A DNA stretch of 64,000 nt from Acidovorax sp. CF316 (GTDB taxonomy: Bacteria > Pseudomonadota > Gammaproteobacteria > Burkholderiales > Burkholderiaceae_C): NCBI RefSeq assembly GCF_000276605.1, contig NZ_AKJX01000013.1, positions 1 to 64,000 of the forward strand, read 5' to 3'. The position numbers were made by a program, and so were the translations under genes. The notes below the pieces were generated by a model. The model ran no database searches and was not told the origin of the DNA. It saw only the letters and a list, made by a program, of their open reading frames with translations. The first letter of the stretch is position 1. Each line of letters opens with the position of its first letter. Of the stretch, positions 1 to 64,000 are shown piece by piece.

Positions 1-60
1 CAATGGAAGTTTCCGGACCTCCATGAGCTCTGGTCGGGCCTCCCCTTGCCCGCTCGCTGA
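1..60 (+). CDS. C-terminal end of a protein entering from the left edge
   Basis: An open frame enters at base 1 and ends with TGA at 58-60. The 19 residues end in WSGLPLPAR and have an ordinary protein composition, but they are too few to identify a family. It would be the upstream neighbour of the convergent metallo-beta-lactamase gene. The 96 bases that follow hold nothing I can assign. Confidence is low because such a short open frame can occur by chance in GC-rich DNA. Confidence 0.3.
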   Translation, partial: QWKFPDLHELWSGLPLPAR

Positions 61-156
61 AACGGACGAAGACCGTGGCCTGCCGCGCCGCCCATCCAGC
101 ACCCAGAGGATCTGAAATATTGGCATGCCCGTGGGGCTGCATCCGATCTTGACCAG

Positions 157-1509
157 TCAAAGCTCGAACGACTGCCGGTACTCGGGTACGGTGCAATTCC
201 AGCCGTAGGTCTCCTCGATGGCCAAGCGCATCGCATCAGCAGCCACAGGCTCTCCGTGGGTCACAAAGACGCGGCGCGGTGAATGCTGCACACCAAGCCA
301 GTCGAGCAGTTGGCGGCGGTCCGCGTGCGCAGAAAACTGTTGCAGGTTGGCAACCTCCGCCCGTACCTTCACGTACGCACCATGGATCTTGATGGCGTCT
401 GCGCCGTCTACCAGGGCCTGGCCCCGGGTCCCCGCGGCCTGGAAACCCGCAAAAAGGATCGAGTTCTTTCGGTCTGGTGCATAGGCTTTCAGGTGGTGCA
501 GCACCCTGCCGCCGGTGGCCATGCCGCTGGCGGAAACGATGATGGAGGGATAGCTCAGGCTGTTGAGCCGGCGTGACTCCTCTACCGTGTTGACGATGGT
601 CGTCTGCACGCTCATCGCCTCGCACTCGATTGCCCCCAACCGATGTTCGTCCGAGTGGTTCTTGTACAGGCCGGTGACGTCCGCTGCCATCGGGCTGTTG
701 AGGTAGACCGGAAGGTCCGGAATGCGCCGCGCTGCCTTGAGCAACTGGATGGCATGGATCAAGGTCTGCGCCCGACCCACGGCAAATGCGGGTGCGACAA
801 CGATGCCACCCCGGGCTGCCGTGCGGTTGATGACGCAGGCGAGCTCGACGAGCCCATCCTCATCGGGATGCTGGCGGTTGCCGTAGGTGGACTCGACCAC
901 CACGTAGTCTGCCTTTTCGACGGTTTGCGGCGGCCGCATGAGGAGGTCATCGCTTCGCCCCACATCGCCCGAAAACAGCAGACTCCCTCCTTCCCAGGCG
1001 ATGCGCGCGCTGGCGGCCCCGAGGATGTGACCCGCACGCTGCAGCCGCCAGGACCAGCCGTTCCAGGGCGAGCATTCGTTACCGAAGGGGATCTCCTCAA
1101 ACGCCTCGAGTGCAGCACGGGCGTCCTCCTGGGTATACAGCGGCAGCGAAGGCTTGTGCCTGGAGTGACCATGGCGATTGGCATACTCTGCGTCCTCTTC
1201 CTGCAGCCAACCCGAATCGGGCAGCAGCAATCGGCAAAGCTCGCGCGTGGCCGCTGTGCAATACACCTTTCCGCGAAATCCTGATTTCACCAACCGCGGC
1301 ACATAGCCACTGTGGTCCAGGTGCGCATGGGTGAGCAAAACGGCATCGATGCTGGCAGCGTCCACCGGCAACGGATCCCAGTTGTGAAGCCTCAGTTGCT
1401 TGAGCCCCTGGAAAAGACCGCAGTCGACCAACAGCCGGCGCCCATGGTGGGTCAGCAGGTATTTCGAACCGGTGACGGTTCCGGTTCCGCCCAGAAAGTC
1501 GATGCGCAT
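157..1509 (-). CDS. Metallo-beta-lactamase/beta-CASP RNase-like protein
   Basis: A 450-residue hydrolase of the beta-CASP branch of the metallo-beta-lactamase fold (CPSF73/Ysh1-like), which in characterised members cuts RNA with two bound zinc ions. The zinc motif HAHLDH lies at residues 61-66. It is followed by a GHILGA motif, an FSGDVGR motif and the beta-CASP motifs VVESTYGNR, SASGMATGGR and FVTHGEP. Full family length and intact ligands suggest an active enzyme. The ATG at 1507-1509 is preceded by GGAG. In proteobacteria this family often sits with universal stress proteins, as here, and a palindromic FNR-like site lies about 100 bases upstream. The exact substrate is not visible from sequence. 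Confidence 0.92.
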   Translation of the reverse strand: MRIDFLGGTGTVTGSKYLLTHHGRRLLVDCGLFQGLKQLRLHNWDPLPVDAASIDAVLLTHAHLDHSGYVPRLVKSGFRGKVYCTAATRELCRLLLPDSGWLQEEDAEYANRHGHSRHKPSLPLYTQEDARAALEAFEEIPFGNECSPWNGWSWRLQRAGHILGAASARIAWEGGSLLFSGDVGRSDDLLMRPPQTVEKADYVVVESTYGNRQHPDEDGLVELACVINRTAARGGIVVAPAFAVGRAQTLIHAIQLLKAARRIPDLPVYLNSPMAADVTGLYKNHSDEHRLGAIECEAMSVQTTIVNTVEESRRLNSLSYPSIIVSASGMATGGRVLHHLKAYAPDRKNSILFAGFQAAGTRGQALVDGADAIKIHGAYVKVRAEVANLQQFSAHADRRQLLDWLGVQHSPRRVFVTHGEPVAADAMRLAIEETYGWNCTVPEYRQSFEL

Positions 1510-1604
1510 GCTCGTCTCCGCTCTGCGTGGTGGTCCGCGGCTTTGGACGACGCACGCCCAAGCCCTGCCGTGCCCACACCTTAGGCCCGTTGGCCCTCGA
1601 CACC

Positions 1605-1618
1605 ATTGACCTGGGTCA
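1605..1618. promoter_or_regulatory. FNR/Anr-type site TTGACCTGGGTCAA
   Basis: TTGAC-CTGG-GTCAA is the core of a longer perfect palindrome (1603-1622, 8-bp arms, 4-base spacer). It fits the FNR/CRP-family half-site geometry with C/G in place of the central T/A. It lies between the divergent beta-CASP gene and the small DUF2892 gene. Three more sites of this type occur in the next 3.5 kb. Confidence 0.6.
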
Positions 1619-1649
1619 ATGGAAGACGGGCCCTGGATTGCTCCCGTGA

Positions 1650-1663
1650 TTGATCTGCCTCAA
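1650..1663. promoter_or_regulatory. FNR/Anr-type site TTGATCTGCCTCAA
   Basis: TTGAT-N4-CTCAA differs from the FNR consensus TTGAT-N4-ATCAA at one base. Its centre is about 59 bases upstream of the ATG at 1716, which is compatible with an activator position for the DUF2892 gene. Confidence 0.6.
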
Positions 1664-1715
1664 TGGGAACGGGGCCAGGACGCGCACCATGGGCCATGTC
1701 CATCAAGGAGTTGCC

Positions 1716-1919
1716 ATGCCATTTCTTCAAAGCAATGTCGGGGTTTGGGACCGGGCCACGAGGCTGGCTGCGGGTGTGCTGCTGATCAGCCTGGCGGCCA
1801 TGGGAGCCATTGGCCCCTGGGGTTACATCGGTTTCGTGCTGCTTGTCACAGGCGTCATGGGAACCTGCCCGATCTACTCCCTGATCGACTTCAGCACCTT
1901 CAAGCGCCAAAAGCCATGA
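1716..1919 (+). CDS. DUF2892 (YgaP-like) small inner-membrane protein
   Basis: A 67-residue protein with two hydrophobic segments (about residues 15-30 and 35-52). It has the DUF2892 pattern: an N-terminal NVGVWDRATRL stretch and a CPIYSL motif after the second helix. DUF2892 domains are membrane anchors found alone or fused to rhodanese, and their role is unknown. I chose the ATG at 1716 because AAGGAG lies 5 bases upstream; an in-frame start further upstream has no such site and adds non-homologous residues. Its stop overlaps the start of the next small ORF (ATGA). Confidence 0.85.
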   Translation: MPFLQSNVGVWDRATRLAAGVLLISLAAMGAIGPWGYIGFVLLVTGVMGTCPIYSLIDFSTFKRQKP

Positions 1920-2035
1920 TGGGCCACACCATGACTCCCCGTCTATGGATCATTGGCGCACTGGGCCTGGTGTGCGCGGCGGCCGCACTATGGCTGGTGG
2001 TACGGATGTTCGTGGCGTGGATCACCTTCGATTGA
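1916..2035 (+). CDS. Tiny single-span membrane protein coupled to DUF2892
   Basis: A 39-residue ORF whose ATG overlaps the TGA of the DUF2892 gene (ATGA, 1916-1919), implying translational coupling. It has one strongly hydrophobic helix (about residues 10-31, LWIIGALGLVCAAAALWLVV) and a short tail. A second ATG follows at once and a third at 1931. I do not recognise a family. The coupling and clean transmembrane helix argue for a real gene, but its length leaves doubt. Confidence 0.5.
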   Translation: MMGHTMTPRLWIIGALGLVCAAAALWLVVRMFVAWITFD

Positions 2036-2073
2036 CCAGGCGCCATCGAGGGACTGGCAGGTTGAACATTGAA

Positions 2074-3345
2074 TCACCCCAACACGGTCCACCACGCCGT
2101 GAGCGATGCGAGGGCCAGGCTGCACGCCAGGGCCCCCGCGATGCGTGCGGCGAACCATTTGCCACCCGCTACGGCGGCCACCACGCAACGCGTCAACGTG
2201 TTGGCAGCGATGGCCACCAGCACGCCTGCGATCCAGTGATCGGCTGACACACGGCCGGCGGCATGCAGCGCGGCCAGCGCGGCGATGGAGGCGTGGGGAT
2301 CGAGCAGCGCCGCCAGCGCCACGCCGATGCTGCCGGCCGTGTCGCCCAGATGGCGCTGGGCGTTTCCCACCAGCAAGGTCACCCCGGCAAGTACCAGCGC
2401 GACCAGAATGGCCTCGCGGGGGCGCAAGGCCGAGCCCTTGCGGTCCGGCAGCGCCTCGGGAGGGGTCACCGCGGCATGGCGGACAAGCGCTGCGCCGAAG
2501 GCAGCCGCCCCCACCGCCCCGGCAAACGCGCTGGGCAGCAGCGCCCACGCGGCACCGGGCGAGAGCGCCGCCGACAGCATCAACGCCTGCAGCCAGGTGG
2601 CGGACGCCGAGACCGCGCCGCTCCCTGCCAGGACCGACAACTGCTGTGGCTGGGTACGGGCCCGGCTGCCCAGCGACGCAATGCACGCCGTGCTGGAGAC
2701 AAAGCCCGACACGAGGCCTGCCAGCAGCGGCCCGCCGCGCGGCCCCAGCCTGCGCAGCGCGACCTGGCCGCCAGCCTGCATCGCCAGGATCAGCAGCACC
2801 ATTGCGGCCAGCGGGCGGGGATTGATGCCGCCCAGGATGTCCATCGGACGAGTTGGAACCAGCGGCAAGAGGATCAGCGCCAGGGCAACCAGGAGCAATC
2901 CGTCATGCAACTCCTGCTCGCTGAGCAGCTCGGTCGCGAACCGGTGCAGGTGGCTGCGCGCCGCCAGCAGCGCAGCCAGACCCGCCCCACAGGCGGCGCC
3001 CAGCGCCGGCGCGATGGCAGCTTGCACACCGATAAGATAGGTCGCGAACAGGGCCATCTCCGTGGTCACACCCGGGTCTTTGGTACGGCTTTTGAAGTAG
3101 GCAATCGCCACCAACACGGCGACAAGCAGCGCGCCCACCACCACCAGGCCCGGCACCGGCAGGCTTTGCGCCAACGCCCCGCAGACCGCCGCAACGGCAA
3201 AGCTGCGCACACCCGCCACGTCGCGGTCGTCGCCTTGCCCCTTGCGCCGTTCGCGCTCGGTGCCGATGAGCAGGCCGACACCCAGCGCCACGGCCAGACC
3301 AAGGGCCGGGAGCACCGCTGCCTGGCTGCTGGCACTGGAATCCAT
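2074..3345 (-). CDS. MgtC/SapB-DUF4010 multispan membrane protein
   Basis: A 423-residue integral membrane protein. Residues about 1-140 resemble the MgtC/SapB domain (LGLAVALGVGLLIGTERERR, then RSFAVAAVCGAL); the rest is DUF4010 with about eight further hydrophobic helices. MgtC proteins help bacteria cope with magnesium limitation or acid stress; the function of the long DUF4010 form is unknown. I chose the ATG at 3345 because AGAAAGGTG precedes it on the coding strand; a longer frame to 3429 would add a cysteine-rich stretch unlike the family. A perfect FNR-type site lies 111 bases upstream, shared with the divergent stress-protein gene. Confidence 0.88.
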   Translation of the reverse strand: MDSSASSQAAVLPALGLAVALGVGLLIGTERERRKGQGDDRDVAGVRSFAVAAVCGALAQSLPVPGLVVVGALLVAVLVAIAYFKSRTKDPGVTTEMALFATYLIGVQAAIAPALGAACGAGLAALLAARSHLHRFATELLSEQELHDGLLLVALALILLPLVPTRPMDILGGINPRPLAAMVLLILAMQAGGQVALRRLGPRGGPLLAGLVSGFVSSTACIASLGSRARTQPQQLSVLAGSGAVSASATWLQALMLSAALSPGAAWALLPSAFAGAVGAAAFGAALVRHAAVTPPEALPDRKGSALRPREAILVALVLAGVTLLVGNAQRHLGDTAGSIGVALAALLDPHASIAALAALHAAGRVSADHWIAGVLVAIAANTLTRCVVAAVAGGKWFAARIAGALACSLALASLTAWWTVLG

Positions 3346-3455
3346 CGGACACCTTTCTTGATTGCCATGAAACGCGCAACAGCACACATCCTTCAAGGCC
3401 AGGGGCCGCGCGTGCAGGATATCAATCATCTTCGCGAGCCACGCGCCGGAGGGAC

Positions 3456-3469
3456 TTGATACGGATCAA
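3456..3469. promoter_or_regulatory. Perfect FNR/Anr box TTGATACGGATCAA
   Basis: TTGAT-ACGG-ATCAA matches the FNR consensus at all ten defined bases. It lies in the 279-base divergent region between the DUF4010 gene (start 3345) and the universal stress protein gene (start 3625), so it could act on either. Confidence 0.75.
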
Positions 3470-3556
3470 GAAACAGCGCATCGCCGCCGCGCGGCTCCCC
3501 TGCCCCAGCGACACCGAGCACCCCGATGGAAAAACAACCAGCTGTATCCGCCAAGG

Positions 3557-3570
3557 ATGACCGAGGTCAA
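3557..3570. promoter_or_regulatory. Weaker FNR-like site ATGACCGAGGTCAA
   Basis: ATGAC-N4-GTCAA is one base from the TTGAC-N4-GTCAA palindrome seen at 1605. It is centred about 61 bases upstream of the universal stress protein start at 3625, a usual distance for an FNR-activated promoter allowing for a short leader. Confidence 0.45.
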
Positions 3571-3624
3571 TGGATGCGCGCAGTGGTCCATCCATGATGG
3601 GGCTCTCACCCCAAGGAAGACCCC

Positions 3625-4062
3625 ATGTTCAAGCGCATACTCGTTCCCGTCGATGGAAGCCAGACCTCCAATAAGGCACTCGTCACCGCACTTGGATTGG
3701 CGCGGGAATGCGGTGCTGTAGTGCGACTCATGCACGCAATCGATGACCTCGCATTGATATCCGGCTATGACTACAGCATCGACCTGATTCCGATTGCGCG
3801 GGCCCACGCGCACAAGCTACTGGCGGATGCGATGGCCATCGCCGGTTCTGCCGGGATAGACGCAGACTCCATCTTGGCCGAGATTCCCGGGGTCCGGCTC
3901 GGCGAGACAGTAGCCATCCAGGCCCGTGAATGGAGGGCAGACCTGATTGTTTTGGGGACCCACGGCCGCAAGGGCCTGGGAAGGGTTCTGCTGGGAAGCG
4001 GTGCCGAGCAGATCATGCGGACGGCCCCGGTCCCTGTCCTCGTCGTTCGCGGCGACGAATAG
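3625..4062 (+). CDS. Universal stress protein, single UspA domain
   Basis: A 145-residue protein with one complete Usp domain. The N-terminal strand ILVPVDGS and the C-terminal ATP-binding signature GTHGRKGLGRVLLGSGA (G-2x-G-9x-G-S) are both intact, so nucleotide binding is likely. AAGGA lies ahead of the ATG. It is divergent from the DUF4010 gene and convergent with a second, two-domain stress protein at 4253. The FNR-type sites upstream suggest induction when oxygen is low. Confidence 0.93.
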   Translation: MFKRILVPVDGSQTSNKALVTALGLARECGAVVRLMHAIDDLALISGYDYSIDLIPIARAHAHKLLADAMAIAGSAGIDADSILAEIPGVRLGETVAIQAREWRADLIVLGTHGRKGLGRVLLGSGAEQIMRTAPVPVLVVRGDE

Positions 4063-4252
4063 AGCGTCCGCACCAGGCGATTCTCCTCATGCGGCAGACG
4101 CCCGCTGACAAGCAGGCCATTGCGCATGCGGCCCTTCAACCATCAATGAAAGAGCTGTGAGCCGGCAGGCTGACACGGTCCAAGCAAATTCGCTTCTTGG
4201 GGCACTCCATCGCTTGGAAGGCCGGCGACCCAACTGTGGTGCCGACAAGGTA

Positions 4253-5065
4253 TCAGTGGGCCATCAATACGGGCAATGTCATCGCGTTCAATACGGATCT
4301 GGTCGCGCCCCCCATGATCCATTCGCGAGATCGACTATGTCCATAACACCCCATGACGAGAAGGTCTGCACCCACGTCAGCACACGAAGAGAGAATGCTT
4401 TCACCAACTTCGCCATCGCCACCTTGGATGTCACGGTAATTCGCTTTGATGCCATGGGCTTGAAGATAGCCGGCCAAGAACGGATTCCTGGTTGGCTCCG
4501 ATGCGCTGCCGCTAACGACCAGCACGTGCTTGGCGTGCTGTAACCAAGGCAGGGAGGCGGCAAGTGCGCGAGAGGCTTGCGGCGTTTCCTTCCAGGCAAC
4601 CACCACGGAATCTCCCACAGAGTCGACGCGTCCCACCCGAGGCAAGATCAATGCAGGCCGTCCCGACTCAACCAGGACACTTGGCAGAAAATCCGAGGGC
4701 AGCAGGCCAGCCGCAGGATCATCTTCTTCACGCTGCCCCATGACCAAAAGGTCGGCATAGAGTGCCCTCCTGGCAAAACCCCATGGTCCTTCGGGCAAAG
4801 GTTTCGCCCAGCGCATTCTGGCTGAATTTTGACCAAACTCATCGAATAGCCTGCGCGCTTTACGCAAGCAGTCATCGTCGGATTCATGTGCATGCTTGAG
4901 GACTGCAGTAGCGCCCCCGAGAGCGTATGGATACAGCATCACGGCGGAAAGCATGCATGGCTGTGCGATCACAGATGCATCGAACTTTTCGGCCAGATGT
5001 CTCGCCACTCCGATGCGCTCGCCGGCCTTTGCGGAGCTATCAACGTGCAGCAGAATTGACTTCAT
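4253..5065 (-). CDS. Universal stress protein, tandem-domain type
   Basis: A 270-residue cytoplasmic protein with two Usp domains in tandem (about residues 1-140 and 150-270). Only the second carries a full nucleotide-binding loop, GCYGHSRSREWIMGGA. The first is degenerate there, as is usual for this architecture. An ATG at 5074 is in frame, but MKSILLHVD at 5065 matches the family N-terminus better. A perfect FNR-type box lies 70-83 bases upstream. The 190 bases between this gene and the convergent stress protein show no gene or clear terminator. Confidence 0.9.
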   Translation of the reverse strand: MKSILLHVDSSAKAGERIGVARHLAEKFDASVIAQPCMLSAVMLYPYALGGATAVLKHAHESDDDCLRKARRLFDEFGQNSARMRWAKPLPEGPWGFARRALYADLLVMGQREEDDPAAGLLPSDFLPSVLVESGRPALILPRVGRVDSVGDSVVVAWKETPQASRALAASLPWLQHAKHVLVVSGSASEPTRNPFLAGYLQAHGIKANYRDIQGGDGEVGESILSSCADVGADLLVMGCYGHSRSREWIMGGATRSVLNAMTLPVLMAH

Positions 5066-5134
5066 GTTTTGCATGGGTACCCTTCAGGAATTGACCAGGT
5101 ACAGCCACGGTATACGGCCTCGCTCAATCACCCT

Positions 5135-5148
5135 TGATCTTCATCAAC
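5135..5148. promoter_or_regulatory. Perfect FNR/Anr box TTGATCTTCATCAA
   Basis: TTGAT-CTTC-ATCAA is a full consensus match. It lies just upstream of the tandem universal stress protein gene, whose start is at 5065 on the minus strand. Confidence 0.75.
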
Positions 5149-5255
5149 TCCGGGTCATGCCCCGCATTCCAAACAAGGCTGGCGGCCGCCCTTTTCCGAG
5201 GGCACGATACTGAAGGCCATCCCATCAAAGCCGGCTGCAGCATCGGCATCTCAAT

Positions 5256-6134
5256 CTACAAGGCATTGAGCGGTATGCGCAGGTAAGCCACGCCGTTGTC
5301 GTCCTTGGGCGGCAGGTCGCCAGCGCGGATGTTGACCTGCACCGAGGGCAGGATCAGCACCGGCATCTCCAGCGTGGCGTCGCGGCGCATGCGCATGGCG
5401 GCGAATTCATCCTCGCCCACGCCGTCGTGCACGTGGATGTTGTGCGCGCGCTGCGCGGCCACCGTGGTCTGCCAGGCGGGCTCGCGGCCGGCGGGCGGGT
5501 AGTCGTGGCACATGAACAGGCGCGTCTCGGGCGGCAGGGCCAGCAGCCGGCGGATGGACTGGTACAGCATGTGCGCATTGCCGCCCGGGAAGTCGCAGCG
5601 CGCCGTGCCCACGTCGGGCATGAACAGGGTGTCGCCCACGAACACGGCATCGCCCACCTGGTAGGCCATGCAGGCCGGGGTGTGGCCCGGCACCGCCAGG
5701 GCCTGCGCCTGCAGGCTGCCGATGCGGAACGCCTTCCCATCGGCGAACAGGTGGTCGAACTGCGCACCGTCGGCATGAAAGCCCGGCTCCAGGTGGAAGA
5801 TGCCCTTGAACACCTCCTGCACCTGGGTGATGGCGGCGCCAATGGCGATCTGCCCGCCCAGCACCTCGCGCAGGTGGTGCGCGGCCGTGAGGTGGTCGGC
5901 ATGGGCATGGGTTTCCAGAATCCACTGCACCGTGAGGCGCTGCGCGCGCACGAAGTCGACCACCTTGCCGGCCGATGCGGTGCGGGTGCGGCCGGCCTTG
6001 GGGTCGTAGTCGAGCACCGGGTCGACGATGGCGCAATGCCCGCCCGGGTGGTCGAAGACCACGTAGGTCACGGTCCAGGTGGCGGGATCGAAGAAGGCCT
6101 GAACCTGGGGTTGCGCGGGGTCTTGCGGTTGCAT
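5256..6134 (-). CDS. blh: Blh/persulfide dioxygenase-like metallo-beta-lactamase
   Basis: A 292-residue metallo-beta-lactamase-fold protein of the ETHE1/Blh group, which oxidises glutathione persulfide or related sulfane sulfur with one iron. The motif THAHADH is at residues 75-81, followed by GHTPACMAY, VGDTLF and a late MCHDYPP motif, as in persulfide dioxygenases. The rhodanese or membrane domain fused in some homologues is absent. The ATG at 6132-6134 has AAGGAT upstream. The gene is divergent from a BigR-type repressor gene across a shared operator, the arrangement known for biofilm/sulfide-response operons of Xylella and Agrobacterium. Confidence 0.9.
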   Translation of the reverse strand: MQPQDPAQPQVQAFFDPATWTVTYVVFDHPGGHCAIVDPVLDYDPKAGRTRTASAGKVVDFVRAQRLTVQWILETHAHADHLTAAHHLREVLGGQIAIGAAITQVQEVFKGIFHLEPGFHADGAQFDHLFADGKAFRIGSLQAQALAVPGHTPACMAYQVGDAVFVGDTLFMPDVGTARCDFPGGNAHMLYQSIRRLLALPPETRLFMCHDYPPAGREPAWQTTVAAQRAHNIHVHDGVGEDEFAAMRMRRDATLEMPVLILPSVQVNIRAGDLPPKDDNGVAYLRIPLNAL

Positions 6135-6167
6135 GGGGGTATCCTTGCGCCATCAATTAAGATATTT

Positions 6168-6206
6168 ATAGTTTATTGACGGATATTTTGTTTGTCAATA
6201 AACTAT
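6168..6206. promoter_or_regulatory. BigR-type operator with two overlapping divergent promoters
   Basis: ATAGTTTATTGAC (6168-6180) and GTCAATAAACTAT (6194-6206) form a perfect inverted repeat with a 13-base AT-rich spacer. Each strand reads a sigma-70-like promoter from it: TTGACG-N17-TAAACT towards bigR and TTGACA-N17-TAAACT towards blh. A repressor bound to the repeat would cover both promoters, giving joint control. BigR/SqrR repressors bind AT-rich dyads and release when their two cysteines are bridged by persulfide. Confidence 0.75.
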
Positions 6207-6257
6207 CGGCCAGGACATTGATCCAACGACCCGCAACCCGCAACCAATGGAGCCCCC

Positions 6258-6599
6258 ATGCAGGCCCAAACCATCCCCCCCATGGACCTGGAAAGCCTGC
6301 GCCGCTCGGCCGACAGCGCTTGCCGGCTGATGAAGGCACTGTCCAACCCCGACCGGCTGCTGCTGCTATGCCAGCTCACCGAGGGAGAAAAGCGCGTGGG
6401 CGAGCTGGAGGCGTTGGTGGGCATCGCCCAGCCCACGCTGTCGCAGCAACTGGGTGTGCTGCGCGACGAAGGTCTGGTGACCACCCGCCGCGACGGCAAG
6501 CACATCCATTACCAGATCGCCAGCCCCCAGGCGCTGGCCGTCATGCAGACCCTGTTCGAACAATTCTGCGCACCCAAGGAGGCACCCCATGCAGATTGA
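6258..6599 (+). CDS. bigR: ArsR-family persulfide-sensing repressor (BigR/SqrR type)
   Basis: A 113-residue winged-helix regulator (recognition region about residues 46-70, [11 protein letters not shown]). Cysteines C38 and C104 are 66 residues apart, the same spacing as the sensor pair of BigR (C42/C108) and SqrR (C41/C107), so oxidation by sulfane sulfur is the likely signal. An extra cysteine, C22, is present. GGAG precedes the ATG. The coding end overlaps the next gene by 11 bases. Targets are probably blh and the two sulfur transporters that follow. Confidence 0.92.
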
Positions 6600-7020
6600 C
6601 TGGAACCATTTCACCCCCTGGGCGGCCCTCGCGGGCGGCCTGGTTCTGGGCCTGGCGGCTGCCGCCTTCGTGCTGCTGCATGGCCGCATCCTGGGCATCA
6701 GCGGCATCCTGGGCGGGCTGCTGCACCCACGCAGCAAGGATGCTGCGTGGCGCGTGGCCTTTGTGCTGGGCCTGCTGGCCGCGCCCCTGCTCTACCGGCT
6801 GGCAGTGGGCATGACGGAGGTGCGCATCGACGCCAGCTGGGGCATGGTGGTGCTGGCCGGGCTGCTGGTGGGCGTGGGCACGCGCTATGGCTCGGGCTGC
6901 ACCAGCGGCCACGGCGTGTGCGGCATCTCGCGCCTGTCGCCGCGCTCACTGGTGGCCACGCTGGCCTTCATGGCGGCAGGCTTTGCCACCGTCTACCTCA
7001 TCCGCCACGCACTGGCCTGA
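6589..7020 (+). CDS. YeeE/YedE-family sulfur transporter half (PmpA-like)
   Basis: A 143-residue membrane protein with about four hydrophobic helices, forming one half of a split YeeE/YedE (TsuA-like) transporter. The cysteine motif [11 protein letters not shown] is at residues 102-112; in TsuA, cysteines of this kind relay thiosulfate or persulfide through the pore. AAGGAGG at 6576-6582, inside the end of bigR, is its ribosome-binding site. It is followed by the matching second half. Confidence 0.9.
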
Positions 7021-7038
7021 TCACAGAAGGACCGAACC

Positions 7039-7485
7039 ATGAAGCTCCAACGCATTTCCGAATTCGGCATCGGCCTGGTCTTTGGACTGGGCCTCATCAT
7101 CTCGGGCATGACCGACCCGGGCAAGGTACTCGGCTTTCTCGACCTGGCCGGCCTGTGGGACCCCTCGCTCGCCTTCGTGATGGGTGGCGCCATCGTGGTC
7201 GGCGTATTCGCCTTCGCTTTGGCCCGCAAGCGCAGCACCAGTGTGCTGGGCGGCCCCATGCAACTGCCCACTGCGCGCCACATCGACCGGCGCCTGGTGC
7301 TGGGCAGCCTGGTGTTCGGTGTGGGCTGGGGCATCGCGGGCTTTTGCCCCGGGCCGGCCATCGTGTCGCTGGGCGCAGGCGAGCCCAAAGCCATGGTGTT
7401 CGTGCTGGCCATGCTGGCGGGCATGGGCGTCTTCGAATGGCTGGAGGGGCGCAAACGGGCGCGCAACGCACCCCAGGCGGCTTGA
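7039..7485 (+). CDS. YeeE/YedE-family sulfur transporter half (PmpB-like)
   Basis: A 148-residue membrane protein and the partner of the preceding gene. The motif GFCPGPA at residues 101-107 carries the conserved cysteine of this half. AGAAGGA precedes the start and the gap to the previous gene is 18 bases, so both halves are made together. Inferred role: movement of sulfur species in a BigR-controlled sulfide-handling module. Confidence 0.9.
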   Translation: MKLQRISEFGIGLVFGLGLIISGMTDPGKVLGFLDLAGLWDPSLAFVMGGAIVVGVFAFALARKRSTSVLGGPMQLPTARHIDRRLVLGSLVFGVGWGIAGFCPGPAIVSLGAGEPKAMVFVLAMLAGMGVFEWLEGRKRARNAPQAA

Positions 7486-7491
7486 GCGGGC

Positions 7492-8151
7492 GTGAACGCT
7501 ATGATCACCAGCCCCTGGCTTGCCGCCATCGCCACCCTGGGCACCATTGCAGCGTACGAGGCCTGGCTGGCCGTGGCGCAGCGGCGCACCCCCGGGCGGC
7601 TGGCACGCACGGCCCACGCCTCGTTGCGCGAAGACTGGTTTGCCGCCATCTCGGCGCAGCCAGGCTCCGAAATCCTGGCCGTGCAGACGCTGCGCAACTC
7701 GCTGATGTCGGCCACCATGACAGCGTCCTCTGCGGTGCTGGGCCTCATGGGCGCGCTGTCGCTCACCGCCCCCACGCTGCATTCCACGCTGGGCGTGGCT
7801 GTCACGGGCACGGCCGCCTGGCCGCATGTCACGCCCCGGCTGGCGATGGAGCTGGTGCTGCTGTGCCTGTTGTTCGCCTCGCTCGTCGCATCGGTGATGG
7901 CCGTGCGCTACTACAACCATGCGGGCTTCATCGGCGGCATGCCCGTGGGCGCGCCCCAGCGCCAGCGCTGGGCCGCCGCTGGCGCCGCCTACGTGCGCAA
8001 GGCCGGCCTGCTCTACAGCTGGGGCCTGCGGCAGCTGATGCTGCTGGTACCGGTAGTGGCCTTTGTGCTGCATCCGCTGGCAGGCGTGGCGGGGGCGCTG
8101 CTGGTGGTGGCGGCACTGCTGCGCTTCGACCGGTTTTCGGCCGGGGAATGA
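7492..8151 (+). CDS. DUF599-like membrane protein
   Basis: A protein of up to 219 residues with hydrophobic segments near residues 10-25, 75-95, 110-135 and 180-210. It carries a REDWF motif and an RYYNHAGFIGG motif before the third pair, typical of DUF599 membrane proteins of unknown function. The start is uncertain: GTG at 7492 or ATG at 7501, neither with a clear ribosome site. It lies 6 bases after the sulfur transporter and may be the last gene of that operon. The 130 bases after it hold nothing I can assign. Confidence 0.75.
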   Translation: MNAMITSPWLAAIATLGTIAAYEAWLAVAQRRTPGRLARTAHASLREDWFAAISAQPGSEILAVQTLRNSLMSATMTASSAVLGLMGALSLTAPTLHSTLGVAVTGTAAWPHVTPRLAMELVLLCLLFASLVASVMAVRYYNHAGFIGGMPVGAPQRQRWAAAGAAYVRKAGLLYSWGLRQLMLLVPVVAFVLHPLAGVAGALLVVAALLRFDRFSAGE

Positions 8152-8281
8152 GGGGCGTACCACGAGGGCAAAAAGCTCGCTAACCCTAGGGCGGACTCCG
8201 GCGACAAGCCATGCCATGCGCGCCATGGCGCACCGACGCAGGGACCCTTCGCGCCACTGCAGCGCCCAGGCTGCACCGACA

Positions 8282-8959
8282 TCAGTTCTTGCCCCACCCA
8301 GGCAGCGCCGCAGCCTGCCGGATCCACGCCACCATCTGCGCCTCGTCCAGCCCGCCTTCGTGCACGTTGATCCAGCGCGCATCCTCGCCCGAGCCGCCTT
8401 CGGGCGCGGGGTTCAGCGATGCGCCCTTGAAGAAGCTCACCTTGATGAACTTGGCGAACACGTGGTAGCCCAGGAACCAGCCCTGCCCCGCGATGCCGTA
8501 GAAGGGTGAGTTCCAGCGCACGGCCTTGGTGACCTGGGGCACGTTGGCCTCGACCAGTGCGTCGAGCCGGGCGCACAGGCCGCGGCGCCAGTCGTCGGGG
8601 ATGGCGGCGATGTAGGCCTGCACGGGCGCGTCGCCGTCGGCCTTGGCGATCTGGGGGTTGTCGCCGGACAGCAGCACGGGCTTGGCCGCCGGGGCGGCGG
8701 CGGGCCGCTTTTTGGCAGGCACGGCGGCCTTCTTGGCCACGGCAGCCGGCGTCCTGGCCGGGGCAGCCACGCTGCGGGTGGCTGCGGGTGCCGGCTTGGC
8801 CAAGGCCGCCGTCTTGCTCTTCGTGGGGGATGGGGCCTTCTTCACGGGCGCCTTGGTGGGCGCTTTGGTCGTTGTGGAAGGCGAAGACTTCGCCGCTGCG
8901 GCTGCCTTTGCAGTTGCCTTGCGCGCAGGCGGCTTCGTCTCTGGCTTGCTGGTGGCCAT
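8282..8959 (-). CDS. DUF1801 protein with lysine/alanine-rich N-terminal tail
   Basis: A 225-residue protein in two parts. Residues about 1-95 are low-complexity Ala/Lys/Pro/Thr (repeats such as PAKK and APTKAP) resembling histone H1 tails and AlgP-type DNA-binding tails. Residues about 100-225 form a DUF1801 (YdhG-like) domain with VRWNSPFYG and KFIKVSFFKG motifs; its function is unknown. I chose the ATG at 8959, 9 bases after GGGAG; a GTG at 8968 lies too close to that site. Nucleic-acid binding by the tail is an inference from composition. Confidence 0.85.
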   Translation of the reverse strand: MATSKPETKPPARKATAKAAAAAKSSPSTTTKAPTKAPVKKAPSPTKSKTAALAKPAPAATRSVAAPARTPAAVAKKAAVPAKKRPAAAPAAKPVLLSGDNPQIAKADGDAPVQAYIAAIPDDWRRGLCARLDALVEANVPQVTKAVRWNSPFYGIAGQGWFLGYHVFAKFIKVSFFKGASLNPAPEGGSGEDARWINVHEGGLDEAQMVAWIRQAAALPGWGKN

Positions 8960-9106
8960 GGTATTCACTCCCTGTGAATGGCAGGTCAGCCACCCCTATG
9001 GGTGATTGCCTGCCTATAAAAAGAGTGCGAAGGGTACCAGCCCTTTGTGAGGTTGCGCCAGGCCCCTCCCCGTACGGCGCAATCCAACCCAGGTCAACCG
9101 CAGCGC

Positions 9107-9421
9107 TCAGGCCACCTCGGCCAGAAAGATCAGCTGCAGCGGGCGCTCCAGCAGCTCATCGAAGCGTTTCGCAAACGCCTGGAAATACGGCGTGGCGATG
9201 TGTGCGTCCAGTGCCGCCCGGTCGGTGAACGATTCGCGCATGTAGAAAGTACCCGGTGCATCGGCCTGCTCGAACAGGGTGTAGTCGAGGCAGCCGGGCT
9301 CCTGGCGGGTCAGCGGCACCATGGCCTTCAGGGCTGCGCGCAGTGGGTCGTGCTGATTCGCCTTGGCGTGCAGAACAGCCAGGCTGACGAGGGGTGGGGT
9401 TGGCTGTGGTTGCGCCGCCAT
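9107..9421 (-). CDS. Putative quinol monooxygenase (ABM domain)
   Basis: A 104-residue antibiotic-biosynthesis-monooxygenase domain (YgiN-like), a ferredoxin-like fold that oxidises quinols or acts as a small heme-free monooxygenase. The motif EPGCLDYTLFEQ and a MRESFTDRAALDAHI helix are typical. Its ATG shares the A of the preceding gene's TGA (9421), so it is translationally coupled to the quinone-reductase-like gene, a logical quinone/quinol pair. Confidence 0.87.
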   Translation of the reverse strand: MAAQPQPTPPLVSLAVLHAKANQHDPLRAALKAMVPLTRQEPGCLDYTLFEQADAPGTFYMRESFTDRAALDAHIATPYFQAFAKRFDELLERPLQLIFLAEVA

Positions 9422-10440
9422 CACGCCCACCCTTCCAGCACCACCTTGCCACGCGCCTTGCCCGATTCGAGCAGCGCATGCGCCTTCTTCAGGTTGTCGG
9501 CATTGATGCTGCCAAAGCGCTCGGCCAGGGTGGTGCGCACCAGGCCGGCGTCGACCAGGGTGGCCACCTCGTTGAGCAGGTGGTGCTGGCCGACCATGTC
9601 GGCGGTGCCGAACAGCGAGCGGGTGAACATCAGCTCCCAGTGGATGGAGACGGACTTGCGCTTGAAGGGCATCACGTCCAGCGCCTTGGGGTCGTCGATG
9701 AGGCCGAACTTTCCTTGCGGGGCAATGGCCTCGACGATCTGCGCCAGGTGGGCGTCGGTCTGCGTCAGGCTGACGATGTAGTCCACCGTGGGGAAGCCGA
9801 TGGCCTTGAGCTCCTGTGCCAGCGGCTGGCTGTGGTCGATGACGTGGTGGGCGCCCAGCTCCTTCACCCAGGCCTGGGTTTCGGGGCGCGATGCGGTGCC
9901 GATCACCGTGAGGCTGGTCAGGCGCGAGGCCAGTTGCGTGAGGATGGAGCCGACACCACCCGATGCGCCAATGATCAGCAGCGACTTGCCTTCGGGCTTC
10001 TTGCCGGGCTGCACCCCCAGGCGGTCGAACAGCATCTCCCACGCGGTGATGGCGGTGAGCGGCAGCGCGGCGGCCTGGGCGAAGTCCAGCGTCTTGGGCG
10101 CATGGCCCACGATGCGCTCGTCCACCAGATGCAGCTCGGCATTGGTGCCGGGGCGGGCGATGGAGCCGGCGTACCACACGCGGTCACCTGGCTTAAAGAG
10201 CGTCACATCCGGGCCTACCGCCTTCACGATGCCGCTGGCGTCCCAGCCGAGCACCTTCCAGGGCTGGCCTTCGGCCGGGGCGCCGCTGCTGCGCACCTTG
10301 GTGTCCACCGGGTTCACGGAGATGGCCTTGACCTCCACCAGCAGGTCATGGCCCGTGGCCACGGGTTCGGGCAGGGTGATGTCGAGCAGCGACTCGGCAT
10401 TGGCGATGGGCTGGGGCTTCTGGTATCCAACGGCTTTCAT
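9421..10440 (-). CDS. Zinc-type alcohol dehydrogenase-like/quinone oxidoreductase
   Basis: A 339-residue medium-chain dehydrogenase of the quinone oxidoreductase branch, which reduces quinones or enones with NADPH. The N-terminal GroES-like part includes VNPVDTKVR and GWDASGIV; the Rossmann motif GASGGVGSI lies near the middle. Structural zinc cysteines are absent, as expected for this branch. It is upstream of and coupled to the monooxygenase and 53 bases downstream of an Old Yellow Enzyme on the same strand, so the three may form one electrophile-detoxifying operon. Confidence 0.9.
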   Translation of the reverse strand: MKAVGYQKPQPIANAESLLDITLPEPVATGHDLLVEVKAISVNPVDTKVRSSGAPAEGQPWKVLGWDASGIVKAVGPDVTLFKPGDRVWYAGSIARPGTNAELHLVDERIVGHAPKTLDFAQAAALPLTAITAWEMLFDRLGVQPGKKPEGKSLLIIGASGGVGSILTQLASRLTSLTVIGTASRPETQAWVKELGAHHVIDHSQPLAQELKAIGFPTVDYIVSLTQTDAHLAQIVEAIAPQGKFGLIDDPKALDVMPFKRKSVSIHWELMFTRSLFGTADMVGQHHLLNEVATLVDAGLVRTTLAERFGSINADNLKKAHALLESGKARGKVVLEGWA

Positions 10441-10493
10441 GGAGAGGGTCCTTTCAAGGAAGAGTAAACAACAAAATCGACTTCAAGGGGGGT

Positions 10494-11621
10494 TCAGGCC
10501 ATGGCCTCGGCGGCCGCCTCGTACGGTGCGTAGTCGCTGTAGCCTTGCGCAGCACCGCCGAACAGCGCCTTGGCATCGAAGGCAGCCAGCGGCAGGCCAT
10601 CCGCGAGCCGGCGCGGCAGATCGGGGTTGGCGATGAAGGGGCGGCCAAAGGCCACCAGGTCGGCAAAGCCATCGCTGAGCACCTGGCTGGCGCGCGCGGC
10701 GTCGTACCCGCCGGCCACGATCACGCGGCCCTGGTAGGCCTGGCGCAGCGCGGTGCGGAAGGTGTCGGGGATCTGCGGCGCATCGGCCCAGTCGGCCTCC
10801 ACCAGGTGCAGGTAGGCCAGGCCCGTGGCGTCGAGCTGGCGCGCCAGATGCAGGATGGTGGGAATGATCTCGGGGCAGTCCATGCCACGCTGGGTGATGA
10901 AGGGCGCCAGCCGCATGCCCGTGCGCTCAGCGCCGGCTTCGCTGGCCACGGCGGCGGCCACCTCCAGCGCAAAGCGCGTGCGCCCTTCCAGCGTGGCGCC
11001 GGTGTAGGCATCGGTGCGCTGGTTCGAGGTGGTGCGCAGGAACTGGTCCACCAGGTAGCCATTGGCGCCGTGGATCTCCACGCCATCGAAACCAGCGCGC
11101 ATGGCGTTGGCCGCGGCGCGGCGGAAATCGCCGACCACGCCCTGGATGTCCTGCACGCTCAGCGCGCGCGGCACGGGGCTGTCGACCATGCGGCCCACGC
11201 CGTCATCGCCCGCCACCCACACCTGGGCCTGCGGCGCAATGGCCGAGGGCGCCACGGGCAGCCCGTCGGCATGGAAGCTGGCGTGCGACATGCGGCCCAC
11301 ATGCCACAGCTGCAGCACCATGCGCCCGCCTTCGGCATGCACGGCATCGGTCACGCGGCGCCAGCCGTCCACCTGCGCATCGCTGTAGATGCCGGGCGTG
11401 AAGCTGTAGCCCTGGCCCTGGCGCGAGATCTGCGTGGCCTCGCTCACGATCAGGCCGGCGCTGGCGCGCTGGGCATAGTACTGCGCCATCAGCGCGTTGG
11501 GCACGTCGCCCGGCTGGCTGCTGCGGGCGCGCGTCATGGGCGCCATCACGATGCGGCTGGGCAGGGCCAGCGGGCCCAGCTGCAGGGGGCGGAACAGGGG
11601 GGACGAAGAAGTGGTGGTCAT
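10494..11621 (-). CDS. Alkene reductase, Old Yellow Enzyme family
   Basis: A 375-residue FMN-dependent TIM barrel of the NemA/XenB type, which reduces activated C=C bonds of enones, nitro compounds and N-ethylmaleimide using NADPH. Visible motifs are IVMAPMTRARS near the N-terminus, the FMN/substrate-binding GVEIHGANGYL (His and Asn of the active site) and VAFGRPFIANPDLP near the C-terminus. Full length. It is divergent from a LysR gene whose operator-like palindrome lies 87-104 bases upstream. Confidence 0.94.
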   Translation of the reverse strand: MTTTSSSPLFRPLQLGPLALPSRIVMAPMTRARSSQPGDVPNALMAQYYAQRASAGLIVSEATQISRQGQGYSFTPGIYSDAQVDGWRRVTDAVHAEGGRMVLQLWHVGRMSHASFHADGLPVAPSAIAPQAQVWVAGDDGVGRMVDSPVPRALSVQDIQGVVGDFRRAAANAMRAGFDGVEIHGANGYLVDQFLRTTSNQRTDAYTGATLEGRTRFALEVAAAVASEAGAERTGMRLAPFITQRGMDCPEIIPTILHLARQLDATGLAYLHLVEADWADAPQIPDTFRTALRQAYQGRVIVAGGYDAARASQVLSDGFADLVAFGRPFIANPDLPRRLADGLPLAAFDAKALFGGAAQGYSDYAPYEAAAEAMA

Positions 11622-11707
11622 GCGGGTGGCTCCAGGTGGGATCGGCGGTTTGCCGTTTGCATGCCGCTATGGTCTTCATTTCGTGTTGATTGAAAAACCA
11701 CCCATGC

Positions 11708-11725
11708 ATTGAAGCCACTTTCAAT
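11708..11725. promoter_or_regulatory. LysR-type operator candidate
   Basis: ATTGAA-N6-TTCAAT is a perfect dyad with the T-N11-A spacing typical of LysR-regulator sites. It lies between the alkene reductase gene and the divergent LysR gene. Confidence 0.5.
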
Positions 11726-11800
11726 AAAATATTGAAGATCACGCATTCACCCGTACTCCAATTCCCAATCCCTATGAAACCGACGCGCCAAACCCCAGTG

Positions 11801-11875
11801 CCCCCGCGCAAGGGCCGCCCCGCCGCGCTGGGGGCGTCCCCCTGGGGGGAAGGCGCGAAGCGACTCAGGGGGGAG
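11801..11875. repeat. GC-rich extragenic repeat of Comamonadaceae type
   Basis: A block rich in G and C runs (GGGGGCGTCCCCCTGGGGGG and GCGCGAAGCGACTCAGGGGG) that can fold on itself. From memory, near-identical blocks recur between genes in Acidovorax and relatives. Its right end supplies the GGGGGGAG ribosome-binding site of the LysR gene starting at 11878. Confidence 0.55.
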
Positions 11876-11877
11876 CC

Positions 11878-12795
11878 ATGAAAGCTCTGCAAGACCTGGA
11901 CATCTTTGTGCGCACGGCCGACAACGGCAGCCTGTCGGCCACGGCCCGCGCGCTGGACCTCACGCCCGCCGCCACCAGCGCGGCCCTGAAGCGCCTGGAG
12001 GCCGAGCTGGGCGTGCCGCTCTTCGTGCGCTCCACGCGCAGCCTGCGGCTCACGCAGCAGGGCGAGCTGTTCCTCGAGCAATGCCGCCCGGCGCTGGCCG
12101 CGCTGCAGCAGGCCGGCCAGCAACTGGCCGCGGGCGGGCAGGCGCTGCGCGGCGTGCTGCAGCTGTCGGCCCCGTCGGACCTGGGGCGCAATGTGCTGCT
12201 GCCCTGGCTGCACGAGTTCCAGGAGCAGCACCCGCAAGTGGACATCCGCCTGCAGCTGTCGGACCGCGTGGCCAATGTCTACAGCGACCCGGTGGATGCG
12301 GCCTTTCGCTATGGCAAGCCGCCCGACTCGGGCCTGGTCGCCCTGCCCCTGGCGCCCGGCGTGCGCCGCGTGCTGTGCGCATCGCCCGCATACCTCGCAC
12401 GGCACGGTGCGCCGGCCACACCGCACGAGCTCACGGGGCACGACTGCCTGTGCTTCATGCTGGGTGACGAGGTGCATGACCGCTGGCGCTTCACTCCGGG
12501 CGACGGCGGCGCCGAGGTAACCGTGCGCGTGCGCAGCGTCAACGTATCGAACGACGGCGACGCCGTGCGCCGCTGGGCCCTGCTGGGCAAAGGCATCGCC
12601 TACAAGGCCGGGCTGGACGTCGCGGCCGATCTGGCCGCAGGCCGGCTGCAGGCCCTGTGCCCGGGCTGGTCGACCGAGCCCACGCCCCTGTTCCTGGTAG
12701 TGCCCAGCCGCCGCCAGCTCACGCCGCTGGTACGGGCGCTGCGGGATTTCGTGGCGGAGCGCACGGCGGCGCTGGATGTAGCCCCGGGCCGTTGA
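11878..12795 (+). CDS. LysR-family transcriptional regulator
   Basis: A 305-residue LysR regulator: N-terminal helix-turn-helix (about residues 18-60, TPAATSAALKRLE), then a type-2 periplasmic-binding-like effector domain from about residue 90. Divergent from the Old Yellow Enzyme gene, so it most likely controls the reductase operon. A short duplicated and internally deleted copy of its DNA lies near 14.9 kb. GGGGGGAG from the extragenic repeat precedes its ATG. Confidence 0.93.
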   Translation: MKALQDLDIFVRTADNGSLSATARALDLTPAATSAALKRLEAELGVPLFVRSTRSLRLTQQGELFLEQCRPALAALQQAGQQLAAGGQALRGVLQLSAPSDLGRNVLLPWLHEFQEQHPQVDIRLQLSDRVANVYSDPVDAAFRYGKPPDSGLVALPLAPGVRRVLCASPAYLARHGAPATPHELTGHDCLCFMLGDEVHDRWRFTPGDGGAEVTVRVRSVNVSNDGDAVRRWALLGKGIAYKAGLDVAADLAAGRLQALCPGWSTEPTPLFLVVPSRRQLTPLVRALRDFVAERTAALDVAPGR

Positions 12796-12810
12796 GCAGT
12801 TCATCAATTT

Positions 12811-12834
12811 CCATACAAACCATCATTTGTATGG
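12811..12834. promoter_or_regulatory. Palindrome of two CCATACAAA motifs between convergent genes
   Basis: CCATACAAA (12811-12819) and TTTGTATGG (12826-12834) are perfect inverted copies with a 6-base spacer. The same 9-bp motif occurs four more times at the other end of the MocR gene. There is no T run on either side, so a terminator is less likely than a binding site. Confidence 0.5.
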
Positions 12835-12849
12835 ATTGACGCGGTTTTC

Positions 12850-14268
12850 CTACACGATGCCCGTTGCCCTGGCCGGGCGATGCTCCTCCTGCAGGAGGGC
12901 CGAGAGCTTTTCGAGCGCCCCGCGCAGTTGCTCCTGGCCCATGGCCCCGCCGAGGGAGATGCGCAGGGCTCTGTGCACAGCCTCGTCCGCCCGGAAGGCA
13001 TCGGCATCGGCAACGCCCACGCCACGCTGCTGCGCGGTCTGGATCAGCCGGTACGAATCGGCCAGTGGCGGCAGCTGCAGCCACAGGTGCAGGCCATGCG
13101 GGTGGCACTGCACACCCTGGGGCAGCAAGCGGCCCGCCAGGCGCTGCCGCTGCGCCAGCTCGTGGCGCACCCGCTTGAGCATGTCGTGCGCCATGCCGCT
13201 CTCGATGGCATGGGTCGCCACCGCTGTCATCCACGACACCGGCATGAGGCTGATGGAGCGCAGGGCATCCAGCACCGGGGTGATCGCCGCCCCCTGCGGC
13301 AGGGCGATGAAGGCCGTCCGCAGGCCGGGCGCCAGGCACTTGGACAGGGTGGAGATGTAGTAGACGGGAGCGCTGTGCCGTCCGCCCGAGTGTGCCGCCA
13401 CCGGGGCCGGGGCATCGCCGGCGATGAGCCAGTACGGGTCGTCCTCGATGATGACCAGCCCATGCCGGCTTGCCACCGCATGCAATGCGGCGCGGCGCTC
13501 GGCCGACAGTGTGCGCGTGGTCGGGTTGTGGATGGTGGGGTTGAGGTACAGGACGCGCGCACCGCCACGGGCACAGCCGTCCTCCAGCGCATCAGGCGAC
13601 ATGCCCTCGGCATCGGCCGCCACCGCAACGATAGCCCGATCCACCGCCTGCGCCGCGGCCAGCAGACCCGGGTAGGTCAACCCTTCGGTGAGCACACCGT
13701 CGCCGGGGTGCGAGCAGGTGAGCAACAGCGCACACAAGGCCGATTGGCCCCCTGGGCAGATGACGATGCGCCCCGGGTCCACCGCCCCCAGCATGGGCTG
13801 CAGCCATGCTGCGGCCGCCTGCCGGTCCGCCGGCGCGCCGGCCCCCACGTGGTAGCCCATCAGGTCGCCGCTGCCCATGCGTTCCTGCGCCTGCGCGATC
13901 CCGGCACGCATCAGCTGGGCAAAGAAGGGGCCGTCCAGCAGCGGCGGGATGTTCATGCCCAGGTCGACCGTCGTCGTGTCCGGGCCCGATGCCTTGCGCC
14001 TGATGTAGGAGCCCCCCGCACCCTGCGCCTCCAGCAGGCCCAGCGCCCGCACCTCCGAGTAGGCGCGGGTCACGGTCGTGAGGTCCACGCCCAGTGCCGT
14101 GGCCAGCTCCCGCTGCGGCGGCAGGCGGTCGCCCGGGCGCAGCACCAGGTCGTCCACCGCGGTGACGATCTGCTGCACGATCTGCTGGTAGCGGGCGCCC
14201 CCTCCTTGCGCGGTCAAGGGGCGGATCCATGCCCGGTTGGGGTTCTTGAGCTTGCGGGCGCTCTCCAT
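12850..14268 (-). CDS. MocR-family regulator (GntR wHTH plus aminotransferase domain)
   Basis: A 472-residue two-part regulator. Residues about 22-90 are a GntR winged helix (LPPQRELATALGVDLTTVTRAYSEV). Residues about 115-470 are a fold-type I PLP-dependent aminotransferase domain used as an effector sensor, with the PLP lysine in STLSKCLAPGLR. Such proteins often control vitamin B6, amine or GABA genes. The start ATG is preceded directly by a cluster of the CCATACAAA motif, suggesting autoregulation and control of the divergent small gene at 14437. Confidence 0.93.
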   Translation of the reverse strand: MESARKLKNPNRAWIRPLTAQGGGARYQQIVQQIVTAVDDLVLRPGDRLPPQRELATALGVDLTTVTRAYSEVRALGLLEAQGAGGSYIRRKASGPDTTTVDLGMNIPPLLDGPFFAQLMRAGIAQAQERMGSGDLMGYHVGAGAPADRQAAAAWLQPMLGAVDPGRIVICPGGQSALCALLLTCSHPGDGVLTEGLTYPGLLAAAQAVDRAIVAVAADAEGMSPDALEDGCARGGARVLYLNPTIHNPTTRTLSAERRAALHAVASRHGLVIIEDDPYWLIAGDAPAPVAAHSGGRHSAPVYYISTLSKCLAPGLRTAFIALPQGAAITPVLDALRSISLMPVSWMTAVATHAIESGMAHDMLKRVRHELAQRQRLAGRLLPQGVQCHPHGLHLWLQLPPLADSYRLIQTAQQRGVGVADADAFRADEAVHRALRISLGGAMGQEQLRGALEKLSALLQEEHRPARATGIV

Positions 14269-14389
14269 TTTGTATGGCTCCTTTGTATTGTTTTTCTCAA
14301 GACAAATCCGTCATAAATCCATACAATAACAACATGCATGGAAATTTCCAACTTTTATCGGGATCTTTCCTTGCAATTGTCCATACAAG
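14269..14389. promoter_or_regulatory. Cluster of four CCATACAAN motifs (candidate MocR operator)
   Basis: Copies at 14269-14277 (TTTGTATGG), 14282-14290 (TTTGTATTG, one mismatch), 14319-14327 (CCATACAAT) and 14381-14389 (CCATACAAG). The region between the MocR start and the divergent small gene is AT-rich, unlike its surroundings. MocR regulators typically bind spaced direct or inverted repeats in such divergent regions. Confidence 0.65.
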
Positions 14390-14436
14390 CAAGGGCTGTT
14401 CGACCAACGACAGCCAGGAAACCAGGAAATACGCCA

Positions 14437-14565
14437 ATGGATTGGGTCCCCATCGTCTTCATCACGTTCAAGGTGCTGGTGTTCGGCACCGGCATGTTCT
14501 TCGCCATCAAGTGGCACCACGACCAGGCGAAGAAGGACAAGCAGGACAGGGACAACGAGAAATGA
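14437..14565 (+). CDS. 42-residue single-span membrane protein
   Basis: A short protein with one hydrophobic helix (about residues 3-24, VPIVFITFKVLVFGTGMFFA) and a highly charged tail (AKKDKQDRDNEK). AGGAAA lies upstream of the ATG. It is the first gene divergent from the MocR regulator and 47 bases downstream of the last CCATACAA copy. I recognise no named family. The clear membrane topology and regulated position argue for a real gene. Confidence 0.7.
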   Translation: MDWVPIVFITFKVLVFGTGMFFAIKWHHDQAKKDKQDRDNEK

Positions 14566-14605
14566 CGCCACCGGGGGACCGCAAGCACGCGCCGAACGGC
14601 CCGCG

Positions 14606-14896
14606 ATGATGCCCGCCCCGCCGCTTGCGGACCTGGTGCCGCTGCTCGACGCTGCCAATGCCATCGGCAGCCTGCATTCGGGCGTGCGCTGGCCCGAGGC
14701 GGAGCAGATCACCGGCCTCGGCCGGGAGCGCCTGTTGCAGGCGCTGGATTTTCTCGAAAGCTACTACGACGTGCCCATCACCACCCGCCCGGGCGGGGAG
14801 ACCATCGAATTCACACGCCAGGGCGAGGAAGTCCTCGGCTGGGTCCGAGGCAGCTACGCCACCATGGCCGCACTCAAGCACCGGTTTCGGCCATAG
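14606..14896 (+). CDS. Small winged-helix DNA-binding-like protein
   Basis: A 96-residue soluble protein. Residues about 28-80 read as a winged helix: a helix pair (WPEAEQITGLGRERLLQALDFLE) and a wing ending in IEFTRQGEEVL, as in MarR-like and LysR-like N-termini. No effector domain follows. It lies 40 bases after the 42-residue membrane protein, probably in the same MocR-controlled transcript. Function unknown. Confidence 0.65.
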   Translation: MMPAPPLADLVPLLDAANAIGSLHSGVRWPEAEQITGLGRERLLQALDFLESYYDVPITTRPGGETIEFTRQGEEVLGWVRGSYATMAALKHRFRP

Positions 14897-14908
14897 CAGC
14901 ACAGCGCT

Positions 14909-14993
14909 GGCGTGCGTTCCACGCGCAGCCTGCGGCTCTCGGCCCCGTCGGACCTGGGCCGCAATGTGCGGCTGTCCTGGCTGCATGAGCCAG
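14909..14993 (+). pseudogene. Remnant of a LysR gene with an internal deletion
   Basis: The frame reads VRSTRSLRL, then directly SAPSDLGRN and WLHE. The intact LysR gene at 11878 carries the same two stretches separated by about 40 residues. DNA identity is high on both sides of the join. This is a decayed fragment of that gene or a close relative, left between the winged-helix gene and the GGDEF-EAL gene. Confidence 0.7.
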
Positions 14994-15010
14994 GCCAAAT
15001 GGACAGGCGT

Positions 15011-17286
15011 TCAGCCGGCCGGGCCCGCCAGCGGGCTCCACAGGCTGGGCGTGTGCTCGCGGTCGCGCATCCAGCCGGGCACGTCCGCCGCCGGCATGGG
15101 CCGCGCGATGTGAAAGCCCTGCACCAGGTCGCAGCCCTGCGCGCCCAGCACGTTCATCTGCGCCTGCGTTTCCACCCCTTCGGCGACAACCTCCATGCCC
15201 AGGCCGTGGGCCAGCTGTATCACGGCCTGCACCACATGGCGCGCCTGCTCGCTGCTGGCCAGGTCGGTGACGAAGCTGCGGTCGATCTTGAGCTGCCGTG
15301 CAGGGATGTGGCGCAGCTGCGCCAGCGACGAGTAGCCGGTGCCGAAGTCGTCGATGGACAGCCGCACCCCCATGGCCGCAATGCGCTCGAGCATGGCGCG
15401 CTCCTGCGCGGAGTGCTCCATCATGGTCGATTCGGTGATCTCGCACGACAGCTGCGCGGGGCGCAGCCCGTGCGCCGCCAGGGCCTGGCCGATGCGCTCC
15501 ACCAGGTCGGGCTGGCGCAGCTGGTGGGGTGACAGGTTGACGGAGATGCGGCAGCGCAGCCCCAGTGCCTGCCATTGCGCCAGTTGGGCGCAGGCCGTGT
15601 CGATGACCCAGTTGCCGATGGCGCCGATGAGGCCGTAGCGCTCGGCCAGCGGGATGAAGATCTCCGGGCTGACCTGGCCGAATTTTTCGTGCTCCCAGCG
15701 CAGCAGGGCCTCCAGGCCGTGCACCCGGCCCTCGGTGCAGTCCACCTTGGGCTGGTAGTGCAGCACCAGGTCGCCGCGCTCCAGCGACTCGCGCAGCGCC
15801 TGGCGCATCAGCACCTCTTCGGGGCCGTCGTCGGACATGGATTTCTCGTACAGCACACAGCAGCTGCCGCCGGCGCGCTTGGCCTCGTACATGGCCGCGT
15901 CGGCGCAGGCCAGCAGGCGGTCGCCCGAGGGCTCCTGCCGGGGGTGCAGCACCACGCCGATGGAGCACGACAGCGAGACCCGGTGGCGGCCCACGGCATA
16001 TGGGCGGCGCAGCACCTCGATGATGCGGCTGCCCACGCGCATGGCCTCCTCGCCCGCCGTGGGCGATTCGATCAGCGCCACGAACTCGTCCCCACCCAGC
16101 CGGGCCAGCAGGTCGGCGCCCCGCACCACAGACTCCAGGCGCCGCGCCACCTCCTTGAGCACGGCATCGCCCGCGGCATGGCCGAAGCTGTCGTTGATGG
16201 GCTTGAAGCCGTCGAGGTCGATGAACATCACGCCCAGCTCGCAGGGCCCCCCCGCCCCCGCCTCCGCCTCCGCCCCTGCCTCCATGCCCGTGGCCCCGCC
16301 CTGTGCGGCAATGCGCTGCAGCGCCTGGCCCAGGCGCTGGTTGAACAGGGCGCGGTTCGGCAGGCCGCTCAGCGGGTCCTCGAAGGCCTGGCGCTGCAGC
16401 TGGTCGTTGGCCCGGCGCAGGTCGGCATTGGCCTGGCGCAGCGAGTCGGCCAGGTCGGAGATGCGGCGCTCGGCGTCCTTGCGCGCGGTGACGTCGCGCG
16501 ACAGGGCAATGAAGGTGGGCCCCCCCTGCCCCTCCAGGCTGTCATCGGCCGCCTTGCGCGCCACCGACAGCTCAAACCAGCGCTCTCCGGCGGGCAGGTG
16601 CAGGCGGTAGGTACGTGGGCGGGCATGCCCCAGGGTGCGCGCCTCGGCGGCAGCGGCCATGGCCAGCTCGCGCAGCTTGGGCGAGAGGACCTCGCTGACC
16701 GTGCGGCCCAACAGCGCGCGGTAGTGCGTGGCCAGCTCCTCGTTGGCGGGCGCATTGCACTGGATGAAGCGGCCCTGGGCATCGAGTTCGAACAGCAGGT
16801 CGGGCAGCGCATCGAGGATGGCCGCATTGCGCGCCTGCGCCAGCTGCAGGTCGCGCTGGATGCCGAAGTTCCTGAGCAGGTGCCGCAGCCGGTGGCCCAG
16901 GATGGGCCAGTTCACGGGCTTGGAGATGAAGTCCGTGGCGCCGGCGGCATAGGCGTTCTCGACCGATGCCACGTCGTCGTTGCCCGTGACCAGCACGATG
17001 GGCACGAACGGACCGGCCTCGTGGCGCAGGATGCCGCACAGCTCGTAGCCGTTGAGGCCTGGCATCTCCACGTCGAGCAGCACCAGCGAGCACGGCGATT
17101 GGCGGAACGCGAGCAGCGCAGAAGCCCCATCCTCGGCCAGCACGGGCTCGAAGCCGAGCTTGCGCACGGCGGCCCGCAGCATGGCGCGCATGCCGGGATC
17201 GTCGTCGGCGATCAGCACGCGGACAAGCGCCACCAGCCCCGGTTTGGGCGGCAGCCCTTCTTCCGGCAGGGCCGGCGCCTCCTTGC

Positions 17287-17290
<4 letters not shown>
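15011..17290 (-). CDS. Response regulator with REC-PAS-GGDEF-EAL
   Basis: A 759-residue cyclic-di-GMP enzyme. Order: receiver domain (residues about 22-140, phosphate acceptor D73 in LLDVEMPG), a PAS-type sensor (about 160-285), GGDEF (ARLGGDEFVAL) and EAL (GLEALLRW, then DDFGTGYSSL). The product-inhibition site RGAD lies five residues before GGDEF. Both catalytic motifs are intact, so it could make and break cyclic-di-GMP. Its ATG overlaps the stop of the hybrid kinase gene (17287-17290), so the kinase is the probable phosphate donor. Confidence 0.94.
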
Positions 17291-19524
<2,234 letters not shown>

Positions 19525-19673
19525 GGCGGGAATTGGATCGGTGGAGACGGGCGGTTTGGAGATATCGTATAACGAATTGTTACTTTTGCGCAGCAGAGAT
19601 TGGTGATGGCCCCTCAGGGCAGTCGGCGGCGCACGCTGGCGTGTGGTTGGCTACCACCAGATCAGGCCATGGG

Positions 19674-20441
19674 CTATACAGGCCCCGCCTGCGGCAGGGT
19701 GAAGCTGAGCGAAATCCGCTCCCGCCCCGGAACCGCCGTCCTCACCGCACCAGGGATGTCGAAGTAAGGGCGGCCCTTCAACAGCCGGTCCGGCTGCATG
19801 AAACCCGCAAACACCTCGATGGTGATGCCACCGCGCTCGTCCACCGCCACGTCCTGCGGGCGGATGCCATCGAAGTCAGGCCAGGCGCAGCCCAGCAACT
19901 GCTCGGTGGCAGCCTTGCGCGCGGCCGCCTTGCCGCGCACCACCAGCCGAGCCAGGTCGAGCGCCCCATCCCACTCCAGCCACAGCGCTAATGTGCCGCT
20001 GCCTTGCTTCACCGTGGCCAGCTTCACTGCATGGCAAAAACCATCGGCTGCCAAAGCCCGTAAGGCCGGCAGGTAGGTATGGCGCTCCACCCCGCAGGCA
20101 TCCAGCACGGTCTGCAGCCCCGCCACCAAGGCGGCATGGGTCGCCATCGCCCGCTCGGGGGCAGGCAGCATGGCAATGGCGTTCCAGTCGGCAGCGATCT
20201 CCACATCAGTGCAGCCATCGAACACCTCGCCGCTCCAGGCGGCCGGATGCTCAACCCCGTAGATATTGACCTTGGCGATGTCCCTGCCCGTGCGCAGCCC
20301 CAGCTTGCGCAGAGTCTTGTGCAACTGGTACTCAATGGGCCCGAGCAGCCACAGCTCAGGCAGAAACCCTGGCGCCCCGCTGGTGCGCGCGAGCCGCGCC
20401 AGGTCGCGAAGGGCCCGGCCTGGCGGTGCCGAGGGTTTCAT
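19674..20441 (-). CDS. Conserved hypothetical protein, 255 residues
   Basis: A soluble protein with no signal peptide or membrane helix. Stretches such as LGPIEYQLHKTLRKLG, a central AAARKAATEQLLG and a C-terminal GRERISLSFTLPQ look like a genuine globular protein with normal codon bias for the region. I do not recognise a family. It stands alone between the hybrid kinase and two small lipoproteins; the 35-base gap after 20441 suggests it may be read with them. Confidence 0.7.
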   Translation of the reverse strand: MKPSAPPGRALRDLARLARTSGAPGFLPELWLLGPIEYQLHKTLRKLGLRTGRDIAKVNIYGVEHPAAWSGEVFDGCTDVEIAADWNAIAMLPAPERAMATHAALVAGLQTVLDACGVERHTYLPALRALAADGFCHAVKLATVKQGSGTLALWLEWDGALDLARLVVRGKAAARKAATEQLLGCAWPDFDGIRPQDVAVDERGGITIEVFAGFMQPDRLLKGRPYFDIPGAVRTAVPGRERISLSFTLPQAGPV

Positions 20442-20476
20442 GGCATCGCCCTTACCCTCGCCTTCGCCATGGCGGC

Positions 20477-20707
20477 TCAGTTGGGGCGCTTCATGATCAC
20501 CTGGCGCAGCTCCTCGTACTCGCTGCGCGTCACGGCCTGGGCGTCGTAGGCCTTCACCAGGTCATCGAGCTCGCGGCCCTTGGAGAACTTGACGCCCTCC
20601 TGCACGGTCACGCGCGAGGTGCTGCTGCTCACGCAGCCGGCCAGCGATGCCAAGCATGCGCAGACGATGGTGATGGTGGCAATCCGATGGTGGTTGTGCT
20701 TGTTCAT
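20477..20707 (-). CDS. Small SHOCT-like lipoprotein
   Basis: A 76-residue exported lipoprotein: signal peptide with lipobox LAGC (C25), then a short linker and a C-terminal SHOCT-like helix pair (LDDLVKAYDAQAVTRSEYEEL). SHOCT modules are short oligomerisation units. The ATG at 20707 gives a proper signal peptide; longer frames would not. It lies 14 bases downstream of a similar lipoprotein gene. Confidence 0.85.
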   Translation of the reverse strand: MNKHNHHRIATITIVCACLASLAGCVSSSTSRVTVQEGVKFSKGRELDDLVKAYDAQAVTRSEYEELRQVIMKRPN

Positions 20708-20721
20708 GGCGCTGTTCTCAG

Positions 20722-20928
20722 TCACTTCACGCTGTCGATCAGCCGGCGGCGCTGGCTGTCGTACTCTCGGCTGCTCAATGCGCCGTTGTTGAAGGCGCTC
20801 TTCAGGTCGATCAGTTGCTGGCCGATGGTGGCCTCGACCGGCGCGCGCACGACGTCGGTCGAACTGCATGCCGACAGGGCCAGCACAGCCGCCACTGCCA
20901 GGAACGCCATGCTTGTTGGAAATTTCAT
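20722..20928 (-). CDS. Small SHOCT-like lipoprotein (second copy)
   Basis: A 68-residue lipoprotein with lipobox LSAC (C21) and a C-terminal LKSAFNNGALSSREYDSQRR helix pair like that of its neighbour. GGAGGAGGG lies just ahead of the ATG at 20928. The two are probably diverged tandem duplicates in one transcript. Confidence 0.85.
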   Translation of the reverse strand: MKFPTSMAFLAVAAVLALSACSSTDVVRAPVEATIGQQLIDLKSAFNNGALSSREYDSQRRRLIDSVK

Positions 20929-20995
20929 GCACCCTCCTCCTTGGTTTGATGATGTCAGACGCTGAATCCTAGCCCACTTCCGGCAGGCAAGCGGC

Positions 20996-22000
20996 ATGGA
21001 AGAAACAGCGCTGGCCCCCCATCACCCCATGCCCATTTCTATGGTCTATGCTCACACCGCCATGCTCCTCACACCCACCCACCTGCAGGACCTGCTGCTC
21101 GACCCCGCGAGCCACCCGCGTGGCCAGCCGCACCTGAGCGCGGCCAGCGGCCTGGTGCGGGCAGGCACATGGCTGTACCTGGTGGCCGACGACGAACACC
21201 ACCTGGGCCTGCTGCCTGCCGGCACAGCCGCGCTGCCGCAAGCTCCCCTGGTGCAGTTGCACCGCATCCTGCCAGGCGACCTGCCAGCCGAGCCAAAGGC
21301 CCGCAAAAAGCGCAAGCCCGACCTGGAAGCGCTGGCCTTGCTGCCCGCATCGCCCACCCACCCGAGCGGGGCGCTGCTGGCCCTGGGGTCCGGGTCCAAG
21401 CCCAATCGGCAACGGGGCCTTGTCATCGCGCTCGATGCCACCGGACGCCCCGATGGCGCTGCACAGGTGGCGGACCTGTCCGCCCTCTACGCGCCCCTGC
21501 GCGCGGAGTTTGCCGACCTGAACCTCGAAGGCGCCTTTGTCGCCAACGGCGTACTGCACCTGCTGCAGCGCGGCAACAAGGGCGATGCGCGCAATGCCTG
21601 CATCACCTACCCGCTGGCCCCGCTGCAGGCCTGGCTGGCCGGCACCTGTGCGCAGCCACCAGCGCCGCTGCACTCCACCCTGTTCGACCTGGGCACGGTG
21701 GATGGCGTGCCGCTGGGCTTCACCGACGGCGCGGCGCCGCCCGGCGGCGATGGTGACGGCGGATGGGTCTTCAGCGCCGTGGCCGAGAACACGGACGACA
21801 GCTATGCCGATGGCGAATGCGTGGCATCGGCCATCGGCTGGGTCGGTGCGGACGGGGTGCTGCAGCGCATGGTTGCGCTGGAAGGCGCGCCCAAGGTCGA
21901 AGGGATTGCGCTGGACGGGGACAAGCGGCTGCTGATGGTCACGGATGCGGACGATCCGGAGCGTGCGTCGCGGCTATTGGCGGTCTCTCTACTGGATTGA
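20996..22000 (+). CDS. Beta-propeller-like conserved hypothetical (DUF6929-like)
   Basis: Up to 334 residues. Repeated segments containing LYLVADDEHHLG, LEALALLPAS, GAFVANGVLHLLQRG and KVEGIALDGDKRLLMVTDADD suggest a propeller of the esterase-like/DUF6929 kind. The last motif is typical of proteins that report on stored values. No signal peptide. The start is uncertain: ATGs at 20996, 21029 and 21062, with homologous-looking sequence from LLTPTHLQDLL onward. Divergent from the lipoprotein pair. Confidence 0.65.
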   Translation: MEETALAPHHPMPISMVYAHTAMLLTPTHLQDLLLDPASHPRGQPHLSAASGLVRAGTWLYLVADDEHHLGLLPAGTAALPQAPLVQLHRILPGDLPAEPKARKKRKPDLEALALLPASPTHPSGALLALGSGSKPNRQRGLVIALDATGRPDGAAQVADLSALYAPLRAEFADLNLEGAFVANGVLHLLQRGNKGDARNACITYPLAPLQAWLAGTCAQPPAPLHSTLFDLGTVDGVPLGFTDGAAPPGGDGDGGWVFSAVAENTDDSYADGECVASAIGWVGADGVLQRMVALEGAPKVEGIALDGDKRLLMVTDADDPERASRLLAVSLLD

Positions 22001-22003
22001 TGG

Positions 22004-22420
22004 ATGAACAAGCACATGCCTTTTGAAGAGCAGTTCCACACCTGGCTGCGCCATGCCATGTCAGACGGGGCCATGCCACCCGAGGTGAAGGCCTACGCCT
22101 TCAACCTTTTGGAGCCCGCCGCCGCGCACGGTGTGAAATTCGCGGTCGAGCTGGTGGGCACCGCCGGGTTCGACGAGGACGACCCGGACTGGGCCTGCGA
22201 CGAGGCCTGGTCGCCCCGCCAACGGCAACTGGACATTCCCGAGGCCTTCTCCGGCCCCGGCTGGGAGGCCTGCCTGGCCCGCATGGACGCACTGTTGCGC
22301 ACCTGCCTCGCGTCGCCCAAGCTGGGGCCATTGCTGCAGCGGGGCGATGCCGTGGCGCTGGGGTTTGTGGATGGAGAGCTCAGTGTGCTCTGGCAGCGCC
22401 CGCGAACCGAGTCGGATTGA
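22004..22420 (+). CDS. Hypothetical acidic protein, 138 residues
   Basis: A small soluble, acidic protein (GFDEDDPDWACDEAWSP) with no recognised domain. It starts 3 bases after the stop of the preceding gene and so is probably co-translated with it. Nothing in the sequence shows its role. Confidence 0.65.
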   Translation: MNKHMPFEEQFHTWLRHAMSDGAMPPEVKAYAFNLLEPAAAHGVKFAVELVGTAGFDEDDPDWACDEAWSPRQRQLDIPEAFSGPGWEACLARMDALLRTCLASPKLGPLLQRGDAVALGFVDGELSVLWQRPRTESD

Positions 22421-22434
22421 TTGAAGAACCAGCC

Positions 22435-22806
22435 TCACCCCACGCCAGCACCCGCCCGAGAGTCCGGCAGGGAAACAACCAGCCCGCCACTCTTCATCGG
22501 CGGAGGCACTGCGAGGCCACGGACCTTGGTCCAGTACTCACCATGCACGTCGGCATCCACAGCGGGCGCGATGTGGGTCGCATACAGCGCATCGCGCCCA
22601 TCCTTTCGCGGGCCGGAGATCCAGTACGGGTCACCCGTTGCCTCGTCGAAATAGTTCGACTTGAAGCCACTGCCCTTTTGGCTCTGGAAGGACTGCCCGG
22701 CGTAGTACAGGGTGGCGCCTGTTTTGGAGAAACGCACCCTGCCAATGCGCGCAGGGCCGGTGAGGCAGCCGGCCTTGGATTCGATGTACATGATGCGGGG
22801 TTTCAT
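22435..22806 (-). CDS. Conserved hypothetical protein, 123 residues
   Basis: Short protein opening MKPRIMYIESK with GRVRFSKTGATLYY and EATGDPYWISGPRKDGRD motifs, ending in an EYWTKVRG segment and a low-complexity tail. From memory, homologues are sometimes labelled as deoxyxylulose-phosphate synthase, but this protein is about a fifth of that enzyme's length and has no thiamine-binding motif, so I reject that name. Function unknown. The ATG at 22806 is preferred over a longer frame. Confidence 0.7.
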   Translation of the reverse strand: MKPRIMYIESKAGCLTGPARIGRVRFSKTGATLYYAGQSFQSQKGSGFKSNYFDEATGDPYWISGPRKDGRDALYATHIAPAVDADVHGEYWTKVRGLAVPPPMKSGGLVVSLPDSRAGAGVG

Positions 22807-22932
22807 GACCTGTTGCTTGTAGCTGTTTGCGGCAGTAAACAATAAACCCGACTTTATGCGTAGCTGCACCTCAGTATTAGTGGGAAAGCGGCCCTCTTCA
22901 ATTGCGGGCCCTATCGATTGGTAGTTTGATGC

Positions 22933-23433
22933 TCAGTGGTCGGGACACATGATATCGATTGCACCCCTCCGATAATTTTCCAGTTCCTGCAGGATCGATC
23001 CCATTTCCGAAATCTCCGCCTCAAGTTTTTCTGGCAGTATGTCTTCACCGTTTTGTACCCGAACACCATCGCTTGGCTTCAATCTAGTGGGGGTGCGAGC
23101 CAGTGCTTCTTTACCATCAACCGTAATCAGAAGGTTGTAAAACGAATGCACAAGATCGTTGCGTCGCGCGGCGAGCTTCTGAATTCTAGCCATCAGCTTA
23201 TGAAACTCTGCGTGCGGCGTTTGATCAGACAAGCCGAAAATCTGGGCATGGCGTGTGTAGATGACATCAAGTGCGCGCGCCTTCGCATTGAATTCCAACT
23301 CCGCGACCAGAGTCGCCACGTACTCTGAGTCTGCGTCCACAATTTGAACGGTCAATTCGACCATGGCGGCCTCTACCGTTTGAAACTTCAGCACGAAGCG
23401 CCCAAGCTGGGCATGAAGAGCGCCGTAATTCAT
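22933..23433 (-). CDS. HEPN-like all-helical protein
   Basis: A 166-residue, mostly helical soluble protein. RNDLVH at residues 91-96 fits the R-x4-H active-site motif of HEPN ribonuclease-fold proteins, placed after a long helix as in that fold. The gene and its flanks are clearly AT-richer than their surroundings, suggesting transfer. No nucleotidyltransferase partner is next to it. HEPN proteins act in toxin-antitoxin, phage-defence and RNA-processing roles; which applies here cannot be told. Confidence 0.65.
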   Translation of the reverse strand: MNYGALHAQLGRFVLKFQTVEAAMVELTVQIVDADSEYVATLVAELEFNAKARALDVIYTRHAQIFGLSDQTPHAEFHKLMARIQKLAARRNDLVHSFYNLLITVDGKEALARTPTRLKPSDGVRVQNGEDILPEKLEAEISEMGSILQELENYRRGAIDIMCPDH

Positions 23434-23558
23434 GATGTGTCCTAACTCTGACTTAGTTGAAAATTCACTGGGTCATCCAGATGTGCGTCAGCCCATTGCG
23501 GAGGTTAAGGCCGATGCGAAGGAACTCAACCGAGCGCTGTATGTCTGGCCGCACGGCA

Positions 23559-24449
23559 CTACCCCCCAAACGCCGCCCCCAACACCCCCACAGCCTCCCT
23601 CCCCCGCCCACCCTGCACCCGCGAGTGCAGCACCACCGGCAGCCGCGGCAACGCCGGCAGCCCCAGCCGCGCGCCCACATCCACAGCCCCCAGCGGCAGC
23701 ATGCGCGGCGCCAGTGCCGCCACACCCAGCCCGGCGATCACGGCCGCAGACACAGCCGCCACCCCGCCCCCCACGAATGCCTCGCGCCAGGGCACGCCAG
23801 CCTGATCGAGCAGTTGGCTGGCCACCACGCGCACGCCACACGGCTCTGCCAAGGTGACGATGGGCAAAGGCTCGCCTGCGCGGTGCTGCCAAGTGGGGGC
23901 CGCAAACCAGCCAAGGGGCTCTTCGGACAGCACCTGGCCGTCGCTGCGGCCCGCGCTGAAGCGCAGGATGGCCACATCGAGTTCGCGCCGGTCATAGGCC
24001 TGCAGCAGGTCGCCTGAGGAGCCGATGCGGATCTCGATCACCAGGCCCGGGTCGTGTGCGTTCATGCGCGCGATGAGGGCGGGCAGGTCGGGCCCGGCCA
24101 CGTGGTCGCTGATGCCGATGGCGATGCGCTCGCGCTCGCGCTCGGCCTGTTCGGCAAAGGTGGCCAGGGTGCGCTGGTGCACGGCCAGCAGTTCACGTGC
24201 GGGGTCGAGAAACGCGGCGCCATGCGCCGACAGCTCCACATGGCGCGGGGTGCGTTCAATGAGGCGGCAGCCCAGGCGGTCTTCCAGGCGCTTGAGTTTG
24301 AGACTCACCGCGGCCTGGGTGGTCTGCATGGCGTCGGCCGCGCGGGTAAAGCTGCCCAGCTCGACAATGCGCACAAAGGCTTCGATGGCGTCGAGGTCGA
24401 GGGGGCGGTGCTGTTGTTGCGGTTGCGGTTGCTGCGTGTCCTTTGCCAT
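23559..24449 (-). CDS. LysR-family transcriptional regulator
   Basis: A 296-residue LysR protein with helix-turn-helix at about residues 30-60 (QTTQAAVSLKLKRLEDRLG) and an effector-binding domain after about residue 100. A glutamine/proline-rich leader precedes the DNA-binding domain. I chose the ATG at 24449; the frame extends only to a TTG at 24455. Divergent from a tautomerase gene across an AT-rich region with an inverted repeat, so that gene is the likely target. Confidence 0.92.
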   Translation of the reverse strand: MAKDTQQPQPQQQHRPLDLDAIEAFVRIVELGSFTRAADAMQTTQAAVSLKLKRLEDRLGCRLIERTPRHVELSAHGAAFLDPARELLAVHQRTLATFAEQAERERERIAIGISDHVAGPDLPALIARMNAHDPGLVIEIRIGSSGDLLQAYDRRELDVAILRFSAGRSDGQVLSEEPLGWFAAPTWQHRAGEPLPIVTLAEPCGVRVVASQLLDQAGVPWREAFVGGGVAAVSAAVIAGLGVAALAPRMLPLGAVDVGARLGLPALPRLPVVLHSRVQGGRGREAVGVLGAAFGG

Positions 24450-24450
24450 A

Positions 24451-24479
24451 TGCAATCATTATCACTGGTATAAATTGCA
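24451..24479. promoter_or_regulatory. Inverted repeat TGCAAT-N17-ATTGCA
   Basis: Perfect 6-bp arms (24451-24456, 24474-24479) around an AT-rich core that includes GGTATAAAT, a probable promoter element. It lies directly between the LysR and tautomerase genes and is a candidate LysR-binding region. Confidence 0.45.
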
Positions 24480-24535
24480 ATAACAAACGGTGATGATTAG
24501 CATGGCGCCATCACTACTTTACAGAGATGACAACC

Positions 24536-24916
24536 ATGCCCCTGCTCCACATCGCCATGCGCGCCGGCAAACCCGAGGCCTATCGCCAAGCCCTTTGCGA
24601 CAGCCTGTACCAGGCCATGCGCGAGACCTTCAATGTGCCCGAGGATGACAAGTTCATGGTCATCACCGAGCACGACGCCGCCAACTTCAGCTACAACCCC
24701 ACCTACATGGGGGTAGCGCGCAGCGATGACCTGGTGTTCATCCAGATCACGGCCAACAACACCCGCACGCTGGAGCAGAAGAAGGCGCTGTACCAGCGCA
24801 TCACGCAGTTGCTGGGCGAGAGCCCGGGCCTACGGCCGGACGATGTGTTCATCAGCCTGGTGGAGGTGGCCAAGGAGAACTGGTCGTTTGGCCATGGCCT
24901 GGCGCAGTACGCATAA
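24536..24916 (+). CDS. Tautomerase-superfamily protein
   Basis: A 126-residue protein of the 4-oxalocrotonate tautomerase superfamily (long form). I chose the start at 24536 because MPLLHIAM exposes the catalytic proline at position 1 after removal of methionine; an in-frame ATG at 24527 would bury it. Motifs TYMGVARSDDLVFIQIT and DDVFISLVEV are typical. It probably acts on an enol or keto acid made under control of the divergent LysR regulator. The 130 bases that follow hold no gene I can see. Confidence 0.88.
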   Translation: MPLLHIAMRAGKPEAYRQALCDSLYQAMRETFNVPEDDKFMVITEHDAANFSYNPTYMGVARSDDLVFIQITANNTRTLEQKKALYQRITQLLGESPGLRPDDVFISLVEVAKENWSFGHGLAQYA

Positions 24917-25048
24917 GGTGACTGCGGGCTTGAAGAGCGTGGGCTCGATGCATCGCCAATTTCAGCGGTCGGTCGCCATGATGCACAACTGGCGCTATCT
25001 GACAGTGCCCACGACCGCAGCCCCCACCGGAAGTTGGCCAGCAGTGCG

Positions 25049-25666
25049 TCAGTAGGTTGCCACCAGCTTGGCCGCCAATGCCTTGGCGCCCGCTCGCCAA
25101 GAGGCTTCTCTGGCAGCAGCGTTGGTTCTGATCACATCTGCAGCCACTGGCTCAACCGGGCCGCCCAGAACCGACAGATAGTCTCTTGCAGTCCAGAGCA
25201 CGCGCCCCCCGCTGTCCTTCAGTTCCAAACGCATGCGCAATGTGGGCACCAGGTTGGAGCTGAATCCGTTGGGGATGCTGAAGCCATAACCTTCCACCAA
25301 AATGTGCAACGTCGCGCTCCCTGCGTCCCGGGTATCCCTCAGCGGGAATTTTCCGGACTGGCGCAACTGGGCGAGCGTCTCTTCGTAAGCGATCTGGTCG
25401 ATGGTGGCCCCAGAGGAGACCTCCTTCTGGAACGCGTCGCGCGTGGCTTCTCTGCTGGACTGCGTTGCCAAGGCGCCCACAACGCCAAACACCATGTGCG
25501 TTGCGCCGCCGGGCCCCATGTACGTCATCTTTTCCGGTACCGCCACATCTCTGCTTACCACCACGGACTTCAGGGCCGTCCGGTCGGCACCTGAGATCTG
25601 CGTAGTGGTTGCGCACCCAGATAGAAATACCGCCATTGCAGCCAGTGCCAGAATCCTTGCGAACAT
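25049..25666 (-). CDS. Lipoprotein, 205 residues
   Basis: An exported lipoprotein with signal peptide and lipobox LSGC (C18). The mature part has a central hydrophobic stretch (THMVFGVVGALA) and a C-terminal half rich in beta-strand patterns (GSATLHILVEGYGFSIP). AAGGAA precedes the ATG. I recognise no named family. It stands alone next to a stretch of decayed coding sequence. Confidence 0.8.
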   Translation of the reverse strand: MFARILALAAMAVFLSGCATTTQISGADRTALKSVVVSRDVAVPEKMTYMGPGGATHMVFGVVGALATQSSREATRDAFQKEVSSGATIDQIAYEETLAQLRQSGKFPLRDTRDAGSATLHILVEGYGFSIPNGFSSNLVPTLRMRLELKDSGGRVLWTARDYLSVLGGPVEPVAADVIRTNAAAREASWRAGAKALAAKLVATY

Positions 25667-25798
25667 CGATCATTCCTTGAAAAGTAAGCCGTTCGAAACA
25701 TGCCGAGGCGTGCGAGCATAGCGGTGAAACGTGACTGCAGCGACGATTCAATGGCACATGCACCGGCGTACCTCACGAAGGTGTCCTCTCCGGAATAG

Positions 25799-26021
25799 GT
25801 TTGGGCAGGTGCGGCTATCGCGCTGCACGGGCCTGCGGTCGAAGGCACGTTCAGCGTGCTGTCGCAGGTGACCGAGGCCAACCGCTACTTCGACCAGGTC
25901 TGCCGGGTCAAGGCCATCAAGGGGGCGAGTGAACTGGCTCTGGCAGTGCAGGAGTCCATTAACTTCTTCCCCAACTCCATCTACAAGCCCAAGCTGTGCA
26001 TACGCACCACCCTGGAAGCGG
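25799..26021 (+). pseudogene. Fragment of an unrecognised coding sequence
   Basis: An open stretch after a stop at 25796 reads like true protein (HGPAVEGTFSVLSQVTEANRYF, abridged) with no start codon in a suitable place, then runs into unrelated sequence. The 130 bases before it (25667-25798) hold only the lipoprotein promoter region. I cannot name the parent gene. Confidence 0.35.
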
Positions 26022-26130
26022 CTCGATACCCCTGCGAAGCGGGACGTCCTGCGCGATACCGGCATTCGGCTGATGCGGGGCTACCTGTTTGCGCGGCCGG
26101 CGTTCCGGGCGATGGCGCAGATGGGTGCGG
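26022..26130 (+). pseudogene. 3' remnant of an EAL-domain gene
   Basis: The frame reads RDTGIRLMRGYLFARPAF, which is the closing motif of EAL phosphodiesterase domains (typically GI-x-L-x-QGYLF-x-RP). No GGDEF or EAL core precedes it. The fragment is fused out of frame to the previous remnant, marking an old deletion or recombination scar between the lipoprotein and glutathione reductase genes. Confidence 0.6.
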
Positions 26131-26209
26131 CGGGGTTTGGAGCCGCGCCGAGCAGACGACTGGCGTCTGCCCCCAGGCTGGCCGTGTTATGCCCTGCCCT
26201 GCTGCGGGA

Positions 26210-27604
26210 TCAGACGCGCTGCCCATCTTTGACACGATAGCTCGGCTGGTACATGGTCACCAGTTCTTCGGCCGCCGTGGGGTGCACGGCCATGGTGCGG
26301 TCGAAGTCGTCCTTGGTGGCGCCGGCCTTGAGCGAGATGCCCAAAATCTGCACCATCTCGCCCGCATCGTGGCCCAGGATGTGGGCGCCCAGCACCTTGC
26401 GGCTGGCGGCATCGACCACGAGCTTCATGACCATCTTCTCGGCGCGGCCCGAGAGTGTGGCCTTCATGGGGCGGAACTCGGCGCGGTAGACCTCGATCTC
26501 GGCATGGCGTTGGGCGGCCTCTTCTTCCGACAGGCCCACGGTGCCGATCTCGGGCTGCGAGAACACGGCGGTGGCGATTAAATCGTGGTCAGGCGCGGTG
26601 GGTTGGCCCCGGTACTCGGTGGCGATGAAACACATGGCCTCGTGGATGGCCACGGGCGTGAGCTGCACGCGGTTGGTCACGTCGCCCAGTGCCCAGATGC
26701 TGGGCACGTTGGTGCGCGAGTAGGCGTCCACGACGATGGCACCGCGCTCGTCCAGGGCCACGCCGGCCGCCTCCAGCCCCAGGCCGCGGGTGTTGGGGTC
26801 GCGGCCGAGCGCCAGCATGACGGTATCGACAGCGATGGTCTCGCCGTTCTTCGTGGTGGCGATGAGGCCGCCGCCCTCGCCCTCCACCTGGGCCACGTTC
26901 TCGATGACATCGGTGAGCAGGATGCGGATGCCCTTGTCCACCATGGCCTTGTGCAGGCCCTGGCGCATGTCGTGGTCGAAGCGCGAGAGGATTTCCTTGC
27001 CGCGGTAGATCAGCGTGACCTCCACACCCAGGCCGTGGAAGATGTTGGCGAACTCGACGGCGATGTAGCCGCCGCCAGCGATCAGGATGGAGCGCGGCAG
27101 CGCGGCAAGGTCGAAGGCCTCGTTGGAGCTGATGCACAGTTCGTGCCCCGGCAGCGCCGCATGCGGGTTGGGCGTGCCGCCCGTGGCGATGACGATGCGC
27201 TCTGCGGTCACCGTCTTGCCGGTGGCCACGATGCGCACGGTGTGCGCGTCCACCAGCTCGGCGCGGCTGTCGATGATCTCGGCACCGTTGGTGTCCAGGC
27301 CGCGGCGGTACAGGCCTTCGAGCCGGGCGATCTCCTTGTCCTTGGCGGCGATCAGCGCCTTCCAGTCGAACGTGGGCGTGCCCACCTGCCAGCCATAGCC
27401 CGCAGCGTCCTCGAAATGCTCGTGGAACTGCGAGGCGTAAACGAACAGCTTCTTGGGCACACAGCCACGGATGACGCAGGTGCCGCCAAACCGGTGCTCC
27501 TCGGCAACGGCCACGCGCTTGCCCAGCGATGCGGCCACACGGCCGGCCCTGACGCCACCGGAGCCGCCGCCGATCACGAACAAATCATAGTCATACGTGC
27601 CCAT
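26210..27604 (-). CDS. gor: Glutathione-disulfide reductase
   Basis: A 464-residue FAD/NADPH flavoenzyme that regenerates reduced glutathione. The FAD motif GGGSGGVRAG is at residues 12-21, the redox pair is C43/C48 in GTCVIRGCVPKKL, a second Rossmann GGGYIAVEF follows, and the C-terminal dimer motif HPTAAEELV supplies the catalytic histidine. Full length. Glutathione persulfide is a substrate of the Blh-type enzymes near 5.3 kb, but there is no direct linkage here. Confidence 0.96.
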   Translation of the reverse strand: MGTYDYDLFVIGGGSGGVRAGRVAASLGKRVAVAEEHRFGGTCVIRGCVPKKLFVYASQFHEHFEDAAGYGWQVGTPTFDWKALIAAKDKEIARLEGLYRRGLDTNGAEIIDSRAELVDAHTVRIVATGKTVTAERIVIATGGTPNPHAALPGHELCISSNEAFDLAALPRSILIAGGGYIAVEFANIFHGLGVEVTLIYRGKEILSRFDHDMRQGLHKAMVDKGIRILLTDVIENVAQVEGEGGGLIATTKNGETIAVDTVMLALGRDPNTRGLGLEAAGVALDERGAIVVDAYSRTNVPSIWALGDVTNRVQLTPVAIHEAMCFIATEYRGQPTAPDHDLIATAVFSQPEIGTVGLSEEEAAQRHAEIEVYRAEFRPMKATLSGRAEKMVMKLVVDAASRKVLGAHILGHDAGEMVQILGISLKAGATKDDFDRTMAVHPTAAEELVTMYQPSYRVKDGQRV

Positions 27605-27761
27605 GGCATCTTTTCCTTGTCACTGTGTTCTGCGGCCCTGTGCACGCACATGCATGGCGCTGGCAGGCAATCTGCATGCGCACGGGGATGGTAAAGCAAC
27701 GCTGAACAAGAGAGCGTTGCAGGGCCAAGTTCGGCCGCGTGCCGCGTACCAAGCTGGCGGC

Positions 27762-28523
27762 TCAGGCCCCGACGGCAGTGCCCAGCACCAGGCCCCCTGC
27801 AAAAAGCAGCCAGTCATTGGCGATGTGCGCCATGGCGGACACGGCGAGGTTCTTGGTGCGCAGGTAGGCCAGCGACAGCACCAGCCGCGCCGAGCCAATC
27901 ACCAGCAGGCACTGCGCCACATTCCAGCCATAGGTGGGCAGGTGCAAGGCGCCGAAGATCAGCGCCGACACCAGCCAGGCCCCCACGATGGCCTGGCCCC
28001 GGCTGAGGCCCAGCGGGCCCGACAACCCGGCGAGCACGGCGAGGAAGGGCAATACGGTGATGATTTCCTCGCCGACGAGCTGGGGTATGGTGCGCGCAAA
28101 AAAGGCCACGCGCTCGCCCGTGTCCATGCGCCCGAGCGCACCGAACGCGGGGTTGGAAGCCTCCTCGCCGAACAGGCGGCTGACCAGCAGGGCCACCAAC
28201 ACGGTCACCGCGATATTGAGCAGCGCCACGCCCAGGGCCAGGCCCAGGTCGCGCCAGCCCACGCGCCGGAACAGCACCTGCCAGTGCGGCCCGGCCACCA
28301 ACCGCAGCGCCAGCAAGGGCACCAGGGGGAACAGGACGGCCGGCACCACCGCGCCCCAAGCCCCCCAGGCTGCAGGCATGCGCAGGTAGAGCGCGGCAAA
28401 GCCCAGCGCGGCGCCCAGCAGCAGCACGCACCAGCGGCCCGCACCCAGGGCGAGCGGCCGGCCGTTGTAGAAGGGAAAGTCGGCGCCGCCAGGCGTGGCT
28501 GCGGGGGGCTGCGCAAGGGTCAT
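27762..28523 (-). CDS. CPBP-family membrane protein, copy A
   Basis: A 253-residue membrane protein of the CPBP (Abi/CAAX-protease-like) family with about seven helices. Motifs: VGEEIITVLPF (the EE pair is kept but the arginine normally in EExxxR is replaced by a hydrophobic residue), FGALH and AHIAND. I set the start at 28523 because the duplicate copy at 29162 aligns from the same point (ADFPFYNG follows in both). Divergent from a small membrane protein gene; the pair is duplicated immediately downstream. Confidence 0.87.
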   Translation of the reverse strand: MTLAQPPAATPGGADFPFYNGRPLALGAGRWCVLLLGAALGFAALYLRMPAAWGAWGAVVPAVLFPLVPLLALRLVAGPHWQVLFRRVGWRDLGLALGVALLNIAVTVLVALLVSRLFGEEASNPAFGALGRMDTGERVAFFARTIPQLVGEEIITVLPFLAVLAGLSGPLGLSRGQAIVGAWLVSALIFGALHLPTYGWNVAQCLLVIGSARLVLSLAYLRTKNLAVSAMAHIANDWLLFAGGLVLGTAVGA

Positions 28524-28701
28524 GCGGGTAGGTGCAAGGGGCGGCATGGGCCGCATTGGAAGGCATATCGCAGCGCCGGTAAACCCCGGCTGCTGGGTTT
28601 GTGTTTCAGGCGCTGCACCGGTGGCCAGCACTTCACACTGGCCTCACCATGCCGGGCAACACTGGTGGGCACCTTGTCGTGCGCATGCCGACCCTGAAAA
28701 A

Positions 28702-29148
28702 ATGACCTACTTGCTCAACCAGCTACGCTGGTTCTCCCTGCCCTTCGTGTTCATAGGCGCGGCCTGCCTTGGCATCTGGCTGTGGCTGGCGTTCGGGGCC
28801 ATTGCCGTGGCCCATTGCCCGCCTGACCTGGTGTGGCACGGCGGCCTCAGCGGCAACAAGAAATGCAGTTGGCCACTGGCCGTGTACCTTCTCAAGGACA
28901 TGGGCGGGGCCTCGGCCATGGGTGCCCTCACCGTGCTACTGTGTGCCGTGGTGGCCCCGGCGCGCAAGGCGGCCACGGCCAGTGCGGCAGCCATCGCGGT
29001 CTGCGCTCTGGCACTGCTGTTTCTGGTCGGCGGCGACCATGGGGCGCGCCCCGCCAGCCTGGTGTTTGCCGTCAAGGTGGCTTTCGGGGTGTCTTCATGG
29101 TTTGCGGTGTGGGGCGTCTCGCGCTGCGTACAAAGGCGGCAGGCATGA
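28702..29148 (+). CDS. Small multispan membrane protein, copy A
   Basis: A 148-residue protein with four hydrophobic helices (about residues 10-35, 65-88, 95-115 and 120-140) and a loop between the first two that holds two conserved cysteines (HCPPDL and KKCSWPL). I recognise no named family. Its paralogue starts at 30070 and keeps LPFVF, the cysteine pair, GGAS and VAPAR motifs. Confidence 0.8.
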   Translation: MTYLLNQLRWFSLPFVFIGAACLGIWLWLAFGAIAVAHCPPDLVWHGGLSGNKKCSWPLAVYLLKDMGGASAMGALTVLLCAVVAPARKAATASAAAIAVCALALLFLVGGDHGARPASLVFAVKVAFGVSSWFAVWGVSRCVQRRQA

Positions 29149-29161
29149 TCTCGTCAATGGC

Positions 29162-29920
29162 TCAGCCGATGATCGCCCCCAGCAGCAGCACGAAGCTCAG
29201 CAGCAACCAGTCGTTGAGGATGTGCGCCAGCGCAGCCACAGACAGGTTCCTCGTGCGCAGGTAGGCCAGCCACAGCACCATGCGCGATGTGCTGATGATG
29301 ACCAGACTCTGCGCCACGTTCCACCCGTAAGTGGGCAGGTGCAAGGCACCGAACAGCACCGATGCCAACACCCAGGCACCCACGATGGCCCGGCGCCGTG
29401 GCCAGCCCACCGGGCCGGCCAGCCAGGTGAGGAAGGCCAGGAACGGCAGCACGGTGAGGATCTCTTCGCCGATGAGGTGCGGGATGGTGCTGGCCATGAA
29501 GACCAGCTTCTCTGCCGTGCCCATGCCGGCCAGCGCCTTGATCACGGGGTTGGGCACGGCGCCGAACAGGCGCGAGACGACGAGGGCCACCACCACCGTG
29601 ACGGTGATGCTGAGCAGCACCAGGCCGATGGCCAGCCGCACGTCGCGCCAACCCATGCGCCGAAACAGCACCTGCCACTGCGGCCCCGCCACCGCGCGCA
29701 GCGCCAGCAGCGGCAGCGCCGGGAACACGATGGCCGGGATCGCGGCAGCCCAACCGCCGGACATGCGCCACGCCACCATGGCGGGGATGTACAGCGCACC
29801 ATAGGCTGCCGCCAAGGCCAGCAGGACGAAGCACCACTGCCGCGCACCCAGCGCCACGGGCTGGCCGTTGTAGAAGGGGAAGTCGGCTCCCTGGGGTGCG
29901 GTTGGGTGGTCTGGTGTCAT
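29162..29920 (-). CDS. CPBP-family membrane protein, copy B
   Basis: A 252-residue paralogue of the gene at 27762, similar throughout (ADFPFYNG, IGEEILTVLPF, FGALHLPTYGWNVAQ, LAHILNDW). The same replacement of the expected arginine occurs. The start at 29920 is fixed by alignment with copy A. It converges with the small membrane gene of copy A, 13 bases apart. Confidence 0.87.
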   Translation of the reverse strand: MTPDHPTAPQGADFPFYNGQPVALGARQWCFVLLALAAAYGALYIPAMVAWRMSGGWAAAIPAIVFPALPLLALRAVAGPQWQVLFRRMGWRDVRLAIGLVLLSITVTVVVALVVSRLFGAVPNPVIKALAGMGTAEKLVFMASTIPHLIGEEILTVLPFLAFLTWLAGPVGWPRRRAIVGAWVLASVLFGALHLPTYGWNVAQSLVIISTSRMVLWLAYLRTRNLSVAALAHILNDWLLLSFVLLLGAIIG

Positions 29921-30069
29921 GCAAGGCAGAAAAAGGGCCCGGTGGGCAAGGGCGGTATCGCAGTGGCCGCCAGCGGCATGTGCTGTGCAGAGCATAGCGC
30001 GGGGCAGCACTTCATACTGGCCTCACTGTGCGGGCCAACACTGGGGGCCATTTGCTGTCCCTCCACTGT

Positions 30070-30570
30070 ATGAACCATCTGAAAACCTGGCTTCGCTGGT
30101 GTGCCCTGCCCTTCGTGTTCGTGGGCGCCATCCTTCTTGCCTTCTGGTTGTGGTCGACATTCCCCTATGTTTCCGCGGCGACTTGTTCACCGCCGCTGGA
30201 ATGGGGCGGCAGCGCCCCTCCCAGTGTGAAATGCAGCCTGCGGCTGGTCGCACGCGTGTTGCTGGACATCGGCGGGGCGTCGATGCCTGGTCTGATGGCG
30301 GTGTTTCTCTGCGCGGCGGTGGCCCCGGCGCGCAGGCCCGCCACGGCGTGCGTTGCGGCCCTCGGGGTCTGTGCGGTGGGCCTGGTCTATGGTCTGTTCA
30401 CCGCCTCACTGCGCAGCCCGATGAAGCTCACCGTGCGGGCCGACCTGGTGGCGATCTTCGCATCGCCCTGGCTGACGGTCTGGCTCGTTGCGCACCTGGA
30501 CCGGCTGCCAAAGGCCGGGTTCAATCCGCCGTGGCGTCCAGCCGGTAGCCAAAGCCGCGCACGGTCTTGA
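30070..30570 (+). CDS. Small multispan membrane protein, copy B
   Basis: A 166-residue paralogue of the protein at 28702 with four helices and the same cysteine pair (TCSPPLEW, VKCSLRL), plus a longer charged tail. Its 3' end runs 50 bases into the convergent response-regulator gene; the tail (FNPPWRPAGSQSRARS) lies in that overlap and may be an added read-through extension after the duplication. Confidence 0.78.
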   Translation: MNHLKTWLRWCALPFVFVGAILLAFWLWSTFPYVSAATCSPPLEWGGSAPPSVKCSLRLVARVLLDIGGASMPGLMAVFLCAAVAPARRPATACVAALGVCAVGLVYGLFTASLRSPMKLTVRADLVAIFASPWLTVWLVAHLDRLPKAGFNPPWRPAGSQSRARS

Positions 30571-31219
30571 TGAGCGCCAGCGCGTGGCCCTCGTCGATCT
30601 TGCTGCGCAGGCGGCGCACGTACACGTCGACCACGTTGGTCAGCGGATCTTCGTTGGTGCCCCAGACGTTGGAGAGGATGCGCTCGCGGCTGTACACGCG
30701 GCCCGGGGCGCTGATCAGCAGTTCCAGAAAGGCCAGCTCGCGGGCGGTGAGCGCGATGGGCTGGCCGGCGCGGCTGGCCTGCATGCGCTCCAGGTCGAGC
30801 ACCAGGTCGGCCACCTGCAGGGTGCTGGCGCGCGGGCGCTGCTCGCGGCCCCGGCGCAGCAGGGCCTCAATGCGGGCCAGCAGTTCCTCGAAGGCAAAGG
30901 GCTTGGTGAGGTAGTCGTCCGCCCCCAGGCGCAGGCCGTTGACCTTGTCTTCGGTGTTGCTCAGCGCGCTGAGCATCAGCATGGGCATGTGGCGGCCTTC
31001 GGCGCGCAGGGTCTGGCACAGCTCCAGCCCGCTCAGGCCGGGCAGCATCAGGTCCAGGAGCAGCAGCACGCCGGGCTCGGCGCTGCGCGCCAGGGCCAGG
31101 CCTTCGGGCCCGGTGCGGGCCAGCTCCACGCGGTAGCCCTCGGCCTTGAGGCCGCGCACCAGGAAGTCGGCCACGCGCGCGTCGTCTTCCACCACCAGGA
31201 TGTGCTTGTTCATGTTCAT
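30521..31219 (-). CDS. OmpR-family response regulator
   Basis: A 232-residue regulator with a receiver domain (D56 in LLLDLMLPG, and the conserved K in DYLTKPF) and an OmpR winged helix (YSRERILSNVWG, then VDVYVRRLRSKID). Its start overlaps the stop of the kinase gene by ATGA in the kinase-first order (31216-31219). The target genes are not evident; the secreted protein gene at 33033 lies just upstream of the kinase. Confidence 0.94.
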   Translation of the reverse strand: MNMNKHILVVEDDARVADFLVRGLKAEGYRVELARTGPEGLALARSAEPGVLLLLDLMLPGLSGLELCQTLRAEGRHMPMLMLSALSNTEDKVNGLRLGADDYLTKPFAFEELLARIEALLRRGREQRPRASTLQVADLVLDLERMQASRAGQPIALTARELAFLELLISAPGRVYSRERILSNVWGTNEDPLTNVVDVYVRRLRSKIDEGHALALIKTVRGFGYRLDATAD

Positions 31220-32919
31220 GCCAGCGCTCCCTGCTGTGCTCCCACCTGCGGGGCACCCTGCGGCGGCGGTGCCATCACCCGCGGCAGTTCGATGCGCACC
31301 ACCGTGCCCTGCTGGGGCACGCTGGCGATGACGATACGGCCCTGGTGCACCTGCACGATGCCCTGGGCGATGGACAGGCCGATGCCCGTGCCGTCGGCCC
31401 GGTGGGCGCGCGCCCGGCGCCCGCGCACGAAGCGCTCGAACACGCGGGGCAGTTCGTCCGCGTCGATGCCGATGCCTTCATCGCGCACCACCACCGCGAC
31501 CTCACCCACCCCATCCGCCCCGGCCACGCCTTGCAGGCCGATGCGCACGGTGGTGCCGCGCGCCGAATAGCGCACCGCGTTGTCCAGCACGATCACCAGC
31601 GCCTGGCGCAGGCGGTCGGCGTCGGCCAGCACGGTGACCTGGCCGGTAGGCAGTGCGCCGCTGCCATCGCCATCCCCTTCGGTGCCGTCCAGCAGCCATT
31701 GCACCTGCACACCCTGCGGTGCGCCCAGGGCAGCGGCCTGCTCTGCGGCATCGCCCAGCAGGGCGCGCAGGTCCACCGGGGCCGGGTGCATCACCAACTG
31801 GTCGGCCTCGGCCTTGGCGATGAGCAGCAGGTCGTGGATGACGCGGGTGAGCTGGTCCACCCCACCCACGATGCGCGCCAGGGTCTGGCGGTATTCATCG
31901 GCCGGCTTGTCGCCACCGCGCAGCGCAATCTCGGCTTCGCCGCGGATGGAGGTGGCGGGGGTGCGCAGCTCGTGACCCAGGTCGGCAAACAGCTGGCGGC
32001 GGCGCTGGTCCAGGCGCTGCAGGGTGTCGTGCGCAGCGCTCAGCTCCTGGGTGCGGGCCTGCACCGCGTCTTCCAACCCGCGGCGCGCGGCATCGGCGCG
32101 CGCACGGTGCTGCTGCAGCTCGGCCGCCATGGCGTTGAAGTGCTGGGCCACGCGGTCGAATTCGTCGTTGGAGCCGGTGGCCACGCGGTGGTCCAGGGCC
32201 CCGGCCTGCAGGGCCTGCGTGCCTTCGAGCAGCCGGTCCAGCGGGCGCTGCAGACGCCGCTTGAGGTGCAGCGCCAGCACCACGGCAACGGCCAGCGTGA
32301 TGAGGGCCATGCCGATGGCCTGCGCACGCAGCACGTCGAGCCCGCGCTCGGTGGCGGCGCGGGCTACCGGCACGGCCGCGCGCTGGTGCGCGATGGCACC
32401 ATTGATCAGCTCGCGCAGGTCGCGCCCGCGCGCCATGTCGAACACCTGGGTGAGCTCGCCCCACAGGGCCGGAAAGTCGGCGCCCTGCTCCAGCGGCACC
32501 AGCTGCGCCAGCCGCGCCTCCACCGCCTGGATGTTGTCGCGCAGCAGCTCGGTCACACCCACGAGCTGGGGCACCTCGGCGGGCATGCTCACGCCTTCGC
32601 GGCGCACGAGCTCGGTCCACAGCGCCAGGTCGCGCCGCACCAGGTCGTCGAGGTTGGCGGCGCTGGCGACCATGCTGGCCACCAGGCGCTCGCGCTGTTC
32701 GGGCTGGGCATCGGTGTCCATCAGGCGCTGCATGGCCCACACGCGCAGGCGCTGCTTGTTGGCCGACAGGTCCAGCAGCTCGGCCTGGATGTCGCTGGCC
32801 AGCCGGCTGTGCTGGGCATAGTCGTTGACGCGGTTGGCGCCCCAGTACACAAAGGCGGCCTGGATGCAGACCAGGGCCACCAGGGCAGCAAAGGCCAGGG
32901 AGAGTCGTGCGCGGTACAT
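31216..32919 (-). CDS. Sensor histidine kinase
   Basis: A 567-residue membrane kinase: a helix at about residues 7-27, a helical periplasmic region, a second helix near 190-210, HAMP, HisKA (FADLGHELRTPATSIRGEAEIAL) and HATPase (RDEGIGIDADELPRVFERF, GTGIGLSIAQGI). The two-helix sensor region with no named domain resembles four-helix-bundle sensors. It is co-translated with the response regulator. Confidence 0.94.
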   Translation of the reverse strand: MYRARLSLAFAALVALVCIQAAFVYWGANRVNDYAQHSRLASDIQAELLDLSANKQRLRVWAMQRLMDTDAQPEQRERLVASMVASAANLDDLVRRDLALWTELVRREGVSMPAEVPQLVGVTELLRDNIQAVEARLAQLVPLEQGADFPALWGELTQVFDMARGRDLRELINGAIAHQRAAVPVARAATERGLDVLRAQAIGMALITLAVAVVLALHLKRRLQRPLDRLLEGTQALQAGALDHRVATGSNDEFDRVAQHFNAMAAELQQHRARADAARRGLEDAVQARTQELSAAHDTLQRLDQRRRQLFADLGHELRTPATSIRGEAEIALRGGDKPADEYRQTLARIVGGVDQLTRVIHDLLLIAKAEADQLVMHPAPVDLRALLGDAAEQAAALGAPQGVQVQWLLDGTEGDGDGSGALPTGQVTVLADADRLRQALVIVLDNAVRYSARGTTVRIGLQGVAGADGVGEVAVVVRDEGIGIDADELPRVFERFVRGRRARAHRADGTGIGLSIAQGIVQVHQGRIVIASVPQQGTVVRIELPRVMAPPPQGAPQVGAQQGALA

Positions 32920-33032
32920 GGGGGCGAAAGGCCTGGTCGGGAGGCTCGGATTATGAAGCCTGGCAGGCGCGCCGGCGGTGTGCCCGGCAGGCTGGGCACG
33001 GGGGTGACGTACCCGGCCCAGCCATCCATCGA

Positions 33033-33596
33033 TCAGTTGCCGGTGAACGGCAGCGACGAGTGGTGCACCACGATGCGCAGCTTGCCCGCATCGTCCTTGA
33101 CGAAGGCCCAGGTCTTGTCCACCGTGGTCACCTTGCCGGCCTTGTCGGTGAACATCACGTTGCCCATGGTGTTGGCCGAATCACCGGCGATGAACACGGC
33201 GGCATTGGTGATTTCGCACTTGGTCCAGCCCTTGAGGGCGAAACCCGTGTCCTTGGGGTAGGCCGGGTTGCCGCCCACGAAGTAGGCCAGCGCGCCCTCG
33301 CGGGTGGTGCGGAAGGTCTGCGGCGTGGTGGTCAGGGTCGGCTTGAACAGCACGGCGCCCATCTGGTAGCCGTAGGCGGCGTCGATCACCTTCTCGGCCA
33401 GCGCCTTGGCTGCCACCGGGCCGCTGGTGGTGTGGGTGGTGCTGATGTCGACAAGCGCCTTGCACCAGGCCTGCTGGGCCGCCAGCACTTCGCTTTCGGA
33501 AATGGCGTGGTTGACGACCGGGCCCTTGGCGGCGGCAGGCACAACGGCGGCGCCCACCAGGAGGCTGGCGACGGCGATGCAGATGGATGTTTTCAT
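33033..33596 (-). CDS. Exported SnoaL/NTF2-like protein
   Basis: A 187-residue protein with a cleavable signal peptide (about residues 1-23, ending AAAKGP). The mature part (QQAWCKALVDIS, FRTTREGALAYFVGG, TWAFVKDDAGKLRIVVHHSSLP) matches the cone-shaped NTF2/SnoaL fold; the closing HHSS motif is common in this exported group. Role unknown. It lies 113 bases upstream of the two-component genes on the same strand and could be sensed or regulated by them. The 188 bases upstream hold its promoter region and nothing else I can see. Confidence 0.75.
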   Translation of the reverse strand: MKTSICIAVASLLVGAAVVPAAAKGPVVNHAISESEVLAAQQAWCKALVDISTTHTTSGPVAAKALAEKVIDAAYGYQMGAVLFKPTLTTTPQTFRTTREGALAYFVGGNPAYPKDTGFALKGWTKCEITNAAVFIAGDSANTMGNVMFTDKAGKVTTVDKTWAFVKDDAGKLRIVVHHSSLPFTGN

Positions 33597-33784
33597 GGTT
33601 TTCTCTGGTTGAAATGGTTGGTTTCCCCCGGCGGCCGGATGGCTGCCTGGGGGACCTACAGTTCACCAAAGCGGTATGGATGCGGCCTGAATGCCGCATG
33701 AAAAGGCCGTGAGCAGAAGATGAACGCGTGATGAACGGCCAGGGCAGCCGTCGTCCGCCACCCGCCTCCCGGTGACGACTGGCC

Positions 33785-34879
33785 TCAGCCCTGCTGCACC
33801 CGGTTGCGCCCCGCCTGCTTGGCCGCATACAGCGCGGCATCGGCGCGGCCATAGATGCGCTCGGGGTCCTCGCCCTCCACCAGCGTAGCGGTGCCGACGC
33901 TGATGGTCACGGGCATCTCGGGCCAGGGACCGTCTTCCACGGCTTTGCGCATGCGCTCGCCGACCTCGTGGGCGCCGGCCTCGCCGGTGCTGGGCAGGAT
34001 GACGGCGAACTCCTCGCCGCCCACGCGGGCCACCACGTCCACCGTGCGGGCGCAGGCCTTGAGGTGGCCGGCGATGGCCTGCAGCACGCGGTCGCCGCCA
34101 TCGTGGCCCAGGGTGTCGTTGACGCGCTTGAAGTGGTCCACGTCGAGCATGAGCAGGCTCAGCGGCGTGCCGCGGCGCTGCACGATGGCCAGCTCCTGCG
34201 CCATGTGGGCGTCGAAGGCGCGGCGGTTGCGCAGGCCCGTGAGGGGGTCGGTGGTGGCGAGCTCCTCGAGCTTCATGTTGAGCTCGGCCACGCGCTGGAT
34301 CTGCCCGACCAGTTGCTGGTTGACGTTGGCGGCATGCTGCAGGGCGACGCGCAGGCGGATCTCGCGCAGGGCGGACTGGCCCAGCTCGGTGAGCACATCG
34401 ATGTCCTGCCCGGTCCAGTGCCGCGGCGCGAAGTCGAGCGCGCAGAAGGTGCCCAGGGCGTCGCCCTCTTCCGTGAGCAGCGGCACGCCGGCATAGGCGC
34501 GCACACCCTTGGCCTTGACGCCGGGCAGGTCGCGGAACACGGGCAGCAGGGTGGCGTCTTCAATCACCAGGGGCTGCCTGGAGGCAGCCACGTAGTGGCA
34601 GAAGGTGCGCCCCATCTGGTCGCGGCTGCCGCCGGGCGTGGCCACGCCAGGCCCCAGGGCGGTGGTGCTCATGTGGAAGTCGCGCGCCCGGTCGAGCAGC
34701 GAGACGAAGACCACGGGCGCGCCGGTCAGCCGCGATGCCAGGCTGGTGAGGCGGTCGAAGGTCTCTTCGGGCGGGCTGTCGAGCAGGCCCGTGCGCTGCA
34801 CGGCGTCCAGGCGCCGGGGGTCGGACAGCGCGGTGTGGATGCTGGCGTCGTCCGGCGGGGGGGAGAGCACGAGGTCCAT
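33785..34879 (-). CDS. GAF-domain diguanylate cyclase
   Basis: A 364-residue cytoplasmic enzyme that makes cyclic-di-GMP from GTP. Residues about 30-170 are a GAF sensor (TFCHYVAASRQPLVIEDA); residues about 195-360 are GGDEF with an active GGEEF motif (ARVGGEEFAVIL) and the inhibition site RTVD five residues before it. The third cyclic-di-GMP gene or fragment in the window after the EAL proteins at 15 and 26 kb. Confidence 0.94.
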   Translation of the reverse strand: MDLVLSPPPDDASIHTALSDPRRLDAVQRTGLLDSPPEETFDRLTSLASRLTGAPVVFVSLLDRARDFHMSTTALGPGVATPGGSRDQMGRTFCHYVAASRQPLVIEDATLLPVFRDLPGVKAKGVRAYAGVPLLTEEGDALGTFCALDFAPRHWTGQDIDVLTELGQSALREIRLRVALQHAANVNQQLVGQIQRVAELNMKLEELATTDPLTGLRNRRAFDAHMAQELAIVQRRGTPLSLLMLDVDHFKRVNDTLGHDGGDRVLQAIAGHLKACARTVDVVARVGGEEFAVILPSTGEAGAHEVGERMRKAVEDGPWPEMPVTISVGTATLVEGEDPERIYGRADAALYAAKQAGRNRVQQG

Positions 34880-34957
34880 GGCGTGGGGTACCTGGAAGTG
34901 GTGGACGAAAGGTACATCATCGCCACCCGCTGCGGGCGCCTTGTAGGGAAGACCCTG

Positions 34958-35437
34958 TCACGGGCCGTCGGCCGATGCCGCGTACGTCGCTGCCGGTATG
35001 CCCCCGAAACGCGGCCCGCCCAGCGTGGCGCCTTCGAGCGATTGGCCGCCGTTGAGCGCGTTGTTCACGGCCTGCAGCAGGCCGCTGCGGTCGGTGACGG
35101 TCTGGAATTTCAGGCGCGGGCCGGCATGGAACATGCGCTGTGCGGCCAGCAGGGCCGCGACAAAGACCGGCTCGCGGGTGAGGGGAAAGTCCACCCACTC
35201 GCCAGCCGCATCCTGCACCGAGAATTCGGTGGGCAGCTGCAGGGTGGCGGCGGGCTCGACGTGCGAGACCAGCACCAGGCCAAAGCCTTCGGGCACCACG
35301 TCGATGAGCCGGCGTGCCAGCGTGGCATCGCCGCCCGCAAGGGCCAGCACGGCGGCCTCTATCTCAGCAGCGGACAGTTCGGGGTTGCCCAGGGCATCGA
35401 TGGCCTGCTCGACCAGGGCGGTGATGTCTGGGTCCAT
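34958..35437 (-). CDS. Hypothetical soluble protein, 159 residues
   Basis: A cytoplasmic protein without a known domain. Its start (ATG at 35437) shares a base with the stop of the upstream exported protein gene, so the two are translationally coupled. An N-terminal helical half (LSAAEIEAAVLALAGG) precedes a strand-rich half, and a glycine-rich tail ends it. I cannot assign a role. Confidence 0.7.
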   Translation of the reverse strand: MDPDITALVEQAIDALGNPELSAAEIEAAVLALAGGDATLARRLIDVVPEGFGLVLVSHVEPAATLQLPTEFSVQDAAGEWVDFPLTREPVFVAALLAAQRMFHAGPRLKFQTVTDRSGLLQAVNNALNGGQSLEGATLGGPRFGGIPAATYAASADGP

Positions 35438-35793
35438 CACTGCTGGCGCGGCCGGATGGCCACCAGCACGTTCTCGCCCTCCACCCGCTCGGCGCGAAAC
35501 TCCACGCGCGCACCGGGCTGCAGGCCCTTGAGCAGTGCCGCATCGCGCACCCGGTAGGTGATGGTGGAAAACGGAATCTTCACGCCCGGCGCCACCTTGA
35601 TGTGCGCAAAGGTGTCGCGGCTGCCCTGCTCCTGCGAGACGGCGCGGAACTCGCCGTGGGTGTAGATGGTGGCAGGCTCGGCTGCTGCTGCGGGGGCCGT
35701 CGCCTGGGCCAGGGCAGCCACCGGCAGGCAGCACAGCAGCGCCGCAGCGGCGGCCAGGGAGCGGAGCGTGGGCAGGAGGGGTGTGGCGGTCAT
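35437..35793 (-). CDS. Exported CusF-like OB-fold protein lacking copper ligands
   Basis: A 118-residue periplasmic protein with a signal peptide (ending VAALAQA) and a domain resembling CusF copper chaperones: a strand, then FSTITYRVRD-ALLKGLQPGARVEFRAERV. CusF binds Cu(I) through a Trp and two Met in WPAMTM; here that segment reads IPFSTI, so the metal site appears lost. It may bind something else or serve as a structural part. Coupled to the next gene. Confidence 0.72.
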   Translation of the reverse strand: MTATPLLPTLRSLAAAAALLCCLPVAALAQATAPAAAAEPATIYTHGEFRAVSQEQGSRDTFAHIKVAPGVKIPFSTITYRVRDAALLKGLQPGARVEFRAERVEGENVLVAIRPRQQ

Positions 35794-35867
35794 GCGAAAA
35801 AGCATACCGCACACCGCCGCCGGATACCAAGCGGGCAATGTCCACTGCCCATGCGGGCAAGGTCCAT

Positions 35868-36200
35868 TCATTTGCACAGGCTGCTGTCGCCCGATACCGC
35901 CAGCTCGGTGACCTTGGCGATGGCCCCGTACTTGCCGGCGGGGCCGGCCTGGTCGTGCTTGCGCACCGACGCCTTGACCCGAACGGGTGCCACCCACAAC
36001 GGTGCATCGCCCTGCAGCGCCTTGATCTGCTCCATGACCTCGCGGCTGACCTCGACAAAATAGATCTGGTCCGGGGCCGTGCGCAGATCAAACCGGCCCG
36101 GCCCGACCGCCATGCAGCCCGACAAAGTGTCTGCCGCCATGGTGCAGCCACTGGCCGCGGCCGCAACAATCACGGCGGGAATGCGCTGGATGAGGTTCAT
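35868..36200 (-). CDS. Small lipoprotein, 110 residues
   Basis: A lipoprotein with a short signal and lipobox ASGC (C19). The mature region has a strand-rich pattern (PDQIYFVEVSREVMEQIKAL) and ends in a cysteine. No family recognised. It lies between the CusF-like gene and an exporter gene on the same strand. Confidence 0.75.
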   Translation of the reverse strand: MNLIQRIPAVIVAAAASGCTMAADTLSGCMAVGPGRFDLRTAPDQIYFVEVSREVMEQIKALQGDAPLWVAPVRVKASVRKHDQAGPAGKYGAIAKVTELAVSGDSSLCK

Positions 36201-36233
36201 GCAATGCGATGAAAGGGTGACACGCTACCAGAC

Positions 36234-37703
36234 TCATTGCCCGGCAGGAGGTTCCGCCGTTCTGCCAGTCCCCGGGCGGAAAGACGGCCGCGCCGCCAGC
36301 GCAATCCCCAGCGCCGCCACCACCAACGCCGCCGCCACGCCAAAGGTGGCCTGCATGCCCGCCGCCACCGCGCCGGGCTGCACCATGGCACCGCCCTGCC
36401 CGCCTGCGCCCCAGGCGAACACGGCACCCATGGCCGATGCACCGGTGACCAGCCCCAGGTTGCGCGACAGGTTGAGCAGGCCGGACACCACGCCGCGCTG
36501 CTGCGGCTGCTGCACCGTGGCGGCCATCACGGCCGTGTTGTTGGCGGCCTGGAACAGCGCGTAGCCGGCGGTGACAAGGGCCAGCGGCAGCACATAGCCG
36601 GCCACGCCAAAGCCTGCCGGCAGCAGCGCCAGCGCAGCCGAGCCCACGGCCATGGCGATGAGCCCAGCCCGCGTGGTGCGCTGTGTGCCCAGGCGGTCCA
36701 CCAGCCGGCCGGCCGGCACCCCCGCCAGCGCAGAGACCAGCGGCCCGCTCGACATGGCCAGCCCCACCTGGGCAGTGCCCAGCCCGAGCGCCCCCGCCAG
36801 GTAGAACGGGCCCACCACCAGCGTGGCCATGACCACGGTGGTGACCAGCGCGCCCATGGCAAAGCCGGCACCCAGGGCCGGGCTTTGGAGGAACAGCCCC
36901 AGGGGCACCAGCGGTGCGGCGCCATGCCGCCCTGCCCGGCGCTGCGCGCCAATGAACAGCGCCAGGCCCAGCCCTGCACCGGCCAGCAGCGCCGCGTTCA
37001 GCGCGCCCCACTGGCCCCGGCCCAGCGTCATGGCCAGCGCGTAGGCGGCCAGCGTGACGGCCAGCAGCAGCATGCCCACCACGTCGAAGCGCGGGCGCTG
37101 CACGCCTGCACGGGCACTGTCTGCAGGCAGGTAGCGGCGCGCCGCCCACCATGCCGCCCCGCCCAGCGGCAGGTTGATGGCAAACAGCGCCGGCCAACCC
37201 CAGCCCGCGATCAGCGCCCCGCCCAGCGTGGGGCCCAGCGCCGTGCCCACGGCCGACATCGTGCCCAGGAGGCCCATGGCGCTGCCGGTGCGCCCTGGCG
37301 GCACGGCATCGGCCACCAGGGCCATGGCCAGCGCCATCATGACGGCAGCACCCAGGCCCTGCACGGCGCGCGCCGCCACCAGCCAGGCCAGCGACGGCGC
37401 CAGGGCGCACAGCGCCGAGGCCGCGGTGAACAGCGCAATGCCCGCTAGCAGCAGCCGCTGGCGGCCCCACAGGTCGCCCAGGCGCCCCACGCCGACCACC
37501 GCGGTGGTGATGGCCAGCAGGTAGGCCAGCACCACCCACTGCACCTGCTGGAATGTGGCGCCAAAGGCCTGCGCCAGCGTGGGCAGGCCCACATTGGCGA
37601 TGCTGGTGCCCAGCGAGGACAGCAGCATGGCCAGCGACAGGCTGGCCAGCACGCCGCGTGGCGTGGCGGAAGATGAAGACGGGTTCGCAGTGGTGGTGGT
37701 CAT
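36234..37703 (-). CDS. MFS drug/efflux transporter, 14-helix DHA2 type
   Basis: A 489-residue major facilitator with about fourteen helices. The A-motif GRLGDLWGRQRLLLAG is after helix 2 and the C-motif-like GLLGTMSAVGTALGPTLGG is in helix 5, as in drug:H+ antiporters. I chose the ATG at 37703; an in-frame start at 37757 adds a charged leader unlike the family. Divergent from a LysR regulator, the usual arrangement for an inducible exporter. Confidence 0.91.
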   Translation of the reverse strand: MTTTTANPSSSSATPRGVLASLSLAMLLSSLGTSIANVGLPTLAQAFGATFQQVQWVVLAYLLAITTAVVGVGRLGDLWGRQRLLLAGIALFTAASALCALAPSLAWLVAARAVQGLGAAVMMALAMALVADAVPPGRTGSAMGLLGTMSAVGTALGPTLGGALIAGWGWPALFAINLPLGGAAWWAARRYLPADSARAGVQRPRFDVVGMLLLAVTLAAYALAMTLGRGQWGALNAALLAGAGLGLALFIGAQRRAGRHGAAPLVPLGLFLQSPALGAGFAMGALVTTVVMATLVVGPFYLAGALGLGTAQVGLAMSSGPLVSALAGVPAGRLVDRLGTQRTTRAGLIAMAVGSAALALLPAGFGVAGYVLPLALVTAGYALFQAANNTAVMAATVQQPQQRGVVSGLLNLSRNLGLVTGASAMGAVFAWGAGGQGGAMVQPGAVAAGMQATFGVAAALVVAALGIALAARPSFRPGTGRTAEPPAGQ

Positions 37704-37825
37704 GGTGCAGCGGCAGACAACTGATCGATGCAGTGAGCGTAGGCATTTGCCAGCCATGGCGGAAGGCGCAGCATTTGCATTGCATCAGTGCACCAGACGC
37801 CATGCCGACCCATAATGGCGAGCGT

Positions 37826-38728
37826 ATGTCCCGCCCCGACCTGAACCTGCTCGTCACCCTCGATGTGCTGCTGACCGAAGGCAATGTGGCGCGCGCCGCC
37901 AAGCGCCTGCACCTGAGCCCCTCGGCCATGAGCCGGGCGCTGGCGCGGCTGCGCGAGACGGTGGGCGACCCGCTGCTGGTGCGCGCCGGCCGCGGCCTGG
38001 TGCCCACGCCCCGGGCGCTGGAGCTGCGCGAGCGCGTGGGCCAGCTGGTGCACGACACCGAGGCGGTGCTGCGCCCGGCCCAGGCGCCGGACCTCGCGCA
38101 GCTCACGCACGTCTTCACGCTGCGCACCAGCGATGGCTTTGCCGAGACCTTCGGCCCGGCGCTGATCGCCCGCGTGGCGGCCGAGGCGCCCGGCGTGCGC
38201 CTGCGCTTCGTGCAAAAGCCCGACAAGGACAGCACACCGCTGCGCGATGGCGAGGTGGACCTGGAGACCGGCGTGCTCGGCCCCGCCATGGGGCCCGAGG
38301 TGCGCGTGCAGGCGCTGCTGCGCGACCGCTTCGTGGGCGTGGTGCGCATGGGCCACCCGCTGGCGGGCGGCCGCATCACGGCCAGGCGCTATGCCGCGGG
38401 CCGGCACATCGCCGTGTCGCGCCGCGGACTGGACCAGGGGCCGGTGGAGCAGGTGATGGGCCCGCTGGGCCTGGTGCGCGACATCGCCACCATCGTGAGC
38501 GGCTTTGCCACGGCGCTGGCGCTGGCCCGCGCCACCGATCTGATCGCCACCGTGCCCGAGCGGCACACCGCCGGCCTGCGCGCGGGCCTGCACACTTTTG
38601 CCCTGCCCGTGCCGGTGCCCGAGATCACCGTGTCGCTGCTGTGGCACCCGCGCCTGCATGCGGACCCGGCGCACCGCTGGCTGCGGGCACTGGTGCTGGA
38701 GGTCTGCGGGGGCGCTGCGCCGACCTGA
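37826..38728 (+). CDS. LysR-family transcriptional regulator
   Basis: A 300-residue LysR protein with an N-terminal helix-turn-helix (AAKRLHLSPSAMSRALARLRE) and an effector domain. The PDLNLLVTLDVLL opening is typical of the NodD-like branch. Divergent from the DHA2 exporter, which is its likely target. It converges with the photolyase operon (12-base gap). Confidence 0.92.
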   Translation: MSRPDLNLLVTLDVLLTEGNVARAAKRLHLSPSAMSRALARLRETVGDPLLVRAGRGLVPTPRALELRERVGQLVHDTEAVLRPAQAPDLAQLTHVFTLRTSDGFAETFGPALIARVAAEAPGVRLRFVQKPDKDSTPLRDGEVDLETGVLGPAMGPEVRVQALLRDRFVGVVRMGHPLAGGRITARRYAAGRHIAVSRRGLDQGPVEQVMGPLGLVRDIATIVSGFATALALARATDLIATVPERHTAGLRAGLHTFALPVPVPEITVSLLWHPRLHADPAHRWLRALVLEVCGGAAPT

Positions 38729-38739
38729 ATCGCTGCGCG

Positions 38740-40293
38740 CTACAGGCTGTCCAGCGTGCTGCGCAGGTGGCTGGCATGCCCACGCAGTGCCTGCAGCTGC
38801 GGGCCCTGCATTTTGCGCAGCTGGCGGTACACCATGCCCAGGCGCAAGTTGCTGCCCAAGGTGGCTTCGTGGCGGGCAAAGAAGTCCCAGTACAAGGCGT
38901 TGTAGGGGCAGGCGCGCTCACCCACTTTCAGCTTCTTGTCGTAGTGGCAGCCCTTGCAGTAATCGCCCATGCGGTCGATGTAGGTGGCGCTGCTCACATA
39001 GGGCTTGGTGGCCAGCAAGCCGCCGTCGGCAAACTGGCTCATGCCCACCGTATTGGGCAACTCCACCCACTCGAAGGCGTCGACGTACACGCCCAGGTAC
39101 CAGCGGTGCACGGCGGCAGGGTCCAGCCCGGCCAGCAGGGCAAAGTTGCCGATGACCATGAGCCGCTGGATGTGGTGGGCGTAGGCACCATCGAGCGACT
39201 GCCCCACGGCATGCTGCAGGCAGCGCATGCGGGTGTCGCCGCTCCAGAACCACTGCGGCAGCGGGGTGCTGTGGCCCAGGGCGTTGCGCCCGTCGTAGCC
39301 GGGCATGTGGGCCCAGTAGATGCCGCGCACGTACTCGCGCCAGCCCAGGATCTGGCGGATGAAGCCTTCCACCGCCGCCAGCGGCGCAGTGCCGGCCTGC
39401 CATGCGCCCTGGGCGCGCTGCACCACCTCGCGCGGGTGCAGCATCTTGGTGTTGAGGGCGAACGACAGCAGCGAGTGGAACAGGTGCGGGCTGCACGTGC
39501 TCATGGCGTCTTCGTACTCGCCAAAGTGCGGCAGCGTGGTGGCGATGAAGTGGTCGAGCCCGGCCAGGGCCTCGGCCCGGTTCAGCGGCCAGCGCAGTTG
39601 CGCGGCCTGCGGGTTGCCAAAGCTCTGCACACCGGCGGCCGTGATGGTGGCCCACAGGGCGCTGTGGTCGTGCACGGGCCGCGCGTCGGGCGGGGTGGCG
39701 GGCGTGCCGGGCCAGGGCTTGCGGTTGTCGTGGTCGTAGTTCCACTGGCCGCCTTCGGGCTCGCCGGCCTCGTCGATCAGCACGCCATGCCGGTGGCGCA
39801 TGCGGCGGTAGAAGTGCTCCATGAGCCACTGCCTGCGGCCCGCAAACACCTCGGCCACCTCGCTGCGGCTGGTGTAGAAATGCTCGCTGCCCACGGCCTG
39901 GGTGGCAAAGGGCTGCTCTGCGCACCAGTGGCGCAGTTGCTCGTCGAGCCGCCACTCGTCGGGGTGCTGGTACTCAAGCCGCTGTGCGCCATAGTGCGCC
40001 ATGAGGGCGGCCAGGTTGCCGGGCAGGGACTGGCGGTTGCTGGCGTCGTCGATGGCCACGTAGCGCACGCGGTGGCCGGCGCTGCGCAGGTGGCGAGCCA
40101 GGTCGCGCATGGCCGCAAAGATGGCGAGGATCTTTTGCGCGTGGTGCAGCACGTAATCGGTCTCTTGCCGCACCTCCATCAGCACATAGACCACGCCGGC
40201 ATCGCGCGTGGCAAACCAGCTGTGCTGCGGGTTGAGCTGGTCGCCCAGCACCAGGCGCAGGGTGTGGGCTGGTGCGGGCTCGCGGCTGCTCAT
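38740..40293 (-). CDS. phrB: FeS-type (6-4) photolyase-related protein (FeS-BCP/PhrB)
   Basis: A 517-residue member of the iron-sulfur bacterial cryptochrome/photolyase group, which repairs (6-4) photoproducts using light, FAD and a deazaflavin-type antenna. N-terminal RLVLGDQLNPQHSWF begins the antenna domain; the C-terminal part carries the cluster cysteines (one in STCSPHLF, three in YCKGCHYDKKLKVGERACP) and the FAD-site stretch GLDPAAVHRWYLGVYVDAFEW. The ATG overlaps the stop of the DASH gene (40290-40293). Confidence 0.93.
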   Translation of the reverse strand: MSSREPAPAHTLRLVLGDQLNPQHSWFATRDAGVVYVLMEVRQETDYVLHHAQKILAIFAAMRDLARHLRSAGHRVRYVAIDDASNRQSLPGNLAALMAHYGAQRLEYQHPDEWRLDEQLRHWCAEQPFATQAVGSEHFYTSRSEVAEVFAGRRQWLMEHFYRRMRHRHGVLIDEAGEPEGGQWNYDHDNRKPWPGTPATPPDARPVHDHSALWATITAAGVQSFGNPQAAQLRWPLNRAEALAGLDHFIATTLPHFGEYEDAMSTCSPHLFHSLLSFALNTKMLHPREVVQRAQGAWQAGTAPLAAVEGFIRQILGWREYVRGIYWAHMPGYDGRNALGHSTPLPQWFWSGDTRMRCLQHAVGQSLDGAYAHHIQRLMVIGNFALLAGLDPAAVHRWYLGVYVDAFEWVELPNTVGMSQFADGGLLATKPYVSSATYIDRMGDYCKGCHYDKKLKVGERACPYNALYWDFFARHEATLGSNLRLGMVYRQLRKMQGPQLQALRGHASHLRSTLDSL

Positions 40294-41648
40294 GCCGTGC
40301 CCCACAGGCGGCGGTAGCTGCCGTCGGCATCGTGCTCTTGCGCCTGCTTGGCGGGGTTGAAGCGGCGCCCGCCGCGCGGATCGGTGCCGCGCCCGGCGAT
40401 GTAGAGCCAGTTGCCCTGGTTGCTGTAGGGGTCGTAGTCCAGCAGTTGCGATTCGAACCAGGCGGCGCCCGCGCGCCAGTCGCCCTGCAGGTCGTGGATG
40501 AGGTAGCTGGCCGCCACCTGGCGCAGGCGGTTGCTCAGGTATCCGGTGGCGGCCAGCTCGCGCAAGGCGGCGTCCACCAGCGGCTCGCCGGTCTGCCCGG
40601 CGCACCAGCGCGCGAAACCGGCCGCGTTGTGGGGCGCCAGCGGCTGGGCCGAGAGGCCGCGCGCGCGGTACAGGGTGCGCCCGTGCTGCAGGTGCAGCAG
40701 TCGGAAATAGTCGCGCCACAGCAGTTCGAACCACAGCCAATAGGTGCCCTCGTTGGCACCGTGCGCGGCCTCGAACCGGCGCAGCGCGGCCATGGCATGC
40801 CGGGCCGAGAGCGCGCCCGTGGCCAGCCAGGGCGAAAACTTGCTGGAGTAGCCCAACCCCGTGAGCCCGTTGCGGGTGGCCTTGTAGCTGTGGGGTTGCC
40901 CGCTGGCCAGGTACTGCTGCACATGGGCCAGTGCGGCGGTTTCGCCCCCATCGCAGGCGGGGGTGCCGTAGGGGAAGGAGGAGCGCACGTCGCAGCCGGC
41001 GCCCTCACCCGCCTCCACTCCGTCACCATGCCCGCCCTGCCCTTGCGCCGCACCCACGGCACCGGTCGTGTGCAACACCTCTTGCCACGCTGCATCGGTC
41101 AGCGCTGCGGGCGGCGGCAGCAAGGCCGCAGGCGCCGGCAGCGGCTGCGGCGGCTGGATGCCAGCCTGCTCCACCGCCTGCCGAAAGGTGGTGAACACGC
41201 CGGGCAGGGCCCCCACAGGCCACGGCAGATCACACGGCTGCAGCAGGCTGCTGTGCCACACGGTCTGCACCTGCAGGCCGGCTGCGCGCAGGGCGGCCAC
41301 CTCGGCCTGCTCTTGGGGGGCGGCAATTTCTTCACACACCACGGTGGTGGCGCCCACGGCGCGGGCCAGCACGGGCAGCACGGCGGCGGGCAGGCCCTGG
41401 CACTGCCGCAGCGGGTTGCCCAGCCCGGCCATGCCAGCCGCCAGGTCGCGCAGTGCAGCCCCCTCGAAGGCACGGCGGTGCGGGCCCCGGCGCGCAAAGC
41501 CCCAGGGCGTGGTTTCGTCGGCCACGGGCTGGCAATGCACGGGCACCAGGTGGGTGGCGCCGCCGCCCAGGGCAGCGGCCAGCGCGCCCGGGTCGTGCAG
41601 GCGAAGGTCGCGGCGCAACCAGAGGAGCACGGTGGGGCTGGTGCTCAT
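40290..41648 (-). CDS. DASH-type cryptochrome/photolyase
   Basis: A 452-residue flavoprotein of the cryptochrome-DASH group, which repairs cyclobutane dimers chiefly in single-stranded DNA. Features: [16 protein letters not shown] opening, a short glycine-rich linker, then a FAD-binding helical domain with [32 protein letters not shown] and a closing [26 protein letters not shown]. Overlaps both neighbours by ATGA, so all three genes are co-translated. Confidence 0.94.
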
Positions 41649-41803
41649 GGCGTACCGCCGGATCGCTGGCGCCCGTTGCGGCAGCGGTCAGAGCAGTACT
41701 TCACCTCGTCCCACACCTTCTCCCATTTCTTGCGCCAGGTGAAGGGCAGGCCGCAGTGCAGGCAGACTTTCTGCGGCAGGTCGTGCTTCTTGCGCATGCG
41801 CAT
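41645..41803 (-). CDS. DUF2256 zinc-binding protein
   Basis: A 52-residue protein when started at 41803 (MRMRKKHDL); in-frame ATGs also exist upstream to 41842. Two zinc-binding knuckles (VCLHCGLPF and YCSDRC) flank a basic WRKKWEKVW helix, the DUF2256 pattern. The family often accompanies photolyase genes but has no known function. The stop overlaps the start of the DASH gene. I chose the start by family length, not by a strong ribosome site. Confidence 0.87.
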
Positions 41804-41852
41804 GGGGGGCGATCGGTGACACGGGGCCATCAGGCCGGCCACAGTGTGGCAC

Positions 41853-42434
41853 TCATGGCTGCGGGTCGATGCGTTGCTGGCTTACCCAGATCAGCGCCTG
41901 GGTATCGATGCCCAGCGCACTGGCGCGGGCGACGAGCTGCTCGCGCACACCCGGGGCCAGTTGCTTGCTGCGCGACAGGATCCAGCAGTAGCTGCGATCA
42001 GGCCCCACCACCAGGGCCCAGCCGTAGTCGGCATCGAGCGCAGCGACGTGGTAGCCGCCATAGAACGGCCCGAAGAACGACACCTTGAGCGAGGCGGTCT
42101 GCGCATCGCCCGTGAACAGCGCCTTGCCCACGGCCTGGCGCCATTCGCCGCCCTGGCTGCCCTTGGTGGTGTCAAAACCCCGGTTGAGCACACGCACGCT
42201 GCCGTCCGGCTGGCGCTGGTACGTGGCGCTCACGTCCGTCATGCCGCGCTCGAAGGAATGGTCGAGCCGCGCCACCTCGTACCAGCGGCCCTCGTAGCGC
42301 GCCAGGTCAAACGGAGTGAGGGGGGTGATGCCTGCCGGCGGGGCGGTGGATGAACAGGCGGCCAGGGCCAGTGCCGTGGAAGCGAGCAAGGCCAGTGCGG
42401 CGCGGCGAAGCCAGGGGGATCGGTTGAGGAGCAT
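41853..42434 (-). CDS. Outer-membrane lipocalin (Blc-like)
   Basis: A 193-residue lipoprotein with lipobox LAAC (C27) and a lipocalin barrel: the GxW motif in [18 protein letters not shown], then [28 protein letters not shown]. Bacterial Blc proteins bind lysophospholipid and are expressed under envelope stress. The ATG at 42434 gives a proper signal peptide. It is on the same strand as the photolyase operon, 10 bases upstream of the longest DUF2256 start, so it may drive that operon. Confidence 0.92.
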
Positions 42435-42462
42435 GGACAATGAACGCAAGAAAACCGTGCAG

Positions 42463-42496
42463 CCTCCGGAAGCCCGCTGCACATGGCTTCCGGGGG
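42463..42496 (-). terminator. Hairpin terminator candidate
   Basis: CCTCCGGAAGCC (42463-42474) pairs with GGCTTCCGGGGG (42485-42496), eleven of twelve bases including one G-T. On the minus strand a short T run follows the stem 8 bases on. It lies between the two-domain fasciclin gene and the lipocalin. Confidence 0.5.
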
Positions 42497-42519
42497 TCTG
42501 CGCGGAGGATGTGGCCAGA

Positions 42520-43458
42520 CTACTTGGGCAAAAGCACCCGGTCCACCGTATGCACCACGCCATTGCTGGCAAACACATCGGTGCCGATGATGCGGCTGGT
42601 GCGCAGGCTCTGGTCGGTGATCACGAGGCTGGGGTTGACCGTGAAGCTCTGGCCCTGCACGGTGGCGATGGCGGTGTTGACGGGCACCTCGGCCTTCAGC
42701 ACCCGTGCCGGCACCACATGGTAGGTGAGCACGCGGGTCAGCAAGGCGGTGTTGGCCAGCAGCGCCTCCTTGGTCAGGCCCAGCTCGGCCAGCAGCGCCG
42801 CAAAGGCGGCATTGGTGGGCGCGAACACGGTGAACGGGCCAGGCCCTTTCAGGGTGGCCACCAGGCCGGCGGCGGCCACCGCCTCGACCAGGATGCTGAA
42901 ATCGGGCACGGCCATGGCAGTGGCCACGATGTCCTTGTCCGCCGGCAGCAGAACGCGGTCTACCAGGTGCACCACGCCATTGCTGGCCTGGATATCGGTG
43001 CTGGTGATGCTGGTGACGCGGTTGCGGCCATCGGTGATCTTGAGGCCGTTGGCAGACTCGATCTTGAAGAAGCCACCCGACACCGGGGTGATGGCCTTGC
43101 CCAGGGGCACATCGGCACGCACCACCCGGCTGCCGAGCACATGGTAGGTGAGCACGGCGGTGAGCAGGGGCTTGTTGGCCAGCAACGCCTCCTTGCTCAG
43201 CCCCAGCTCGGCCAGCAGTGCAGCGAAGGCGGCGTTGGTGGGTGCAAAGACGGTGAGGCTGCCCGTGCTCAACGTGGGCGCCAGCCCCGCGGCCACCACG
43301 GCCTCGACCAGGATGCTCAGTTCCGGGGTGTTCTGCGCCAGCTCGACGATGTTGCGCTGTGGTTCGTCGTCGCTGCCCCCGCAGGCCTGGAGCACGCTGG
43401 TGCTGGCCCCCAGGGCGGCGGCCAGAAGGACGGTACGGCGGTTGAATGCAGTGTTCAT
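42520..43458 (-). CDS. Exported protein with two fasciclin (FAS1) domains
   Basis: A 312-residue protein with a twin-arginine-like start (NRRTVLLAAALG) and a lipobox LQAC (C26), so probably a Tat-exported lipoprotein. Two FAS1 domains follow (residues about 35-170 and 180-310), each with the YHV and NGVVH motifs. FAS1 domains mediate adhesion or envelope interactions. A single-domain relative lies just upstream, with a terminator-like hairpin between them. Confidence 0.9.
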   Translation of the reverse strand: MNTAFNRRTVLLAAALGASTSVLQACGGSDDEPQRNIVELAQNTPELSILVEAVVAAGLAPTLSTGSLTVFAPTNAAFAALLAELGLSKEALLANKPLLTAVLTYHVLGSRVVRADVPLGKAITPVSGGFFKIESANGLKITDGRNRVTSITSTDIQASNGVVHLVDRVLLPADKDIVATAMAVPDFSILVEAVAAAGLVATLKGPGPFTVFAPTNAAFAALLAELGLTKEALLANTALLTRVLTYHVVPARVLKAEVPVNTAIATVQGQSFTVNPSLVITDQSLRTSRIIGTDVFASNGVVHTVDRVLLPK

Positions 43459-43498
43459 AGGAATCTCTCCTCGCTGTCAGACAGTGGATGAAAAGAGA

Positions 43499-43525
43499 GG
43501 GGGTCTGCCTTGCAGGCCCCCTTTT
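43499..43525 (-). terminator. Strong hairpin with T tail
   Basis: GGGGGTCTGC and GCAGGCCCCC pair (one G-T) around CTT, followed by TTTT on the plus strand and by TCTCTTTT on the minus strand. On the minus strand it ends the transcript of the single-domain fasciclin gene at 43580. Confidence 0.75.
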
Positions 43526-43579
43526 GCATGGGCGCCGCCCGGTGCCTGTGCACGGGCAGGCGCGCAAACGACGGGCCGC

Positions 43580-44035
43580 TTACTTGGGCATCAGCACCGT
43601 ATCGATGGCATGGATGACGCCGTTGCTGGCGTTGACGTCGGTGGCGATGACCTTGGACTGGTCGACCATCACGCCTGCACTGGTGGCCACGGTGATCTCC
43701 TGGCCTTGCACGGTCTTGACCTTGCCGGCCTTGACGTCCTTGGCCATGACCTTGCCGGGCACCACGTGGTAGGTGAGCACCTTGGTGAGCGCGGCCTTGT
43801 CCTTGAGCAGGCCGTCGAGCGTGGCCTTGGGGATCTTGGCAAAGGCTTCATCGGTGGGCGCAAACACGGTGAACGGGCCCGGGCCCTTGAGCGTGTCCAC
43901 CAGGCCGGCCGCCTGTACGGCAGCGACCAGGGTCTTGAAGTTGCCGGCCTTCACGGCGGTGTCGACGATGTCTTGCGCCATTGCGCTGAAGGTGGCGCCT
44001 GCGGTAAGGGCCAGGGCAACCAGGGTCTTTTTCAT
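43580..44035 (-). CDS. Exported single-domain fasciclin protein
   Basis: A 151-residue protein with a signal peptide ([21 protein letters not shown]) and one FAS1 domain ([38 protein letters not shown]). The start at 44035 is preferred over a longer frame. Related to but not co-transcribed with the two-domain gene downstream. The region upstream (44036-44172) is AT-rich and should contain its promoter. Confidence 0.93.
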
Positions 44036-44172
44036 GATTTCATTCCTCAATCCAGGGATGGAACTCACACGCCAAGATGGGCGCGACCGGATTGTATGAC
44101 CGCTTGGTAATTATTTCTACTATTTAGTTTTATTAAAACCAATTGGTTTCTTTCGGATACATGAGCGCGTTT

Positions 44173-45066
44173 TCAGTGCCCTCCAAAGATCAGCGATTGG
44201 TGCGTGGCCGCGCCGGCCATCGTGCCGTCGCCCACCGCCAGCGGCAGCGAGCCGCCCTGGCGCGCCGCATCGCCGCAGGCATACACGCCGGGCACGGTGG
44301 TGGCCTTCATGAAGTCGGTCTTGATGGTGCGGCCCAGCGGGCCGTCCTCGAACTCGCAGCCCAGCTGCGCGGCCACGGGGCTGGCCACCTCCACGCGGCT
44401 CAGGGTGAACAGGCCGTCCTGCGGGACCAGGCGGCCATCGCGCATCACGATGTCCATGGCGCCCTCGATGCGGTCGATCAGCCCGCGCTCCAGCGCGACG
44501 CCGCGCGCCTGCAGCTGGGCCAGTTGATCGGCATCGGGCTCGAAGGCGCCGTTGAGGAACAGCGTGGCCTGGCCCCAGTCGGGCAGCATCAGCGCGACAT
44601 GCATGGACAGCGGGGACACGCCCAGGGCACCCAGCCGGCCCTGGTTGAGCTCGTAGCCATGGCAGTACGGGCAGTGGAACACATGGCGGCCCCAGCGCTC
44701 GGCCAGGCCGGGCACCTCGGGCAGGTGGTCGATGACGCCGGTGGCCAGCACCAAGCGGCGGGCCTCGATGGCCTCAACCGCACCATCCACCTCGATGCGA
44801 AAGCCCTGCCCTGCCCGCTCGGCCGTGGTCACCTGGCCCTCGCGCCACTGCACGGTCGGGTAGGCCATGAGCTGCGCGCGCCCCTGGGCCGCGATGTCGG
44901 CAGCGGGCGTGCCGTCCTGCGTGAGAAAGCCGTGCGAGTGCTCGGCAAAGCGGTTGCGGCGCTGGCCGCCGTCCACCACCAGGATGCGCCGGCGCGCTCG
45001 CGCCAGTTGGGTTGCGGCGGCCAGGCCGGCATAGCTGCCGCCGATCACGATGGCGTCGTAGTGCAT
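44173..45066 (-). CDS. Thioredoxin-reductase-like FAD oxidoreductase
   Basis: A 297-residue two-dinucleotide-domain flavoprotein: FAD motif GGSYAGLAAA (residues 9-18), a redox cysteine pair C132/C135 in HCPYCHGYE, and a closing GVYACGDAARQGGSLPLAVGDG. It resembles thioredoxin reductase but lacks the usual ATCDG form of the cysteine motif; the CPYC type is common in partner-specific or oxidase-like members (HcgB/GliT-like). Divergent from an Rrf2 regulator that likely represses it. Confidence 0.91.
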   Translation of the reverse strand: MHYDAIVIGGSYAGLAAATQLARARRRILVVDGGQRRNRFAEHSHGFLTQDGTPAADIAAQGRAQLMAYPTVQWREGQVTTAERAGQGFRIEVDGAVEAIEARRLVLATGVIDHLPEVPGLAERWGRHVFHCPYCHGYELNQGRLGALGVSPLSMHVALMLPDWGQATLFLNGAFEPDADQLAQLQARGVALERGLIDRIEGAMDIVMRDGRLVPQDGLFTLSRVEVASPVAAQLGCEFEDGPLGRTIKTDFMKATTVPGVYACGDAARQGGSLPLAVGDGTMAGAATHQSLIFGGH

Positions 45067-45099
45067 GTTGGGTTCCTTTCACGAATCACGATACTTTTG

Positions 45100-45138
45100 A
45101 AGTTTCATGATAGCCCCGCAAAGCATTTCATGCAACTT
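45100..45138. promoter_or_regulatory. Inverted repeat in the flavoprotein/Rrf2 divergent region
   Basis: AAGTTTCATGA (45100-45110) and TCATGCAACTT (45128-45138) match at ten of eleven positions as inverted repeats, 17 bases apart, in an AT-rich promoter region. Candidate operator of the Rrf2 regulator, able to serve both genes. Confidence 0.55.
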
Positions 45139-45173
45139 ACAATGATTCAAGACCACAAAAGGACCCCACCTTC

Positions 45174-45632
45174 ATGCGCAGTGACAGCCGCCTTTCCCGC
45201 ATGCTCCACGTGCTGCTGCACATGGCCCGGCACGATGCGCCCTTCACCTCCGAGCAGATCGCCACCATGCTGGGCACCAACCCCGTGGTGGTGCGCCGCA
45301 CGATGGCGGGCCTGCGCGAGGCAGGCTATGTGCGCTCGGAAAAAGGCCATGGCGGCGGCTGGACCATTGCCTGCGACCTGCAAGAGGTGACGCTGCTCGA
45401 CATCCACCACGCCGTGGGCGGGCCGCACCTGTTTGCCATCGGCAATGGCAGCGACAACCCCGAGTGCGCGGTGGAGCGCGTGGTCAATGCCGCGCTGGAC
45501 GACGCCCTGCGCCAGGCCGAGGCACTGCTGATCGCGCGGCTGGGGTCGATTGCGCTGGCGGATTTGGCCAAACAGTTCGACGCGGAGTGCGTGGCCAAGG
45601 GCTGGACGGCGCACGGGGCTGCGGGGCATTGA
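45174..45632 (+). CDS. Rrf2-family transcriptional regulator
   Basis: A 152-residue winged-helix regulator with the Rrf2 pattern (MLGTNPVVVRRTMAGLREAGYV, then KGHGGGWTIA). Its cysteines are isolated, not the CX5CX7C cluster of iron-sulfur members, so it is of the YwnA/thiol or cluster-free type. Probable regulator of the divergent flavoprotein. Confidence 0.92.
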   Translation: MRSDSRLSRMLHVLLHMARHDAPFTSEQIATMLGTNPVVVRRTMAGLREAGYVRSEKGHGGGWTIACDLQEVTLLDIHHAVGGPHLFAIGNGSDNPECAVERVVNAALDDALRQAEALLIARLGSIALADLAKQFDAECVAKGWTAHGAAGH

Positions 45633-45790
45633 GGGCGGGCTTGGGGAGTGACACGCAGGGCAATGCCCGACTCTCCTGAATGGCATCTGCCATGGGCCTA
45701 GACTGAGGCACAGGGTTGCCGGCACCCGCCTCTCCCGCACACCCCTGCCCTTCCCGCCATTTGCGGGGCTGCATTGTTCAGGACCGCACG

Positions 45791-46018
45791 ATGACTACCA
45801 CTACCGGACGAGAAAAAGCCCTTGCTGCGCTTCAGACTGCATGCATTTGCATCGCGGTTGAGCTGGCCATTGTGCTGCTGCTGGGAGCCCTCACGGGCTC
45901 GTACCTGGGCGCATTGGGGGTATCGCTGGTCATCCTGGGCCCCGCATCCCTGTGGCTTGCTCCATCTGTGTACGGCCGCCTGCTCCGCACCCAGCCCCAA
46001 GTGGGGGCAAAGGCGTAA
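45791..46018 (+). CDS. Small two-span membrane protein
   Basis: A 75-residue protein with two hydrophobic helices (about residues 14-38 and 42-60) and a positively charged tail. I recognise no family. The ATG at 45791 is the first good start; upstream sequence (45633-45790) holds no gene. Confidence 0.6.
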   Translation: MTTTTGREKALAALQTACICIAVELAIVLLLGALTGSYLGALGVSLVILGPASLWLAPSVYGRLLRTQPQVGAKA

Positions 46019-46052
46019 GCGGAGAGATTGCCACGCGCTGGCAACAAGTCCG

Positions 46053-46166
46053 ATGCAAACCCGTCGCCCCGTCCAAAGGGTCGTTGAAGTCGATGGAGCC
46101 AGCTACAGCTGGATGGTTCGGCGCGAACCTCAGTGGTCTTCAATGCATCGGCATAGCCGCAGCTAG
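46053..46166 (+). pseudogene. Possible short remnant ORF
   Basis: A 37-residue frame reading VQRVVEVDGASYSWMVRREP, unusually protein-like for a spacer, ends after 114 bases. It may be the start of a decayed gene. The remaining spacer up to 46292 holds only the ribosome site of the peptidase gene. Confidence 0.25.
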
Positions 46167-46292
46167 GTGTCACTTCCGGCGTTCCTCGACCGCCGCCTGT
46201 CGGCGTGAAATGCGAGGCCGAGCCAGGCAAGCGGGCGCTGGGAAAGACCCTGGACGCACGCATGCACAATGCAGGCACAACAGGGAGGAGCG

Positions 46293-48416
46293 ATGGACAT
46301 CAAGCGCAGGGATCTGGCCGCATGGCCGTTGGGATGGGGGTTGCTGGCATCGGGCGCAGCAGTGCATGCGCAGGCCGTTGCCACGGACCCGCACGCATGG
46401 CTGGAGGATGTCGATTCGGCGCGCGCGCTGGAGTGGGTCAACGCACGCAACAGCGAGGCGATGGCGCTGATCGAGCGCCAGTCGCATTTCGCACGGCGCC
46501 GCAGAGACGTACTGGCAAGCCTCTCGAATCCGGCGAATATCCAGTATCCCACCCGGCACGGTGACCACCTCTACAACTTTTACCGCAGCGCGCGGCAGCC
46601 CCACGGCATCTTGCGGCGCACCTCGCTGGAAGAGTTCTCGAAGGAGCGGCCTTCCTGGCGGGTGCTGATCAACTTCGATGACCTGGCGCGCGACGAATCG
46701 CGGAACCTGGTCTACACCGGCATGGCCGTGCATGCACCGACGCAACGCGCGCTGATCTTTCTGTCTTCGGGCGGCGAGGACAAGGTCGAGATGCGAGAGT
46801 TCGACCTGGAAAACCGCGCCTTCGTCGCGGGTGGCTTCAACCTTCCGGCGGCGAAGATGACGGCTGGCTGGTTCGGCGCCGACGAGGTGCTGGTTGCGGC
46901 CGATTTTGGACCGGGCACCACCACCAGCAGCGGCTACGCGATGACGGCGCGGCGCTGGAAGCGTGGCACGCCTGTGGCCGCCGCGCCCGAGCTTCTGCGC
47001 GGCCAGGCTTCGGATGTGTCGGTCTCCGTCCGGTCGGGCGGGCGCGACGGCCTGCCCCCCGTGGCGCTGGTGCGGCGAAGCAAGCAGTTCCACCAGACGG
47101 AGCGGCACCTGCTGCACCTGGACGGCACGCTGGCCAAGATCGACGTGCCCGATGACGCCGATGCCTGGATCGAGCGCGATTGGCTGCTGGTGCTGCTGCG
47201 CACGCCCTGGACCACGAGCGGCCGCACGTTCAGCGAAGGCAGCCTGATCGCCGTGGCGTTGCCACAGGCCACAGAGGCGACCCGTGAGCTGCACCTGCTG
47301 TTTGCAGGTGAGCCGCGCAAGCGCCTGGCCTGGACGGATGCGGTGCGCGACGGCATCGTGATCGCCTCGGGTGAGGACATGCGCCCCCGCCTGACCTTTG
47401 CGCGCTGGGACGGCAAGGCTTTTGCGTTGGAGCCGCTGCCTGCGCCCGAAGCGGGGGTTTTGCACGTGCGTGCCGACCAGGGGGCAAAAGACAACCGGGT
47501 CTGGCTGACCACCCAGGCGCCGGTCACCCCGCAGGCCCTGGCCTTGGTGGATGTCTCCGCGCCGCAGTCGTGGCCCGCCCCCCTGAAAACCCAGGCTGAG
47601 GCATTCAAGGCCGATGGCATGGTGGTGCGCCAACTGCAGGCCCGCTCGAGCGATGGGACGATGGTCCCCTACACGGTGATCGGGCCCGCACAGCCGGCCG
47701 CCGACGCGCCCGTGCTGCTGTACGGCTATGGCGGCTTCGGCATCGCGCTGGAGCTGGACTACCAGCGCATGCCGGGCATCAACTGGTTGCAGTACGGCGG
47801 TGTCTATGTGATGGCGCATATCCGCGGCGGGGGCGAGTTCGGGCCGGCCTGGGCACTGGCCGCAAAGGGCGCAGGGCGGCAACGCGCTTTCGACGATTTC
47901 ATCGCGGTGGCTACGGATCTGGCGCAACGCGGCATCGCGCAGCCCGCGCGGCTGGGCATCTACGGTGCCAGCAATGGCGGAGCGCTGGTCACGGCGGTGA
48001 TGGTGCAGCGCCCCGAACTGTTCGGCGCCGTGGTGTCGAGGGTGCCGCTGACGGACATGCTGGGCTTCTCGAGGCTGTTTGCCGGCGCATCCTGGATGGA
48101 GGAATACGGCGATCCAGACAAGCCGGCCGATCGCGAATCGCTGGCACGCTGGTCGCCCTACCAGAATGCCAAGCCCGCGAGTGAGGCGGTTGCCTACCCC
48201 CCGATCCTCTTTCTGGGCAATCGCAACGATGACCGGGTGCACCCTGCGCACGCACGGAAGATGGTGGCACATCTGCGGGCGCTGGGCCATGCCAGGGTGT
48301 GGCTGTATGAAGAGATCGCCGGCGGCCACTCGGGGCGGACCGACCCCAACATCCACGCGCGAAGAGAGGCCTTGCTCTACAGCTTCCTGTTCCAGCAACT
48401 GGCTCCCAAGGCTTAG
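46293..48416 (+). CDS. Prolyl oligopeptidase family (S9) peptidase
   Basis: A 707-residue serine peptidase that cuts short peptides after proline. N-terminal DPHAWLEDVDSARALEWV begins the fold, a beta-propeller follows and the alpha/beta-hydrolase domain carries the triad: serine in YGASNGGALV, aspartate in NRNDDRVHPAHA, histidine in GGHSGRTD. The nucleophile motif GASNGG differs from the usual GGSNGG. A hydrophobic stretch near residues 11-25 may be an export signal. GGGAGGAG precedes the ATG at 46293. Confidence 0.94.
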   Translation: MDIKRRDLAAWPLGWGLLASGAAVHAQAVATDPHAWLEDVDSARALEWVNARNSEAMALIERQSHFARRRRDVLASLSNPANIQYPTRHGDHLYNFYRSARQPHGILRRTSLEEFSKERPSWRVLINFDDLARDESRNLVYTGMAVHAPTQRALIFLSSGGEDKVEMREFDLENRAFVAGGFNLPAAKMTAGWFGADEVLVAADFGPGTTTSSGYAMTARRWKRGTPVAAAPELLRGQASDVSVSVRSGGRDGLPPVALVRRSKQFHQTERHLLHLDGTLAKIDVPDDADAWIERDWLLVLLRTPWTTSGRTFSEGSLIAVALPQATEATRELHLLFAGEPRKRLAWTDAVRDGIVIASGEDMRPRLTFARWDGKAFALEPLPAPEAGVLHVRADQGAKDNRVWLTTQAPVTPQALALVDVSAPQSWPAPLKTQAEAFKADGMVVRQLQARSSDGTMVPYTVIGPAQPAADAPVLLYGYGGFGIALELDYQRMPGINWLQYGGVYVMAHIRGGGEFGPAWALAAKGAGRQRAFDDFIAVATDLAQRGIAQPARLGIYGASNGGALVTAVMVQRPELFGAVVSRVPLTDMLGFSRLFAGASWMEEYGDPDKPADRESLARWSPYQNAKPASEAVAYPPILFLGNRNDDRVHPAHARKMVAHLRALGHARVWLYEEIAGGHSGRTDPNIHARREALLYSFLFQQLAPKA

Positions 48417-48545
48417 AACCTGTTCAAGATCTTTTTGATGGGCCAGGCCAACGGGACCATCCGGGCATGCGACGAGGCACGGACGGCCGATCGGCCGCCT
48501 GGAAAAACCGGATGACGACTGGCGTTGAAAAGGTGCGGCTGCCGG

Positions 48546-49463
48546 TCACGCCAACGGCTGCTGCTGGCGCGGCGCATGCACCGCCATCAGCTCCACGACC
48601 CAGTCGATGAACACCCGCAGCTGCTTGCTCACATAGCGGTTGGGCGGGTAGGCCGCATAGAGCGGCATGGCATCGATGCGCCAGTCCGTGAACAGCGGCA
48701 CCAGCGCGCCGCTGGCCACATGCTGCCGGGCCATGTAATCGGGCAGCCAGAGCGCGCCCAGCCCCGAAAGCCCCGCGGTAAGGTAGGCGTTGCCGTCGTC
48801 GATGGCAAGCATGTAGCGCCCGCCGACCTGGGCCGTCTCGCGGCCCTTGCGCATGGCATAAGGCAGGTCCCCGTCCCACCGGTAGCGCACGATGCGGTGG
48901 CGCGGGTCGCGCAGTTCATCGGGGTGCCGGGGCGTGCCGGCCTGTGCCAGGTAGGCCGGCGCGGCATACACGCCCAGCTGCAGGTCGCCGACCTGGCGCG
49001 CTACCAGGCCCTGGTCGCGGATCTCGCCGCCGCGCACCACGCAGTCGACGTTCTCGCCGATCAGGTCGACCTTGCGGTCGCTGGCGCCCATGTCGAGCTG
49101 GATGTCGGGGTAGCGCGCATGGAACGCGGGCAGCGCCGGCACCAGCAGGATGTTGGCCAGGGGGCTGGGCACGTCCACGCGCAGCAGGCCGCGCGGTGCC
49201 GTGGGGGCACCGGGCAGGTTGCCCTCGATGTCGTCGAGCTCGGCCAGCAGGCGCACCACCCGCTCGTAGTACGCGGAGCCATCGGTGGTGACGTTGACGC
49301 GGCGCGTGGTGCGGTGCAGCAGCTTGAGCTGCAGCCGCGCCTCCAGCTGCTGCACCAGCTGGGTCACCGTGGTGCGGCTCCAGCCCAGGTTGTCGGCCGC
49401 CCGGGTGAAGCTGCCCGACTCGACCACCCGCACAAAGGCCCGCATGCCATCAAACCTGTCCAT
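48546..49463 (-). CDS. LysR-family transcriptional regulator
   Basis: A 305-residue LysR protein of the CrgA/AaeR-like branch (MDRFDGMRAFVRVVESGSFTRAA start, helix-turn-helix LGWSRTTVTQLVQQLE). AAGGAG lies ahead of the ATG. Divergent from a RidA-family gene, its probable target. The 129 bases after its stop (48417-48545) show no gene. Confidence 0.93.
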   Translation of the reverse strand: MDRFDGMRAFVRVVESGSFTRAADNLGWSRTTVTQLVQQLEARLQLKLLHRTTRRVNVTTDGSAYYERVVRLLAELDDIEGNLPGAPTAPRGLLRVDVPSPLANILLVPALPAFHARYPDIQLDMGASDRKVDLIGENVDCVVRGGEIRDQGLVARQVGDLQLGVYAAPAYLAQAGTPRHPDELRDPRHRIVRYRWDGDLPYAMRKGRETAQVGGRYMLAIDDGNAYLTAGLSGLGALWLPDYMARQHVASGALVPLFTDWRIDAMPLYAAYPPNRYVSKQLRVFIDWVVELMAVHAPRQQQPLA

Positions 49464-49578
49464 GCAAGTTCTCCTTGGATTGTCTGCATTTTACAAACAG
49501 TGATGCAGGAGATGGTGGCTTTATCCAAACAATCGCCAGGACTACAGTGGCTCCATCAACCAACCCATGGAGCCCCCA

Positions 49579-49971
49579 ATGAGCCAGCGCAAACCCATTT
49601 TTCCTGCCGATCGCCACGATCTGTATGCCAACCACCGGTATTCGGCAGCCATCCAGTCCGGCGATCTGCTGTTCGTGTCCGGTCAGGTCGGCAGCCGCGG
49701 CGACGGCTCGCCCGAGCCCGATTTCGAGGCCCAGGTGCGCCTGGCCTTCGCCAACCTGCAGGCCACCCTCCAGGCCGGCGGCTGCACCCTGGACGACATC
49801 GTGGACGTGACCACCTTCCACACCGATCCGCAAAACCAGTTCGAGACCATGATGGCCGTGAAGAACGACATCTTTCCGAGCGCCCCTTACCCCAACTGGA
49901 CGGCGGTCGGGGTCAACTGGCTGGCGGGGTTCGACTTCGAGATCAAGGTCATCGCGCGCATCCCGGGTTGA
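49579..49971 (+). CDS. RidA-family (YjgF) protein
   Basis: A 130-residue trimeric RidA-fold protein. RidA hydrolyses reactive enamines and imines from PLP enzymes through an arginine; here the corresponding loop (YPNWTAVGVNWLAG) has no arginine, so it belongs to a Rid subfamily of unclear activity. I chose the ATG at 49579, which has GGAG 6 bases upstream; the ATG at 49567 adds MEPP only. Divergent from a LysR gene. Confidence 0.9.
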   Translation: MSQRKPIFPADRHDLYANHRYSAAIQSGDLLFVSGQVGSRGDGSPEPDFEAQVRLAFANLQATLQAGGCTLDDIVDVTTFHTDPQNQFETMMAVKNDIFPSAPYPNWTAVGVNWLAGFDFEIKVIARIPG

Positions 49972-50054
49972 AGCGGGCGGCCATTGCACAAAGCCGCGGA
50001 CCAGGGCATGCTGGCGCGCCGCTGCATGGCTGCGGCTCCAATCCAAGGGACACC

Positions 50055-50621
50055 ATGACCACCTCGACCGGACGAACGCTGCTTTCCCTGTCTGCCACCA
50101 CCGCTGCCCTGCTGGTGCAGGTGGCGGCCACCACTGCCGCCCATGCGGCAGACCTGCCGCCAGTACCTCCACCGCCACCGCCCGCCCCCACCCGCCCCGC
50201 GAGCCAGCCGGCTGCGCAGGCACCGGCGCCGGCAGCGGACAGGCTGGCCCAGGCACGCTATTTCACCCGGTCGCTGCAGTGGTCCGCGGCGCTGGATGAA
50301 CTCCGGCGTGTCAACGACACGGCCAGCGCCGATTGGCACAACCTGATGGGCTACACCCTGCGCCACGGCAAGGCGCCGGACCTGGCCGCGGCCGGCAGGC
50401 ACTACGACGAGGCGCTGCGCATCGACCCGCGCCACCGCAACACGCTGGAGTATTCGGGCGAGCTGTACCTGGTGAAAGGCCAGCTCGGCAAGGCGCAGGC
50501 GCGACTGGCCACGCTGTCGGGAGAATGTGGCGCCAGCGGTTGCCAGCAGCACGCACAACTGCATGCCGCCATCGAGCGCTACAAGGCGGCGGGCAACCGG
50601 TTCGTGCCGTCGACCTGGTAG
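50055..50621 (+). CDS. Exported TPR protein, copy 1
   Basis: A 188-residue periplasmic protein: signal peptide (ending AAHAAD), a proline/alanine-rich linker (PPVPPPPPPAPTRP), then three TPR-like helix pairs from about residue 62 (RLAQARYFTRSLQWSAALDEL, abridged) and a final C-x4-C pair in GECGASGCQQ. A near-identical protein lies at 52217 on the far side of the sigma/anti-sigma pair. It is 129 bases upstream of the sigma gene. Confidence 0.85.
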   Translation: MTTSTGRTLLSLSATTAALLVQVAATTAAHAADLPPVPPPPPPAPTRPASQPAAQAPAPAADRLAQARYFTRSLQWSAALDELRRVNDTASADWHNLMGYTLRHGKAPDLAAAGRHYDEALRIDPRHRNTLEYSGELYLVKGQLGKAQARLATLSGECGASGCQQHAQLHAAIERYKAAGNRFVPSTW

Positions 50622-50750
50622 GCCGGCAAGGGCCGACCTGGCGGTTCAGAGCAGGCCCTCCGGGCCACCAGGGCGAACCCTTAGCGCCGCGCTGGTATTC
50701 TGCGCGGGCGGCCCCCTCCGCATTCGGGACACCCACCGCTCGCACCACCC

Positions 50751-51338
50751 ATGGCCCCAGACACCCACCTGCCCGCCCTGATGGCGCGCGTCGCGCTACA
50801 GGACCGCGCCGCGTTCAAATCCCTGTACCAGGCCACCTGCGGGAGTCTGTTTGCGGTGGCGCTGCGTATATTGAGGAATGAGAACTGGGCAGACGACGTG
50901 CTGCAAGAAGCCTACGTGAACATCTGGCACAACGCGGCCGCGTACAAGCCAGGTGCGGGCGCGCCGATGACCTGGATGATCAACATCGTGCGCAACAAGG
51001 CCATCGACGCGCTGCGCGCGCGCAAGGCCGAGCTGGCGCTGACCACCGACCTGGGCGACGAGGCCCAGGACGCCCGGGACGGCCTGGCGGCCGATGCCGC
51101 GCACGGGCCCCAGCAGCTGCTGGACGACAGCCTGGTGAAGGCGAAGATCGACGGCTGCATGGGTGCGCTGCCGGCCGCGCAGCGCCAGGCGCTGGCGCTG
51201 GCCTACTACCGGGGCATGGTGCACACCGAGATTGCCCAGGCGCTCAATGCCCCGCTGGGCACGGCCAAGGGCTGGGTGCGGCGCGGGCTGGAGCAGCTCA
51301 GGGCCTGCCTCGAAGCCGCGGGGGTGACGCAGCCATGA
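50751..51338 (+). CDS. ECF-type RNA polymerase sigma factor
   Basis: A 195-residue extracytoplasmic-function sigma factor. Region 2 holds WADDVLQEAYVNIW and MTWMINIVRNKAIDALR; region 4 is a helix-turn-helix with YYRGMVHTEIAQAL and GTAKGWVRRGLEQLR. The downstream anti-sigma gene overlaps by ATGA, so the two are made together. Probably drives its own operon and the flanking TPR genes. Confidence 0.93.
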   Translation: MAPDTHLPALMARVALQDRAAFKSLYQATCGSLFAVALRILRNENWADDVLQEAYVNIWHNAAAYKPGAGAPMTWMINIVRNKAIDALRARKAELALTTDLGDEAQDARDGLAADAAHGPQQLLDDSLVKAKIDGCMGALPAAQRQALALAYYRGMVHTEIAQALNAPLGTAKGWVRRGLEQLRACLEAAGVTQP

Positions 51339-52090
51339 ACTACCTGTTGCCCGAACGCCTGGACCGGCTGGCCCGCGAGTACGCGCTGGGCACGCTGGCC
51401 GGCCGCGCGCGGCGCCGCTTCGAGCGCGTGCTGCAATCATCGCCCGCCGCAGTGCAGGCCGTCGATGCCTGGCGCCAGCGCCTGGCGGTGCTGGACCTGT
51501 CCACTGTGCCCCAGCAGCCGCCCGAGGCGACCTGGCAGAAGATCGAGCAGCGCCTGTTCGGCACGCCCCAGCCAGCACATTCGTCGGCAGCAGCATCGGC
51601 CTGGCAGCGTGCGGTGCAGGCCCTGCTGGGCGTGCTGTCGGGGCGCACCATCGCGGGCGCGCTGGCCGGCCTGCTGCTGTGCGCGGTGCTGGTGCGCGTG
51701 GCACCGGGCATGCTGGGTCTGGAGCCCCGGGCCGATGCGCTGCCCGCCAGCTATGTGGGCCTGCTGCTCGATGGCGGCGGCAAGCCCACGCTGGTGGCCA
51801 GCTCGCGCCGCCAGGGGCGCCAGCTCACGGTGAAGCTGCTGCAGCCGCTGGCCGTGCCCGCCGGGCAGGTGGCCCAGCTGTGGGCCCTGCCCAAGGACGG
51901 CGGTGCCCCCCTCGCGGTCGGCGTGGTGCCGGCCAGTGGCTCGGCCCGCATCGCTCTGCCCGACACGTCGGAAAAGCTGTTCTTCACGGTCTCGCAGCTG
52001 GCCGTGAGCTTCGAGCCCGCGCCGGTGCAGGCCGGGGGGGCGCCATCGGGGCCGTTCGTGCTCACGGGGCATTGCGTCAAGGTCTGGTGA
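51335..52090 (+). CDS. Anti-sigma factor, RskA/ChrR-like membrane type
   Basis: A 251-residue protein: cytoplasmic N-terminus with the RskA-type helix LAREYALGTLAGRARRRFE, a single hydrophobic helix near residues 93-120 (TIAGALAGLLLCAVLVRVAPG) and a periplasmic RskA-like domain (VAQLWALPKDGGAPLAVGVVP). No zinc-binding H-x3-C-x2-C motif, so it is of the zinc-free kind. Coupled to the sigma factor. Confidence 0.9.
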   Translation: MNYLLPERLDRLAREYALGTLAGRARRRFERVLQSSPAAVQAVDAWRQRLAVLDLSTVPQQPPEATWQKIEQRLFGTPQPAHSSAAASAWQRAVQALLGVLSGRTIAGALAGLLLCAVLVRVAPGMLGLEPRADALPASYVGLLLDGGGKPTLVASSRRQGRQLTVKLLQPLAVPAGQVAQLWALPKDGGAPLAVGVVPASGSARIALPDTSEKLFFTVSQLAVSFEPAPVQAGGAPSGPFVLTGHCVKVW

Positions 52091-52216
52091 GGCAGGCAGC
52101 GAACCGCAAAAAGATCTGCCTCCCCGGGATCCGTCTGCCCTCTTGCGTCGTAAGTAGCTTCGGTGCCTTTTGTTTCACCGCTTTCACCGACCGCTACTTG
52201 AAGAAGGAAGAACGCC

Positions 52217-52756
52217 ATGACCACATCCCCGAGCGCACGGCTGTTGCCTACCCTGTCTGCCACGCTGTTGGCGCTGCTGCTGACCCAGGCGGCGCATGCC
52301 GCCGACCACCCGCCGGTGTTCCCCGCACGCTCCGCAACGCCTGCCGCGGCCCCGGCACCCGCCCCGGCGGCAGACAAGCTGGCCCAGGCACGTTACCTGA
52401 CCCGGTCGCTGCAGTGGCCGGCGGCGCTCGACGAGCTCCGGCGCATCAACGACACGGGCAGCGCCGACTGGAACAACCTGATGGGCTACACGCTGCGCAA
52501 CAGCAAGGCGCCGGACCTGGCCGCCGCCGAACGGCACTACGACGAGGCACTGCGCATCGACCCGCGCCACCGCAATGCACTGGAGTATTCGGGCGAGCTG
52601 TATTTGATGAAGGGCGAGCTCGACAAGGCGCAGGCGCGCCTGGCCACGCTGGGCAGCGAGTGCGGCGCCAGCGGCTGCCAGCAGCAGGCCCAGCTGCAGG
52701 CCGCGATCGAGCGCTACAGGGCGGCAGGCAACAAGTACGTGCCGTCGAACTGGTAG
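52217..52756 (+). CDS. Exported TPR protein, copy 2
   Basis: A 179-residue paralogue of the protein at 50055, nearly identical over the TPR part (LEYSGELYLMKGELDKAQARL; ECGASGCQQ). The signal peptide (ending AAHAAD) and linker differ more. It is 126 bases after the anti-sigma gene. Two copies around one sigma operon suggest a stress or envelope-sensing unit. Confidence 0.85.
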   Translation: MTTSPSARLLPTLSATLLALLLTQAAHAADHPPVFPARSATPAAAPAPAPAADKLAQARYLTRSLQWPAALDELRRINDTGSADWNNLMGYTLRNSKAPDLAAAERHYDEALRIDPRHRNALEYSGELYLMKGELDKAQARLATLGSECGASGCQQQAQLQAAIERYRAAGNKYVPSNW

Positions 52757-52766
52757 GCCGCCTGCT

Positions 52767-53711
52767 TCAACACCGCCCTTCTGGTGTGCCCTCCAGCTCA
52801 CCGAGCTTGTCCACCACCAGCGCGATGAAGGCCGACACCGCCAGCGGCAGGTGCCGGCGGCTCGGGTACAGCACGGTCAGGCCCTGGCCCTTGCGCTGGT
52901 ACTGGGGCAGCACGGGCACGAGCAGGCCGGCCTGCACGTCGAGCCGGGACATGCCCGCAGGCAGCAGCGCAATGCCCAGGCCGGCCACGGCGGCGCGGCG
53001 CAGGGCCTGGGCGGTGTTGGCGCCAAAGCGGCCGGTGGCCTGCGGCACCTCGTGCACGCTGCCATCGGGCCCCACCAGGCGCCACGTGCCGCTGCTGCCG
53101 GCATGGCTGGCCACGACGGCATCGTGCCCGGCCAGGTCGGCCAGCGTGGCGGGAACACCGCGCGCGGCCAGGTAGGCGGGGCTGGCCACCAGGCCGTCGC
53201 CCCGGGCGCCGAACAGCTGGCGGCCCACGTAGCCCGAGTCGCCCACCTCGCCGCCGCGAAAGGCCACGTCGATGCGCTCGGCGATCAGGTCGGATCGGGC
53301 ATCGCTGAGCACGAAATCGAGCCGCACACGCGGGTGCGCGGCCAGGAAGCCGGCGATCCATTCCATGGGAAAGAAGTCGAAGAAATCCGCCGGCACCGCC
53401 ACGCGCACACAGCCGGTGGGCTCGTCGCTGCCCAGGCGCAGCTCCTGCCCCGCCTCCTGCAGGCCATCCACCGCGCCCGCGCAGCGCTCGTGGAAGGCCT
53501 CGCCCGCGCTGGTGAGGGTGAGCTTGCGGGTGGAGCGCTGCAGCAACCGGGTGCCCAGCTGCGCCTCGAGCTGCTGCACGCGCCGGCTCACGGTGTTGGG
53601 CGGCTGGCCCAGGCGGCGCGCAGCCTCGGCAAAGCTGCCGCTGCGCACCACCTGCACGAACAGGGCGATGTCGTTGAGGTCGAGCGCGGCGGTGGTGGCA
53701 TCGGTGGCCAT
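52767..53711 (-). CDS. LysR-family transcriptional regulator
   Basis: A 314-residue LysR protein with helix-turn-helix RRLGQPPNTVSRRVQQLEAQLG and a binding domain from about residue 95. Divergent from an FMN reductase/pirin operon, its probable target. It converges with the TPR gene at a 10-base gap. Confidence 0.93.
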   Translation of the reverse strand: MATDATTAALDLNDIALFVQVVRSGSFAEAARRLGQPPNTVSRRVQQLEAQLGTRLLQRSTRKLTLTSAGEAFHERCAGAVDGLQEAGQELRLGSDEPTGCVRVAVPADFFDFFPMEWIAGFLAAHPRVRLDFVLSDARSDLIAERIDVAFRGGEVGDSGYVGRQLFGARGDGLVASPAYLAARGVPATLADLAGHDAVVASHAGSSGTWRLVGPDGSVHEVPQATGRFGANTAQALRRAAVAGLGIALLPAGMSRLDVQAGLLVPVLPQYQRKGQGLTVLYPSRRHLPLAVSAFIALVVDKLGELEGTPEGRC

Positions 53712-53839
53712 GGATATCTATTAAAAATGGATGAGTTCAATCCCATTGTGCCATCTATTCAATCAATGGGGTGCGCCCTAACCTTCATGGCATCGGGGCG
53801 CGCTGCCCCTTCACGAACCCACCAGGAAGGAAAGCACCT

Positions 53840-54427
53840 ATGACAATTTCCCAATTGCCCCACATCGGCATCGTGATCGGCTCCACGCGCGAGGGCCGCT
53901 TTGCCGACAAGCCGGCGCAGTGGTTCCACGGCATCGCCAGCCAGCGCACCGATGTCTCTGCGGAGCTGGTGGACCTGCGCGACTACCCCATGCCCTTCTT
54001 CGATGAGCCACTGTCGCCCGCCTGGGCACCGGTGAAGAACGAGGCCGCGCAGCGCTGGGCGCAGAAGCTGGCCACGCTCGATGGCCTGGTGGTGATCACC
54101 GCCGAGTACAACCACGGCCCCACGGCCGTGCTCAAGAACGCGTTCGACTATGCGTACAAGGAGTTCGCGCGCAAGCCCATCGGCTTTGTCGGCTACGGCG
54201 GCGTGGGTGCGGCGCGCGCCGTGGAGCAGTTGCGCCTGGTGGCCACCGAGGTGCAGATGGCGCCCGTGCGCAATGCCGTGCACATCGGCATGGCCGAGTT
54301 CATGGGCATCTGGCGCGAGGGCAAGGCCTTTACCGATTACCCGCACCTGGCGCAGTCGGCCAGCGGGCTGCTGGACGACATGGCCTGGTGGGCGAAGGCC
54401 CTGAAGACCGCAAGGGAGGCTGTATGA
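53840..54427 (+). CDS. NADPH-dependent FMN reductase
   Basis: A 195-residue flavodoxin-like reductase (ChrR/azoreductase family) that reduces quinones, azo dyes or chromate with NAD(P)H. N-terminal GIVIGSTREGR is the phosphate loop, and EYNHGPTAVLKNAFDY binds the flavin. AGGAAGGA precedes the ATG. Its stop overlaps the start of the pirin gene (ATGA). Confidence 0.93.
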   Translation: MTISQLPHIGIVIGSTREGRFADKPAQWFHGIASQRTDVSAELVDLRDYPMPFFDEPLSPAWAPVKNEAAQRWAQKLATLDGLVVITAEYNHGPTAVLKNAFDYAYKEFARKPIGFVGYGGVGAARAVEQLRLVATEVQMAPVRNAVHIGMAEFMGIWREGKAFTDYPHLAQSASGLLDDMAWWAKALKTAREAV

Positions 54428-55281
54428 GCATCGACTTGGCAGAAGCCCCTGTGGCCACCACGACAACCCGCGCCATTGCCTACCGCACGCGCGGCAGCAT
54501 GCACGGGCCCATCACGCGGCTGGTGAGCCCTGGCGACGTGGGCGAGTGGATCAAGCCCTTTGTCTTTCTGGACCTGTTCGCATCGGACTCGCCGGCCGCT
54601 TTCCGCGGCTTCGGCATGCACCCGCATTCGGGCATTGCCACGCTGACCTATTTGATCGACGGCGCCATCTCGTACGAGGACACCACCGGCAAGAGCGGCG
54701 CGCTGAGCGCCGGCAGCGTGGAGTGGATGCGCGCAGGCAATGGCGTGTGGCACACCGGCGCGCCCGTGGGCGATTCGCCTTCGCTGGGCTTTCAGCTCTG
54801 GGTGGCCTTGCCCGCCGCGCTGGAGAATGCGCCCGCGCTGAGCCAGTACCTGGCGCCGCAGGAGATCCCGCAGGCCGGCCCGGCCCGCGTGCTGCTGGGC
54901 GGCCATGGCGGGGTGCTGAGCCCCATCGAAGCGCCCTCGCCCATGGCCTACCTGGCCGTGCAACTGCGCGATGGCGAGCACTGGCGCTATGTGCCGCCTG
55001 CGGGCCACACGGTGGCCTGGGTGGCGGTGGCAGCCGGTGCGCTGAACGCAGGGGGTGCCGTGGATACTGGGGAGCTGGCCGTGTTCGAGGAGTCCGAAGG
55101 CGCCATCGACTTCACGGCCCGGGGCGACACGCACTTCGTGCTGGGCTCGGCCGCCAAGCACCCGCACGAACTGGTGATGGGCCGCTACTCCGTGCACACC
55201 AGCCGCGCCGCGCTCGCGCAGGGCGAGGCGGAGATCCGGCGCCTCGGCACGCAGTTGCGGCAAGAACGCCGGCTGGGTTAG
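54424..55281 (+). CDS. Pirin-family cupin protein
   Basis: A 285-residue double-cupin protein. The iron-binding set is visible as HPHSGIATLTYLIDG and GNGVWHTG; pirins often have quercetinase-type dioxygenase activity or act as redox sensors. Translationally coupled to the FMN reductase, as in many proteobacterial quinone-response operons. Confidence 0.92.
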   Translation: MSIDLAEAPVATTTTRAIAYRTRGSMHGPITRLVSPGDVGEWIKPFVFLDLFASDSPAAFRGFGMHPHSGIATLTYLIDGAISYEDTTGKSGALSAGSVEWMRAGNGVWHTGAPVGDSPSLGFQLWVALPAALENAPALSQYLAPQEIPQAGPARVLLGGHGGVLSPIEAPSPMAYLAVQLRDGEHWRYVPPAGHTVAWVAVAAGALNAGGAVDTGELAVFEESEGAIDFTARGDTHFVLGSAAKHPHELVMGRYSVHTSRAALAQGEAEIRRLGTQLRQERRLG

Positions 55282-55282
55282 C

Positions 55283-56509
55283 TCAAGCGCATTCGGCAAC
55301 CGGCCGGGGCGCAGCCACCGGGCTGCGCCCCGACCAGACCACCAGGGCCAGGGCCATGACGGCCAGGCCTGCGCCCGCCAGCATGACACTGTGGTACCCA
55401 AGGCCGCTGCCCAACACGATGGCGCCCGCAGCCGCCCCGATGGCGTTGCCCAGGTTGAAGGCGCCGATGTTGATCGACGATGCCAGGCTGGGCGCCTCGG
55501 CCGCGGCGCGCATCACCTTCATCTGCACCGGGGGCACCAGGGCGAAGGCGGCCGTGCCCCAGACCACCAGGCCGATGGCCGCACCCAGCTTGCTCGTGGC
55601 CAGCCAGGGGAAGACCACCATGCTGGCGGCCACCAGCAGCAAAAAGCCCACCAGCGTCTTGTCGACGGAGCGGTCGGCCAGCTTGCCGCCCACGGTGTTG
55701 CCAATGGTGAAGCCGACGCCCACCAGGGCCAGCAGGCCCGTGATCTCGCCCGGCGTGGCGCCCGAAAAGGTCTTGAGCACGGGGTTGATGTAGGTGTACA
55801 GCGCGAACATCGCGGCCGAGCTGAGCACCGTGGTCATCAAACCCACCACGACCACCGGCCGGCGCAGCACGCGCAGCTCCGAACGGATGGCGATGGGCGC
55901 CTGCATGGCCTGGCCCGGTGGCAGGGCCAGCCGCAGCGCAGCCATGGCCAGCACGCCCAGCGTGGCGATCACGGCGAAAGAGGTGCGCCAGCCCAGGCTG
56001 TCGGACAGCCAGGTGGCCGCCGGCACGCCGCCGATGTTGGCCAGCGTGAGCCCCAGGAACATGGTGGCCACGGCGCTGGCCTGCCTGTCGCGCGGCACCA
56101 GGCTGGCCGCTACCACGGCGCCGATGCCGAAGAAGGCGCCGTGCGTGAGGCTGGTGACGATGCGCGCCACCATCAGGCTGGCATAGCCCGGCGCCATGGC
56201 CGAGAGCAGATTGCCCAGCGTGAAGATGGCCATGAGCAGCACCAGCGCCCGGCGCCGGGGCCAGCGGCCGAGCAGCAGCGTCATGAATGGGGCGCCCAGG
56301 GTCACGCCGATGGCGTAGGCCGACACCAGCATGCCGGCCGAGGGGATGGACACCTCCACGCCCTTGGCAATGTCCAGCAGCATGCCCATGGGGCCGAACT
56401 CGGTGGTGCCGATGCCGAATGCGCCGATGGAGAGTGCGGCCAGCGGCCACGCAGAGGACGAAGTATCTGGCGCCGATTCGGCCGGGACAGGGGATGGTTG
56501 GGCGTGCAT
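55283..56509 (-). CDS. MFS transporter, 12-helix DHA1 (AraJ-like) type
   Basis: A 408-residue major facilitator with about twelve helices. GTTEFGPMGMLLDIA opens helix 1, and the A-motif GAPFMTLLLGRWPRRRALV follows helix 2; ALVSLTHGAFFGIG-like residues lie in helix 4. The start at 56509 is the first ATG before helix 1 with sensible length; a frame to 56626 would run into the promoter region. Divergent from a LysR gene. Confidence 0.91.
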   Translation of the reverse strand: MHAQPSPVPAESAPDTSSSAWPLAALSIGAFGIGTTEFGPMGMLLDIAKGVEVSIPSAGMLVSAYAIGVTLGAPFMTLLLGRWPRRRALVLLMAIFTLGNLLSAMAPGYASLMVARIVTSLTHGAFFGIGAVVAASLVPRDRQASAVATMFLGLTLANIGGVPAATWLSDSLGWRTSFAVIATLGVLAMAALRLALPPGQAMQAPIAIRSELRVLRRPVVVVGLMTTVLSSAAMFALYTYINPVLKTFSGATPGEITGLLALVGVGFTIGNTVGGKLADRSVDKTLVGFLLLVAASMVVFPWLATSKLGAAIGLVVWGTAAFALVPPVQMKVMRAAAEAPSLASSINIGAFNLGNAIGAAAGAIVLGSGLGYHSVMLAGAGLAVMALALVVWSGRSPVAAPRPVAECA

Positions 56510-56569
56510 GGGATTCAGAGAGGGTTGCGGGTTTTCCCGGATGGGCTGATTGTGGGCAAGCAGTCTTTC

Positions 56570-56605
56570 CCAGTAAAGTGGACAATCAAGAAAATACTTT
56601 TCTGG
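56570..56605. promoter_or_regulatory. Inverted repeat in MFS/LysR divergent region
   Basis: CCAGTAAAGT (56570-56579) and ACTTTTCTGG (56596-56605) match at nine of ten positions. AT-rich spacer. It lies 11 bases before the LysR start and so is a plausible autoregulatory site. Confidence 0.45.
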
Positions 56606-56616
56606 ATTTCGGGAAT

Positions 56617-57540
56617 ATGAAGGCAACGCTGGAAGAGGTGGAGGTGTTTCTCGCGGTGGTGGACACGGGCTCGCTCACGTCTGCGGCCGAGCACCTGGGC
56701 CAGCCGGTGTCCACCACCAGCCGGCTGCTGGCGCGGCTGGAAGAAAAGCTGCAGACCACCTTGCTGCAGCGCACCACCCGTCGCCTGCACCTGACCGACG
56801 AGGGCTGCGGCTTTGCCAAGGACGCCCGGCGCATCCTGGAGTCGGTGCGCATTGCCGAAGACCGGCTCATGGAGCGGCGCGGCCGGCCGTCCGGCCCGCT
56901 GCACGTGGATGCGGCCTCGCCCTTCATGCTGCACGTGCTGGTGCCGCTGCTGCCGGCCTACCGCGCGCAGCACCCCGAGGTGGAGCTGGTGCTGCACAGC
57001 AACGAGGGCTTCATCGACCTGTTGGAGCGCCGCGTAGACCTGGCCATCCGCATCGGCGAGCTCAAGGATTCCACCCTGCACAGCCGGCTCCTGGGGCACA
57101 CCCGGGTGCGCCTGGTGGCCAGCCCGGGCTACCTGCTTCGCCATGGGGTGCCCGAGGACGCCGATGCCCTGCGGCGCAACCACGAGTTGATCGGCTTCAT
57201 CCAGCCCGACGTGCTGAACGTCTGGCCGCTGCTGGCCGGCGACGGCCAGCCCCTGCGCATCGAGCCGACCATCATGTCGGGCAGCGGCGAGACCATCCGG
57301 GAGCTGGCGATCGCAGGCATGGGCATCGGCTGCCTGTCGGATTTCATGACCGCGCGCGACCTCGCCGAGGGCCGCCTGGTGGAGGTGCTGTCCCAGGTGG
57401 TGATGGCCAAGACCAAACCGGTGAGCGCGGTGTACTACAAGCAGTCGGCGGTGTCGGGCCGCATCGCCTCGATGGTGGGCTACTTGGCAGACGCGATGCG
57501 CGCGCCGGAGGCGCTGTGGGCCGGAGAGCGCGGTCAATGA
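56617..57540 (+). CDS. LysR-family transcriptional regulator
   Basis: A 307-residue LysR protein (EHLGQPVSTTSRLLARLEEKLQ helix-turn-helix; effector domain from about residue 90). Divergent from the DHA1 exporter and probably its regulator. Its end overlaps the convergent membrane-protein gene by seven bases. Confidence 0.93.
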   Translation: MKATLEEVEVFLAVVDTGSLTSAAEHLGQPVSTTSRLLARLEEKLQTTLLQRTTRRLHLTDEGCGFAKDARRILESVRIAEDRLMERRGRPSGPLHVDAASPFMLHVLVPLLPAYRAQHPEVELVLHSNEGFIDLLERRVDLAIRIGELKDSTLHSRLLGHTRVRLVASPGYLLRHGVPEDADALRRNHELIGFIQPDVLNVWPLLAGDGQPLRIEPTIMSGSGETIRELAIAGMGIGCLSDFMTARDLAEGRLVEVLSQVVMAKTKPVSAVYYKQSAVSGRIASMVGYLADAMRAPEALWAGERGQ

Positions 57541-58064
57541 CCCCCTGCGTCTGCGCAGGGTCTCGCAGCAGATAGTGCGCAGGCTCTCGCGCCCCGGCTG
57601 GCCAGGCCCGCCACGGTGCCGGCCGCCGCCGCCACCGCGAGCATGGCCGCCAGGTGTGCAGCCATCGCGGCCAGCACATCCAGCAGCACGGGGCTGGTCC
57701 ACAACGCTGCGCCCTGCCCCGGTGCCGGGCCGCCCAGGCACAGCGGCGCCAGCGCGGGCACCAGCATGAGCCCCTCACCATGCAGCAGCGAGACGAGAAA
57801 GCAGCCCAGCGCCAGGCCGGCATGCACCGCGGCATGCCGTTGCCGCCATTGCCTTGCCGCCAGCCCTATGGCGGCAAGGCCCAGCACCCAGGCCAGGGCC
57901 TGCGGCAGCGCCAGCGCGCCCGCCAGCACCCAGGCCACGGCGGCCGCATGCCCGGCCACCAGGGGTAGCAGCATTTGCAAGGCATGGGCCCGACGCGTGG
58001 CGGCGACGCACCCGTGCAGGGCGCCCATGCCCGCCATGGCGAGCCAGGGCCATAGCGCTTCCAT
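57534..58064 (-). CDS. Membrane protein of unknown function, 176 residues
   Basis: A protein with five hydrophobic segments. Its opening MAGMGALHGCVAA is typical of a predicted membrane family (GALHG-x-N/V-A) related to metal-ion or small-solute exporters, but the aspartate and histidine pattern of Ni/Co transporters is missing. Last gene of a minus-strand run (regulator, propeller, DUF899, this). Overlaps the LysR gene end. Confidence 0.68.
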   Translation of the reverse strand: MEALWPWLAMAGMGALHGCVAATRRAHALQMLLPLVAGHAAAVAWVLAGALALPQALAWVLGLAAIGLAARQWRQRHAAVHAGLALGCFLVSLLHGEGLMLVPALAPLCLGGPAPGQGAALWTSPVLLDVLAAMAAHLAAMLAVAAAAGTVAGLASRGARACALSAARPCADAGGH

Positions 58065-58077
58065 GGCGGTGCCCCCG

Positions 58078-58902
58078 TCAGGCCTGGGCGTGGCAGCAGC
58101 CGCCGGCCGTGGCACCCAAGGCCTGTGCCGTTGCGGCCAGCGGCGATGGCGCGGGCTGGAACGGCGCGGCGCCCTCGTAGCGGTCGTGGTGGCGCACCCA
58201 GTCCATCGTGTACTCGGGGTTGGGCTCGTTGCGGCCCACGGGGGTCAGGTCGACAAGGGGGTAGGTGCCCATCATCACCTCCACCCCGCGGCCGTAGGTG
58301 GAGTAGGTGTGGAACACCTCCGCCCCCTCGCCCGGCTCCTTGTGGAACACGCTGATGCCCGGCGCCTCCTCGGCCGGAAAGCGCTGCACCGTGTAGTTGT
58401 AGGGCACCTCGCCGCGCGCCACCTGCTCGGTGCTGAAGCTCACGCCGAAATCGTGGTTGAAGTCGCTGCCGTGCGACGACACCCAGTGGAAGCGCCAGCC
58501 CATGCGCTGGCGAAAGCGTTCGATCTGGTCCAGGGGTGCGCGGGACACGACGACCAGGGTGATGTCACGGCTCGCCAGGTGGATGTTCATGCCATCGATG
58601 TGGTCGGCCATGTACGAACAGCTCGGGCAGCCCTGCTCCCACCCGGGGCCGAACATGAAGTGCTGCACCAGCAGCTGGCGCCGCCCGTCGAACAGCTGGG
58701 CCAGGGTGCGCGGGCCGGCGGTGGTGTCGAAGGCATAGGCCTTGTCCACCCGCACCCAGGGCAGCGCGCGACGTTCGACGGCGATGCGGTCCTGCTGGCG
58801 CGAAAGCTCTTTTTCGCGCAGCAGCAGGGCCCGGCGCGCGGCCAGCCATTCGCTGCGCGGGACGACGGGGTGGTGGGTGGGTGTTGTCTGGGTCTCGGTC
58901 AT
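58078..58902 (-). CDS. DUF899 thioredoxin-fold protein
   Basis: A 274-residue DUF899 protein. The thioredoxin-like redox motif C92/C95 sits in EQGCPSCSYMADHIDG, followed by ITLVVVSRAPLDQIERF and a typical HDFGVSF segment. AAGGAG precedes the ATG. Function unproved; a peroxiredoxin-like or disulfide-reductase role is often assumed. It lies between a propeller protein and a membrane protein in one operon. Confidence 0.9.
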   Translation of the reverse strand: MTETQTTPTHHPVVPRSEWLAARRALLLREKELSRQQDRIAVERRALPWVRVDKAYAFDTTAGPRTLAQLFDGRRQLLVQHFMFGPGWEQGCPSCSYMADHIDGMNIHLASRDITLVVVSRAPLDQIERFRQRMGWRFHWVSSHGSDFNHDFGVSFSTEQVARGEVPYNYTVQRFPAEEAPGISVFHKEPGEGAEVFHTYSTYGRGVEVMMGTYPLVDLTPVGRNEPNPEYTMDWVRHHDRYEGAAPFQPAPSPLAATAQALGATAGGCCHAQA

Positions 58903-59030
58903 AAGGTGCTCCTTCACGGGGTTGTCGAACAGGGGCCCATGCGGCGGCTCCAACTGCCCGACATGGGGCAATTGCTGCACAGGGTTTTGGTGAGATGAGG
59001 GAGAGCGGGCCGCGGTTGGCCCGCCGGGCG

Positions 59031-59723
59031 CTATGCCGCTTTGGAGCGGCGGACGGCGCGGACTTTTCCGCTTTCGCCACCGCCGGCATAGAACAGGTCG
59101 GCACCGTCGGATTCGAGCCCGCTCACACCCGTGCCGGCGGGCATCTGCAGGCGCTCGATGACGGCGCCGCTTTGCGGGTCGATGCGGCGGATGTCGCTGG
59201 CATCGCCCTCCCAGGTGCCGTGCCACAGCTCGCCATCGACCCAGGTCACGCCGGTCACGAAGGCGTTGGATTCGATGGTGCGGCGGATGGCGCCGGTGGC
59301 GGGGTCGATCTGGTGGATCTTGCGGTCGCGGTACTGGCCCACCCACAGGCTGCCCTCGGCCCAGGTGAGGCCCGAGTCGGCGCCCTTGCCGGGGGCCGGG
59401 ATGGAGGCCACCACAGCACCCGTGGCCGGGTCGATCTTGTCGATGCGCGACTCGGCGATCTGGTACAGGTGCTGGCCATCGAAGGCCGTGCCCGCATCGC
59501 AGGGCAGGCCCAGGGTGCGCGTGGTCTCGCCACTGGCGGGGTCGAAGGCGACCAGGCTGGCACCCGTGGCGGCCCACACGCGCTGGCCGTCGTGCGTGAC
59601 GCCGGCCACGGTGCGGGCGCCGGCAAAGGGGCCGTACTCGCGCACGATCTCGGCGGGGCGGGCGGGGACGCCCGTGGGCGCGGTGCGGCTGGCGCTGTCG
59701 GGGCTGCAGTCGGTGATGGGCAT
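59031..59723 (-). CDS. PQQ/Vgb-like beta-propeller protein
   Basis: A 230-residue soluble protein with repeated propeller blades marked by IDPATG (three times) and the motif LWVGQYRDRKIHQIDP. It resembles streptogramin lyase (Vgb) and glutaminyl-cyclase-like propellers but has no known catalytic set that I can see. AAAGGAG precedes the ATG. No signal peptide, so probably cytoplasmic. Confidence 0.8.
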   Translation of the reverse strand: MPITDCSPDSASRTAPTGVPARPAEIVREYGPFAGARTVAGVTHDGQRVWAATGASLVAFDPASGETTRTLGLPCDAGTAFDGQHLYQIAESRIDKIDPATGAVVASIPAPGKGADSGLTWAEGSLWVGQYRDRKIHQIDPATGAIRRTIESNAFVTGVTWVDGELWHGTWEGDASDIRRIDPQSGAVIERLQMPAGTGVSGLESDGADLFYAGGGESGKVRAVRRSKAA

Positions 59724-59775
59724 GGGGTACTCCTTTGGGGTTCGACCCCGGCTTGTGGGGGGCGATGGATGAACT

Positions 59776-61056
59776 CTATTCAAATGAGCGAACGCCAGGG
59801 AGTAACAAGATTGTCGTGAATCCCGCCAGGGGCGGGGCCAGCCAACGCTGCGTGCGTGCCTGGCCGATGGAGCGCACGCGGCCTTGCGCCTGCAGTTCGG
59901 CCAGGGCGCGCTGCACCGTGCGCTGGCTGTCGCCCAGCGCCAGCGCCAGGGCCGAGGTGGACCAGGCCGCTCCATCGGCCAACAGTGCCAGCAGCGAGGC
60001 CTGCTCGCCAGCGATGGGCGGCGCCAGCACCACCACCTCGCGCCCATCCAGGGGCCGCAGCGCAAAGCCACGCGCCGTGGCCTCAATGCGGGCCCAGGGC
60101 TTGGCCAGCGCACGCAGGCGGCCCAGCTCCACGCGCAGCCGGGCACGGTGGGTTTCGTCGGGCTCGCGCGTGCGAAAGGCGCTGGCGATCAGCGCATCGC
60201 GGTCCGCATCGCCGGGCCAGGCCTGGGCCAGGGCATAGGCCAGGGCAAACAGGATGGGCCGGCGTGCGAGGGACAGCCAGGTCGGGGCCGCACCACCGCC
60301 CTGCCCCTCTGGCGCCTCCGCCGCCCCAGCGCCCAGCCGGTGCCGGCAGGCATCGACCACCAGCAGATCCGAGGCGAGCAGCGCCGCCACCTCGTCCAGG
60401 CGCAGCGGCTGCTCTTGTGCGGCCCCGCCATCGCCCGGCAGCAGGCGCCGCGCCGCAGGGCGCTGCAGCGCGGCCAGGGCTTCAACGACCTCGGCCGCCA
60501 GTGCCGGCACGCGGGCCCGCGCGGCCGCTTCGCGCGCCTGGGCCAGCGCCTCGCGCGCCGCGGCCACGCGCAGCGAGCGCAGGGCCAGCTCGGCCAGTGC
60601 GAGCCCCGCCACCGCGGCCAGCGCGGGCGGCATGCCCGGCTCCTGCAGGTCGATCGGGGCCAGCAGGGCCGCGGCCTCGCCCAGCCGGCCCATCAGCAGC
60701 CATTGGCGCGCCGCGATGAGCCTTGCCTGCAGGGCGTTGGCCCGGTCGCCGCGCACCGCCAGCGCCGCCGCAGCGGCCACCAGGGCATGCGGCGGGCCGT
60801 TCAGGTCGCGCTGGGCCAGGGCCACCTCGGCCTCGGCCACCACGCAGCGGGCGCGGGCCAGTTCCTCGTGCGCGCCAAACCCCTTGGCCGCGCGGCGCAG
60901 CAGCTCACGCGCCCGGGGGTGCTCGCCCAGCTGCGCCATGGCAATGCCGCGCAGCGCCAGCGCAGGCGGGTCATCGCGCAGGGCCACCCGCTGCAGCGCG
61001 CCCAGCGCATCGCCGGCGGCAAGCGCACGGGCGGCGGCGGTGATCAGCGAATCCAT
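59776..61056 (-). CDS. Large winged-helix regulator with helical sensor domain
   Basis: A 426-residue protein. The first 240 residues are alanine-rich TPR-like helices (EHPRARELLRRAAKGFG); the C-terminal part contains a winged-helix domain near residues 370-410 (TSALALALGDSQRTVQRALAELQAQGRVRSIG). This looks like a transcription regulator with an internal sensor. First gene of the operon leading to the propeller and DUF899 genes. I chose the ATG at 61056; a longer frame to 61143 overlaps the divergent MarR region. Confidence 0.75.
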   Translation of the reverse strand: MDSLITAAARALAAGDALGALQRVALRDDPPALALRGIAMAQLGEHPRARELLRRAAKGFGAHEELARARCVVAEAEVALAQRDLNGPPHALVAAAAALAVRGDRANALQARLIAARQWLLMGRLGEAAALLAPIDLQEPGMPPALAAVAGLALAELALRSLRVAAAREALAQAREAAARARVPALAAEVVEALAALQRPAARRLLPGDGGAAQEQPLRLDEVAALLASDLLVVDACRHRLGAGAAEAPEGQGGGAAPTWLSLARRPILFALAYALAQAWPGDADRDALIASAFRTREPDETHRARLRVELGRLRALAKPWARIEATARGFALRPLDGREVVVLAPPIAGEQASLLALLADGAAWSTSALALALGDSQRTVQRALAELQAQGRVRSIGQARTQRWLAPPLAGFTTILLLPGVRSFE

Positions 61057-61145
61057 GGTGCGGCAGGCTACACGAACGTGGGTCTTGTATTTTGTTTCCA
61101 AGGAAACCAAACTCGCCAACGAAATAGTTTCCTGAAAAACCAATC

Positions 61146-61625
61146 ATGAAAAAAACCAACCCGCCCAGCCCCCTCGAAGCCCACCTGGGCTACTGGATGC
61201 GCTTTGTTTCCAACCAGGTGTCGGCCGGGTTCCAGCAGGCGGTGGAGGCATCGGGCGTGTCCGTCACCGACTGGGTGGCGCTGCGCACATTGTTCGACGC
61301 CAGCGATGGCGGCCCGCAAGGCGCGGCCACCCACGCCACGCTGACCCAGGCCCTGGGCATGACCAAGGGCGCCGTCTCCAAGGTCGTGGCCCGGCTGGAG
61401 GACCAGGGCCTGGTGGCACGCGCGGGTGCGCCAACGGACGCGCGCAGCCACACCCTGTCGCTTACCCCGGCCGGCCGCGCCCTGGTGCCCGTGCTGGCCG
61501 CCAAAGCCGACGCCAACGACGAGAAGTTCTTCGGCCACCTGCCCCAAGCCGAGCGCCAGCGGCTGGCGCGCCTGCTGCAGGAGATGGTGCGCCTGCACCA
61601 ATGGCAGCAGGTGCCGCGCAGTTGA
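61146..61625 (+). CDS. MarR-family transcriptional regulator
   Basis: A 159-residue MarR-type regulator with a central winged helix (TLTQALGMTKGAVSKVVARLEDQGLVAR) between dimerisation helices. It starts 89 bases from the divergent regulator at 61056 and could control either side. The DUF1398 gene follows in the same transcript. Confidence 0.91.
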   Translation: MKKTNPPSPLEAHLGYWMRFVSNQVSAGFQQAVEASGVSVTDWVALRTLFDASDGGPQGAATHATLTQALGMTKGAVSKVVARLEDQGLVARAGAPTDARSHTLSLTPAGRALVPVLAAKADANDEKFFGHLPQAERQRLARLLQEMVRLHQWQQVPRS

Positions 61626-61654
61626 ATCCAAGAACCCATCCCTGAAAGACCCCC

Positions 61655-62059
61655 ATGAACGAAACGACCATCGCCACCATCGAACGCTGCGCCCAGGCCT
61701 CCAAGGACGGCACGGCCCATTTCGGCGCCATCGTGCAGGCGCTCACCGGGGCCGGCGTGGAGGCGTATTTTGCGGACTACCGCAGCGAGGCCACCACCTA
61801 CTACCTGCCCGGCGGGGAAACCCATGCCGTGGCCCTGCCGCCACCGCCAGCCACGCCCATCGGCGAGGCCTTCGACGCTGCAGGCATCCAGGCCGCCATC
61901 CGCGGCGCACAGTGCGGCGAGGTGATGTACCCGGAGTTCCTCAAGCTCTCCCGCGCCGCGGGCTGCGTGGGCTACATGGTGTGGATCGCCGGGCGGCATG
62001 TGAGCTACTTCGGCCGCAAGGGGGAGGTGTATGTGGAGCGGTTTCCAGATGCGCCCTGA
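61655..62059 (+). CDS. DUF1398 (YbcV-like) protein
   Basis: A 134-residue cytoplasmic protein. The pattern VEAYFADYRSEATTYYLPGG and GCVGYMVWIAGRHVSYFGRKG is DUF1398, a family without known function. Thirty bases separate it from the MarR gene, with GAAAG as a ribosome site. Nothing shows its substrate. Confidence 0.88.
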   Translation: MNETTIATIERCAQASKDGTAHFGAIVQALTGAGVEAYFADYRSEATTYYLPGGETHAVALPPPPATPIGEAFDAAGIQAAIRGAQCGEVMYPEFLKLSRAAGCVGYMVWIAGRHVSYFGRKGEVYVERFPDAP

Positions 62060-62162
62060 GCGGCGAGGCCGGGGGGTTGTCGGCGATGGACATCTGCTCA
62101 GCTTCGCTGACCCGCCTTCTGGGGGTGACACGGGGCACGGGCGCGACCAGCCAGACTGCCGC

Positions 62163-62180
62163 TATCGGCCAGAAGCAGCC
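62163..62180 (+). repeat. Dispersed TATCGGCCAGAAGCAGCC element, copy 1
   Basis: Shares the core ATCGGCC-A/G-AAGC with elements at 63203 and 63568, all in intergenic DNA. This copy is inside a longer run (ACTGCCGCTATCGGCCAGAA). Confidence 0.55.
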
Positions 62181-62229
62181 GGTCGCGGCAGCTGAAAGCG
62201 GAGGTTCAGCGTTCGAGGTAAGCGGGCTT

Positions 62230-62271
62230 GGCCCGAGCTAGCGCCCGTACCGTGGACAGCCAGCTCGGGCC
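62230..62271. repeat. Perfect 10-bp inverted repeat
   Basis: GGCCCGAGCT (62230-62239) and AGCTCGGGCC (62262-62271) with a 22-base loop. There is no T run, so a factor-independent terminator is unlikely. It could be an extragenic palindrome or a recombination site. Confidence 0.55.
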
Positions 62272-62525
62272 TCGTGGCCTTCCGGCAGTGCTCCGCTTGA
62301 TCGAGGGCTTAGACCGCAGAGCGAAGGACGGAGCGAGCAGCAGCAGATACACGATGTTGAGCCTGCCGTGCGGCCCAACGTGATGTACATCGCAAAACCT
62401 GCGGGATATTCTGGAAGGTCGGCGCGGTGGCTCACTCCGGTCTCGGCGGCAGCAAGCCTGACCGTCGGCATCAGCCTGGTCCAGCCCAAGGCGCGACCAA
62501 TCAGCCTTCGCGGAAGGCGGTTGCC

Positions 62526-63116
62526 TCAACCCGGTGTCTGCCCCGACTTGGTAGACGCCGCTGGCTTCACCAGCCGCGCAATCTCACCACCGCACGCGCT
62601 GAAGTTGCTGGCGTATTCCTCGGGGTTGTCGAACATCACCTGGGCTTGCATCAGGCGGTCGAGTTCCTGTTTCGCGTAGACCAGAATGCCCGCGCTGTTG
62701 CCGCCTGAGGCCCAGGGATAGTCCAGCTCGCGGAACTGGCGCGCGATGTCGCGGTGAATGCGCACATGCGTCTGCTCGTGTTTCATCACGTGCGCATAGG
62801 CACAGCTGCCCGGCGGGAGCTCGCTGGCCACGCGCAGCACCGGTTTGATGTAATCCAGCCGCACGACGACGCCCTGGCAACTGGTCTGCGGCATCACCGC
62901 CAGCTTGGTCTCGACAACGACGTGGCCGAGTTGCGTACCGCTGCGGCCGGCGCCCGCGCCGATCTTCGTCAGTTCGGCGGCCGGTTTGGCGTTGTCCACT
63001 TCCGGGTCGGCGAACCAAGCCGCACTGAAACGCACCGCCTTGTTGCAGGGAGGCAGGTTGGCGGACTGCGCCTGGAAGCAGGCGCTGACCAGCAGCAGAG
63101 CGAGTAGGCTTTTCAT
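62526..63116 (-). CDS. Exported HExxH-type zinc-peptidase-like protein
   Basis: A 196-residue protein with a signal peptide (about residues 1-19, ending AQSAN). HEQTHVRIH at residues 113-121 gives an HExxHxxxH zinc signature, placed in a helix after a strand-rich first half. Four cysteines (C24, C80, C105 and one near the end) could form disulfides. I recognise no named family. The first half resembles DUF922-type or small secreted proteases only in pattern. The ATG at 63116 gives the signal peptide. Confidence 0.75.
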   Translation of the reverse strand: MKSLLALLLVSACFQAQSANLPPCNKAVRFSAAWFADPEVDNAKPAAELTKIGAGAGRSGTQLGHVVVETKLAVMPQTSCQGVVVRLDYIKPVLRVASELPPGSCAYAHVMKHEQTHVRIHRDIARQFRELDYPWASGGNSAGILVYAKQELDRLMQAQVMFDNPEEYASNFSACGGEIARLVKPAASTKSGQTPG

Positions 63117-63202
63117 CGTAACCTTCTGGTTATCGGCAAGACGCGCTCGTCCTGAAGCGGTGGCCGCAAGGGGCCCGTGGCAGCCGCTGATACGATGGCG
63201 GC

Positions 63203-63220
63203 CATCGGCCAAAAGCGGAC
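63203..63220 (+). repeat. Dispersed CATCGGCCAAAAGCGGAC element, copy 2
   Basis: Second copy of the short intergenic repeat, in the divergent region between the HExxH gene and the small ORF at 63227. Confidence 0.55.
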
Positions 63221-63226
63221 TTTGCC

Positions 63227-63514
63227 ATGCATGAAGATGCGATCAATCCCGTCACCCTACTCATCCATCTGGAGCGTCCGCACGCCGAATACAGCGGAAT
63301 AGCGACGCTTGAGCAAGTTACATTGGCGGGACTCACCAGCTCATCAAGCTACTGGGTTGATCTTGCGCTGAAATGGCTAGAGCGCGGTGCTCTTTCAAGC
63401 GACGCAATCGCTCGGCAACTGCAGGCGACTGCGGAGACTCTCCATCGTAGTCATCAATCGTTGCGGCATCGCTGCGCCTCGCTTGCGCGCAAGCAGCGTC
63501 AGGTTGCGAATTAG
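63227..63514 (+). CDS. Hypothetical protein, 95 residues
   Basis: A short, mainly helical soluble protein with a clear ATG and protein-like middle (GLTSSSSYWVDLALKWLERGA). Its start lies 6 bases after copy 2 of the dispersed repeat. AT content is higher than in neighbouring genes. I do not recognise a family. Confidence 0.55.
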   Translation: MHEDAINPVTLLIHLERPHAEYSGIATLEQVTLAGLTSSSSYWVDLALKWLERGALSSDAIARQLQATAETLHRSHQSLRHRCASLARKQRQVAN

Positions 63515-63813
63515 GGCTTCAGCCGAGGTCCGCTTTGGGTCCGATACTGCCCCTGCTTCGATGCCGGCAATCGGCCAAAGCTGCCATTTGGGGAGTGAAA
63601 AGTTGACGGCCGCTTCAGGCTTAACTGAGGCATTCGGTGATGGCTGCGTCCAATCGTTGCGAAGCTCGTAGCTCGTTTGCGGTCATTCAGCTAGTCTCCA
63701 CAACAGCGACCTTTGGCACAAAACGCGGGCAGGTTCATGTCCTGTCCGGACCAAAAGGGGACGGGTGAAACGAGCCATGCGACAGCCGCGCAGGAAGTCG
63801 TCTCTGACACCTT
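63515..63813. other. 299-base spacer without a supported gene
   Basis: It contains copy 3 of the dispersed repeat (63568-63586) and otherwise no gene, hairpin or promoter that I can support. It ends next to the stop codon of the partial GGDEF gene. Confidence 0.5.
63568..63586 (+). repeat. Dispersed CAATCGGCCAAAGCTGCCA element, copy 3
   Basis: Third copy of the short repeat sharing ATCGGCCAAAG with copy 2. Confidence 0.5.
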
Positions 63814-64000
63814 TTATTGAAACACGCACACGCCCGATGACTGGCTTTTGGCCTGGTACATCGCGGTGTCTGCGGCGCGCAGGTAGTCGTCCACCGTCGC
63901 CAGCCTGGATGCACTGCTGACAAGTCCAATGCTCGCGCCACTGATCACGGTGTGTTCGCCGACCACATAAGGCGCTGCGAGGGCGGCGGCGATCTGTTGA
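63814..64000 (-). CDS. 3' end of a GGDEF-domain protein (cut by window edge)
   Basis: On the minus strand the last 61 codons read VISGASIGLVSS, then LRAADTAMYQAKSQ, ending in VCVFQ and TAA at 63814. This is the closing part of a GGDEF diguanylate cyclase domain (the S-x-GI and ADxAMYxAK motifs). The catalytic motif lies beyond the right edge, so activity cannot be judged. Confidence 0.88.
   Translation of the reverse strand, partial: QQIAAALAAPYVVGEHTVISGASIGLVSSASRLATVDDYLRAADTAMYQAKSQSSGVCVFQ

Follow-up and report, generated by a model that had tools for sequence, protein, structure and literature searches.

A predicted SigK/RskA-class sigma switch with one exported TPR protein as its local output in Acidovorax sp. 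CF316

An ECF sigma factor and the membrane anti-sigma encoded beside it in Acidovorax sp. CF316 very probably form a switch of the SigK/RskA class whose local output, as judged from sequence comparison, is one exported TPR protein, TPR2. The locus (Table 1) lies in what we call the window, the whole stretch of 64,000 nucleotides that was analysed (G000:C13:1-64000 in our comparisons, where the 7.09 Mb window genome is labelled G000). In the proposed mechanism the membrane anti-sigma would hold the sigma factor at the membrane, and an envelope signal would free it, perhaps by way of anti-sigma proteolysis and with a thiol component acting through C136 and C186 of the sigma factor. Holoenzyme would then presumably read the promoter at 52126-52154, so that TPR2 would be raised and exported. 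A second TPR gene, TPR1, lies on the other side of the operon; it is an older paralogue that adjoins the unit and is probably expressed independently of the window sigma factor.

Table 1. Features of the sigma/anti-sigma/TPR locus and its upstream neighbour in the window.
Feature	Coordinates	Strand	Basis and remarks
RidA-family gene	49567..49971	+	PF01042, 104.1 bits (Pfam); neighbour, ends 83 bases before TPR1
TPR1	50055..50621	+	TPR2 paralogue without promoter motif (-3.7 bits)
ECF sigma factor, putative SigK/RskA class, cysteine pair C136/C186	50751..51338	+	Pfam r2/r4 domains; 4nqw_A
Anti-sigma, RskA_C, zinc-free, GxCxKxW C-terminal motif (C247)	51335..52090	+	PF10099; family alignment
Predicted ECF promoter of TPR2	52126..52154	+	-35-like GGGATCCG 52126-52133, 15-base spacer, -10-like CGTAAG 52149-52154
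TPR2, small exported TPR protein, C-x4-C	52217..52756	+	TPR_19; conserved three-gene unit

The four genes recognized in the earlier note have intact reading frames, and the sigma stop and anti-sigma start overlap as ATGA. A LysR-type gene on the opposite strand comes after TPR2, and the RidA-family gene is probably unrelated to the sigma/TPR unit. Acidovorax soli (L003) and Acidovorax sp. A1169 (L004) are close relatives among the named genomes; identity of the A. soli locus to the window is 93% for the sigma factor, 88% for the anti-sigma and 94% for the TPR protein.

Several lines of evidence place the sigma factor near SigK. Both Sigma70_r2 and Sigma70_r4_2 exceed their Pfam cut-offs, and the nearest solved chain is SigK (4nqw_A, 2.2e-35; 125 bits versus 76 for the runner-up). 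C136 and C186 align with both cysteines of 4nqw, which are the SigK pair (C133/C183 in M. tuberculosis), and the pair is spaced by 50 residues in 40 of 40 sigma rows. Among NCBIfam models another ECF model comes first (148.9 bits, below its cut-off of 265) and the SigK model second (141.9 bits, below its cut-off of 226). On these alignments we regard the protein as a putative SigK/RskA-class ECF factor, with the group numbers ECF18 and ECF19 borrowed from PMC7509140. That source assigns M. tuberculosis SigK to ECF18 and Y. enterocolitica SigK to ECF19, and it reports that the SigK cysteines influence the SigK-RskA interaction (PMC7509140).

The adjacency of an RskA_C membrane anti-sigma to the sigma gene is confirmed in the window (PF10099, 49.9 bits against a cut-off of 29.4). 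The protein has a single hydrophobic segment at about residues 105-123 by hydropathy and, as the earlier note had proposed, is zinc-free, the HxxxCxxC zinc motif being absent. A cysteine at position -5 occurs in all 28 of the 28 anti-sigmas that score at least 250 bits, within a C-terminal end of the form GxCxKxW, and the corresponding C247 of the window protein is expected in the periplasm. The C-terminal cysteine is absent from the six generic anti-sigmas checked (L159-L161, L163-L165). A cysteine in a comparable setting, GLCGKLW, is seen in the anti-sigmas of G100, G252 and G341, three genomes without a TPR match, which weakens the idea that the residue marks a TPR partnership. In what follows, a strong anti-sigma of this subfamily is a profile match of at least 198 bits, a border chosen after the scores had been seen.

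The conserved unit is sigma, anti-sigma and TPR in that order, with a promoter preceding the TPR gene. For its analysis 123 TPR genes were gathered from genus, family and order searches; they are part of all matches, and 24 of the 66 matching genomes of the order search are represented among them. A TPR gene was called linked when no more than 2.5 kb lay between it and an anti-sigma of this kind, which gave 27 linked genes with TPR1 set aside. The promoter pattern was drawn by inspecting intergenic stretches, and 22 of the 24 distinct anti-sigma/TPR stretches were searched with it. All 22 contain one bipartite site that varies little: TGCGTCCG or TGCATCCG, followed after 15-16 bases by CGTAAG or CGTTTG. 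The two stretches left out are L084, which has none (1.4 bits), and L054 (G188:C12:912000-925000), where the site is nearer the TPR gene. In this G188 locus an opposite-strand gene lies between anti-sigma and TPR, and the TPR gene keeps its site (21.4 bits) despite the intervening gene; the sigma gene there also has one (20.2 bits).

A matrix built from 20 sites and applied with a threshold of 15 bits gives the window site (GGGATCCG-N15-CGTAAG, ending 62-63 bases upstream of TPR2) a score of 19.8 bits, or 19.0 bits with the window's own site out of the matrix. Of the 27 linked TPR genes, 25 reach the threshold; leave-one-genome-out scoring lowers this count to 24, and in genomes that gave the matrix no site it is 5 of 7 linked genes. 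The weak linked cases are G081 (3.2 bits), G110 (1.4 bits) and, when left out of the matrix, G030 (13.1 bits). Where the genome has no linked TPR gene and its strong anti-sigma lies elsewhere, 4 of 7 unlinked TPR genes have the site, compared with 3 of 79 TPR genes where the genome has no strong anti-sigma (Fisher p of 3e-5 for 5/7 and 5e-4 for 4/7 against 3/79, with kinship between genomes uncorrected; three rows with fewer than 200 upstream bases were dropped from the promoter counts). Second TPR genes in genomes that also have a linked one reach the threshold in 0 of 6 cases. Controls reached it in 2 of 1620 dinucleotide shuffles and in 2 of 422 upstream regions of other genes. We call the TPR2 site SigK-type because of its association with the sigma/anti-sigma pair, an attribution that is independent of the published SigK consensus.

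Contrary to the suggestion of a motif shared by the regions before 50055, 50751 and 52217, which score -3.7, 1.5 and 19.8 bits, the site occurs only before 52217; the RidA upstream region is also without it (-6.3 bits). The matrix found no ECF-type site before the window sigma gene, and with only 1.5 bits upstream, autoregulation of this sigma factor was rejected. Sites of at least 15 bits stand upstream of the sigma gene in 4 of 40 rows (L184, L054, L189 and L172), and in G163 a further site of at least 15 bits precedes a sigma gene on a separate contig (L115).

The co-occurrence of the protein families points in the same direction as the promoter. In a family sample of 299 genomes, an anti-sigma of at least 198 bits is found in 28, and 26 of these 28 have a TPR gene versus 89 of 299 overall; with the looser border of 164 bits the count is 29 of 34. 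Of the two roles, sensor or main target, that the earlier note had entertained for the TPR proteins, only that of target has support, and for TPR2 alone, because the conserved ECF-type promoter tracks this anti-sigma subfamily even where the genes are far apart in some genomes. TPR2 is thus the predicted target of the window sigma factor. The sensor role found no positive evidence, since many TPR genes of the family belong to genomes in which a strong anti-sigma is absent, and conservation does not extend to the upstream copy. The most conserved output of the window pair looks like a single exported TPR protein.

The symmetrical layout, with a TPR gene on either side of the operon, is peculiar to the window among the sigma-linked loci compared. 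TPR matches were obtained in 12 of the 47 genomes searched within the genus, one per genome except for the window genome with its two. The proposal that the four-gene order is conserved fails, as an upstream TPR copy is present in 0 of 26 other sigma-linked TPR loci: the 23 with at least 4.2 kb before the TPR gene have one TPR frame each, and the loci of G011, G163 and G314 are shorter upstream, but each of these whole genomes has a single TPR match. A further TPR gene lies elsewhere in 6 of the 26 linked genomes (G081, G110, G141, G241, G244 and G336). The linkage to this sigma factor in relatives on which the earlier interpretation turned therefore holds for TPR2 and not for TPR1. The description of the twins as nearly identical is too strong, as identity is 83% over 127 residues and 79% overall, and leader and linker differ. 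Side-by-side TPR genes of the family also occur as a pair at L255 (G585) and at G490:C1:471667-472625; the neighbourhood of the G585 pair yielded no anti-sigma of this kind.

The origin of TPR1 is indicated by its relatives. In a tree of 122 rows TPR1 groups with the single, sigma-less TPR of G020 (support 100/92, with the bootstrap not fully settled), and this group sits next to TPR2, G014 and G044; the linked TPR genes fall into two deep clades of 17 and 10 rows. DNA windows over leader and linker give TPR1 78-84% identity to G020 and 53-71% to TPR2, with the core nearly equal. A recent tandem duplication in the window strain was rejected on the grouping of TPR1 with the G020 gene, and is also contradicted by the leader and linker that TPR1 has in common with G020. 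TPR1 is possibly transcribed together with the upstream RidA gene. By consensus, no sigma-70-like or terminator-like sites were found in 49400-52900.

Both TPR proteins carry the C-x4-C pair, formed in TPR2 by C149 and C154, and a signal-peptide-like start, the latter judged by eye. TPR_19 (Pfam cut-off 25) is passed by TPR2 at 27.4 bits and failed by TPR1 at 18.7. Values of dN/dS are 0.24 for TPR1 against its nearest relative, G020, and 0.11 for TPR2 against A. soli; both genes look to be under selection, which for TPR1 appears purifying. Of the 123 family members examined, 122 have a C-x(2-6)-C pair close to the C terminus, with spacings of 2, 3 and 4, and the pair is also kept in genomes without a strong anti-sigma. 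The most probable role of TPR2 in the periplasm is that of a binding scaffold, its cysteine pair being structural or redox-active. Pfam matched TPR models in TPR1 and TPR2 and gave no fasciclin-type match; MPT83, to which we return below, is a fasciclin-domain protein. In the literature searched, which covered few subscription papers, no description of this exported TPR family was found. The family is mainly of this order: it occurs in 66 of 330 genomes of an order sample and in 8 of 303 of a class sample, the window genome being in both, and the unit offers a regulatory handle on it.

The TPR proteins could act upstream of the sigma factor rather than downstream, as sensors or co-regulators that bind the RskA_C domain in the periplasm and set anti-sigma stability, with TPR2 maybe both output and feedback ligand. 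The invariant anti-sigma cysteine (28/28) and the TPR cysteine pair (122/123) would share a compartment and weakly keep this idea alive, and the co-occurrence of the two families (26/28) is in its favor. It is nevertheless quite unlikely, as TPR genes of the family are frequent where the genome has no strong anti-sigma (79 rows), the GLCGKLW-like cysteine is found in the anti-sigmas of TPR-less G100, G252 and G341, and the TPR1 gene beside the operon is unconserved. A more specific form, in which the cysteine pair of TPR2 exchanges disulfides with C247 or binds near it, TPR level or redox state sets the time for which sigma is free, and the sigma-independent TPR1 sets the basal level, seems to us very unlikely. 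At the other extreme, the TPR genes may be unrelated neighbours of the sigma/anti-sigma operon. Many relatives do have a TPR gene without an adjoining pair, and in G020 the TPR gene is at the syntenic place without the sigma gene, but the conserved promoter, the co-occurrence and the presence of sites where the genes are apart make simple adjacency highly improbable.

A different question is which sigma factor reads the TPR2 site. The window genome has a paralogous generic SigK/RskA pair on contig C104 (L159, 44500-50714), with similar sites before its sigma gene (weaker, 13.7 bits), before a divergent cytochrome c gene and before an operon encoding DUF3034 and exported globin-cupredoxin-like proteins (TGAATCCG-N15-CGTAAG); arrangements like it occur in other genomes of the genus. 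TPR2 might be read mainly by this C104 pair, or by both sigma factors, so that the local pair would not be the sole regulator. These sites of the same class argue for such a reading, as do G028, G343 and G363, which have the TPR site (20.7 bits in G028) though their only RskA is generic; given these three genomes, the promoter may be open to related sigma factors as well. Against it, G020 keeps a C104-type pair, yet its single TPR gene is without a site, and the TPR site associates with the local anti-sigma subfamily. We consider control from C104, whether primary or shared, unlikely and favor the local pair as the regulator of TPR2. As a separate observation, the loci of G028 (L068), G043 (L067) and G010 (L086) are syntenic, the sigma/anti-sigma pair is missing in G028 and G043, and the promoter scores 20.7 bits in G028 versus 3.8 in G043; these states are possible steps in loss of the unit.

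The reverse assignment, in which the window sigma factor controls the C104 DUF3034 operon, is not supported. G036 and G038 have the same kind of site at this operon, and their sole anti-sigma profile match is generic; the operon is therefore better assigned to its own pair. A strict pattern has just two common places in G000, G014 and G044, TPR2 and the DUF3034-globin-cupredoxin-like operon. Genome-wide searches differ greatly in specificity. GCGTCCG-N15/16-CGTARG gave 37 matches in 17 genomes versus 75 in the reversed control, and its usable sites are therefore limited to TPR and sigma genes; RTCCG-N15/16-CGTAAG gave 5, 3, 3 and 1 matches in G000, G014, G044 and G020 versus 21, 20, 18 and 22 in the control. 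The variant TGCATCC-N16/17-CGTWTR gave 33 matches in 22 genomes versus 3 in the control. Eleven of the 33 precede TPR genes, 2 precede DUF3455 genes (Pfam on one), 1 each precedes exported globin, cupredoxin-like and DUF4399 genes, and 4 precede other genes; 6 are intragenic, 5 have no called gene within 300 bases and 2 fall outside the inspected set.

Further genes carry sites of this class. YceI-like genes stand directly 3' of a GCGTCCG-N15/16-CGTAGG site in G188 (L108), G271 (L109) and G310 (L107), and in G188 and G271, which belong to the same genus, the two boxes agree and the spacer differs. A DUF3455 gene follows a site in G141. We treat these YceI-like and DUF3455 genes as candidate regulon leads, with Pfam assignment covering the G188, G310 and G141 proteins. 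At L181 (G244:C6:53500-64500) about 8 kb bring together DUF3034-globin-cupredoxin genes, the sigma/anti-sigma pair, and a DUF3455-like and a TPR gene that each have a site.

PMC7509140 states that the trigger of the SigK/RskA cascade is unknown, and the sharp TPR2 promoter could serve as a reporter in the search for it. The earlier note could name no published system laid out in this way. The literature searched (few subscription papers being covered) indeed gave no TPR target for a pair of this class, but the general layout is known as the mpt83-sigK-rskA cassette of mycobacteria and Yersinia enterocolitica (PMC7509140). Other pairs show partial likeness. P. syringae ecf18 (Psyr_0362) and P. 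putida RpoT resemble the window in having an ECF18 sigma factor in a predicted operon with an anti-sigma, but differ in neighbours and targets (the TtgGHI efflux pump in P. putida), and neither "tetratricopeptide" nor "TPR" occurs in the main text of that paper (PMC3597554). The C104-type generic pair has in common with the window a sigma factor with an RskA_C anti-sigma, the promoter class and an exported target operon; it differs in its targets, in the weaker site upstream of its sigma gene and in an anti-sigma that lacks the C-terminal cysteine.

The closest known counterpart is the cassette itself. As reported there, an RskA_C anti-sigma adjoins a SigK-like sigma factor, the sigma factor has the cysteine pair, and a secreted target beside the pair is preceded by a SigK site, as TPR2 is by its predicted site; the M. 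tuberculosis target is likewise duplicated (MPT83/MPT70), and its RskA undergoes regulated proteolysis with Rip1 (PMC7509140). The target of the cassette is MPT83, whereas in the window it is a small TPR protein with a cysteine pair, and it comes after the pair in the window, whereas the cassette is written with mpt83 first (PMC7509140). The window also differs in that no site was found before the sigma gene and in an anti-sigma that ends in GxCxKxW. The locus would thus operate in the manner of mpt83-sigK-rskA, but with a TPR protein in place of MPT83 it is a variant that its target keeps outside the cassette proper. In the relatives, sigma/anti-sigma pairs of the class adjoin differing exported targets, namely TPR, DUF3034-globin-cupredoxin and DUF3455 proteins, and because the targets vary in this way and include mpt83 in the reported cassette (PMC7509140), the comparison suggests a general rule of one promoter class with exchangeable exported targets.
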